DNA of 42,917 bases from the NCBI GenBank assembly GCA_013202295.1, contig JABMRT010000036.1, forward strand, positions 1-42,917, written 5' to 3'. The stretch is from Candidatus Zhuqueibacterota bacterium (lineage in GTDB: Bacteria; Zhuqueibacterota; QNDG01; JABMRT01). The position numbers were made by a program, and so were the translations under genes. Positions 1 through 42,917 of this stretch are shown here, one piece after another. Position 1 is the first letter of the stretch. The number at the start of each line of letters is the position of its first letter. A model generated the notes under the pieces. That model saw nothing but the letters and a program-made list of their open reading frames with translations, was not told the origin of the DNA and searched no databases.

Positions 1-1450
1 CGCATTGCCTGTGAATGTACAGTTGGACACCACGGGATTGGCGCTGCTGTTGTACATCCCTGCGCCCTGATTATTGGGGCTCGAACCGTCGGCATTACCA
101 CCTGTGATTGTGAAACCATCCAGCGTGCCGCCGGTCACCCCCGTGACCACATGATAGGCATCATTTGAATTCTTGGTGCCGCTTTGATCCTGATCCCCAC
201 TAAGAATGGTGGTATTGCTGCCCACACTGCGCTGACTGAGCAGAGTCTCAGTTCCCGCAAAGCCGCCATACAAACCCATCCCGTTTTTAAGCTGGAATGT
301 TGAAGCACGCGAATTGTTGGATTGGCCATAAACTTCATCCGTATAGTAGGTGCCAGTCGCGACCCAGACTCCATCACCTGTAGAAGCAACGGAAATAGCG
401 TCCCTTAAACTGGTAAATGCATCTGACCAGGAACTGCCATTATTGTTGCCGACAGCATCCGCATCCACATAAATGGTTGAATTAAGGCGTGTATTACGAC
501 TATTTTCATAGGCTCCCATATCAGGGGGCGTACCGCGAGTGGTTCCTTCAAGGTCTGTTGCGGGCGCGCCGGTGGCGGTTGCCGTACCAATACATTGACT
601 GCGATCATCCAGATGCAATCCATTGACAAAGAGTGGGATAGAATTAATGTTTCCCGTACCTGAATAGGTGCCGCTGGACAACTGAATGTCACTGTACGTA
701 ATGGTCGCGAGCGCTCCCGCATCTATATAGACCGGATAATTGGCACCCCACACAATGCAGTTCTTGATAATCGTCGGGCTGCCGTAGGACATAACCATGA
801 TGCTATGGCCCATATCGGCACCAGACGTATTGTTACTAAACGTGCAATTCGTGATTGTCGGATTGCCGCCGTTGATATCCATCCCGCCCCCCCAACCGCT
901 CGCGGTATTGTCGGTAAACACGCAATTGGTCACGGTGAGGGTGGAGTTGCTGGCGCGCATCCCGCCACCATCCGATGCCGCATTGCCTGTGAATGTACAG
1001 TTGGACACCGCGGGATTGGCGCTGCTGTTATACATCCCTGCGCCCTGATTATTGGGATTCGAACCGTCGGCATTACCACCTGTGATGGTGAAACCGTCCA
1101 GTGTTCCGCCGGTGACACCCGTCACCACATGATAGGCATCGTTGGTATTTTTGGTCCCGCTTTGGTCCTGGTCACCACTGAGAATCGTGAGGTTACCGCC
1201 CACACTGCGCTGGCTCAGCAGGGTTTCCGTTCCTCCAAATCCACCGTACAAACCCACGCCGCTTTTCAGCTGGAAGGTCGATGTCCGGGCATTATTGGTT
1301 TGTCCTGTGCCTTCGTCGGGATAGTAGGTCCCTGCGGCTACCCAAATGGCATCAGCGCTGACGGCAGCGCCAATGCCATCCTGCACTTTGGTAAAAGCAT
1401 CGGTCCAGGATGATCCGTCATCAGCACCAGAGGTGGCATCGGTGTCCACG
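1..1450. repeat. internal tandem duplication in the beta-helix gene, period about 978-981 bp
   Basis: Bases 1-470 match about 979-1450 closely. The offset is 978 at the left end and 981 near the YVD motif, so a one-codon indel separates the copies. Examples are the shared stretch beginning CGCATTGCCTGTGAATGTAC at 1 and at 979, and the shared CCCACACTGCGCTG at about 220 and 1200. Differences are mainly synonymous-looking transitions, so the copies have diverged but stay in frame. The array may continue past the left edge. Confidence 0.9.
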
Positions 1451-1545
1451 TAGATGACAGCGGCTTGAGTGAGGATTGGAAATAAACAGAGCCCAATGAG
1501 ACTGAGAAATATGATTCGAAGAGGTCTTGTTACTATCTGAGGCAT
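1..1545 (-). CDS. secreted right-handed beta-helix (polymorphic membrane protein-like) repeat protein, 3' end off the window
   Basis: The frame is open from an ATG at 1545-1543 to the left edge, so the C-terminus is missing. AGGAG lies about 9 bases before the ATG. The product begins with an N-terminal signal peptide (hydrophobic IIFLSLIGLCLFPILTQA, cleavage likely after A). The mature part opens with YVDTDA and GSSWTDAF, followed by WVAAGTYYPDEG, and then repeated short strands of the type SNCTFTGNAAS, TNCVFTDNTAS and TNCTFSNNTS. This GG/N-rich ladder is typical of right-handed parallel beta-helix and chlamydial PMP-like surface proteins. The whole module starts again at about 470, giving two copies of about 327 residues. 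The role is presumably a cell-surface or secreted adhesin-like or polysaccharide-associated protein; no catalytic residues can be assigned. The downstream anchor or sorting domain lies outside the window. Confidence 0.8.
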   Translation of the reverse strand, partial: MPQIVTRPLRIIFLSLIGLCLFPILTQAAVIYVDTDATSGADDGSSWTDAFTKVQDGIGAAVSADAIWVAAGTYYPDEGTGQTNNARTSTFQLKSGVGLYGGFGGTETLLSQRSVGGNLTILSGDQDQSGTKNTNDAYHVVTGVTGGTLDGFTITGGNADGSNPNNQGAGMYNSSANPAVSNCTFTGNAASDGGGMRASNSTLTVTNCVFTDNTASGWGGGMDINGGNPTITNCTFSNNTSGADMGHSIMVMSYGSPTIIKNCIVWGANYPVYIDAGALATITYSDIQLSSGTYSGTGNINSIPLFVNGLHLDDRSQCIGTATATGAPATDLEGTTRGTPPDMGAYENSRNTRLNSTIYVDADAVGNNNGSSWSDAFTSLRDAISVASTGDGVWVATGTYYTDEVYGQSNNSRASTFQLKNGMGLYGGFAGTETLLSQRSVGSNTTILSGDQDQSGTKNSNDAYHVVTGVTGGTLDGFTITGGNADGSSPNNQGAGMYNSSANPVVSNCTFTGNA

Positions 1546-2049
1546 GGTAATATTCTCCTGTTGCCGTTCATGGTGAAATAGATTTTGGGGGAAATCACCC
1601 ACATAAAACTCAATTTATGAATATGTGTGAAAATGCATATAAAAAAAGAGTGCAAAAAGGGATATATTTTGATGGGGACTCGTATTAAGAATTGACACAG
1701 TTGATAATCTTCTCTGGATACTCGTTTCTAGTTTCAGACCGCCCATGGCCGAACAGGTTTTAAGGGTCGTGGCGTCCGGTATGTGTATGTTTGAATCTCG
1801 ATATTCAACTGATTCTATCGTGTCAGATATTGACAAGTCTTCACGAAAAGAAGACAGTTAAAATTTACAAAATGATTTTGATAAATCAAATGGCTTTCTG
1901 TGGGGGTGTAGGACACCCACCTAAATCCTCTACCACAGGCACTTCCTCCGGTCGCCTCAAGGGAGGACTTAACAATTCCCCCTTGGATTCGGAATGTTAT
2001 CTTTGTATCTTTGGTCAATCGGATTTCTCGAATAACATCGATATCAATA
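1546..2049. other. intergenic region between divergent genes, with degenerate palindromic repeat
   Basis: About 500 bases lie between the two divergent starts and no convincing gene is present. The right half (about 1900-1985) holds GGGTGT AGG ACACCC followed by a C/T- and G-rich stretch (CTCAAGGGAGGACTT, ATTCCCCCTTGG). This looks like a worn interspersed palindromic repeat. A TTGACA at 1692-1697 could be a -35 box for rightward transcription, but no good -10 follows at 17 bases. Confidence 0.4.
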
Positions 2050-2550
2050 ATGCATAAAATTTGCGCGTGGTGTGGTAATAATATTGCAGATAGTCTTGAT
2101 TCATGCCCTGGTGTTTCACATGGGATGTGTATCGAATGTGAAGCCCTGCTTATAGGTGATAAGCCCGGAAGCTTGAGACATTTCCTCGATGAAATTGACG
2201 TACCGGTTATGGCTATTGACAAGGAAGGCCAGCTGCTCACTGCCAACGGCAGGGTGGAAAAACTACTCCATAAAGATCTGCATGAAATAGAAAATCAGCT
2301 CAGTGGAGACTTCATGGAATGCGCCCATGCCCAACTCCCTGGCGGATGTAGAAATACAACCCATTGCCCCACGTGCACGATCCGAAAAACCGTAATGCAC
2401 ACGTACAAATCAGGCGAGTCGCAAACCAATGTAGAAACCACACTCTATCGCCGAACAGAGCAGGGCATTATCCCCATTCAGTTGTGGATCACCACTGTTA
2501 AATCTCGAGATGTTGTCATTCTGCGAATCGAAGAAATGAGGGCTCCATGA
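2050..2550 (+). CDS. Cys-rich PAS-domain signalling protein
   Basis: The protein is 166 residues from the ATG at 2050; an upstream in-frame TTG at 2011 is less likely because the family-like start CAWC begins right after 2050. The N-terminus has C5-x2-C8 and then SHGMCIEC (H24, C27, C30), a probable zinc site of the kind that precedes PAS domains in many sensor kinases. Residues about 42-160 form a PAS domain (VPVMAIDKEGQLLTAN). It contains a second cluster of four cysteines, C91, C100, C106 and C109, in EC-x8-C-x5-C-x2-C. That cluster is common in PAS domains of anaerobic and sediment bacteria and could bind a metal or Fe-S centre. There is no kinase, output or membrane domain, so the protein is probably a stand-alone redox or ligand sensor working through a partner. 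The stop overlaps the start of the next gene (ATGA). Confidence 0.75.
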   Translation: MHKICAWCGNNIADSLDSCPGVSHGMCIECEALLIGDKPGSLRHFLDEIDVPVMAIDKEGQLLTANGRVEKLLHKDLHEIENQLSGDFMECAHAQLPGGCRNTTHCPTCTIRKTVMHTYKSGESQTNVETTLYRRTEQGIIPIQLWITTVKSRDVVILRIEEMRAP

Positions 2551-2786
2551 AAATCCTGAGCTGGATCTTCATATTCGGAATAACTACTTTTTGTACCGCC
2601 CAGCAAACATGGATCAAATCATCACACAACCCGATTACTCTGGATGTGCATCAACAAGCAGGTTCACATGAAATACGTTGGAGCGGTCAATCCCGCCAAA
2701 ATTTGGATGTGACTTCAGGGGTATATATTCTACGGGTAAAGACAGATACTTACCAGCAATCCCGCCGGATTATCCTTATACGCTAA
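2547..2786 (+). CDS. mini-protein with signal peptide and type IX sorting / FlgD-like C-terminal segment
   Basis: This 79-residue ORF starts inside the last codons of the PAS gene (ATGA overlap), so it is likely translationally coupled. Residues 1-18 are a signal peptide ending FCTAQQ. Residues about 42-79 (IRWSGQSRQNLDVTSGVYIL...RRIILIR) match the last two thirds of the FlgD-like/Por secretion C-terminal domain. The same segment ends the 1223-residue protease at 36965 (SWSGKNDRGQQMSTGIYFIR...RKMMLLK). The usual beginning of that domain (YPNPFNPTT) and any cargo domain are absent. It may be a truncated remnant of a bigger secreted protein kept in an operon, or a real small secreted product. 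I cannot decide from sequence. Confidence 0.6.
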   Translation: MKILSWIFIFGITTFCTAQQTWIKSSHNPITLDVHQQAGSHEIRWSGQSRQNLDVTSGVYILRVKTDTYQQSRRIILIR

Positions 2787-2787
2787 A

Positions 2788-2816
2788 AAGGGAACCTGCA
2801 AGAGATTCCCTTCTTT
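2788..2816. terminator. bidirectional Rho-independent terminator
   Basis: AAGGGAA (2788-2794) pairs with TTCCCTT (2806-2812) around an 11-base loop. On the plus strand TTCTTT follows; on the minus strand TTTTT follows. It sits between the convergent mini-protein gene and marR gene and can serve both. Confidence 0.75.
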
Positions 2817-2841
2817 ATGCTAACCTAATTCTGTAGACGGA

Positions 2842-3261
2842 CTATTCCATCTCTTTGATCAACCGCTTGAAAAGCGCGATGGTCGTCTTACGCTCCTCCA
2901 CAGAGAGCTCATCAAGGATTCCCTTCTCCATCTTCTGAAAGACCTTCATTAGCGTCTCGAGTTCTTTTTTACCAGCAGGAAGAAGAGAAATCAGATTGGC
3001 GCGGCGGTCTTTCGGATTTTGCTTGCGGCTGATAAGTTTCCGTTCGATCAATTGATCGATAGCCCGCGTAATGGTCGCCTTGTCCTTAACCGTACGATTC
3101 GCAATATACTGTTGGTTTAGCGGTTTTCCATCGCTCAGAAGTGTGAGGATAAGCCAGTGCTCGGGCAGAATTTTATGCCCGGCTTCCTTGAATGAGACAC
3201 CCATGTGCTTTAAAAAAAGGCGGGTGACCAGATACGAATTGTAGAAAAAATCATTTTTCAT
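2842..3261 (-). CDS. MarR-family transcriptional regulator
   Basis: The 139-residue product has the usual MarR length. The winged helix-turn-helix spans about residues 30-100: LPEHWLILTLLSDGKPLNQQYIANRTVKDKATITR is the start of the fold, and the wing carries the family signature KQNPKDRRANLISLLPAGKK (the D-x-R-x3 arginine for DNA contact). C-terminal helices form the dimer interface. The start has AAGGAAGG about 10 bases upstream. A short palindrome at 3288-3299 upstream of its start may be its own operator. The ligand and regulon are unknown; the next genes on the same strand are upstream, not downstream, so autoregulation is the only local target suggested. Confidence 0.9.
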   Translation of the reverse strand: MKNDFFYNSYLVTRLFLKHMGVSFKEAGHKILPEHWLILTLLSDGKPLNQQYIANRTVKDKATITRAIDQLIERKLISRKQNPKDRRANLISLLPAGKKELETLMKVFQKMEKGILDELSVEERKTTIALFKRLIKEME

Positions 3262-3287
3262 TTGCTCACAATTCCTTCCTGGATTTA

Positions 3288-3299
3288 TTAGATTTCTAA
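3288..3299. promoter_or_regulatory. possible MarR operator palindrome
   Basis: TTAGA-TT-TCTAA is a perfect 5-base inverted repeat with a 2-base centre, 27 bases upstream of the marR start codon. A related TAGATTT follows at 3311-3317. MarR proteins typically bind such short AT-rich palindromes at their own promoters; binding here is inference. Confidence 0.35.
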
Positions 3300-3371
3300 C
3301 TGAATGTAGTAGATTTGAGATAATAACGCAAGCTATTTTTTATTTCAACATTGAGATGAACTTAAAACAAA

Positions 3372-4889
3372 TCAATCCATAAAAAGGGATTTTGATGAAA
3401 AATTGGGATCACTCGTCATATTGAGTCCGAGCTTTCGAAGCCCTGCCTCATCACCTGGTGTGGGAATATGAGTCACATGGACATTGCATCCTCTAAGCTT
3501 GGATAACCTCATCATAGCTGCTTCTGCTGTTGGATTGGTTGCGGCACTGATGCTAAGCGCAATCAGGGTTTCGTCAAGATTCAGACTGATACTTTTTGAC
3601 CCAAGAATAGTGCCCTTTAATTTCATGATAGATTCGGTTACATTTGGGGAAAGCAGATGAATGTCATCTGGAATCGCAGCAAGAGTTTTAATCACATTCA
3701 GAATAAGGCTGGATGCGGCATGCATCAAAGGTGAATTTTTACCGGTGATAATCTGACCCTCTGCCAGTTCAAGTGCGGCACCGCAATAAATGCCTTCATT
3801 TCCCTTGTTCTGTTTCTCTCCTTCACGGGCAGCGTTCCTGGCCGGTTCTACTACAGACCGGTCTTCGGGTTTCAGATCCAGCTCTTTCATAATCAATTCG
3901 GCCCGCTGCACGGTTTCTTTGTCCACAAATCCCATGACATGTTCGCATGCGTACCTGAACCAACGCCTGATGATTTCGTGTTTTGACGCTTCACGTACGA
4001 CTTCATCATCCACGATACCAAATCCGGCACAGTTGACTCCCATATCAGTGGGAGACTGGTACACAGCTTCAGCACCGGTGATTTTTTCAAGAATGCGTTT
4101 CAAAACCGGAAAGATTTCCACATCCCGGTTGTAATTCACCGTGGTCTTGCCATACGCTTCGAGATGAAAGGGATCAATCTCATTGTAATCCCGGAGATCA
4201 GCAGTGGCTGATTCATAAGCAATATTCACAGGATGCTTGACTGGAAGGTTCCAGATCGGAAAGGTCTCGAATTTGGCATATCCGGCATGAATACCTTGTT
4301 TGTATTCGTGGTACAATTGCGAGAGACACGTGGCCAGCTTACCGCTTCCAGGTCCCGGACCGGTCACTACCACAAGCGGTTTATCTGTTTCGATATAGAG
4401 ATTGGCGCCGTATCCCGTGTCACTGACAATCATATCCACATCTGTGGGATACCCTTTGGTAAATTGATGGGTATACACGCGAACGTTACGATGTTCCAGC
4501 CGATTTTTAAACACTCTGGCCGCAGGTTGTTCATCATAGCGTGTAATCACCACTGCACTGACATCAAGCCCCCAACCTCTGAGATCATCAATCAGCTTCA
4601 GGGCATCTGTATCATAGGTGATTCCAAAATCAGCTCGCACTTTTTTTCGCTCAATGTCCCCCGCATAAATACACAAGATAATATTGGCCTGATTTTTTAG
4701 TTTGGCAAGGAGCCGCATTTTCACATTGGGATCAAATCCGGGCAGTACACGGGAGGCGTGCATATCAAACAAAATCTTGCCACCGAATTCCAGATACAAT
4801 TTACCGTCAAACTGTTCCACCCGTTCAAGAATTGCAGCAGATTGCTGACTCAGGTATTTCTCATTGTCGAATCCGGTCGCGATGGCCAT
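3372..4889 (-). CDS. DUF1846 (UPF0371) family protein
   Basis: The protein is 505 residues from the ATG at 4889, which has AAGGAGT immediately upstream; a more upstream ATG at 4940 adds 17 residues and lacks such a site. Length and the start [24 protein letters not shown] are characteristic of the DUF1846 family. Recognisable family stretches include [47 protein letters not shown] (a glycine-rich, P-loop-like turn at about 190) and [16 protein letters not shown] near residue 400. The family is cytoplasmic, with solved structures but no firm biochemical function; a nucleotide-binding role is suggested by the GPGPGSGK loop. It stands alone, between marR and the glucan operon terminator. Confidence 0.92.
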
Positions 4890-5021
4890 GGATACTCCTT
4901 CAAGTTGAGTGGTACATGAATTGGATTGTTTAAAGAACATATTTTTTTTGTATCATGCAACATAAAATACAAGTTTGTAGGATGGATTCTCGATGAAGAC
5001 AATAACGTGGGCAGCAATTAA

Positions 5022-5057
5022 AATAAAAAACCTCCAAGATCGCCAGGATCTCGGAGG
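5022..5057 (-). terminator. Rho-independent terminator of the beta-glucan operon
   Basis: Read on the minus strand, CCTCCGAGATC pairs with GATCTTGGAGG (one mismatch) around a short CTGGC loop and is followed by TTTTTTATTT. It lies 28 bases after the stop codon of the large phosphorylase gene. Confidence 0.9.
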
Positions 5058-5084
5058 TTATAAAATAGAATAAGGCAATTCTTT

Positions 5085-8000
5085 TTAGAAATCGAACGAT
5101 ACGTCCAGTCTGACAATATCTCCCGTTCTTTTATAAACTTTTTCACTCAAGTTATGATTCAAACAGAGATCGGACAGGATTTGATCTGATCCATCAGAAA
5201 GAGTCAACTGGATTTTTTCTTCATCGGACAGATGATACACAAAAAGGACCTGGCAATAAGTAAACGCAATTGATCCCGCATCAAGTATGACGGATTGTTT
5301 TTGTTGATTGACATCATAGTAGGTAAAGGATTGGGAAGAGTTGAGAAATTCGTCCCGATTGATTAATTCTTTGCGGATAGAAATTTTACCTTCACGGATT
5401 TCAATGCCCAGCTCTCCGAATCGCGTGAGAATGTCTTCCTTGACCTGACCTGTCATACCGGGCTGCTGCACACCAACAAATCCGGGTGTGTGCGAATAGG
5501 GATCTGTCGGAAACGCGCCATACAACTCCGGTGATTTGTGCACGCCGATCCCCTCACGGATTTCGGTGTAATGGGCTTTCAATCTTTGGATGACAGTTAC
5601 ATCCGCATGCTCATTGATAGCATGAATCAAGACTTCCTGCACTGCCAATAATAATTTGGATACCATGTGCCAGTAAATCGATCCAAGTCCCTCATATTTG
5701 TAAAACGTACCGGACCGGCCCGTGAAAGACTGATGGTCGAACAGATCTTCATAGATTTGGAGGATAGATGATTTCTCATTCTGGATCAGCTCACCATAAC
5801 TGCCCGCAGCGAGCTTGTCGAGCTGCTCTTCGAGCAAACGGACATTTCGAAAATCACCATTAAAATGTGCTTGTCCATTCGCATCCTGCGAGACGATCTG
5901 TTGATCGCCATCAGCGAGAAGTTTTTTTAATAGATTGGACGACTCGATAGCTTCTTGCGGAATATTGTTTTTCTCAAGGAATTTTGGCAATTCCCGATCA
6001 GGATAAAGAATGTAGCTGTTCTGATCCTCACGGTACAATGCACTTTGCCGTAGCGCATCGAGAACTTCCAGTGATTCTACTGTGGAAAGCGATCCAGCAC
6101 TAAGCACAGCCACCTGTCCTTCCAGCATCTCGTACAGGTGTCGAATTTTAATATTTCCCCCATCCACTTGCATCAGATTGTAAGCATGATAGAGACCATC
6201 TTCACATCGATTCGCCTTGACTGAATGATCGATGTACTGAAACGCCCAATCACAAAATGCTGAGATGGATGAAACAGAAATGGATTGGTGTTCGCCCGTG
6301 AATCCCTTCTGATAGATGGTTTTTCGGTAATCACTCCCTGCCTGCCCGAGCGCATCGAGAATCGACTTCCGGTTTTTATCAGAAATCGGGGCCTCCAGCA
6401 ATCCTGCAAATTGGATAAATACCTGAACTGTATGATTGAAGTGATTCGCCACTTCCGATGAGATTGGAATGTCCGTCTCAGTGAAAGTTTCAAATAGTGA
6501 TTTCATAAATGCCATGAACCGGCGCAGATAGTAAAGCGTCACCATAGAGACACCCGATCCGACAAGCGCGTTGTTGGCATCATTCCATTCCGGCCGCTGA
6601 GTGTTCATCCAAATGCCCGCTTCAGGAATGAAATTTGACAACTTGGCCAGCACGGTCACTAGCATCTTTTCGGTCATGTTGATCTGAATCATTCGACCTT
6701 GTGGATCGTGAATAAACTTACCGTCCATGCCAATTTGTTTGACACGTTCCTGAATTTCTGTATCCAACTCGACATCGAAATCAATCGTGTTTTGGGAATC
6801 TTTGAGTAGATCCGAATACGGTTTAATCCTGTACGGCACATTCGCGTATGCGAAAATATCATGGCATAAGAAAGTTTGCAGTGTTTCGGGATGAAACTTG
6901 GAAGACACTTCAAGCAATTTCAGCAAATAAACAATCTGATGATCACCCCAGTATCCGATATACGACCAGGCATCATCCGGATCAAGCACCTCCCACTCAA
7001 ATCCGTCCCGCATCACACGATAGGGATTGTACCCATCGGCTGTGGTCGCGTTCAGAAATTTGAAAATCATGCTTTCAATATATCCGGGGAATGAATAACC
7101 CAGTGCTTCCCAGTTCTGAAAAATATCCCGCCAGTTCCCCTGATAGTTGAGGATTTTCTCACCCTGTGCATCCTTGATATCAATGGAGAAAATATTCCAC
7201 GGCCGGCTTGGATCACCGTGCCGCCGCCCGAAGGTGAGTGGCAGATACTCATAGCAGAGTTTTTCTAAAATCGGATCATCCAGCGCTTTAACCTGATGGA
7301 TCAAATCGGCATGATCGATTATCTCGGGGAGCGATTCCAGAAAACTACGATGAATTTCAGCCGCCGGTTTATTTGCAGTTTGAACAAACTGAATAAAATC
7401 AGAACGCTCTATCTGGTAATCCTGATCAAAGATGCCGCCGCGCATTTCATTAAAGAGCACATTGGCAAAATGTCGGTTCGCACTGAGCGCGTCTGCAGAG
7501 GTCTGAAGACCATCTGAGTTAGCGACAATCCGGACAAGTTTTTCAGTCCCGTGATTTACATCTTCTTCAATTTGCTGAGCCGGAGTGATCCCGGTTTTCA
7601 ACATCAGGATGCGATCAGCTACTGCAGAGCGATCCTGGCTGACATCCGCAGCGATATGCCAGAATTTCTCATCACTTGCACCCAATACAAATTGCGTATT
7701 TATAAAATAAGCTCCGCGTGCGCCGTGTTCGTCGGTTTCTTCGGTTAAGGATTCACAGTGCCTAAATGCATCAAGTTGATTGGATGAAAGCAGATGCAAT
7801 GGAGAGTCAAGTCCTGCTGCCCAGACCATCGTCACCTTGAGCGCCTCGCTCGGTTCGGCCTTGTCCGTGGGGATGGAACTCATACGGAAAATGCCCAGCC
7901 CTGTTTCGGAATCGAGCTCATTCTTTTTATATCCGTCGGCCAAAGTGCTGTATTCTAGCTGGAAGCGTCGATTAATGCCGAAAGGCAGGATATTCTGAAT

Positions 8001-8531
8001 GCCATCCACAATATTAATTTGGACAGTCTGATCGTTATGATTAAGCAAAGTGGATCGTTTCACAAAACCGAACCGTTCGCTGTTCATCCAAGCGGTACGG
8101 AAGGTTAAACCCAGATCCGTATTCACCTCTTCGAAGATCAGCTTGTTGCCGGGAATATTCTTAAATAGATTTCGTTGGAGGGAATAGACACCCTGATATC
8201 GATTTGAAAACGGCTCCCAGAGACAGGTCTGATCCTGGTTGGAAAGGAGGACAATCGTCTTGCTGCCCGTCTGATCCTGTGCATCGTGAATGCGATCATC
8301 CGTGTAATAGGGAAACAGCGCGTTGTCAGGATTCTTCCGCCCGGCTGTCAGCCCACCATTGCTCGAAATAAACATCCAGTGATCCGAGTCACTGACCAAA
8401 CTCATGAAAAAGGGTTGCATGACATCATAATTGGAGATCTGATAAAACTGCTCACCATGAATCTCTACATAATTCCCTGTAACAGATTTTTCATCCATCA
8501 CAAATGGTGCTTTACCGATATACCGTTTCAA
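5085..8531 (-). CDS. large inverting glucan phosphorylase, GH149-like (probable beta-1,3-oligoglucan phosphorylase)
   Basis: The product has 1148 residues and no signal peptide, so it is cytoplasmic. It starts with TTG at 8531, preceded by GGGAGA; the first ATG lies 11 codons in without a ribosome site. The fold expected is the (alpha/alpha)6 barrel of clan GH-Q-like disaccharide phosphorylases: an N-terminal beta-sandwich (GGLTAGRKNPDNALFPYYTDDRI, about 59-81), a central helical barrel (DPDDAWSYIGYWGDHQ) and PEWNDANNALVGSG with the candidate catalytic Asp at D651. Such proteins of about 1,100 residues belong to GH149/GH161 (beta-1,3-glucan) or to long GH94 (beta-1,2-glucan) enzymes. The neighbours, two GH17, a GH3 and a GH30, point to beta-1,3/1,6-glucan. 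It would split imported laminari-oligosaccharides with phosphate to glucose-1-phosphate, saving ATP. The GH149 assignment is from memory of family features and context, not a search. Confidence 0.7.
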   Translation of the reverse strand: MKRYIGKAPFVMDEKSVTGNYVEIHGEQFYQISNYDVMQPFFMSLVSDSDHWMFISSNGGLTAGRKNPDNALFPYYTDDRIHDAQDQTGSKTIVLLSNQDQTCLWEPFSNRYQGVYSLQRNLFKNIPGNKLIFEEVNTDLGLTFRTAWMNSERFGFVKRSTLLNHNDQTVQINIVDGIQNILPFGINRRFQLEYSTLADGYKKNELDSETGLGIFRMSSIPTDKAEPSEALKVTMVWAAGLDSPLHLLSSNQLDAFRHCESLTEETDEHGARGAYFINTQFVLGASDEKFWHIAADVSQDRSAVADRILMLKTGITPAQQIEEDVNHGTEKLVRIVANSDGLQTSADALSANRHFANVLFNEMRGGIFDQDYQIERSDFIQFVQTANKPAAEIHRSFLESLPEIIDHADLIHQVKALDDPILEKLCYEYLPLTFGRRHGDPSRPWNIFSIDIKDAQGEKILNYQGNWRDIFQNWEALGYSFPGYIESMIFKFLNATTADGYNPYRVMRDGFEWEVLDPDDAWSYIGYWGDHQIVYLLKLLEVSSKFHPETLQTFLCHDIFAYANVPYRIKPYSDLLKDSQNTIDFDVELDTEIQERVKQIGMDGKFIHDPQGRMIQINMTEKMLVTVLAKLSNFIPEAGIWMNTQRPEWNDANNALVGSGVSMVTLYYLRRFMAFMKSLFETFTETDIPISSEVANHFNHTVQVFIQFAGLLEAPISDKNRKSILDALGQAGSDYRKTIYQKGFTGEHQSISVSSISAFCDWAFQYIDHSVKANRCEDGLYHAYNLMQVDGGNIKIRHLYEMLEGQVAVLSAGSLSTVESLEVLDALRQSALYREDQNSYILYPDRELPKFLEKNNIPQEAIESSNLLKKLLADGDQQIVSQDANGQAHFNGDFRNVRLLEEQLDKLAAGSYGELIQNEKSSILQIYEDLFDHQSFTGRSGTFYKYEGLGSIYWHMVSKLLLAVQEVLIHAINEHADVTVIQRLKAHYTEIREGIGVHKSPELYGAFPTDPYSHTPGFVGVQQPGMTGQVKEDILTRFGELGIEIREGKISIRKELINRDEFLNSSQSFTYYDVNQQKQSVILDAGSIAFTYCQVLFVYHLSDEEKIQLTLSDGSDQILSDLCLNHNLSEKVYKRTGDIVRLDVSFDF

Positions 8532-8590
8532 ATATTCTCCCTACTCATTGTATTGTTGCTTTTAATAAAAAACTGGACGACACTCCCACG

Positions 8591-8632
8591 ATCTACGATA
8601 TACGCCCTACGACATACTGTTTACTGTGTACT
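8591..8632. repeat. degenerate heptamer array NNNTACK, six units
   Basis: Six consecutive 7-base units end in TACG or TACT: ATCTACG, ATATACG, CCCTACG, ACATACT, GTTTACT, GTGTACT. The array sits in the 105-base gap between the GH17 and phosphorylase genes, directly after the GH17 stop codon. Confidence 0.65.
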
Positions 8633-8636
8633 GTCT

Positions 8637-9623
8637 TCAATCTGTATAGAATGGCGACGTTGGCCCATCCGGCATGAGATCCGGATACCACTTCTGCATC
8701 GCTGGTTTTGCTTTACGTCCCTCGGAGAAAAGGCCCCAATGTCCTTCCGTGCCCGATCCCTTCCACGGCTCATCAAAATCCTCAAAAAAGAAAACCGTGA
8801 TACCGTTTGCTTCGGCCCATTCCATCAACTCATTGAAGTAACGGATTTGCTTGACCTCATCTCCGGCTTTCGGCGCGTGAAGGTCACCCACGGAATAAGT
8901 TGCCCATCCCGCTTCGCTGATGACGATGGTCTTGTCTGGAAGAAAATCGCGCACACTCTGAAAATGGTCCTTCGTCATGGACATGGCACTGTCAATATCC
9001 TGCTTGGCCCACATCGGGTAGGAATGCATGCACACAAAATCCACCACCTCGGCCAGCTTCGCGCTATGCTCGCGCCAGTAAATCACATCATCCGCCACAG
9101 TCACCGGCTGCTCGATCTCAGCCTGCACCTTTTGGATATACTGAATGACCGTTTCCTCAGGTACCTTGTGATTCGACCAGGAAGCTAAAATCTCATTTCC
9201 TACATTTACCGCTACGACAATGTCGGAGTATTCATTGGCCAGCCGGATACCCGTTTCAATTTGCTTGGCATTGTCCGCTTCGTATCCCGGTTCACCATCA
9301 AGCCATATCCCCAACATGACTTTAACATGAATTTTCTCCCGGCGGATAACCTGAAGCACATCCTCACTGTGCTGATCAGCACCATAGATGCGGATCAATC
9401 CCCAGTTTTTCTCAAGAATTTTCAAATCTTCCAGAATCTCATCCTGCGAAGGATAAATATGCTTTTGCGGATTCTGACCTTCACGATACCCGCTATAAGA
9501 TATCGCCCGCCCGTTCCACTGCTGTTTCGTCAGATCAATCTGGATTTTTTGGGATGAAATCTCGCATCCCACTAACAGAATGAGAATCATCCCAATGGAT
9601 AGTAAAGTCATCATTTTCTTCAT
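8637..9623 (-). CDS. GH17 lipoprotein, endo-beta-1,3-glucanase type
   Basis: From the ATG at 9623 the product has 328 residues; a GTG at 9635 in the same frame is the alternative. It starts with a lipoprotein signal with lipobox LLVGC, so it is probably anchored in the outer membrane or at the cell surface. The GH17 (beta/alpha)8 barrel follows: AISYSGYREGQNP, LIRIYGADQ, VAVNVGNE with the acid/base Glu (E144) and VISEAGWAT with the nucleophile Glu (E237), then FFFEDFDEPWKG. GH17 bacterial enzymes cleave laminarin or beta-1,3-oligoglucans; some are transglycosylases. It is a paralogue of the GH17 at 11945-13042 and follows the GH3 gene by 18 bases, so it is in the operon. Confidence 0.93.
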   Translation of the reverse strand: MKKMMTLLSIGMILILLVGCEISSQKIQIDLTKQQWNGRAISYSGYREGQNPQKHIYPSQDEILEDLKILEKNWGLIRIYGADQHSEDVLQVIRREKIHVKVMLGIWLDGEPGYEADNAKQIETGIRLANEYSDIVVAVNVGNEILASWSNHKVPEETVIQYIQKVQAEIEQPVTVADDVIYWREHSAKLAEVVDFVCMHSYPMWAKQDIDSAMSMTKDHFQSVRDFLPDKTIVISEAGWATYSVGDLHAPKAGDEVKQIRYFNELMEWAEANGITVFFFEDFDEPWKGSGTEGHWGLFSEGRKAKPAMQKWYPDLMPDGPTSPFYTD

Positions 9624-9641
9624 AGTTAATCTCACTTATTT

Positions 9642-11873
9642 TTATTGGACAATTTCAAACTCACCCTGCAATCCCTCTGTGGAACTTGGACCGATCCACA
9701 CGTGGAATTTGCCAGGTTCAGTAACTAACTGCATTTTTTGATTATGAAAATCAAGATCATCTTTACAAAGTTCAAAAGTAACAGTTTTTGATTCGCCAGG
9801 ATTTAGTTGCAACCGTTCGAATCCTTTTAATTCACGAACCGGACGAGTGATATCTCCCACCAAATCCCTAATGTATAATTGAACAATTTCTGTTGCAGCA
9901 ACTTCACCCGTGTTTGTGATTTTTGCTGAGACCTGTAATTTTTCAACAAGCTTAATTTTATTTGAAGATAATTTCAGATCACTATATTCAAAAGTGGTAT
10001 ATGAAAGTCCATAACCAAATGGATAGAGTGGTTTATGACCAGCATCAATATAATGAGTTTCATTGCCAAGTGATGTTTGCCAGGCTCTGACTGGAATACT
10101 ATCCATTGGGACATACGTTTTGGGATCAAAAGGTCTTCCAGTATTTTTATAATTGTAGTAAAGCGGAATTTGACCGACAACTTTTGGGTAAGTCACGGGT
10201 AATTTTCCAGAAGGCGATACTTCACCAAATATCAAATCTACTAGCGCTGGGCCACCCATTGTTCCCGGGTGTAATGAAAATAGTATTGCATCGACTTTGT
10301 CGATAATATTTCCAATTGTTATAGGTCTTCCAGCCATGATGACTAATACAATAGGTTTGCCTGTTTTACTTATTTCATGAATTAAATCTTCCTGTATTCC
10401 TGGTAAATCAATATTTGCACGACAGTGAGCTTCACCTGAAAGGATTGATTCTTCACCCATAAACATCAACACAGCATCAGATTTTTCAGCGGCTTCAACT
10501 GCTTTTTGAAAGTCTTTTTTATCTTTTGCCCGTGAATATTCAAGCGTTTGTACATAATTAATTTTTGCAGATGATTTGTCGAATTTTTTAAGCGCCATTA
10601 ATGGAGTCTGAGTGTCTTCAATGTTTTTATCATATGTCCATGTGCCAAGCTGTTCAAATTGATCATCAGCCATCGGACCGATTACTGCAATGCTTTTGAT
10701 TTCTTTCGAAAGAGGTAATACCTGATTATCGTTCTTCAGCATAACCACACTTTGAATTGCTGATTCCTTTGCTGCTGCCAGATGTTCTGCATTAACAAGT
10801 TCAGGGAAATCAGCAGGATCTGTATATGGATTCTCAAATAGTCCAAGCCTGAATTTGATACGCAAGATATTTCTAACGGCATCATCTATGGTTTGCATTG
10901 TGATTTTTTGCTCATCCAACAGATTTTTTATATGATCAATAAAAGTAGAAGTTGCCATTTCCATTTCAAGTCCGGCATTTAAAGACCTTTCAGCAGCATG
11001 TTTATCATCTCGGCAATAACCGTGGTTTATCATTTGTGTAATCGATGCCCAGTCACTGACAACAAATCCGTCAAAGTTCCATTCATCTCTTAAAATTTGT
11101 TTGAGAAGAAATGAATTTCCTGAAGCTGGTACACCGTTAATTTCATTAAATGCTACCATAAAAGTAGCAACGCCTGCATCGGTACATGCTTTAAATGGTT
11201 TGAGATATACATCCCTCATTAATTGTTCGGGAATGGATGTTGTGTTGTAATCACGTCCACCTTCGGCTGCACCGTAGCCTGCAAAATGTTTTGCGCAGGC
11301 AGCCAGCGCGTCTTTATTTGAAAGATCATCACTTTGAAATCCTTCAACCATTGCCACGGCTAAAACGCTGGCGAGATATTGATCTTCGCCCAAAGTTTCA
11401 GCAATTCGTCCCCAACGAGGGTCACGGCAGATATCCATCATCGGGGCAAAAGTCCACCTTACACCGACTGATGCAGCTTCGATTGCAGCAATTCGTGTCC
11501 CCTGCTTGATTAATTCAGGATTCCAGCTGGCAGCCAGCCCAAGAGGTATGGGGAATACTGTTCGAAAACCATGAATAACATCTCTTCCAATTATAAGCGG
11601 AATCCCCATTCTACTTTCTTTCATGGCGATGCGCTGGATGTTGTTTAGTTTGTCTGTATCAATTTCATTCAAAATTGATCCGATCAAACCATCCCGAATC
11701 TGATCCTCATGACCATCAGCTCCATTTCGCTGTGTCATCTGACCAATCTTTTCTTCAAGGGTCATCTGTTGAATCAGCCTAGCGATTTTCCCCTCGGTTT
11801 GCGGATTCATCAACGGTCCGCCAAAAACAACGAGGGGAAACACGGATAGAAGAAGGAGTATAAACTTGTGCAT
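9642..11873 (-). CDS. GH3 beta-glucosidase (BglX type)
   Basis: The 743-residue protein has a signal peptide (KFILLLLSVFPLVVFGG) and is likely periplasmic. Domain order: GH3 N-terminal barrel (about 30-370) with the substrate-binding KHFAGYGA and the nucleophile Asp in VVSDWAS (D274); GH3 C-terminal alpha/beta domain (about 390-610, VIGPMADD, MGEESILSGEAHCRANIDLPG); and a fibronectin III-like domain to the end. The length and architecture match E. coli BglX. In this locus it would trim beta-1,3- and beta-1,6-linked gluco-oligosaccharides from the non-reducing end. It is 71 bases after the upstream GH17, and its AT-rich codon use differs slightly from the flanking GC-richer genes. Confidence 0.95.
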   Translation of the reverse strand: MHKFILLLLSVFPLVVFGGPLMNPQTEGKIARLIQQMTLEEKIGQMTQRNGADGHEDQIRDGLIGSILNEIDTDKLNNIQRIAMKESRMGIPLIIGRDVIHGFRTVFPIPLGLAASWNPELIKQGTRIAAIEAASVGVRWTFAPMMDICRDPRWGRIAETLGEDQYLASVLAVAMVEGFQSDDLSNKDALAACAKHFAGYGAAEGGRDYNTTSIPEQLMRDVYLKPFKACTDAGVATFMVAFNEINGVPASGNSFLLKQILRDEWNFDGFVVSDWASITQMINHGYCRDDKHAAERSLNAGLEMEMATSTFIDHIKNLLDEQKITMQTIDDAVRNILRIKFRLGLFENPYTDPADFPELVNAEHLAAAKESAIQSVVMLKNDNQVLPLSKEIKSIAVIGPMADDQFEQLGTWTYDKNIEDTQTPLMALKKFDKSSAKINYVQTLEYSRAKDKKDFQKAVEAAEKSDAVLMFMGEESILSGEAHCRANIDLPGIQEDLIHEISKTGKPIVLVIMAGRPITIGNIIDKVDAILFSLHPGTMGGPALVDLIFGEVSPSGKLPVTYPKVVGQIPLYYNYKNTGRPFDPKTYVPMDSIPVRAWQTSLGNETHYIDAGHKPLYPFGYGLSYTTFEYSDLKLSSNKIKLVEKLQVSAKITNTGEVAATEIVQLYIRDLVGDITRPVRELKGFERLQLNPGESKTVTFELCKDDLDFHNQKMQLVTEPGKFHVWIGPSSTEGLQGEFEIVQ

Positions 11874-11944
11874 TCGCGACCAGTCCTTTTCAAACTTTTC
11901 CTTTGTATTCTCTTAATAACAGGATTCACTATCCCCATTTACCT

Positions 11945-13042
11945 TTATTCCTTTACAGGCAGAAGCTCAGGATATAAGTCATACATCACCATTTTAGCTT
12001 TTCGATCAACCGTAAACAATCCCCAGTGTTTTTCAGCGCCAAGTGGATTGTTCGGATCACCCTTCCAGTCTTCATCAAAGGCTTCAAAGAAAAACGTGGT
12101 TACATTATTTTGTTTTGCCCATTGTTTCATTTCATGATAATACCGTTTCTGCTGTTCCTCGCTGGCGCGCTCCCCGAATTCTGAGGCTACGGTTGCCCAA
12201 CCCACTTCGGTGATCACAATCATTTTATCGGGGAACATATTTTTTATGCCCTCGATGGTTGCCACGGTAAATGACAATCCTTCTTCGATCCCTTTGCCTT
12301 CCCACAGCGGGTAGGAATGCAACGATATGAAATCGACAGCTTCTGCCAGCGCTGCGGCTTTGGGATCTTTTTGCCACCAGCCATAACTGTCCGAAACTGT
12401 TACGGCTTGTTTAATTGCTGCCTGCACTCTTTTCACATAGACAATTGCAGAATCAGGACTGATCATATGATCGTGCCATTCAACAAGCGCTTCATTGCCC
12501 ACATTTACGGCAACCACAATCTTCGGGTACTCATTTGCCAACCAGATGCCACGAGCAATTTCCGTATCATTCTTGACTTTATTCTCCGCCAGCTTTTCAT
12601 CAGGGATGGGCTCCGTAAGCCAGAAACAACCTTCATGATTGCTAATTTCAGCTTCCAGCCACATACCCAACAATACCTTTATTTTAAGCTTATGCTCACG
12701 GATAATTTTTAGTACGGTCTCAGAATTCTCCTGAGAATCATACAAGCGGATCAAATTAAAGTTAGCATTTTTAGACAGGATACGAAGATCTTCCAATATC
12801 TCTGAATCAGAAGGATTCACAGCACCATCTCCTCTGTCAGGGTGTTGTCCTTCCCTGAATCCTGAATAGGCAACAGCAATGAGTGAACCTGCCAGTAAAT
12901 CTTCTTCACTTTGAGGGAGATTTAAATTTGAACCTTGAGATTCGTCCATCGTCTGGGCAAGTCCTGAGTAGATAAGTATCCACATCCAAAAGATTATCCC
13001 GACCGATATGTGATGAGATAATTGTCTTTGATTTCTACTCAT
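11945..13042 (-). CDS. GH17 secreted glucanase, second copy
   Basis: The 365-residue product has a signal-anchor or cleavable signal peptide (ISVGIIFWMWILIYSGLAQ), without a lipobox. The GH17 barrel starts at VAYSGFREGQHPDRG; the acid/base Glu is in VAVNVGNE (E184), the nucleophile in VITEVGWAT (E279), and FFFEAFDEDWKGDPNNPLG closes the barrel. Compared with the 8637 copy it carries an insertion after GMWLEAE (SNHEGCFWLTEP...), near the substrate cleft. Two GH17 with different anchoring suggest different sites of action or chain-length preference. Its ATG overlaps the end of the transporter gene by 8 bases, so translation is probably coupled. Confidence 0.92.
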   Translation of the reverse strand: MSRNQRQLSHHISVGIIFWMWILIYSGLAQTMDESQGSNLNLPQSEEDLLAGSLIAVAYSGFREGQHPDRGDGAVNPSDSEILEDLRILSKNANFNLIRLYDSQENSETVLKIIREHKLKIKVLLGMWLEAEISNHEGCFWLTEPIPDEKLAENKVKNDTEIARGIWLANEYPKIVVAVNVGNEALVEWHDHMISPDSAIVYVKRVQAAIKQAVTVSDSYGWWQKDPKAAALAEAVDFISLHSYPLWEGKGIEEGLSFTVATIEGIKNMFPDKMIVITEVGWATVASEFGERASEEQQKRYYHEMKQWAKQNNVTTFFFEAFDEDWKGDPNNPLGAEKHWGLFTVDRKAKMVMYDLYPELLPVKE

Positions 13043-14387
13043 TAATTTTCCTTTCCTTCAATTCATTTTCAATCTTCTCCATGGTCTTGTCATCCAGTTT
13101 ATAGAAAATAGCAGCAACCATAGCAACGATCGAACCGACGGCGGGAATCAAACTCATCATCAACAGAATTCCCTTAAGCGCTTCAGGGGTTTGTTCCACA
13201 TTGGCCTTAAAACCAAAACCCGCTAAAAGAAAGCCAGCCAGCCCACCGCCAATTGCAAGCCCGAACTTTTGAGCAAACGTGGCCGCTGAAAAAACAAGGC
13301 CTGTGGCACGCCGCTCATTTTTCCATTCTGAGTAATCTGCTGTATCAGCATACATGGCCCAGAGCAGGGGAGCCTGTGGTGCCATAACAAAGGAGATCAG
13401 AATATGCACCGCAAAAACCAGGATAATTTGGTCCTTTGGGACAAAGTAAAAAAGAATTGTGAGTAATGATGTGAGTGTCATGACAATTAAATAAAGTTTC
13501 TTCTTTCCAAGCATCTTCGAAAAGAACTGAGTACAGGCAACTCCCGCAATCACAGCGATTGTACCCAATACCATAAAAAGTGCGGATTGAAGTTCATTGC
13601 CAATATAATATTTAAAATAATACAAGATCGAACCGCTTCTAACGACAATATATCCCAGTGTAAAGATTCCCATGACGAGCAAAACCATCCAGGGTCGATT
13701 GTGGATTAAATCATTCAGATCCTTCTTCAAGGATGTCTTTTGACTAGCCGGTGGTTGCACACGCTCTTTTGTCGTCGCAAATGTGATATAAAACAGAATG
13801 CCTGCCAACACTCCGAAGGCACCCATGGTCAATGGAAATCCGAGAGCCTGATTGCCGCCTCCAAATAATCGCACCAATGGAAGTGTCAAACCTTGCACGA
13901 TAAAGGCACCCACAAAGGCCAGCACAAATCGATAGGTTGCAACGCTTGTTCGCTCTTTTGTGCTTGGAGTTAAAACACCCATTAAAGCTGAATAAGGAAT
14001 ATTGATAGCCGTATAGGCCATCATAATGAGCGTGTAAGTGATATAGGCATAGATAATTTTACCGGTGACACTTAAATCGGGCGTGATAAAGGCCAACACC
14101 CCAACGACGGCCAAGGGCCCGGATATCCAGATCAGATAGGGACGAAAACGTCCCCATTTACTTTGTGTTCGATCCGCAATAATGCCCATCATGGGATCAT
14201 TGATTGCGTCCCAGAACCGTGATACCATGAGCATGGTTCCCGCAGCTGCTGCGGATATACCGAAGATATCGGTATAGAAAAAGAGCAGAAAGTTGACAAA
14301 CATCTGCCAGTACAGATTGGACGCTGTGTCTCCGAGACCGTATCCGACTTTTTCTTTGAATGATAATTTTCCTGATGTGTTGTTCAC
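13035..14387 (-). CDS. GPH-family sugar:cation symporter (MelB-like MFS)
   Basis: The 450-residue inner-membrane protein has about 12 hydrophobic segments. GPH markers near the N-terminus: KVGYGLGDTASNLYW, FYTDIFGI, then SRFWDAINDPMMGIIADR and KWGRFRPYLIW, the region that in MelB binds the coupling cation and sugar. The last segment ends in a charged cytoplasmic tail. In this operon it should carry short beta-gluco-oligosaccharides from periplasm to cytoplasm, where the phosphorylase acts. It lies between GH30 (34 bases upstream) and the overlapping GH17. Confidence 0.93.
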   Translation of the reverse strand: MNNTSGKLSFKEKVGYGLGDTASNLYWQMFVNFLLFFYTDIFGISAAAAGTMLMVSRFWDAINDPMMGIIADRTQSKWGRFRPYLIWISGPLAVVGVLAFITPDLSVTGKIIYAYITYTLIMMAYTAINIPYSALMGVLTPSTKERTSVATYRFVLAFVGAFIVQGLTLPLVRLFGGGNQALGFPLTMGAFGVLAGILFYITFATTKERVQPPASQKTSLKKDLNDLIHNRPWMVLLVMGIFTLGYIVVRSGSILYYFKYYIGNELQSALFMVLGTIAVIAGVACTQFFSKMLGKKKLYLIVMTLTSLLTILFYFVPKDQIILVFAVHILISFVMAPQAPLLWAMYADTADYSEWKNERRATGLVFSAATFAQKFGLAIGGGLAGFLLAGFGFKANVEQTPEALKGILLMMSLIPAVGSIVAMVAAIFYKLDDKTMEKIENELKERKINE

Positions 14388-14421
14388 TGTATCCTCCGGA
14401 AAGTGATTAGATCAATTTTTA

Positions 14422-15927
14422 TTACTGGATCACAAGCGTTTGAAGCGTGTTATCCGGGATTGTTACCGGATAAACCTGATTCTTGAGTTGGATCTGAAAA
14501 TTGATAGGCTGATCTCCCTGATTCAAGATTTCAACAATAATAGATCCATCCGGATTTTCACAGGCTGTAACCATCAGGTCATCAAGATTGGATTGCACAT
14601 CAATTCTGTGCGCGCCCGGCCGTATAAACTTGCTGAAATGCGCCATCACATAATAAAGCGGTGTGTAATAAACTGCATCTGTTTCTGGATCAGCAAGCAC
14701 CGGCGCCACGCACCAGTTATTGGCATGATTGGGCCCACCCTGGAAATCGAGCACCATATTCCAGTCGATCCAGCCTGTGAGCCAGCTGTTGAGCCCGCCA
14801 ATAATATCACGTGCGTAACGGTAGACTGGTGCATAGGGAGGATGGCCTGCTTTATCCTCTTCAGCGGCCCAGTAAAACCCCCAATCGGTGGCCTCCTTTT
14901 CCCAATACCAGTCATCTTTCAGCCACGCACCCTCCGGCTCATCATTGCCGATATTATCGATACATCCCTCGGTGTGCATGAGTGCTTTATCGGGATATTG
15001 TTCATGAACCGCATTCAATTCATCCGGATACCAGTCGACTGTGCTGCTATACCAATGCACCGCCGTACCCCATACATATTTGGCCACTTCTGGATCCTGG
15101 AGCATCGACGCCCATTCCTGGAGATGATCCCGGTTCTGATCATATACCAGGATTTCCGTTTCCAGTCTATCCGCCTTGAATTGCGGACCCAGATGATCTT
15201 TAATAAACTCAGCATGGGTTTCAGGTGTGAAGGTCATGGACTCCCATTGCCCGCCATTTCCCAGCGGCTCATTCTCTACAGTCACGCCCCAGATGTCAAT
15301 GCCCTGCTCCTGATAGGCGTGGATGTACTTAGAGAAATATAATGCCCATGTAGGATAATATTCCTGCTTCAATGCACCATCATACCAGCTGTTGTTCTCC
15401 TTCATCCACGGCGGCGCAGTCCAGGGAGACGCGAGAATTTTAAATCCATCTTTGGAGACCTTCATCGCATCCTGAATAAAAGGAATCAGATCATCAATAT
15501 CCTCCTGGATGGTGAAATGTTTTAACTCTTTATCATTGGCAACCATATCATAAGCATAGGTGGACAGGGAAAAATCGCAACTATTAATGTGCGTCCGGGT
15601 CAGGCTGTATGCCGCGCCGTTTGGACCAAAATATTTTTGGATCACTTCGGATCGATTGGCCTCACTCAGTTGATCGAGAATGGATGCGGAGGACTCTGTA
15701 AATGCTCCACCGAATCCGACGATTTTCTGATATTTTATAGTGGGAACAATGACAATCGTCGCCAGTTTAGGATCCGATTTTTCAACAAGGGACACAAGCC
15801 CTTTATCCGTCAATTGATCACCCGATTTGGACGTTTGAAAAAGACGAACCGTTTGATAAGATGAATGGGAACACGAAATGAATATTATAAAGATTAATAT
15901 AAAGAACTCATTGTAAATTTTTCGCAT
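14422..15927 (-). CDS. GH30 lipoprotein, probable beta-1,6-glucanase / beta-glucosidase
   Basis: The product is 501 residues from the ATG at 15927, which has AGAGGTG upstream; the ATG at 15969 would put the lipoprotein signal out of place. Lipobox IIFISC. The GH30 core has YQKIVGFGGAFTESSA near the N-terminus, WTAPPWMKEN, TVENEP with the acid/base Glu (E220) and MHTEGC with the nucleophile (E320). A C-terminal beta-sandwich ends the protein. GH30 subfamilies 1 and 3 act on beta-glucosyl or beta-1,6-glucan bonds, so here it would remove the beta-1,6 branches of laminarin. It is the first gene of the operon, just behind the promoter and operator at 15939-15997. Confidence 0.93.
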   Translation of the reverse strand: MRKIYNEFFILIFIIFISCSHSSYQTVRLFQTSKSGDQLTDKGLVSLVEKSDPKLATIVIVPTIKYQKIVGFGGAFTESSASILDQLSEANRSEVIQKYFGPNGAAYSLTRTHINSCDFSLSTYAYDMVANDKELKHFTIQEDIDDLIPFIQDAMKVSKDGFKILASPWTAPPWMKENNSWYDGALKQEYYPTWALYFSKYIHAYQEQGIDIWGVTVENEPLGNGGQWESMTFTPETHAEFIKDHLGPQFKADRLETEILVYDQNRDHLQEWASMLQDPEVAKYVWGTAVHWYSSTVDWYPDELNAVHEQYPDKALMHTEGCIDNIGNDEPEGAWLKDDWYWEKEATDWGFYWAAEEDKAGHPPYAPVYRYARDIIGGLNSWLTGWIDWNMVLDFQGGPNHANNWCVAPVLADPETDAVYYTPLYYVMAHFSKFIRPGAHRIDVQSNLDDLMVTACENPDGSIIVEILNQGDQPINFQIQLKNQVYPVTIPDNTLQTLVIQ

Positions 15928-15938
15928 GGACACACCTC

Positions 15939-15956
15939 TGTTTAACCGCTTAAACA
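15939..15956. promoter_or_regulatory. LacI-family type operator before the glucan operon
   Basis: TGTTTAACCGCTTAAACA is an 18-base near-perfect palindrome with the central AANCGNTT of LacI/GalR-family operators. It lies 12-29 bases before the GH30 start codon and just after the predicted transcription start, a position where a repressor would block elongation or initiation. No lacI-type gene is in the window. Confidence 0.65.
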
Positions 15957-15966
15957 AAATAGTGAC

Positions 15967-15997
15967 CAAACTTAATTAAATTTTAAAGGAATGTCAA
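15967..15997 (-). promoter_or_regulatory. promoter of the beta-glucan operon
   Basis: On the minus strand TTGACA (15992-15997) is followed after 17 bases by TAAGTT (15969-15974). The same bases read TTG-N20-TAAGTTTG, fitting the Bacteroidota pattern TTG-N19/21-TAnnTTTG. The operator lies a few bases downstream. Confidence 0.55.
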
Positions 15998-16090
15998 GTG
16001 TGGTGTGGATTTGAGTGAAATAAACATAAAATATCCTCAGAGGTTTCAACATTTTTTGAGGTTCAAACTTCAGTAGTTTTAATACTTGGA

Positions 16091-16933
16091 TTACATGGAA
16101 CGGAGGGATTTATACCAGACATTCATCGATTCGATATTTCCAGAGATTTGTGTATTATTCACCAAAGTACCGGAATATGCATATCCGCTCCGTGCAAATG
16201 TGATATTCATGCCTAGGGACATGGCCCGTGCAATGGTATAGGCCGTCATCATCCCTTTTTCTTTCATGACATCCTCCATCACACGAAGCAGGGAGGTTGC
16301 CAATCCGCGGCCGCGGAAGTCTGGCAGCGTTGCAAAATCGGTCATTTCCACACTGTAGGCTGTTCTTTCTTGTTCTGCTGATGAAGCAGCGATGAGTCTT
16401 TCTGAGTCAAACGCACCAAAATAATCAACATGTGATTTCATTGTGTCGGTTAGATAATCCGGATCAAAAATCGGAAAAGGGTAACTGTCAAACACCTGAC
16501 GATATAATTCCGCCAGATCTTTTGCATTATCTTCTGAAAGCGGACGCATGTGAAATGAATCGGTTTCCGTGGAGGATACGGGCTCCTTCTTTTTCACAAG
16601 ACCGAACACCTTTTCCATCCGTTTTTCTTGCTCGGGATCAGGAGATTTACGGTTTTCATCCAGAAACTGGGAATAAAAAATCAAATCGGTTCTTCCCTGA
16701 TAGTAGGCCGGTATTTCGGCCTCTTTCTCGAAACCTTTTTTTTCAAAGGACTTTCGGGCCCAGGCCGGCACCTTGCAGAATATTTTACTGTAATGGTGCT
16801 TTTCTGCAAGCGATTTAAGATCGTCCTGGATGTGGGGCAGATCACAGCGGGCCAGTTTCATCAGATAAACCCGGTCGTTGGCCTTGCCGTGCTGGACAAC
16901 CGAATGTCCCAGCTTTTCAATCCGATCCGGCAT
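16091..16933 (-). CDS. ablB: beta-lysine N6-acetyltransferase AblB
   Basis: From the ATG at 16933 (AAGG 9 bases upstream) the product has 280 residues, the normal length of AblB; the longer frame from 17011 only reads into the transporter gene. The C-terminal half is a GNAT acetyltransferase with the acetyl-CoA loop RGRGLATSLL (about 220-229). The N-terminal half (DRVYLMKL, KIFCKVPAW, IPAYYQGRTDLIFYSQFL) is the AblB-specific region. It acetylates beta-lysine, made by AblA encoded two genes upstream, to N-epsilon-acetyl-beta-lysine, a compatible solute against salt stress. Its start lies inside the end of the symporter gene (17-base overlap), showing tight coupling. It is the last gene of its operon; a weak CCTCA/TGAGG hairpin lies at 16034-16059. 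Confidence 0.93.
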   Translation of the reverse strand: MPDRIEKLGHSVVQHGKANDRVYLMKLARCDLPHIQDDLKSLAEKHHYSKIFCKVPAWARKSFEKKGFEKEAEIPAYYQGRTDLIFYSQFLDENRKSPDPEQEKRMEKVFGLVKKKEPVSSTETDSFHMRPLSEDNAKDLAELYRQVFDSYPFPIFDPDYLTDTMKSHVDYFGAFDSERLIAASSAEQERTAYSVEMTDFATLPDFRGRGLATSLLRVMEDVMKEKGMMTAYTIARAMSLGMNITFARSGYAYSGTLVNNTQISGNIESMNVWYKSLRSM

Positions 16934-18344
16934 GTGCGGATACCTTCGTAAATAGCAATGACAGGGTAAAAAAGAGCAAGGCAGACAGAAGGATGCCGAA
17001 AACGCTGGCATCCAGACCGAACGGCATGTCGATGCGCGCCAGGATCACGATTATTGTCAGACTTCCACCACCAATCATGCTTACAAGCGCCGCTGCTGGA
17101 TGACGCTTTTTCCAGAAGTAAGCGCCCAAAGTGGGGATCAGCAGACCTGCCACCATAAATGCATAGGCATGTAAAATGAGTTCCAGCACGTTTTGAAAGG
17201 CAGAGGCCAGCAGCAGAGCCAGACAGCCGATCAGCAATGTGACGCCCTGTGAAAGCCGGATATGAACCTTTTCGGAATAGGTTTGCTTCATTAATTTCTC
17301 AATGATATCGTTTACCCAGTTCCCCGAAGACGCAATCAAACAACTATCTGCGGTGGACATGATAGCTGAAAAATAAGCTGCCAGCACGATGCCTGTCACG
17401 CCGACCGGCAGTGCATGTCTGAGCAGCATGGGCATGGCCATTTCAGCCTCCACATTGGGAAACACAACTCGGGCCATCATACCCAGAGAAACACCCAGAA
17501 AGGCCATAAGCGGATATTCCAGCACACCGGCTATAAAAAACGCTTTACGTGCCGATTTCACATCGCGGCAGGCATAAATGCGCTGATACAGAGTCATGGC
17601 CACGAACCAGACCGGTATGATGGTCACAAACCAGTTGATCAACTGCACTGGAGAGACATTGGTCAATGTAAAAAATGAGGCAGGCAGGGTTTCTCTTAAA
17701 ACGGACCATCCTCCGACCCGAACATAGGAAAAGGGAAGTCCGAAAAACAGCAGACCGGTGAGCAGGATGATCCATTGAAGGGTATCGGTATAAATCACGG
17801 CTTTCAGGCCGCCCATGACCGTATATGCCAAAATAATCCCGGCCATAAGATAAAGAGAGAACTTCAGGGGATCCATCCAGGTCATATCGGCAAATACGCT
17901 GCCTGACGCCAGTTTGGCTCCCGCCAGGATCTGTGCGCTGGTAAATCCAAGGTACCCAATGCCCGATATCACAGCAGCAGTAATGGCTACAGGCGAATTG
18001 TATTGATGCTTGAGAAAATCAGGATATGTCAGAAATTTATATTTTTGATCCAAGGCCTTGATTCTGGGGATCATTACAACGGCCACCAACCAGGCTCCGA
18101 CCAGGCCGGTAAACAGAAGCCAGCTTCCGGACAATCCCATGGTGAATCCCAATCCGCCCAGACCGATTGAGAATCCACCGCCCACATCGGTGGCCACAAT
18201 GGAAAAGCCTACATGGTAAGAGGAAATGGAGCGCCCACCGACATAATAATCTTCTCTATTCTCGTTCTTCCGGTAGAAATATATACCGATGCCGAGGACA
18301 AGAATAAAGTAAATACCAAAAATTATATAATCGATCCAAATCAT
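16917..18344 (-). CDS. sodium:solute symporter (SSS family) within the acetyl-beta-lysine operon
   Basis: The 475-residue inner-membrane protein has about 13 hydrophobic segments and SSS features: [25 protein letters not shown] near residue 35-60 (sodium site region), [13 protein letters not shown], and [21 protein letters not shown] (about 330), the family signature around the second sodium site. Start and stop overlap both neighbours (ATGA with ablA, 17 bases with ablB), so it is almost certainly co-expressed with them. The substrate is not readable. Lysine, beta-lysine or an external compatible solute such as betaine or proline would fit an osmostress operon. Confidence 0.92.
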
Positions 18345-19675
18345 GCGGCATTCCCATCCTCTTCCTGTTCTTCCCGTCTTTCTATCCGTTCAGACTGCTT
18401 GGGAACCAGAGAGATGGTTTTATCAGCGTCGGCCAAAAGGCTGGCAATCCCTGTTGCCTGATATTCATCCGCCTCATTAAGATTCAGCTGAAGTGTACAA
18501 TCGTCACAATTTCGGTCGCAAAAAATGGGCTCATAAGAATCCGGCTCTTTATAGGTAGTAATCAATCCCTCATAGTTCCGAAGGACGACCTTGTTTGTCG
18601 ACCAGGAGATCAAATAATTGGGCATGATGGGTATTTTCCCCCCCCCTCCTGGTGAATCGATCACATAGGTGGGGACCGCAAATCCGCTCGTATGACCAAT
18701 AAGACTTTCAATAATTTCAATCCCCTTTCCAACTGGAGTACGAAAATGAGACAATCCCTCGGACAAATCACATTGATATAAATAGTAGGGACGCACCCGG
18801 TTCTGCACCAGAAGATGGACCAGCCGCTTCATAATCCGCGGACAGTCATTGACACCGGCAAGAAGCACAGATTGATTCCCAAGGGGAATGCCTGCATCAG
18901 CCAGTTTGGACAGGGCAATCTTGGCAGATTGAGTCAGTTCGCGCGGATGATTGAAATGCGTGTTTATCCAGACCGGGTGGTGAGTTTTCAACATGCTGAC
19001 CAAATCATCTGTAATCCGATAGGGCAGGACAACCGGTACGCGGGTTCCGATCCGTACAACTTCTACATGGGGTATCATCTGGATTTCGCCCAATAACCAA
19101 TCCAGGTATTCATCAGACAGCATGAAGGGATCGCCACCCGAAAGAAGGACATCCCGTATCTGGGAATTCTCTTTAATGTATTGGATTCCCTGTTTGAGTG
19201 TAATCTTGTCTGGGATGGATTCCACATCCCCGACTTTGCGTTTACGCGTGCAATGACGACAATACATCGCGCAAATATTGCTTACATGAAACAAAACACG
19301 ATCAGGATACCGATGGGTGATTTGCGGAGCCGGACTGTCTTGTTCCTCAGCCAACGGATCTCTCATATCACACGATTGCATGATCAATTCCGATTCGGAT
19401 GGAAATGACTGACGAAAAACAGGATCGTTCCGAAATTCCTCGGTGTTTATCAAAGACAGATAATAAGGTGTGATTGCGAGTGGAAAACGCTGAATAGTCT
19501 TGTTGATCTGAATCCGTTCACTCTCACTAAATCGGATACCGGTTAGATGCTCAAAATCCTGTATCTGATTTATAATATGTTTCTGGTGCCACTTCCAGTC
19601 TTCCCAATTCTTAAGTACCGCTTCAGAGTCAATTTTCTCGGCAATGTGCTGCTGGACACGGTTATAGACGACCAT
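18341..19675 (-). CDS. ablA: lysine 2,3-aminomutase (AblA/KamA)
   Basis: This 444-residue radical-SAM and PLP enzyme converts L-lysine to L-beta-lysine. The [4Fe-4S] motif CAMYCRHC gives C135, C139 and C142. LLSGGDPF follows at 177-184. The PLP lysine is in SPGGGGKIP (K347), and the zinc cysteines include C278 and the C-terminal CDRNCDDC (C386, C390, C393). The sequence context [15 protein letters not shown] and the lack of a glutamate-mutase-specific region support lysine as substrate. AAAAGGAGT stands before the start. It is the second gene of the operon, 17 bases after the small Tudor-like gene. Confidence 0.96.
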
Positions 19676-19692
19676 ATATACTCCTTTTGGAA

Positions 19693-19881
19693 TTAGGCTT
19701 TATATCCGGCCAGCAATTTTTTTTGACCAACTTTCTCAAAATCTACGACGAGCTTTTGTTGCTTATCCTGTATCAGATCAATTTGGATGATTGTACCATG
19801 ATCCTTGAACACAGGATGAAAGATGATATCACATTTTCGATACGTCTCCTCCTGATTGAAGACTTTTTCCTTGGTTCGCAT
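19693..19881 (-). CDS. small Tudor-like (UvrD C-terminal domain-like) protein at the head of the abl operon
   Basis: The 62-residue ORF has a strong GGAGG 6 bases before its ATG and ends 17 bases before ablA, so it is a genuine first gene. The sequence [20 protein letters not shown] followed by [18 protein letters not shown] resembles the small SH3/Tudor-like beta-barrel found at the C-terminus of UvrD/PcrA helicases (H-P-x-F-x-x-G-T...V-x-F-x-x-G-x-K-x-L). No catalytic residues are visible. It may bind nucleic acid or another protein and could adjust expression of ablA, but this is inference. Confidence 0.7.
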
Positions 19882-19917
19882 AATACCTCCGAGATATCAT
19901 TACATGCTCTTTCAAAC

Positions 19918-19923
19918 ATTATA
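19918..19923 (-). promoter_or_regulatory. possible -10 box of the abl operon
   Basis: TATAAT on the minus strand, 37 bases before the first start codon. No convincing -35 element is seen 16-18 bases upstream, which would be compatible with an activator or an alternative sigma factor. Confidence 0.3.
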
Positions 19924-19979
19924 ATTCATTAGGTGGAATATACGGATAAAACCGTTGTTTGTCAAATTGAGGCAAAATT

Positions 19980-20012
19980 AAACCTCAGAGGTTTTCAAAA
20001 CCTCTGAGGTTT
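19980..20012. terminator. perfect 16-base-arm hairpin terminator after the SPFH gene
   Basis: AAACCTCAGAGGTTTT, one central base, then AAAACCTCTGAGGTTT. It lies 25 bases after the SPFH stop codon and is followed on the minus strand by AATTTTG. Each arm is itself nearly palindromic (CCTCAGAGG). A partial relative (TCCTCAGAGGTTT) occurs at 16033-16045 after ablB. Confidence 0.7.
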
Positions 20013-20036
20013 GTCATGATTTCTTTGTAATGTGGA

Positions 20037-20957
20037 TTATTCTTCTTTTTTATCTGAACCTTTAATCACGGAACTTGCCGCTTTCACGAATCCTGCGATA
20101 TCAGCAAGGTCGGAGGGGATAATCATGGTATTGCCGACTTTGGCCAGATTGCCGAACTCACCGATATACTGTTCAGCAATGCGGAGATTAACCGCATCCT
20201 TGCCACCCTTCTCATTGATTGCTTTGGAGATTTCGCGAATTCCCTGGGCTGTGGCTGTCGCAATTTGTCGAATCTCTTCTGCGCGACCTTCCGCTTCATT
20301 GATCCGTTTCATTTTTTCACCTTCGGAGTGGGCGATGACTCCGGCCTTTTCACCATCAGCCCGGTTGATCTTGGCCTGGCGATCTCCCTCGGATTCAGCA
20401 ATCAGCGCACGCTTTTCACGTTCGGCACGCATCTGCTTTTCCATCGCATCCTTAATGGATTGAGGGGGTGTGATATTCTTCACCTCATAGCGAGTCACTT
20501 TGACTCCCCAGGGGTCGGAGGCCTTGTCTACTGCTTCGACAATCACACCATTGATGGTTTCACGTTCTTCAAAGGTCTTGTCCAGGTCAAGCTTGCCAAT
20601 GACACTACGCATGGTCGTTTGAGCCAATTGTGTCGCAGCGAACTGATAATTGTCGATTCCATAGGATGCCCTCTTAGCATCTCCGACCTGCATATAGAGA
20701 ATACCGTCCACTTCAACTGCGATGTTATCTCGGGTGATACAGCTCTGCGGCGGCACATCCACAGCCTGTTCCTTCAAAGTGTGCTTGTATCCGACTTTGT
20801 CAAGAAAAGGTATTAGAAGATGAAATCCGGCGACCAGCGTGGCATTATACTTACCAAGCCGTTCCACGATGATCGCAGTTTTTTGCGGTACCACGCGGAC
20901 ACATCTAAAAAGCGTAATCAGAATAAAAATGCCCAGAATGATCAGTACAACATTCAT
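20037..20957 (-). CDS. SPFH/stomatin-like membrane protein (paraslipin, QmcA type)
   Basis: The 306-residue product has one N-terminal membrane anchor (NVVLIILGIFILITLF), then the SPFH domain (about 22-180: VPQKTAIIVERLGKYNATLVAGFHLLIPFLDKV, QAVDVPPQSCITRDNIAVEVDG). A long charged coiled-coil rich in A/E/R follows (about 185-260). It forms oligomeric membrane scaffolds. It directly follows an NfeD gene (17-base gap), the classic NfeD-stomatin pair, in which NfeD is the partner of the stomatin. The position at the end of an ECF-sigma operon suggests induction by envelope stress. Confidence 0.95.
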   Translation of the reverse strand: MNVVLIILGIFILITLFRCVRVVPQKTAIIVERLGKYNATLVAGFHLLIPFLDKVGYKHTLKEQAVDVPPQSCITRDNIAVEVDGILYMQVGDAKRASYGIDNYQFAATQLAQTTMRSVIGKLDLDKTFEERETINGVIVEAVDKASDPWGVKVTRYEVKNITPPQSIKDAMEKQMRAEREKRALIAESEGDRQAKINRADGEKAGVIAHSEGEKMKRINEAEGRAEEIRQIATATAQGIREISKAINEKGGKDAVNLRIAEQYIGEFGNLAKVGNTMIIPSDLADIAGFVKAASSVIKGSDKKEE

Positions 20958-20974
20958 TTTGTACTCCTTTCTTT

Positions 20975-21436
20975 CTATAATTGTTTGACTTTGAGTGTAA
21001 GATTATCTTTTCCGATAATTTCTACAGGTGTCCCTTTTTTAATCACTTCATCGGCCTCGGCGTTCCAGCCGGTCCCATTCAGCTCAATTTTACCGGAAAA
21101 TTTCGGTTTAATTTCAGCGATAACAATCCCATGATGACCGATAAAATCATCTTCTATCTCCTGATATTCTTTTTCTCCGATCACACGGCCGATGAAAATT
21201 TTCGCCAGCCATTTTCGAAGTGAGAACAGTAAAATCAGCGAGGATGATAAGAAAATAATAAGCTGCCAAGTCAGTGACATCTCGTGAAAGATCAGGAGTA
21301 GAGTAGCGACGATACACGCACCCACACCAAAAAAGAAGACCACCAATCCGGGAATGGCAAATTCCATAATCAGCAGCGCAATTCCAATGATAAACCAGAT
21401 AATCTCCGGTTTGAAAAACTCTTTGATCGCATCCAT
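20975..21436 (-). CDS. NfeD-family membrane protein (NfeD1b/YbbJ type)
   Basis: The 153-residue protein has transmembrane segments at about 11-30, 32-52 and 56-75, followed by a cytoplasmic OB-fold domain (about 90-153: DDFIGHHGIVIAEIKPKFSGKIELNGTGWNAEADEVIKKGTPVEIIG). It lacks the N-terminal ClpP-like protease of long NfeD proteins, so it is the short form that pairs with stomatins. A GGAGG sits before the start. Confidence 0.93.
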   Translation of the reverse strand: MDAIKEFFKPEIIWFIIGIALLIMEFAIPGLVVFFFGVGACIVATLLLIFHEMSLTWQLIIFLSSSLILLFSLRKWLAKIFIGRVIGEKEYQEIEDDFIGHHGIVIAEIKPKFSGKIELNGTGWNAEADEVIKKGTPVEIIGKDNLTLKVKQL

Positions 21437-21482
21437 GATACCTCCAGCATTTATCTATTAAACAGCAGACCTGAAACAATAT

Positions 21483-21689
21483 TCAATCTTTCTCGGATTT
21501 ATCTTTTGAGAGGTTACCCAATATCACACAAAGCGTTGTACCCAAACCTGCTCCAATTGCAATACCGATGGCAAGTTGGTCAAAGACAACACCAAAAGCA
21601 ACTCCAATCCCAACACCTATCGGTAATCCTGCAGGATTGAAACCAGATTGCTCTGAATCCTGATCTTTTCGTTTTCTCCGGATTTTCAT
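21483..21689 (-). CDS. small glycine-zipper membrane protein
   Basis: From the ATG at 21689 (preceded by GGAGGAGAAGG) the product has 68 residues; the frame also contains a TTG at 21707. After a basic and polar N-terminus, about 25-60 is hydrophobic with regular glycines (GLPIGVGIGVAFG, AIGIAIGAGLGTT), a glycine-zipper pattern, then a charged tail. Such peptides pack as helix pairs in membranes. It lies between ybjQ and nfeD in the same operon, so a membrane-stress role is likely, but no function is known. Confidence 0.75.
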   Translation of the reverse strand: MKIRRKRKDQDSEQSGFNPAGLPIGVGIGVAFGVVFDQLAIGIAIGAGLGTTLCVILGNLSKDKSEKD

Positions 21690-21703
21690 CCTTCTCCTCC
21701 GTT

Positions 21704-22030
21704 TCAATTGGATTCATCTTCCACCAGAACGGCTGTACCATACGCGAGCAGTTCGGAAGCCCCATTCATAATCTCGGATGTACTGAATTGTATTCCCACA
21801 ATGGCATTGGCCCCCAGACGCTTTGCATCATCCACCATCCGGTCGAGTGCCTGTTCGCGCGATTCACCCATCAGTTTCGTGTATTCACTCACCTCACCTC
21901 CAACCAGATTTTTCAATCCGGCCATGATATCCATGCCGACATGCAGCGCACGGATGGTGTTTCCATGCACCAGGCCCAGATTCTTTACAATCCGTTTGCC
22001 ATGTATTTGTGCTGTGGTTGCCAGAATCAT
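21704..22030 (-). CDS. ybjQ: YbjQ/UPF0145 family protein
   Basis: The 108-residue protein has the family core: MILATTAQIHGKRI, LGLVHGNTIRA, the long helix with DDAKRLGANAIVGIQFSTSEI, and AYGTAVLVE at the end. The family forms small cytoplasmic beta-sandwich oligomers, often annotated as heavy-metal-binding; biochemical function is unproven. Its start overlaps the anti-sigma stop (ATGA) and has AAGGAGG upstream. Confidence 0.93.
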   Translation of the reverse strand: MILATTAQIHGKRIVKNLGLVHGNTIRALHVGMDIMAGLKNLVGGEVSEYTKLMGESREQALDRMVDDAKRLGANAIVGIQFSTSEIMNGASELLAYGTAVLVEDESN

Positions 22031-22464
22031 CGCACAACCTCCTTATATGGATCCACTTTGTATTTAACCATGCGTTCACGGATTGCATTACACAAAAGAA
22101 TGACAAATCCGAAGGCCATGACCGCGATTCCAATCCGGGGCAGCAAGTTGCCAGAACTTTTCACAATCCACTCGTAAAGAATGTAAAGGATCAATCCGAC
22201 CCAACCGGCGATCACCATAGCCAATCCTGAAAGCCGGGTAAAATGGCTGTAGGGTGGATTCCAGAGAGTCTCGAGGATTTCATCGCCTGGTTCTTTGAAG
22301 GAGACCGCCCCGATCTTTGCGCTGGTCTCGCGCAGTGATTCGTAATCGGCCCGGCACTTTGCGCACCGGTTCAAATGTTGATTGACATCGACCGCTTCCT
22401 CAGGTGTCAATTCCTGATCGATCAACCCCATCAACAGCGGTTTGTATTTCTCACATTCACCCAT
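22027..22464 (-). CDS. zinc-finger anti-sigma factor (ZAS type)
   Basis: From the ATG at 22464 (GAGGTGA upstream) the product has 145 residues. The N-terminal anti-sigma domain has the zinc motif H30-x3-C34-x2-C37 (HLNRCAKC). Two hydrophobic segments follow (AMVIAGWVGLILYILYEWIV and IGIAVMAFGFVILLCNAI), so it is membrane-bound. It begins 4 bases after the ECF sigma gene, the usual sigma/anti-sigma pair. ZAS motifs often sense thiol or redox stress through the Cys pair. Confidence 0.92.
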   Translation of the reverse strand: MGECEKYKPLLMGLIDQELTPEEAVDVNQHLNRCAKCRADYESLRETSAKIGAVSFKEPGDEILETLWNPPYSHFTRLSGLAMVIAGWVGLILYILYEWIVKSSGNLLPRIGIAVMAFGFVILLCNAIRERMVKYKVDPYKEVVR

Positions 22465-22468
22465 AAGA

Positions 22469-23035
22469 TCACCTCGTTTCCGCATGGGATGTTTCAACCG
22501 CGACAAACGCATCTTTAAACGCCTTGCGCGCGTAGTACAGCCTGCTCATCACCGTACCGCGCGGAATGCTCAAAAGCGCCGCGATCTCTTCGTAATTGTT
22601 GTCTTTGATGTACTTCATAATTAGTATTTCCCTGAATTCTGGATTCAATGTCTCAAGCACTTCCCAAACCAGTTCTTTTTCTTCGGATCTTTCAAGAAGG
22701 GACGACGGATTTTCTGTTTCGACATGAAGTTCCGGATCGGCCTTTTGATACGTTCGATATTTCCGTGCTGTTTTTTTCCTGCTGAGCATATTAAGACAGC
22801 AGTTCCGAAGGATGCGATAAAACCAGGGATAAAATTGATCGAGCGCTTTCAGCCGCGGCATTGCCGCGAACGCCCGTGAGAAGGATTCCTGACAAGCGTC
22901 CGCCGCGTCTTCCTGATTACCCAGGAGTGTGACCGCGTGAAAGAACGCTTCTCTCCGGTATTTTTCAACAAGAAATTCGAATCCGGTCGGATCTTTATGA
23001 CTTAAACAGAGATTTATGGCTGAAGCTTCGTCCAT
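22469..23035 (-). CDS. ECF-family RNA polymerase sigma factor (SigW/RpoE type)
   Basis: The 188-residue protein has sigma region 2 at about 18-90 (FEFLVEKYRREAFFHAVTLL, EDAADACQESFSRAF, YPWFYRILRNCCLNMLSR) and region 4 at about 125-180 (LNPEFREILIMKYI, NYEEIAALLSIPRGTVMSRLYYARKAF, with the helix-turn-helix). It heads an operon with anti-sigma, ybjQ, glycine-zipper, nfeD and SPFH genes, so its regulon probably includes this membrane-protection set, as for SigW-type factors. No sure autoregulated promoter motif was seen upstream. Confidence 0.95.
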   Translation of the reverse strand: MDEASAINLCLSHKDPTGFEFLVEKYRREAFFHAVTLLGNQEDAADACQESFSRAFAAMPRLKALDQFYPWFYRILRNCCLNMLSRKKTARKYRTYQKADPELHVETENPSSLLERSEEKELVWEVLETLNPEFREILIMKYIKDNNYEEIAALLSIPRGTVMSRLYYARKAFKDAFVAVETSHAETR

Positions 23036-23156
23036 TGAGGTCCTCGGGTTCCATGGATCTGTTTGATAATATAAACAGAAATGAAACTAAAATATTCAAC
23101 TTTTTTATACGGTACGGATTTATTTATTGATGCATCACTTTAAAATCTCTTTTATA

Positions 23157-23184
23157 GTAAGGGCATCCGGCCGGACGCCCCTAC
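23157..23184. repeat. REP-like palindrome
   Basis: GTAAGGGCATCCGG followed by CCGGACGCCCCTAC, an imperfect palindrome. Its mirror form occurs at 26957-26984 downstream of the RAYT gene, so the two belong to one interspersed family. Confidence 0.8.
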
Positions 23185-23274
23185 AGTAAACCCGATTGGA
23201 TTTCAAAATTAGCATTCATCTCTCATCTTTCCCCATTCCACCTTCCCCGTTAACCGGTTTTCTTAAAAAAAACC

Positions 23275-23325
23275 TTGACTTTTAAAGATTACTTTTGTAA
23301 TCTTGCAATGTATTACAACTGTAAT
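23275..23325 (+). promoter_or_regulatory. blaI promoter with two BlaI-type operators
   Basis: TTGACT (23275-23280), 17 bases, TAATCT (23298-23303) form the promoter. Operator 1, AGATTACTTTTGTAATCT (23286-23303), covers the spacer and -10. Operator 2, ATTACAACTGTAAT (23312-23325), follows directly. Both share ATTAC-N4-GTAAT, and operator 2 includes TACA-N2-TGTA, the known BlaI/MecI half-site pattern. This predicts autorepression of the blaI/M56 operon. Confidence 0.85.
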
Positions 23326-23345
23326 CTATTTGATGAGGATAACAA

Positions 23346-23726
23346 ATGACCCAATCGTTACCGAAAATTGCCGACTCAGAATGGCGCATCATGAAACTGT
23401 TGTGGAAGAAATCTCCTCAAACCGCTGCTGAAATCATCGACAAACTCGAAAGCGATGTGGACTGGACTCCCAAAACTATTAAGACCCTTCTCAATCGGTT
23501 GACCGGAAAGGGCGCGCTGGGTTTTGATAAGGACGGCCGCACCTATCTTTATTTTCCGAAAATCAGTGAAGCGGAATGCAAACGCGAAGAAACCAAAACT
23601 TTCGTGAATCGGGTTTTCGACGGCGCGCTCAAACCCATGCTCGCGGCATTTTTAGAGGACGGCAAACTCACTCCCGAAGAACTCGACGAACTTCGGAAAA
23701 TCCTTGAACAGGAAAAAGGAGACTGA
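23346..23726 (+). CDS. BlaI/MecI-family repressor
   Basis: The 126-residue protein has the penicillinase-repressor family length. The winged helix is at about 8-75 (SEWRIMKLLWKKSPQTAAEIIDKL, WTPKTIKTLLNRLTGKGALGFDKDGRTYLYFP), then the C-terminal dimerisation helices (about 80-126), which contain the region cut by BlaR1-type proteases in characterised systems. A GAGGA site precedes the start. The two palindromes upstream are its likely operators. It is followed 2 bases later by the M56 fusion gene. Confidence 0.95.
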   Translation: MTQSLPKIADSEWRIMKLLWKKSPQTAAEIIDKLESDVDWTPKTIKTLLNRLTGKGALGFDKDGRTYLYFPKISEAECKREETKTFVNRVFDGALKPMLAAFLEDGKLTPEELDELRKILEQEKGD

Positions 23727-23728
23727 TC

Positions 23729-26234
23729 ATGGCTCTCCATGAAACAGTTTTGTCCCTCACCCATTGGGTCTTTGTCAATTCGCTCAAAGCCAGCATTCTC
23801 CATCGGATTGATCTTCACTATCCAGTGGATTGTGCGCGGACGCTTGCCCGCTAAATGGCAACACACACTATGGCTCATCCTCATCGTACGCTTACTTTTA
23901 CCGTCTGGATTAGAAAGCAACTTGAGTCTGTATAATCTGTTTAATCGGTCGGACGGAGCCCTTGAAACCACAACCCGCATCATCAATCAGCCCATTTGGA
24001 TAGAAGCGAATACGATGGATGGTGAACCTGTCACTGAGACTGAATCCTCAAGGCAAATCAGCATCGTGGATATTTTCTCGGCGATCTGGATTCTCGGCAC
24101 GCTCACATTTGCCTTGATCACTCTAATAGCAAACATGAAATGCTGGATGAGAATCCGGAGCCGCAGACCCATTTCGGACAAACAAACACTTCAATGTTTT
24201 CATGAATGTCAACAACGCATGCAAATCCGTCAATCGGTTCAGCTTGCCAAATTGGATTCCATCCAAATCCCCATGCTCTATAGATGGCTCAAACCCGTTA
24301 TCCTTCTCCCTTCTTCACAAATCAGTAAATGGACACCCGATCAATTCAAGCACATTGTCTGTCACGAACTGGCCCATCACAAACGACGGGACATTCTTGT
24401 CGCTCATCTCACAACAATCCTGCAAATCTTACACTGGTTCAATCCACTCATGTGGCTTGCTTTTTATAAAATCCGGCTGGATCGTGAAGTCGCCTGCGAT
24501 GCAATCGCCCTGAACCATCTGGGGCGTGATCAATCCAAATCATATGGATCAACCATTCTCTCACTTCTTGAAAACATTTCATCAGAAAACCTGCTCCCCA
24601 TGACTGTTGGAATCGTAGAATCGAAAAAGAACCTGAAACGAAGGCTAACCTCCATTGCCAAATTCAAAAAACCGAAACTGATGTGGACATTGATCGGAGT
24701 ACTCATCGCACTCACTACAGGTTTAATTGTATTAACAGAAGCTAAAAAGGACAAACTAGACTCCATTTCAAACGAGAACAATTTAAACGTAGATGATAGT
24801 GCAGATATATTCAATACTGACGATCAATCCTTCTCAAACTTCACACAAAATTTAATTTCCTCACCAGTAGTCAGTTTTAGAGAGAATGGAAAAACAGGAT
24901 TAAAAGACCATGATGGTAATATTATCCTTGAACCAGAAATTGCCAACATCGGACTTTTCTCTGAGGGTCTTGCACTTTATGCCACCCCCACAGGTATTTT
25001 TAATACAGTGGCAAATATTCTCCCAAGGAAATTGGATTATACAAGGAGCTTAGCAAAATGGAAGTGTGGTTTCATCGATCAGAAGGGGAATATTGTTATT
25101 AAACCTCAGTACGACTGGGCAGGCATGTTTCATGAGGGTCTGGCACCAGTTAAAATAAATGACAAGTTCGGTTACATTAATAAATCAGGTGAATTAGTCA
25201 TTGATTTTCAATACGATTCTGCTGACCTCTTTTTTAACGGCCTTGCAGCTGTCCAGAAGAATGATAAAACAGGTTATATTGATGAGCAAGGAAAAGTCAT
25301 TATTCCATTCATTTATGAAAAAGGGAAATCTTTCTCTGAAGGACTTGCGCCTGTAATGCAGAATCTAAAATGGGGGTTCATCAATAAAACGGGTGAGTTT
25401 GTTATCACACCACAATTTAAGCAGATTGGTCATTTTTCAGAAGGCTTTGCTCGTTTTTTAGGTGACAATGAAAAATGGGGTTTTATTAATAAATCTGGTG
25501 AAGTCGCCATTCAGCCACAATACGAATGGATATTAACAGATTTCTCCGATGGGACAGCACGAGTAATTAGTGAAGACGGTACAATCGATATTAAAGGTGA
25601 CCATCATACCCGAATTGATAACAATGGTAATATGTATAGCACTACAATGAAAATAAATTCCAATACTAGTGAATTGCAACAAACAGGGTACACCATCATC
25701 CTCGACCCGGGGCATGGAGGAAGAGACCCAGGTGGAAAAACAACAGAGGATCGAATGGAAAAAGACATGACCCTTGAAATCTGCACCAAACTCGCACGAA
25801 CTCTGGAAGCCAATGGTATGCACGTTCAAATGACAAGGGCAACAGATTCATTTATATCATTAGAAGATCGAGGAAAAATAATAAATGATGCTGATGCGGA
25901 TATAGCGCTTTCCATTCATGTCAACAACAATAGAGATACAACAAAACATGGTATTTGCTTTTATCATCATCAGGAAAATGACAACAGCAGCACCTTGTGC
26001 GATGCCCTTCAAAATGCATTACAAGACAATATTTGGATGGATGTAAATAAAATTTACACAGCCGGATTTTATCTCTCCCGTATAGCTGAAATACCAGTTT
26101 CATACATCGAACTCGGCTATATGACCAGTTCACAAGACCTCGAAACATTGTCCAATCCCGAATTCATCGATGATTGCTGTGAGCGTATTTCAACCGCTGT
26201 TTTGGCATTTCTCGAAAATGAATCGGAGGGGTAG
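23729..26234 (+). CDS. BlaR1-like M56 metallopeptidase fused to WG repeats and an N-acetylmuramoyl-L-alanine amidase; apparent +1 frameshift near 23801
   Basis: Positions below are numbered in the main frame from the ATG at 23739 (831 residues). M56 part, about 20-340: transmembrane segments LWLILIVRLLLP, FSAIWILGTLTFALITLIA and LMWTLIGVLIALTTGLIVL; zinc protease motif HELAHHKRRD (H209, E210, H213) and DREVACD. About 385-630: WG (KWG) repeats such as GFIDQKGNIVIKPQYD, GYINKSGELVIDFQY, GFINKTGEFVITPQF, at least five. About 650-831: Amidase_3 with zinc ligands H659 (DPGHGG), E674 and H727 (SIHVN) and catalytic E791 (YIELGY), all present. The topology puts the WG and amidase parts outside the cytoplasm. 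The ribosome site AAGGAG is placed for the ATG at 23729, whose frame gives the family-like MALHETVLSLTHWVFVNSLKASIL and then stops at 23854. An extra C at 23800/23801 separates it from the main frame (IGLIFTIQWIVRGRLPAKW). It is an inactive allele, a sequencing error or a recoding site. Confidence 0.88.
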
Positions 26235-26242
26235 AGGTTTCT

Positions 26243-26271
26243 GTAGGGGCGGATTCCAAATCCGCCCTTAC
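26243..26271. repeat. REP-like palindrome upstream of the RAYT gene
   Basis: GTAGGGGCGGATT, CCA, AATCCGCCCTTAC: nine-base perfect stem GGGCGGATT/AATCCGCCC with flanking GTA/TAC. A half copy (GAATCCGCCCC) lies at about 26302-26312. Confidence 0.8.
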
Positions 26272-26416
26272 AAGCGCCATAATTGAAATTGAACAGGTTT
26301 TGAATCCGCCCCAACATCAAATTTTATTTGACATTAAATATCGTATTTATTATAATTAAACACACCTCAGCACAAACAACATTGTACAAGTAATATAATT
26401 AGTCACTGTTGGCAAT

Positions 26417-26941
26417 ATGACATTCGATCCGGAAGTGCACAAACGCAAATCCATCCGACTGCGTGAATACGATTATTCTCAGCCTGGTGCATATTTCATC
26501 ACGCTTTGCACACATAATCGGCAATGTCTATTCGGCGAGGTTGTTGATGGTGAAATGCAGCTGAATGAATTGGGAGAGGTCGTGCAAAATTGTTGGGATG
26601 AGATACCGAATCATTATACAAATACTGAAACCGATGCATTCATAGTCATGCCAAATCATGTTCATGAAATTCTATTTATTAATAATAATGTAGGGACACG
26701 GCATGCCGTGTCCCTACGAAAATTTGGGAATCCAATTCCGAATTCATTATCAACAATCGTCGGTGGATTCAAATCCGCCGCAACACGCCGTATTAACCAA
26801 CAACGTAACACACCCAACACCCCCGTCTGGCAGCGCAACTTTTACGACCATATCATTCGTGACGAGGATGATTTATCAAATATTCGTGATTACATCGTAT
26901 ACAATGCCTTGAAATGGGAATCGGATAAATATTTTAAATAA
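26417..26941 (+). CDS. REP-associated tyrosine transposase (RAYT, IS200/IS605-like TnpA)
   Basis: The 174-residue product has the RAYT start (HKRKSIRLREYDYSQPGAYFITLCTHNRQCLFG). The metal-binding HUH motif is MPNHVHEI (H81, H83) and the catalytic tyrosine is in QRNFYDHIIRDE (Y143), ending DDLSNIRDYIVYNALKW. RAYTs are single-copy domesticated transposases thought to recognise and spread REP palindromes. The gene is flanked by palindromes at 26243 and 26957 and holds one inside (26690-26717). That internal palindrome encodes VGTRHAVSLR (residues 92-101), so it has become part of the protein without breaking the frame. Confidence 0.94.
   Translation: MTFDPEVHKRKSIRLREYDYSQPGAYFITLCTHNRQCLFGEVVDGEMQLNELGEVVQNCWDEIPNHYTNTETDAFIVMPNHVHEILFINNNVGTRHAVSLRKFGNPIPNSLSTIVGGFKSAATRRINQQRNTPNTPVWQRNFYDHIIRDEDDLSNIRDYIVYNALKWESDKYFK
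26690..26717. repeat. perfect 28-base palindrome inside the RAYT gene
   Basis: GTAGGGACACGGCA followed by its exact reverse complement TGCCGTGTCCCTAC. A degenerate relative (TAGGGACATGGTATGCCATG...) lies at 28757-28784. Confidence 0.95.
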
Positions 26942-26956
26942 CGATGAAATTGATCT

Positions 26957-26984
26957 GTAAGGGCGTCCGGCCGGATGCCCCCAC
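26957..26984. repeat. REP-like palindrome downstream of the RAYT gene
   Basis: GTAAGGGCGTCCGG followed by CCGGATGCCCCCAC; same family as 23157-23184. It lies 16 bases after the RAYT stop codon. Confidence 0.8.
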
Positions 26985-27018
26985 AATGCTCATTAATCAA
27001 ACAGTCGGAGGAAAAGCC

Positions 27019-28749
27019 ATGAAACAATTCCTGATTCTTACAACCGTATTGGTATGTATCCTGGCCGGATGCACGCTTGGACCTAAAACGATAACCCTGT
27101 CTGGAACCATCAAATTTGAAGGACACGATCCCGCAGGTACAATCTATGTCGGTTTATATCCTGAAGTCTATAACTATGGGAGAGAGGTCGGTGAGCCTAT
27201 AGAACTTCTCGAACTGGATAATCCGGAATTTACACTCCAGGTCAAACCGGGCCGTTACGGACTGGCTGTCTGGGCCTTTCCCTTTGAAAAATATCAAACC
27301 AATATTCTGATTCTTAAATCAGGAGAAAATATCCATTTTGATATCACCCTGCCTCATTATGGTTTGAGGCCGGAATACGATGGATATTGTGTAGTCGGTG
27401 CAATCAACAATTGGAGCGGCCCGGGTAAGCCCATGGTAAAACAGGGGGATAAATGGATTCTGCCCGATACATCCCTGATGCCTTTGAATGGCGTTTATAA
27501 ATTTTTCAGCGGAAATGAAGGTTTCCTGGATCTGGCAAAGACTGACCTTGAACTGGTCAAGGATTGGGCAAGTTTAAATAACATTTACAAGGGGGGGCCA
27601 GTTATTCTCGATCCGTCGCTCTATGAAGCAGAACCACGGGAAGCCACAGCGGAGATTCAGGGTGGTGAAACGACGATACGTTTTAACGCGTTGCGAGAGG
27701 CATTGGATAAGCTCTCAAATGAACAAGTGATGCCTGTTCTTCGCCAGATGAACACCCTTTCTGACAAAGAAAAAATAGCAACGTGGACGCGTTTGAATAA
27801 AACATTGGATTCGCTGGAAACCGCCAATCCTGATTTAAGTCAAATGGTTATCGAACAGCGGTTCGGCTATATCAGGCATCTGCATCCCCGTCAGGTGAAG
27901 CGCTCTGCATTGCTCAAGGCAAAGGCGGATGAAAGTGAAATGAACGCCTTTTATCAATCCGAAACCAATCGTGATTATTATCAATATTATCTGAACCTGG
28001 CAGACAAACTCGATCCGAAAAGCCTCTTGCTCGAAGGAGGGTTTGCACAGGTTTTCGTTGGATTCCAATCTGATCTGGACAAGATTCCTCAAACCGCAGA
28101 ACTCCTGAATGTGCCCTCTGATTACTTTGACAAGAAGCTTATGGATCTCATACAAAATAGTTCCGAACGCGTTGTTACCGGCGTCTGTATGACCGCAGGC
28201 TCCCAATATGCCTATATGGGCAAGGCAGATGCGGCCCGTGAATTCTTAACCAAGTTGAAGAGTGATTATCCAGACCATCGTTATGTAAAAGACGGTAATG
28301 TGGATCGTTACCTTAAGAGTCTTGCTATTAATGAGGGGAATAATGCCCCTGACTTCTCTATCACCACACTCACGGGGAATTCATTCAAGCTATCGGATCA
28401 AAAAGGCAAATTTGTGATGATCGACTTCTGGGGATCGTGGTGCGGCCCTTGTCGAGGTGAAGTGCCGAACTTTAAAAACCTATATACGACTATTCCACGC
28501 GATTCACTGATTCTTATAGGATTGGCAAATGACGATTCCACGGATCTCGTTCAGTTCATTGCGGAACAAAAGATTCCTTACCCCAATGCTCTTGCAACAG
28601 AGGACATTCTTAAAGCTTATGGTATCAACGCCTATCCAACCACACTGCTGATTGGACCTGATGGTAAAATAGCGGGAAAGAATTTACGTGGAGAATCTGT
28701 CATTGATCAGGTACGAGAGAAAATGAAAATGTATAAGGAATCAGCCTAA
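27019..28749 (+). CDS. thioredoxin-like (TlpA/ResA) lipoprotein with long N-terminal region
   Basis: The start chosen is the ATG at 27019 with GGAGG 8 bases upstream; the frame opens earlier at 26944 within the REP repeat. The 576-residue product has a lipoprotein signal (lipobox ILAGC). About 30-120: a beta-sandwich-like region (SGTIKFEGHDPAGTIYVGLYP). About 125-200: YCVVGAINNWSGPGKPM and GVYKFFSGNEGFLDL, resembling a carbohydrate-binding (CBM48/glycogen-binding-like) sandwich. About 205-430: helical. About 435-576: thioredoxin fold with the active site WCGPC (C475, C478) and the cis-proline region INAYPTTLL. It is likely a periplasmic membrane-attached thiol reductase as in many FCB bacteria. 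It may read from the upstream RAYT region; no neighbours hint at its client. Confidence 0.9.
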   Translation: MKQFLILTTVLVCILAGCTLGPKTITLSGTIKFEGHDPAGTIYVGLYPEVYNYGREVGEPIELLELDNPEFTLQVKPGRYGLAVWAFPFEKYQTNILILKSGENIHFDITLPHYGLRPEYDGYCVVGAINNWSGPGKPMVKQGDKWILPDTSLMPLNGVYKFFSGNEGFLDLAKTDLELVKDWASLNNIYKGGPVILDPSLYEAEPREATAEIQGGETTIRFNALREALDKLSNEQVMPVLRQMNTLSDKEKIATWTRLNKTLDSLETANPDLSQMVIEQRFGYIRHLHPRQVKRSALLKAKADESEMNAFYQSETNRDYYQYYLNLADKLDPKSLLLEGGFAQVFVGFQSDLDKIPQTAELLNVPSDYFDKKLMDLIQNSSERVVTGVCMTAGSQYAYMGKADAAREFLTKLKSDYPDHRYVKDGNVDRYLKSLAINEGNNAPDFSITTLTGNSFKLSDQKGKFVMIDFWGSWCGPCRGEVPNFKNLYTTIPRDSLILIGLANDDSTDLVQFIAEQKIPYPNALATEDILKAYGINAYPTTLLIGPDGKIAGKNLRGESVIDQVREKMKMYKESA

Positions 28750-28756
28750 TATCTTT

Positions 28757-28784
28757 ATAGGGACATGGTATGCCATGCCCCTGA
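28757..28784. repeat. REP-like palindrome, degenerate
   Basis: TAGGGACATGGTATGCCATGCCCCT, a worn relative of the perfect palindrome at 26690-26717, just behind the thioredoxin gene. Confidence 0.7.
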
Positions 28785-28795
28785 CCAAATAAAAA

Positions 28796-28823
28796 GGGGC
28801 ATCCCGCTACGGCGGGATGCCCC
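28796..28823. terminator. bidirectional terminator hairpin
   Basis: GGGGCATCCCGC pairs with GCGGGATGCCCC around TACG; AAAAA precedes and TT follows. It lies between two convergent genes. In sequence it is close to the REP-type palindromes and may derive from one. Confidence 0.75.
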
Positions 28824-28858
28824 TTCATCGTTCTACATTCCCCAATTATTTTAGAATA

Positions 28859-29875
28859 TTAAAATCCCAAATTTAACGTAAACTTCTGCACGTTGTTCAT
28901 AATTCCAAAATCCTGATACGCATAGTCAAGACGGAGTTCGGTAAAGCCCATTACCCGGTAACGAATCCCGCCACCAAGGGTCATGCCTTCTTCACTGTCC
29001 CGTGCAAAAAGCGATTTATATCCCCCGCGCAAACTAAACATGCCATTGAACGTGTATTCTCCTCCGATATTCAGAGACTCCACATCGTCATTCGGATGAA
29101 GTGCGTCCACCGCAAGGATCAGATTCGAGTTCCCTGCTCCTTTAAGAACATCCATCCCGATACCCACTCGAAATGTTAGAGGAATATCATATTCACCGGT
29201 TTGAAGGAATGCATTGATATTTTCATTATTCCCGTGTAATGAGGGATCAATATCGCTCTGAGTCAACATGTCACGGCCACTCATCTGCATCTTTGTCCCG
29301 TAGTTCGAAATGGCCATACCAATCATCAGACCGTTGAATTGCGTTTCAAACAGGGTTCCAATATCAAACGCGACTCCAGTGGCATTCGAATGATAAATTT
29401 GTTCACGGACATACTTAACGTTTCCACCGATACTGAACCGGTCCGTCAAACTCCTGGAGTACGACAATGCAAAACAGTAGCTGCCCGCTGAAAAGTATTC
29501 CCCTGTCCCCATCGGATTGTTAATCGTTGTCCGTTCCATGTCATCCATCGACAGAAATGTCGCCGACGCACCGATGACACCAATGCCCGGCAATGGAACA
29601 ACAACCGCCGCATAATTAAACGCGACATCCACAAGCCATGCTGTGTGACTGAACATCGCCTGCGCAGACTGAATTCGGGCAAGACCTGCCGGATTCCAGT
29701 ACATCCCCGCCGCATCATCACTTATCGTTACAAAGGCTGATCCCATAGCGACCGCTCTCGCACCTACATCAATACTCAGAAAACCTGCTGCCGTTGTTCC
29801 GACCTTCGACACTTTCTGCGAAAAAGTCGGCATACTGAGAAGCAACAGTAAAAGGATGATTCCTGTCTTTTTCAT
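28859..29875 (-). CDS. PorV/PorQ-family outer-membrane beta-barrel protein
   Basis: The 338-residue product has a signal peptide (GIILLLLLLSMPTFSQ). The mature start KVGTTAAGFLSIDVGARAVAMGSAFVTISDDAAGMYWNPAGLA is the hallmark of the PorV/UPF0164 family (G-A-R-x-x-A-M-G-x-A and W-N-P-A-G-L), followed by barrel strands and the terminal aromatic LNLGF. In type IX secretion PorV is a shuttle/outer-membrane component that binds sorting signals. This member is next to a secreted protein with such a signal, so it may be its dedicated partner. Confidence 0.92.
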   Translation of the reverse strand: MKKTGIILLLLLLSMPTFSQKVSKVGTTAAGFLSIDVGARAVAMGSAFVTISDDAAGMYWNPAGLARIQSAQAMFSHTAWLVDVAFNYAAVVVPLPGIGVIGASATFLSMDDMERTTINNPMGTGEYFSAGSYCFALSYSRSLTDRFSIGGNVKYVREQIYHSNATGVAFDIGTLFETQFNGLMIGMAISNYGTKMQMSGRDMLTQSDIDPSLHGNNENINAFLQTGEYDIPLTFRVGIGMDVLKGAGNSNLILAVDALHPNDDVESLNIGGEYTFNGMFSLRGGYKSLFARDSEEGMTLGGGIRYRVMGFTELRLDYAYQDFGIMNNVQKFTLNLGF

Positions 29876-30027
29876 CTCATCACTCCCTTTAACTTTTCGG
29901 CCTCGGGCCAGAAGCCCTCTCTTCGAATCTGGATTTTTTCATAACTTATTTTCATATTTCATCTTTCCTTCTTGAAGGGGATGCGGAGATGGATCAACTG
30001 TCCATCTTTAATCACCCCGTGCCTGTT

Positions 30028-33000
30028 CTATTTTATCACCGCAAATTTTCCCTGCTTCGTCCCAATCTTCCCTGCGTCAATATGATAAAAATAAATCCCG
30101 TAGGCAATATCGAGATTGTCCCTGGTCTGCATATCCCAAATTGCAGTACCATCCCACATTGATGTTCCATCATCGATGTTTGATGATTGATGTTCAATCG
30201 TATCTACGAGTTGTCCCCTGATACTGAAAATCCGGATCGTACACTCAGCAGGAAGGTTGATGAAATGAAGCTCTCTGGGACCACGGCCATTTGAATATGG
30301 ATTTTGGGGTTCCCAACTGTTGGCAACAATATATGGATTCGGTACCACCCGGATCCTTTCCATATCTTTCCCGACCTCAGTTTGATCCACCGAGTTTTTG
30401 CTCATGGTAAACTCAAACACATCTTGGGACAGAAATGGCTTTTTTAAAGAAACGAAGGCCGTGTCACCCGCTACTGGCTGAAGTGTATCAGTTCCTGCTG
30501 TTCGCACTGTGACCAGCCACCCGCCCGCCAGACTGTCGGTCATAATGATAATTTCGTCCCTTTTGTTCTTTCGGCCGTGCCGAAATGCGGAGAATATCCC
30601 TTCTTCTCCTTCGGTCACATCTACTTCATTGAATGCAAACGGAACCTTTTGGTTTAGCGTCAGATTCATGACTGTAAAGTTCACAGAGATTGCCGGAATG
30701 AGAGCCTTGCGGCCCATGAGCTCCGTGGACGTATCCATGCCGAGCTCACCGAAGATTACTGCAAAATCACCTGCTGCAAACTCGGGATTTACATTAAAAT
30801 TTCGAACCGAAAGTGGATAAAGCCTGTTCCGGCTCCAACCACTATCATCATCATTCAGTGTAAGTATCGTGTCTTGACAGTTCAGCTGAAGGCGAAAACC
30901 GTCAATTACCGGCTGTTCATTTTCAGGCAGGAAGTTCAGACTCCGGTCAATAAGCATGGTTCCATCTGTCACATCCTCAAGGCTGAAGTTCTTTGTGGTC
31001 GGGTAGAGCACGTTTCCGGGCCCGGTCAGAGAATCTTCGAATGTTACCCTGTAAAGATGCCCGTCTTTGATCTCATCAGGAAGTACCGTAAAAACCGAGA
31101 CGATACCGTCTGTCGTGGAAGTCGCAGAAGCCTGAATCACTGAAGCACCCGCTTCTTCAAATCCCGCTACCGGTGCTTCGGGACGCACAATAACCACATT
31201 GATACCTTTATCAATGGACCCATCTGTGTTGATGGATATGAACTTGGTACATTCCGATGGGGCAATGGTTTTAGCCGGATCACCATGATCATAGGAAGTG
31301 ACTGCATAATAATAATCATATCCATTTTTAACCGTTGTATCCACATAGGAATGCTTCAGACCTGTATTCGTACCCAGCCAGAATTGCACGCCTTTGAGCG
31401 GTATTTCCGCATATCCTTGATACTCATTGTCCAAATCGTACTGGACGATTGGTTTCCGATAGGTCACTGAACCCTGACCATCCGTGATGGGAATCATATC
31501 CTGAAATCCCGGGTCCGTGGACCGATATACACGATAACCTTCGAAATCTACACCGGTAATCGGATCTACGGATTCTTCGGCAAACGAATCCCAGGTTAAA
31601 GTGACCTTGTGATCACCGGGCACGGCTGTCAGAGTGGGGACATAAGGAGCTTTTGCAAAGTTATAATTTTTACTATACGCTTCGGTAACCCAGTATTTGT
31701 TTTCTATAAAATCATCCCGATCGTAACCACAAATGATGCCCATGGAAAATCGCTGAACTTGTCCGGGTTGCAAAGGGAAATATCCGGAACCGTAAAATAA
31801 TTCAACGTTCAGATTCTGAAGTAAATCATCAAAAAATCCAGGGATCATATTGGCCCAAACAACCTCATCGTCATAAAGGGGAATATCGGCCCATTCATAC
31901 AAGGTAAAGCTTGTCAGGCCCAGCATGTCTGTCTCGTTGATATCGGTCTTGTCGAAATGGGGTTCACCCAATGTGGGCACACCATCACCCTCTCCCGGAT
32001 CATTCGTAAACGGCGCACCATCCTGCCCGTTGTCATCGAATATTGCATTCCAATCCCCATTGTTGTCAATCCCGTCGTCACGGCGTTCATCGATCATACG
32101 ATTCTCACTGCCTGCTCCGGTAAAATAATCGACATACTTATATCCGACATATAAAAAGGTTGTCACAGGCGGATCGCCAAATGTCCGCTGGTTGCTCTCA
32201 TCAATCACACCATTTAAATTGTCATCGACCAAATTATGAGGGATCTCTTCCACCACTTTCCCAGGCCAGAACTTGAACGTGCGATCAATATACTGGATGC
32301 GGATCGTATCATTCGGCATGGGGATGATGTCTCGTTCGAAAGTGACATAATCGATCAGACAGACATCCTCACCCTCATTCAAGGTTCTCGGAACAAACAT
32401 ATTTTCTGAAATTGTTGGACCGGAACCCAGATTACCATCATTGTCATTGTCAATCCCGTCATAATAATTTCCCGGGCTTTCCATAAATGCGGCACCGAAA
32501 TATCCTACAGGATCTGTACCCCAATCTGAAGCACCCACTAAATCATAATCCCAAAGAAAGGCCACATCTTCATCTTTGTCATAGGCACCGTTGTCGCCCC
32601 CCTGATCCGTACCGGTGGTGGTGGCTCCCATATTGTTTCCAATTTTATAGCCAAACACCACTTTATCATGATTATACGTGCCAATATTCTCCAGGTCGAA
32701 GAGAATAAACAAGGCATCTTCAACCAGGGCATTGGACCATTGGAATCCACGTACAGTATTCCTGATACCGAGTCCCCTGCGCAAAGTATCGGTTGTATCT
32801 GGATGAAATTTGAATTCCCGGTTCATATAATCATCGGCTACGAAATAACTTTCTTCATCGGCATTGAGCAAATTCTTACCGAAATAACCGTTCCATTTTC
32901 CCGACCAGCCCGGATCAACCGGATCATCATACTTATCGGGCCAGTGAGTAGGCCAGGCATCCGGCCATTTTGACATGGCGATACGATCCTGATCAGGATT

Positions 33001-33387
33001 GGCAAATCCGGGCAATGGAAGAAATGTCCACCATTCGCCATTCGGTCCGGTATCGCCTGTTGAAAATGATATATTGGAGCTGACGACCTCACTGACAATG
33101 TGCTTCACATCCCCCCTGAGATCAATGACTTCTGCGCCAATCATCAGATTGCCGTCGCTCAGATAAATATGACCGGAGTTTATGGGCCATTCGCCGCCGA
33201 TATCGGGCGGTGATGTGATTTGACCGAATGTGCCGTCATTATAAAAGGTGGTGCGGAACTGATTGCCCGCATGAAGTCCGCTGCGATGTTCGCTAAAATC
33301 ACCATGCAATCCTTTCATCTGCGCCCAGAGCCCGCTGGTCGCAAGAAGGAAAGCAGTAGATATAACAAAAGTGATTATTCGTTTCAT
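30028..33387 (-). CDS. large secreted protein with fibronectin-like and FlgD/sorting-type C-terminal domain
   Basis: The 1119-residue protein has a signal peptide (ITFVISTAFLLATSGLWAQ). The middle contains several Asp/Asn-rich short loops typical of calcium binding (YDGIDNDNDGNLGSG, DNLNGVIDES, DDGIDNNGDW). At about 590-740 a fibronectin III-like module is seen (PTLTAVPGDHKVTLTWD, GYRVYRSTDPGF, YYYAVTSYD). The C-terminus (VVPNPYIVAN, CTIRIFSIRGQLV, AYGIYFYHIDAG, KQGKFAVIK) is a FlgD-like sorting domain. The family is common in FCB genomes beside a TonB-dependent receptor and PorV, as here, but its function is not established. GAAGGAG precedes the start; it follows the receptor by 21 bases. 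Confidence 0.82.
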   Translation of the reverse strand: MKRIITFVISTAFLLATSGLWAQMKGLHGDFSEHRSGLHAGNQFRTTFYNDGTFGQITSPPDIGGEWPINSGHIYLSDGNLMIGAEVIDLRGDVKHIVSEVVSSNISFSTGDTGPNGEWWTFLPLPGFANPDQDRIAMSKWPDAWPTHWPDKYDDPVDPGWSGKWNGYFGKNLLNADEESYFVADDYMNREFKFHPDTTDTLRRGLGIRNTVRGFQWSNALVEDALFILFDLENIGTYNHDKVVFGYKIGNNMGATTTGTDQGGDNGAYDKDEDVAFLWDYDLVGASDWGTDPVGYFGAAFMESPGNYYDGIDNDNDGNLGSGPTISENMFVPRTLNEGEDVCLIDYVTFERDIIPMPNDTIRIQYIDRTFKFWPGKVVEEIPHNLVDDNLNGVIDESNQRTFGDPPVTTFLYVGYKYVDYFTGAGSENRMIDERRDDGIDNNGDWNAIFDDNGQDGAPFTNDPGEGDGVPTLGEPHFDKTDINETDMLGLTSFTLYEWADIPLYDDEVVWANMIPGFFDDLLQNLNVELFYGSGYFPLQPGQVQRFSMGIICGYDRDDFIENKYWVTEAYSKNYNFAKAPYVPTLTAVPGDHKVTLTWDSFAEESVDPITGVDFEGYRVYRSTDPGFQDMIPITDGQGSVTYRKPIVQYDLDNEYQGYAEIPLKGVQFWLGTNTGLKHSYVDTTVKNGYDYYYAVTSYDHGDPAKTIAPSECTKFISINTDGSIDKGINVVIVRPEAPVAGFEEAGASVIQASATSTTDGIVSVFTVLPDEIKDGHLYRVTFEDSLTGPGNVLYPTTKNFSLEDVTDGTMLIDRSLNFLPENEQPVIDGFRLQLNCQDTILTLNDDDSGWSRNRLYPLSVRNFNVNPEFAAGDFAVIFGELGMDTSTELMGRKALIPAISVNFTVMNLTLNQKVPFAFNEVDVTEGEEGIFSAFRHGRKNKRDEIIIMTDSLAGGWLVTVRTAGTDTLQPVAGDTAFVSLKKPFLSQDVFEFTMSKNSVDQTEVGKDMERIRVVPNPYIVANSWEPQNPYSNGRGPRELHFINLPAECTIRIFSIRGQLVDTIEHQSSNIDDGTSMWDGTAIWDMQTRDNLDIAYGIYFYHIDAGKIGTKQGKFAVIK

Positions 33388-33408
33388 TGATGTCTCCTTC
33401 GATTCTCC

Positions 33409-36400
33409 TTAAAATCCTATCGAGAGTCCCAAACGGATCTGACGTGGAAATGTATACCATTCTGCCCGATTGATATAACTCTCAACCGTACCGATCCGCC
33501 TGGAGTTGTAAGTAATTTGATCAGGACTGATCTCTGTCGTATACTCAGCCGTGCCCGTATCGGTGTAGACAGACGTTGCATCTCGATTGTCAAACAGGTT
33601 GTAAATGTTTAGAAAAACATCCATATATGTACCCTTAATAGGGATGCGTTTGTTGATATTCAGATCTACACTTTTTTGATCAGGAAGCCGGGCGCTGTTT
33701 TCTTTAAGACCGATCAGGGCCGAGCCACCTATGATTTCACCCACTGACCAGCTCGGTGTATAGGGAAGGCCCGTCTGATATCGAGCGATCAGTGAGGCTG
33801 TCCATGTGCCCAGCCTATAGATCACACGGCCGTTCAGGGTATGGCGCTGATCCCATCCAAGCGGGATGATGTTTTTCCTGGGTTCTTCCTGGTTGGTAAT
33901 CGAATTGAATGCATCATTCGGATGAGAATAAGTCCCTTCCACAACCTGATAAAGATAGTCGATGCCCCCGGAGAAATTATGAGAATACCGTTTCTCCAGT
34001 TTCACTGTGATACCGCGTACATTGGCATATTCTTTATTTTCATATTGTGAATATTTCACAGACGGTATAGGTGTTGAGATCAGCGGACTGGTGCCAACCC
34101 AGTCACGTATATCCTTGTAGAACAGAGTGACATCAACGCCGATTTCCTCTGTGATCTGCTGCTGGATTCCGATTTCATATTGAACCGTTCGCTCAGGTTT
34201 CAGATCAGGATTACCAAAAATCACATAGCCGCCCGATTCAGACAATTTAAAATCAGGATTGGCATACAAATACTGAAATTCAGGGATTTGGAAAAAATGT
34301 CCGTATGAGAAATGGATCACACCCCGATCAGTAATGGGATAGGCGATACCCAGTCTGGGACTGACCGCGTAATTGGATGTGGCGGATTTCTGCATAAATG
34401 CCCGGCGCTGCTCTGGGGTGTACTCAGTAAATTGGGCAATGTAAGCATCACGCTCTGATTGGGACAATCCTTCAGGCGGTTCGACCCATCCCACATATTT
34501 ATTGGCATTGCTAAAAGGAAAATAAATACTTGGATCGTGAGGATCTACCGGCACATTGGTATTCGCATTAAAGTAATCAAACCGAACGCCGACATTAACA
34601 TTTATTTCATTCAATTCGATTAAATCCTGCAAATAGGCTGAAAACTCGTGTGGATCACGGGTGTACTCGTGATGAAAGATCGTCCCACTTTCAGGAACCA
34701 TGGGTTCAAACGGAACAATCGGTTCCTCACCATTTAGCAATGCTGTCTGCAGGGTAAACTGATTGAGCTTTAATTCGTGAATACGGGCTTCAAAGCCGGT
34801 TTTAATGAGATGGTCTTTATGCACCTGACTTGTAAAATCCAGCTTACCGATCCAGTATGCCGAGCTGCGCTTAAGATGGGACATACTCATGCCCGAACTA
34901 TTGTAGCTGTACGTGGTCGGAATCGCTGTGGAATCCGGGTGCACATATCCTTGACTGCCATTCGGATCAACCACATAAACGTATGAGATGCGATCCTTTC
35001 GAAGCTGATAAAGCAGCACTTGCCCCTCTGGTGTATTGGGATCAAATTCATAAACGCCCTGGGTCGTATCTCCGGTCACACGGATAAGATAATCACAGTT
35101 TGAAAGCGGATTTTCATAGACATATTGTTCGTATTCAGTGTAAAACCGTGTGATCCGTGCTTCATAAAATGTCGACGGAGAAAGCAAATGATTCCAGGCC
35201 AGGATATGCGTCATACCTTCTCCTCCCTGCTTGGGCAATCCGCCGGGAGTATATTTATAGGCCTGAAAAGTGGTGCCGTCACCCACATTTTCAGAACGTT
35301 CATTTCGCCATTTGTTGTAAAAAAGGTTATAACTGACCTTAAAGTTGGAATTCAACCGCCAGGTCAATTTGGTCTGACCTGAGTATTTCCAATAGGGATT
35401 TAAAGGAACGAGACTCATATTTCCCGGATTGCTCTGGGGTGTAAACCACTCACGGCCATACAAATGTCCTTCACTGGATTGATATCGTCCATTGGCAAAG
35501 AACGTAACCTTCTCATTAAGAAAAGGCACAGGACCGCTCAAATTGAACTCAGTGTTATAAGCCGCATTAAATTTCTTGAGGGGATTCTCTTCAACACCCA
35601 CCGCCTTGCGCTCCCCGGTTTCGGGATCCTCTACCACATTCACATCATTTAAAATATTGAAGTGATCATCATTGCTGACATAGTCACCCACATAGGCTGT
35701 GAATTCACCGGCATAATCCTGACTTCCTTCTTTGGTGATAATGTTCACAATGCCTGACATTGCTTTGCCGTATTCAGCGTTAAATGTACCGCTGACAACC
35801 TGCAATTCCTGAATGGCGGAGTTTTCAACAGTAACGCCCATGCTGTTGGAGAACACATCGGTCGTGGCTACTCCATCAACCCAGAATGCCACTTCGCCTC
35901 CACGACCACCCCGAATATGAATATCACCTCCGCTACTGACAACACCTGCCTGCAGCATGAGAATGTCTTGCATGTTGGTAACCGGAAGCGCCGCGATATC
36001 CTCAGCCGAAACTGTGGAGTGCGAAGACGTCATTCCCGGATTCACCAGCGGCCTTTCCGCTATCACAGTAACCGTCTCATCGGTTCCAATCACAGTGGGT
36101 GATAATGAAAAATTGATGGTTGTGGTCTGGTCAATAGAGACACGAACATTTCCCACGATCATGGGTTTATAGCCCATCATGGTTGCCCGTATAGAATAAA
36201 TGCCCGGCGGTATATTGAGGATATTGTAATAACCATCAAGGCTGGAAGCTGCGCCCATCATGGTTCCCTCAATAATAATGTTAGTACCTGCCAGGGTCAG
36301 CTTGGTATCCTGGTCAATCACATCGCCGGAGATTTTGCCCGTGGTGCCGGCGAAAACCAATCCGGACAGCAAGCCGATCATGATCAGAATTACCAGTGTG

Positions 36401-36414
36401 AGCCGTTTCCTCAT
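33409..36414 (-). CDS. TonB-dependent receptor with carboxypeptidase-regulatory-like N-terminal domain
   Basis: The 1001-residue protein has a signal peptide (LVILIMIGLLSGLVFAG). About 24-110: a beta-sandwich (GKISGDVIDQDTKLTLAGTNI, GYYNILNIPPGIYSIRATMMGYK) of the CarboxypepD_reg-like type. About 115-235: plug domain (IRGGRGGEVAFWVDGV, NAEYGKAMSGIVNIITKEG). The rest is a 22-strand barrel ending in the aromatic IRLGLSIGF. It imports an energised substrate or exports nothing by itself; the ligand cannot be read. No SusD partner follows, so it is not a standard SusCD pair. It starts the three-gene operon with the secreted protein and PorV-like gene. Confidence 0.95.
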   Translation of the reverse strand: MRKRLTLVILIMIGLLSGLVFAGTTGKISGDVIDQDTKLTLAGTNIIIEGTMMGAASSLDGYYNILNIPPGIYSIRATMMGYKPMIVGNVRVSIDQTTTINFSLSPTVIGTDETVTVIAERPLVNPGMTSSHSTVSAEDIAALPVTNMQDILMLQAGVVSSGGDIHIRGGRGGEVAFWVDGVATTDVFSNSMGVTVENSAIQELQVVSGTFNAEYGKAMSGIVNIITKEGSQDYAGEFTAYVGDYVSNDDHFNILNDVNVVEDPETGERKAVGVEENPLKKFNAAYNTEFNLSGPVPFLNEKVTFFANGRYQSSEGHLYGREWFTPQSNPGNMSLVPLNPYWKYSGQTKLTWRLNSNFKVSYNLFYNKWRNERSENVGDGTTFQAYKYTPGGLPKQGGEGMTHILAWNHLLSPSTFYEARITRFYTEYEQYVYENPLSNCDYLIRVTGDTTQGVYEFDPNTPEGQVLLYQLRKDRISYVYVVDPNGSQGYVHPDSTAIPTTYSYNSSGMSMSHLKRSSAYWIGKLDFTSQVHKDHLIKTGFEARIHELKLNQFTLQTALLNGEEPIVPFEPMVPESGTIFHHEYTRDPHEFSAYLQDLIELNEINVNVGVRFDYFNANTNVPVDPHDPSIYFPFSNANKYVGWVEPPEGLSQSERDAYIAQFTEYTPEQRRAFMQKSATSNYAVSPRLGIAYPITDRGVIHFSYGHFFQIPEFQYLYANPDFKLSESGGYVIFGNPDLKPERTVQYEIGIQQQITEEIGVDVTLFYKDIRDWVGTSPLISTPIPSVKYSQYENKEYANVRGITVKLEKRYSHNFSGGIDYLYQVVEGTYSHPNDAFNSITNQEEPRKNIIPLGWDQRHTLNGRVIYRLGTWTASLIARYQTGLPYTPSWSVGEIIGGSALIGLKENSARLPDQKSVDLNINKRIPIKGTYMDVFLNIYNLFDNRDATSVYTDTGTAEYTTEISPDQITYNSRRIGTVESYINRAEWYTFPRQIRLGLSIGF

Positions 36415-36964
36415 TTTCCTTCTCCACTTTTTTATGATTCACGGTTTGAAAAACAGTTATAGGTGATTTGAAAAAACCTCCATTTATGGAAAACTATTAA
36501 TATTGGTCACGCATAATTAATAAATGATGGAGAATTGCCTCCCTCGCTCATATCAAATCTAATTTATTCTGATTCTCGATTGCAATGAATTATGACATAT
36601 GTTTGAAGTATCTTTCCATACACCGATATAAATATTTATTAGATGCGTTATCGGCCACGCATACCCTTAAAAAAATATTTTTAGCTTTTCTTCTAACTCA
36701 TGTATGAATTGAGTATACACATTGTACAACAAAATTGCAATTGAATTTTTTAAATTTTACTCGATAGGATTGAAGGCAAAAATCATGGTGGTGTGACTGT
36801 TTCAGGTGAAGTAATTGAGTCGAACATTACTTCCGTGCTCAAACCTGAGGATTTTATGTCGGCTTTAGAAAATACCGCAACCAAACTATTTGGGGTCAAT
36901 AACACATTTTGAAAAACGTGGTATTTCACCATCTTCTGTCAATTTTCTTATACCCTAATATCTC
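36415..36964. other. intergenic region upstream of the receptor operon
   Basis: On the minus strand, TTG (36583-36585), 21 bases and TAGATTTG (36554-36561) form a Bacteroidota-type promoter candidate for the receptor operon. The region 36600-36750 is AT-rich with no visible gene. A gene remnant lies at 36754-36912. Confidence 0.5.
36754..36912 (+). pseudogene. possible 3' remnant of a lost gene
   Basis: An open stretch of 52 codons without ATG at its beginning runs from a TAA at 36751 to a TGA at 36910. It reads like a protein C-terminus (DRIEGKNHGGVTVSGEVIES, then KPEDFMSALENTATKLFGV), with natural amino-acid composition in an otherwise AT-rich non-coding zone. There is no ribosome site. 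I do not recognise the family. Confidence 0.35.
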
Positions 36965-39900
36965 CTACTTTAGCAGCATCATCTTTCTTACGCTTTTAAA
37001 ATCACCTGCCTCCATTCGAATAAAGTAAATTCCTGTGGACATTTGCTGACCACGATCATTTTTTCCGGACCATGAGGCCTGATAATGCCCGGTAGGTTGA
37101 TTCAGATTCACAAGTTCACACACTTTCTGACCCTTGATATTAAATACATAAATCTGAACTTCGCTATCAACAGGCAAATCATATTCAATGGTAGTCGTGG
37201 GATTAAATGGATTGGGATAATTATTATACAGCGCAAATATCGCGGGTTGAAGCGAAAACTGCGATTCATCAATACCTGATATGATGGTATTCACGCCCAT
37301 TCCCCAGGTAGTATTGGACAAAACACCCGTATTATTATTTCCAGTATGGTCCATTATGAAATCTCCACAACCTTCATCCATAGGCCAATAAGCTGCCAAT
37401 CCTTCTTCCAGGCCGTTCAAACGAATATTGAAATCCCTTTCTATTTCTTCCTGGGTGCGAGTGATACCCCAAATCCTAAGTTCATCAATCAACCCAATAA
37501 ATTCTTTCCCTATTTTTAAATCCAGATTTCCAACATTCCACTCATAGGTCAGGCCTAGGAAGGGTTCTCTGTTCTGGCGAACTAGCACCAGATCTCCATT
37601 ACGATAGATATGAACTCTGGCGTCCTCTCCGTCAAAGGTAATGGATATATGTTGCCATTGATTATATTCCAGCACGTTTTCGTCTGTATAGATATAAAGA
37701 GAATTATCATCTTCCAACTCAAGATCAAGTTCCAGACTGAGATCGGTATATAAAAAGAGCATAAACGCCATTTGTTTTTCCATAATTTGAGCACTGTAAT
37801 ATTCATTCAGAAGTGCACTATCCGGTTTGATCCAGAATTCGACGGTAAGATTATAGGTGAGATCGAGACTTGAATCGAGCGGAACATAAGCGGCATTATC
37901 CGTTGAAGTGAAACGAAGCGCACTGCCGTTCTCATAAGCATGGATATGATTAGCCTTCAACCGCTCACTTGATATCGTTCCATCAGATACAGATAATTCA
38001 ACATCAAATCCCCCTTCCTCAGCATAGGTCCATTGCGGATTCTGTTCGTATGAGTCTATACTGCCGTCACCATTAAAATCCCATGCCCATGATTGAATCG
38101 AACTGGATGAATCAGGATATGACAGATCGTAGAATTGAACCTGAAACTCAGTTGTATTGGTGATTGCCTCAACATTGAAATTAGCATACATCGGCACATC
38201 AATGTCGAAGAAATCAAGAATTCTCGTGAGCAATTGGAACCGTGATGAAGGAGCTTGACTATCAATCAATTGTGCAAGTGCATGAGACATACAGAAGGTT
38301 TTTTGACCATATGCCCCTATTCCTTCTACAGCAACAACCATTGTATCTTTGACTTGCAAGGTGGCCATTCCGTTTGTATTTGGAATAAATAAATCTGCAG
38401 AGCCATATTCTTTATATTCTGAAGAACCGGAGAAGATCATGTCTTGAGCCAGGCTTCCTTCATTTCCCTGCAAGTAGGTCGTAAAATATCCCTCCTCGGT
38501 TTGATGAATCTCTTCGACTCCAAAGAGTGCACAGAAATTTGTATCTTCATTCATGGCCTGCATAATCGGTCTGCCTTCCATATACACATTACCGCCTTTT
38601 TTCAGATAATCGATTAGGATATCACGTTTGTTTTCCAGGGAAAAAACAGACATGTCTGATCCTATGGTCCACGATTCCGCGCCCCAGGATAATAATACCG
38701 ATTGAAATCCCACCAAAGATTGCGGGAAAGCATTCGTGTATACCACATTCATCCCTCGTTCCTGAAGGAAATCTCGAATAAATGTGCCACTAAAATGTTC
38801 CAAACCAGGTTCGGCTTCCCACACAAGTATACCGGAAGCCCCAACCATAACCTGAAAAGTCATTTCACCCCCATAAGGCACCGAAACCGAGGGATCGACA
38901 GTGACCGTAAATGATGCCTGATGCGGCAAGGCATCCTCTTTAATCTTTATTAAGAATGCATCTGAAATTTCAGTGTTTGAATTGGGTTGAATAAAGACCG
39001 AATGCTCATACTCAAGGATTTCAATAGACGGATCATCCGTTGTTAATATTAATGTCACTGCTTCATCACGTCCAAAATAAGTATGATTCTGCACACTAAA
39101 AGAAAAACGACCTGTCTGTCCCGGACTCAATCCGGATGTGCTATCTGTGCCCGAAGTGCGGACCAATTCATCCCATACCAGTTTAAATTGCCGGGGCAAT
39201 GTCACATCTGTATCAGCAAGTGCATGATATGCATTGATCACACCATACCCCAGTTTATTTTCATACCCGGGATTGAAGGAATCGATGTTGATTGCTGTAC
39301 CAAACAATTGAGTCAGGAGTTGATCATTGGTCCAATCCGGATGGTATGATTTTATAAGACCCAGGAGCCCTACTACCAGCGGACTCGCCATTGAAGTCCC
39401 TGATCCATAAGCATAATTCCCGTTTTTATACGTACTTAGAATATTTGTACCCGGTGCACAGATGTCCACATTCATCCCATAAGTGGAAAAGTATGCTATT
39501 GATTGATCATCATTTGTAGCGCCTACAGAGACAACCTTGGGATAGGCCGCAGGATATTCGAGTTGTTCCGAACCTGAGTTTCCGGCTGCTGCAACCACAA
39601 TACTGCCGAGGGCTGTCGCATAATCGACCGCCTCTTCTTTGACTTGACTGCCGGAGTAACTGCCATAGCTGCAATTGATGATATCCGCGCCATTTTCGGC
39701 TAAATAAATCATTCCCTGATAGGCATTCAGAATATAGTAATCACCGTAGACATATATTGAATGCGCTGAAGGTAAGAATTTCACATTCCAACTGATACTT
39801 GAAATCCCGAGATTATTATTAGTCACTCCCGCAGCAATGCCTGCCACATGGCTTCCATGACCATCAACATCCATGGGATTGTTGCTCTGATTGCCGCTCC

Positions 39901-40624
39901 AATCATGATCAGAACAAAAATTCCAACCAATGAAATCATCTACATAACCATTTTGATCATCATCAATCCCGTTCTCGTCACCCGGATCAAAAACCCATGT
40001 GCTGTCAATCCATTCAAGTGTATGTCCGTCCCCGTCCGCATCTTCTCCCGGATTCTGCCAGACATTGTCCTGCAAATCAGGATGACTCCAATCGGCACCA
40101 CCATCAATAATGCCAACAATAACTGTGCTGTCACCCAGTTCACCTTTGTGAATATCCCAGGCTTCCTCTGCTTGTATATATGCAAGATGGTCGAGATCCT
40201 GATATGATGAATCATTAGGGATATCATTATAATAATCGACTGTAACCGGTTCTACATATTCCACATTCGGATCTTCCGAAAATTTGTCAACCATTTCTTG
40301 CACATCCACATCTTCCGGAAAATAAATTGTATAAATCCGTGACAAATCAGGCAGATCAGATCCTTGAGGTATTGGGCGATGTTTAAAGGTCTTTTTATAC
40401 CGTGTGACATTCGTTTCCCTGAATCGCTGATCCAGGGACATGATCCCCAGCCTTGTCCCTGCTTTTTGCAATCCCAGTGAAACATCTCCTTGTTTGAGTT
40501 TGATGTAAATCATACCCTTATGAAAGAGAGGTGGATCTTCAGCAACAGCATTTTTCACTTGCAGCAAAATGAACAATATAATAATGCACTGAATCATTCT
40601 ACTTACGCTGTAATTCCTTTTCAT
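36965..40624 (-). CDS. secreted subtilisin-like serine protease (S8) with PKD, LamG and type IX sorting domains
   Basis: From the ATG at 40624 (GGAG 7 bases upstream; an in-frame TTG at 40636 is less likely) the product has 1219 residues. Order: signal peptide (CIIILFILLQVKNAVA); propeptide about 35-130; peptidase S8 with D174 (GIIDGGAD), H256 (DGHGSHVAG) and S411 (GTSMASP); an Asp-rich calcium-type loop (ENGIDDDQNGYVDD) inserted between D and H; beta-sandwiches; PKD (about 850-910, WDFNGDGSIDSYEQNPQWTY); LamG/concanavalin-like (about 925-1110, LTVEFWIKPD, GLIDELRIWGITRTQEEI); and the sorting domain NNYPNPFNPTTTIEY...RKMMLLK. It is probably exported through a type IX-like route and attached or released. 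It is a single-gene unit. Confidence 0.95.
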   Translation of the reverse strand: MKRNYSVSRMIQCIIILFILLQVKNAVAEDPPLFHKGMIYIKLKQGDVSLGLQKAGTRLGIMSLDQRFRETNVTRYKKTFKHRPIPQGSDLPDLSRIYTIYFPEDVDVQEMVDKFSEDPNVEYVEPVTVDYYNDIPNDSSYQDLDHLAYIQAEEAWDIHKGELGDSTVIVGIIDGGADWSHPDLQDNVWQNPGEDADGDGHTLEWIDSTWVFDPGDENGIDDDQNGYVDDFIGWNFCSDHDWSGNQSNNPMDVDGHGSHVAGIAAGVTNNNLGISSISWNVKFLPSAHSIYVYGDYYILNAYQGMIYLAENGADIINCSYGSYSGSQVKEEAVDYATALGSIVVAAAGNSGSEQLEYPAAYPKVVSVGATNDDQSIAYFSTYGMNVDICAPGTNILSTYKNGNYAYGSGTSMASPLVVGLLGLIKSYHPDWTNDQLLTQLFGTAINIDSFNPGYENKLGYGVINAYHALADTDVTLPRQFKLVWDELVRTSGTDSTSGLSPGQTGRFSFSVQNHTYFGRDEAVTLILTTDDPSIEILEYEHSVFIQPNSNTEISDAFLIKIKEDALPHQASFTVTVDPSVSVPYGGEMTFQVMVGASGILVWEAEPGLEHFSGTFIRDFLQERGMNVVYTNAFPQSLVGFQSVLLSWGAESWTIGSDMSVFSLENKRDILIDYLKKGGNVYMEGRPIMQAMNEDTNFCALFGVEEIHQTEEGYFTTYLQGNEGSLAQDMIFSGSSEYKEYGSADLFIPNTNGMATLQVKDTMVVAVEGIGAYGQKTFCMSHALAQLIDSQAPSSRFQLLTRILDFFDIDVPMYANFNVEAITNTTEFQVQFYDLSYPDSSSSIQSWAWDFNGDGSIDSYEQNPQWTYAEEGGFDVELSVSDGTISSERLKANHIHAYENGSALRFTSTDNAAYVPLDSSLDLTYNLTVEFWIKPDSALLNEYYSAQIMEKQMAFMLFLYTDLSLELDLELEDDNSLYIYTDENVLEYNQWQHISITFDGEDARVHIYRNGDLVLVRQNREPFLGLTYEWNVGNLDLKIGKEFIGLIDELRIWGITRTQEEIERDFNIRLNGLEEGLAAYWPMDEGCGDFIMDHTGNNNTGVLSNTTWGMGVNTIISGIDESQFSLQPAIFALYNNYPNPFNPTTTIEYDLPVDSEVQIYVFNIKGQKVCELVNLNQPTGHYQASWSGKNDRGQQMSTGIYFIRMEAGDFKSVRKMMLLK

Positions 40625-40934
40625 GACAGGCTCCAATTTGGTGTTGAATTATGAAAACGATTTAAAATGAAATGGTGGAATATCAAGTTGATTTCTCTAT
40701 GTCAAAAAATGGATTGGTTTGAGAGGAATTACACTCGTTTTTCTCTATTGGATTTCATATAGTATCATGTATTTATGGAAAGCAATGACTATGCCATTGA
40801 AAGCATTTGGATAGCTTTCACCCCATTGCACTTTTTTATTGATTTTACAATTCTTTTTTCGTATCCTGGAATCAATCTGTATCTATTGAGTAATCTTTCT
40901 CACATCATTTGCGCTACATCAGAATCCCTCATGG
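40625..40934. other. divergent intergenic region between protease and integrase genes
   Basis: About 310 bases without a convincing gene. The integrase may be driven by TTGATT (40839-40844), 17 bases, TATCCT (40862-40867), a weak match. No LexA box (CTGT-N8-ACAG) or integron attI core (GTTRRRY next to the start) could be found. Confidence 0.4.
40677..40705 (-). promoter_or_regulatory. promoter candidate for the S8 protease gene
   Basis: On the minus strand TTGACA (40700-40705), 17 bases, TATTCC (40677-40682), 53 bases before the start codon. Confidence 0.4.
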
Positions 40935-41930
40935 ATGGAGGCGTGTTTGGAATCTGCAGTAGCAACAGAGATCCAATTTCCCAAATTGCTGGATCAGGTG
41001 CGTCGTGCTTTGCGTGTACGACATTACAGCGCATCAACTGAGAAAACCTACATACAGTGGATTTACCGCTATATCTGTTTTCATAATAAAATACATCCCA
41101 GAGATTTAAATGAATCTGAAATCTCACAATTCCTTAGTTACCTTGCGACTATTCGAAAAGTATCCGCCAGCACTCTGAACCAGGCCCTTTGTGCCATTGT
41201 GTTTTTATATAAAGAAGTGCTTAAAATCGATTTGGGTACATTCAATCTGGTGTGGGCCAAAAAATCCAAAAGAATACCTGTAGTGTTCTCCAAAAAGGAA
41301 GTGGCTGAATTAATGAAACAACTGAAAGGGGTTCACTGGATTTTAGCGATGCTCATGTATGGCGCAGGTTTAAGGCGCATGGAATGTCTGCGGTTGCGTG
41401 TGAAAGACATTGATTTTGATTATAACCAAATTACCATAAAAAGCGGCAAAGGCGATAAGGATCGTGTTGTACCACTTCCAAATGGCATCATCCCGCAATT
41501 AAAGAAGCATTTAGAACAGGTCCACAAACAACACGCAAACGATCTTCAAAACGGATTTGGAAGTGTTGAACTCCCCTTTGCCCTTGCCAGAAAATATCCT
41601 CACGCAGAAAAAGAATGGAAATGGCAATACATATTTCCCGCACACAGAATTTCGGTTGATCCCAGATCAGGTATTCAAAGGAGACACCATTTGTATGATA
41701 CACTGATGCGAAAGGCAGTCAAAACGGCCCTTAAAAAGACCAATATCACCAAACACGTCTCCTGCCATACCTTCCGACATAGTTTCGCAACCCATCTTCT
41801 GGCGGATGGATATGATATCAGAACCGTACAAGAACTGCTCGGTCACAAGGATGTGAAAACAACTATGATCTATACCCATGTACTGAATAAAGGCGGACTG
41901 GCCGTAACCAGCCCCGCGGACAGGTTGTAA
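40935..41930 (+). CDS. intI: integron-type integrase (IntI, tyrosine recombinase)
   Basis: The 331-residue product has an N-terminal SAM-like domain ([28 protein letters not shown]) and a catalytic domain with R147 (GAGLRRME), H278 and R281 (HTFRHSF), H304 ([10 protein letters not shown]) and Y313 (MIYTHV). Residues about 214-236 ([12 protein letters not shown] and FPA) followed by [11 protein letters not shown] form the extra IntI-specific region that separates integron integrases from XerC/D. So this is an integron integrase rather than a phage or Xer enzyme. A TTG at 40947 behind GGAGG is an alternative start. It is followed 2 bases later by a small ORF on the same strand; the usual divergent attI/cassette array is not seen upstream. 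Confidence 0.92.
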
Positions 41931-41932
41931 TC

Positions 41933-42286
41933 ATGAAACGTGTGCGTACACTCACACCAGGAGAAAACGGAACAAAAAGTCTATTGAAAAAATATGGCGA
42001 TAAACTATTTTGCGTCAGATACCGATATGATTTGGAAAAGAGACAGTGCTTGAAGACAGTTGAACTTGTCGTTGAACGCAGGCCCTGGATAAATAGTCAT
42101 AAATATATACCACCCAATAAAATGATGTTGATAAAAATTAAATATGGTGAACCCGATCTTGGCAGACTTGTTCGGGCAGCCGGAGGAAAATGGAACCGTG
42201 TAATAAAATTATGGGAATTACCTTACCATCAGGTACAAGCTCTTGATTTGGAAAACAGAATTGTGAATTTAAGTGAAAATGTATGA
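41933..42286 (+). CDS. small conserved-looking companion of the integrase
   Basis: The 117-residue basic protein starts 2 bases after the integrase stop codon. Its beginning, MKRVRTLTPGENGTKSLLKKYGDKLFCVRYRYD, with KTVELVVERRPW after it, recalls a small protein of unknown function that I associate with integrase and transposase genes in environmental bacteria. The second half (KIKYGEPDLGRLVRAAGGKWNRVIKLWELP) has a DNA-binding-like basic/aromatic pattern (substrate-side reading only). It is likely co-transcribed and may assist recombination. No motif gives a reaction. Confidence 0.75.
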   Translation: MKRVRTLTPGENGTKSLLKKYGDKLFCVRYRYDLEKRQCLKTVELVVERRPWINSHKYIPPNKMMLIKIKYGEPDLGRLVRAAGGKWNRVIKLWELPYHQVQALDLENRIVNLSENV

Positions 42287-42413
42287 TATAACACATTTCT
42301 AGTATTTATGATATAATACATTTATGAAATATATTGTTGTATAAAACCATTTAGTTGCTTATATACCAACATAAGGAATTCCCCAATTAGGTCGTTAATA
42401 CTATGTTATATGT
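42282..42413. repeat. AT-rich repeat zone, possible attC-like or recombination site
   Basis: TATGATATAAYACATTT occurs twice as a direct repeat (42282-42298 and 42307-42323, one mismatch). The end of the zone carries the inverted form TATGTTATAT (42402-42411) preceded by TTAATACTA, which mirrors TAGTATTTA at 42300-42308. The zone begins on the stop codon of the small ORF and ends before the reverse-transcriptase gene. The size of about 130 bases fits an attC, but the strict RYYYAAC/GTTRRRY cores are not met. Confidence 0.35.
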
Positions 42414-42437
42414 CTATTAAAATGAAGTTAAAATAAT

Positions 42438-42917
42438 ATGATAAGACTTCCAAAATCAACTTATAACTGGGCTTTAAAACACCTTTTAAAGGAAGGCGAT
42501 ACGGATTTATTTCCGATTCCATTTGAAATAAATGCTATAAAATATAACTGGGACACAATACTCCCACTACTTGCAAAGCTTGATTTGACAAACTATATAT
42601 GGGATGGAGGCAGAAGGTTTGTTGTTCCCAAAGAAAAAACAACTTTTCGAAGTGCAACACAGCTTCATCCTCTTGATAGTTTGATTTTAGCAGCACTTAT
42701 AAAACAGCATGGGAATAAGATAGAAAAAGCTAGAATCCCAAAAGAAGACAATTGTGTTTTTTCTTATCGGTTTGATCCTCAACCTGATGGTAGGTTTTAT
42801 GGACAGACAAGTAATTGGCATGAATTCTGGAAAACTTCTCTCGATAAAGCGAATAATAAAAATATATTTTGGGTTGTCATTGCTGATATTACTGATTACT
42901 ATAATCAAATCTACCAC
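42438..42917 (+). CDS. reverse transcriptase, N-terminal part, cut by the window edge
   Basis: The 160 codons from ATG 42438 run open to the right edge. The N-terminal region (STYNWALKHLLKEGDTDLFPIPFE) and TQLHPLDSLILAALIKQHGNKIEKARIP, VFSYRFDPQPDGRF, then WVVIADITDYYNQIYH are the pattern of bacterial group-II-like or defence-associated (DRT/Abi-type) reverse transcriptases. The last motif is RT motif A, with the first Asp (ADI) as catalytic metal ligand. The YxDD box and the C-terminal half lie outside. Next to an integron integrase, it could be an antiphage gene carried as a cassette or in a defence island. No good ribosome site is visible. Confidence 0.8.
   Translation, partial: MIRLPKSTYNWALKHLLKEGDTDLFPIPFEINAIKYNWDTILPLLAKLDLTNYIWDGGRRFVVPKEKTTFRSATQLHPLDSLILAALIKQHGNKIEKARIPKEDNCVFSYRFDPQPDGRFYGQTSNWHEFWKTSLDKANNKNIFWVVIADITDYYNQIYH

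Follow-up and report, generated by a model that had tools for sequence, protein, structure and literature searches.

The window analysed here, a stretch of 42,917 nucleotides that forms one entire contig of a bacterial assembly of 5.15 Mb in 303 contigs, carries an operon that, judged from its sequence, is a rare variant of the BlaI/M56 switch, with an exact domain order retrieved in one genome. The predicted domains, the intact residues of the putative zinc site, the arrangement of promoter and candidate operators and the linkage of the two genes are read directly in the DNA. We give about even chances to the interpretation of this operon as a regulated-proteolysis switch of the BlaI/BlaR1 type, in which the penicillin sensor would be replaced by a WG domain and a CwlD/LytH-like amidase on a flexible tether, the amidase acting as the output of the switch.

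Most of what is known of BlaR1-type signalling comes from beta-lactam resistance. The present locus and its relatives display a single protease-repressor core wired to TonB ends, endopeptidases, an amidase or WG repeats, and constitute a natural set for asking how any outer module drives an M56 protease and whether cell-wall hydrolases can feed signals into a transcription switch or be built into it as outputs.

Organization of the operon and its promoter

The first gene, blaI (23346-23726, + strand), encodes a repressor of 126 amino acids of the Penicillinase_R family (Pfam E-value 2.2e-36), which aligns with MecI (1sd6/1okr) over its whole length (E-value 8.5e-25). Its residue 102 is a phenylalanine that coincides in the alignment with the P1' Phe at the site where MecI/BlaI is cleaved, a position that is almost invariant in BlaI (PMC9834060). 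The receptor gene (23729-26234, + strand), delineated from Pfam and from comparison with the L128 locus of G061, a genome from another family of the phylum, begins three bases past the blaI stop codon and encodes successively an M56 protease, a last membrane helix, WG repeats and an Amidase_3 domain, the three Pfam families scoring well above their curated thresholds.

The original prediction relied on the open reading frame as read (23739-26234), which opens at an ATG in 23739 and encodes 831 amino acids; its domain content stands, while its start has to be given up in favour of the better ATG in 23729 and in view of a frame slip near 23800. An AAGGAG motif lies 7 bases upstream of ATG 23729, and the N-terminus read in this frame, MALHETVLSLTHWVFVNSLKASIL, matches that of the L128 receptor, ...SRWIFTNSLKASVL, until the match is lost near 23800. 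Past this point the match resumes in the frame of 23739 (IGLIFTIQWIV, against IFLILFIQWLV in L128), so that ...THWVFVNSLKASIL from the first frame, continued by the second, gives a combined match to SRWIFTNSLKASVLIFLILFIQWLV of the orthologue. The assembled receptor gene thus contains, as deduced from this comparison, a one-base frame slip within the first membrane helix, and its start is probably ATG 23729; consequently, the first ~18 residues of the 831-residue frame are out of frame and do not represent the real N-terminus. One-base slips are observed in the receptor gene at three of the four blaI-M56 loci of this genome, namely in the window (23729-23805) and on contigs 50 and 82 (L133:5200-5420 and L134:4800-5020), and may reflect sequencing or assembly errors, a mixture of strains or real inactivation.

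A promoter of the sigma-70 type, TTGACT-17 bases-TAATCT (23275-23303, + strand), is present ahead of blaI; it was read in the sequence and was not listed by a generic promoter scan. Two exact copies of ATTACN4GTAAT, with no strand assigned, are superimposed on it: operator 1, ATTACTTTTGTAAT (23288-23301), covers the spacer and the -10 element, and operator 2, ATTACAACTGTAAT (23312-23325), is located 24 bases downstream of operator 1, around the expected transcript start. In L128, the TTGACT and TAATCT hexamers and almost the whole spacer are identical to those of the window, operator 1 is identical, operator 2 differs by one base and the 24-base spacing is retained. Operators overlapping the promoter are thus conserved between two families of the phylum, which provides strong evidence for an autoregulation of the blaI operon by these predicted sites.

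The release of BlaI-repressed genes beyond the operon, as originally proposed, found no such backing. Exact ATTACN4GTAAT sites number 10 in the 5.15 Mb of the genome, near the ~5 expected by chance at equal base frequencies; two of them form the promoter of the operon itself, the sole convincing promoter site, and most of the others fall inside genes. No convincing second BlaI promoter target was found among these 10 sites, which represent one form of the operator in an incomplete assembly of 303 contigs. Within the limits set by this incompleteness and by the simplicity of the motif, the BlaI regulon would appear to consist of a single operon.

Membrane protease, WG domain and amidase

The Peptidase_M56 domain (residues 21-306; 23799-24656, + strand; Pfam E-value 1.4e-58) contains, between membrane helices, both gluzincin motifs, H209ELAH (24363-24377) and E250VACD (ExxxD, residues 250-254), and aligns with the Staphylococcus aureus BlaR1 structures (8exp) over residues 24-333 (E-value 8.8e-20). 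Pfam, the alignments to solved MecI and BlaR1 and the HEXXH and EXXXD motifs all agree with the earlier identification of a BlaI repressor paired with a BlaR1-type protease. The NCBIfam model blaR1_generic scores 209 bits, below its cut-off of 400, and covers residues 19-364 alone. A last membrane helix, LMWTLIGVLIALTTGLIVL (24678-24734, + strand), was delineated from hydropathy. The C-terminal part of BlaR1 lies outside the cytoplasm and its M56 site faces inward (PMC9834060); by analogy, the C-terminal part of the present receptor would also be located outside the cytoplasm. Neither a penicillin-binding (class D-like) sensor domain nor an M23 domain was found by Pfam in the receptor of the window, WG repeats and Amidase_3 occupying this place. 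The proposed replacement of the penicillin sensor by WG repeats and an amidase with all its active-site residues is therefore confirmed by Pfam and by a check of the motifs.

The WG-repeat domain (24876-25600, + strand; Pfam E-value 2e-67) comprises six Pfam-scored repeats of ~34 residues, which also form a repeat family at the DNA level, and reaches 223 bits with PF14903 for a Pfam cut-off of 25.6. Its structural model is beta-rich, with moderate confidence, too weak to name a fold, and no sequence relative of this domain was found in the PDB. It is followed by a linker of ~48 residues (25533-25676, + strand), predicted to be disordered (pLDDT mostly below 50), and by the Amidase_3 domain (residues 653-821; 25695-26201, + strand; Pfam E-value 1.7e-39). 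The four key residues of the amidase, H659 (25713), E674 (25758), H727 (25917) and E791 (26109), all encoded on the + strand, had been correctly positioned and are invariant in an alignment of 28 sequences, that of the window and 27 other amidases.

An amidase profile search in IMG/VR gave ordinary viral amidases, whereas querying IMG/VR directly with the sequence of the amidase or of the WG part gave no match. The alignment of 27 of these viral amidases was used to build a model of residues 370-831. The amidase part of this model (pLDDT ~95) superimposes on solved amidases at 1.4-1.7 Å, with a TM-score of 0.91 to 4rn7 and 0.93 to LytH (7tj4). AmiB and AmiC carry a regulatory insert, for which the present domain, with 169 residues on the 174-position Pfam model, is too short to leave room. 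A CwlD/LytH-like N-acetylmuramoyl-L-alanine amidase, with the predicted zinc-site residues intact, is the best explanation for this domain. It shares with LytH, CwlD (7rag) and 4rn7 the Amidase_3 fold and the zinc and catalytic residues (TM-score 0.83-0.93 over the three structures), but in these enzymes the amidase is linked to neither a protease-receptor nor WG repeats.

Relatives and exchange of the outer modules

The orthologous locus of G061 encodes a BlaI 72% identical and an M56 domain 53% identical to those of the window. Contig 190 of this genome ends within the receptor gene and shares its terminal 87 bases with the start of contig 170 (L128 continued by L378), an overlap which makes the C-terminus of the orthologue readable. 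It contains seven WG stretches followed by ~300 residues with no amidase, where TonB_C gives a sub-threshold match of 17.2 bits. The M56-WG architecture is thus common to two families of the phylum, and the amidase is particular to the genome of the window among all those searched. The original prediction had made the occurrence of the same order elsewhere a check against an assembly join: the M56-WG junction passes this check with the second genome, and no second case was found for the WG-amidase junction. As the sole orthologue found is devoid of the amidase, a conserved sensor function of this domain is not supported.

In the 82 phylum genomes searched, 94 distinct M56 open reading frames were recovered, 85 of which have blaI directly upstream, in line with the expected conservation of blaI beside the receptor. 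Considering the 25 commonest families matched behind M56, the regions of 84 members contain TonB_C (36/84), Peptidase_M23 (19/84), carboxypeptidase-regulatory folds (12/84) or GyrI-like domains (10/84), WG repeats being present in two, the window and G061, and Amidase_3 in the window alone. ExbD, HEAT, GyrI-like or thioredoxin modules were also matched in some of these 84 regions. A search of the fetched open reading frames with the amidase of the window did not reveal a second M56-amidase fusion. The M23 motifs HxGxD and HLH are intact in 14 of the 19 M56-M23 proteins. The genome of the window itself encodes, on contig 142 (L132:4317-6303), a second blaI followed by an M56-M23 receptor with intact HRGVD and HLHF. 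Exchange of the outer module is therefore normal among the M56 receptors of this phylum while M56 and BlaI stay, and a cell-wall hydrolase behind M56 is a recurring theme rather than a single oddity.

In 84,980 species genomes, searched by means of back-translated peptides, 207 M56 relatives were retrieved, and the 80 retained among them include no clear WG or amidase fusion; one of them, L074, has a weak single WG match at its C-terminus. Among ~850 whole genomes (own phylum, other relatives and two other phyla), no M56-WG protein was found outside the genome of the window and G061, a search in which part of the genomes were represented by two scored candidates each and distant cases could be missed. 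Neither an M56-WG nor an M56-Amidase_3 receptor was found described in the literature searched, and the same holds for an extensive exchange of the outer modules of BlaR1. In a review of M23 enzymes, M23 with M56 figures among the combinations with other catalytic domains, which account for less than 1% of the hits (PMC9662197). The claim of an undescribed architecture consequently holds for the exact M56-WG-amidase order and does not extend to a wholly new kind of system, since M56-M23 proteins recur and are in print.

These M56-M23 fusions (PMC9662197; L132:4603-6303) resemble the receptor of the window by the adjoining BlaI, the M56 domain and an extracytoplasmic C-terminal peptidoglycan hydrolase, but they contain an M23 endopeptidase instead of Amidase_3, are devoid of WG repeats and are non-orthologous beyond M56 and BlaI. 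The BlaI-BlaR1 and MecI-MecR1 systems of Staphylococcus and Bacillus (PMC9834060, PMC3305447) share several features with the window: their repressor belongs to the same family and has the Phe of the cleavage site, their M56 protease has the HEXXH and EXXXD motifs and is followed by the last membrane helix, their promoter carries palindromic operators, and the repressor and receptor genes are adjacent. Conversely, in the window blaI comes first, the place of the penicillin-binding sensor is taken by the WG repeats and amidase, and no beta-lactamase or PBP2a target was seen.

Putative switch, alternative readings and neighbouring genes

In the proposed switch, BlaI would occupy the two operators and hold its own operon low. 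An envelope signal would act on the extracytoplasmic part of the receptor, most likely on the WG domain, which is favoured as the sensing part because the orthologue keeps it, and would thereby activate the cytoplasm-facing M56 protease. The latter would cut BlaI before Phe102, leading to expression of the operon, and the amidase would be a membrane-tethered output trimming peptidoglycan near the inner membrane, its engagement with the wall possibly feeding back on signalling. Since no convincing second BlaI target was detected, the main product of induction would be the receptor itself, and the amidase is best seen as an output. This reading is supported by the alignment of M56 and BlaI to solved BlaR1 and MecI, the retention of Phe102, the conserved operators, the position of blaI directly upstream of most M56 genes of the phylum, the exchange of C-terminal modules around a constant M56 and BlaI, and the fit of the amidase model to solved amidases; it is weakened by the restriction of the amidase to one genome, its absence from the orthologue and the one-base slip in the first membrane helix.

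The main rival, in which binding or cutting of peptidoglycan by the amidase would report the state of the wall to M56, which would then take BlaI off wall-related genes, corresponds to the original prediction and appears to us possible and rather unlikely. The amidase sits where the penicillin sensor does in BlaR1, and hydrolase modules recur at that place in the phylum, as illustrated by the 19 M23 proteins among 84. However, the disordered linker of ~48 residues would transmit strain poorly; moreover, a BlaI regulon beyond the operon was not detected, and the orthologue retains the WG repeats and not the amidase. A more speculative extension, to which we attach little probability, builds on the dipeptide gamma-D-Glu-mDAP, which in Bacillus licheniformis acts as a co-inducer by binding to BlaI (PMC3305447): stem peptides freed by the amidase could be processed into products that bind BlaI and lock the switch on, so that the receptor would make its own co-inducer. 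If true, one and the same protein would serve as receptor, cut the wall and produce the chemical signal.

The frame slip raises the question of a gene that is real but dead as a receptor. If the slip is a true mutation, BlaI alone, or a truncated product from 23739, would be made, and the frame of ATG 23729 indeed reaches a stop soon after the slip; similar slips affect two of the three other blaI-M56 loci of the genome, though the long open reading frames of the window are intact. We regard this situation as improbable, considering that more than 800 codons remain open downstream of the slip with every catalytic residue retained, which argues for recent use, and that errors of one base often arise in sequencing or assembly as well. 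An amidase end brought in by an assembly join, outside the real gene, seems very unlikely: even if the M56-WG-amidase order was retrieved in no other genome searched and the C-terminus of the orthologue differs, the junction is in frame, the amidase part has neither a start nor a signal peptide of its own, the exchange of C-terminal modules is the rule among these M56 receptors and a second genome bears out the M56-WG part. The homology of BlaI and M56 would also fit an ordinary beta-lactam-responsive BlaR1/BlaI system, an option that is hardly credible for a protein with no penicillin-binding sensor and with no beta-lactamase-like protein among the neighbours examined. A direct beta-lactam sensor is refuted by the absence of this sensor domain.

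The vicinity of the operon displays several other features. The - strand (22027-23035) encodes an ECF sigma factor together with a zinc-finger membrane protein that is likely an anti-sigma factor, divergently from blaI and ~310 bases away from it. Just downstream of the receptor gene, a Y1 (IS200-like) transposase gene (26417-26941) is preceded by a perfect TTGACA-17-TATAAT promoter (26328), and palindromes of the GTAGGGGC/GCCCCTAC type are located around and within it (23154-23197, 26242-26316, 26690-26717 and 26955-26987), an ensemble suggestive of a REP-associated transposase (RAYT) accompanied by its repeats. The transposase gene is followed by a gene (26944-28749) whose product has a TlpA-like thioredoxin domain at its C-terminus; in G061, the M56 protein of L129 carries a comparable redoxin module as a fusion.
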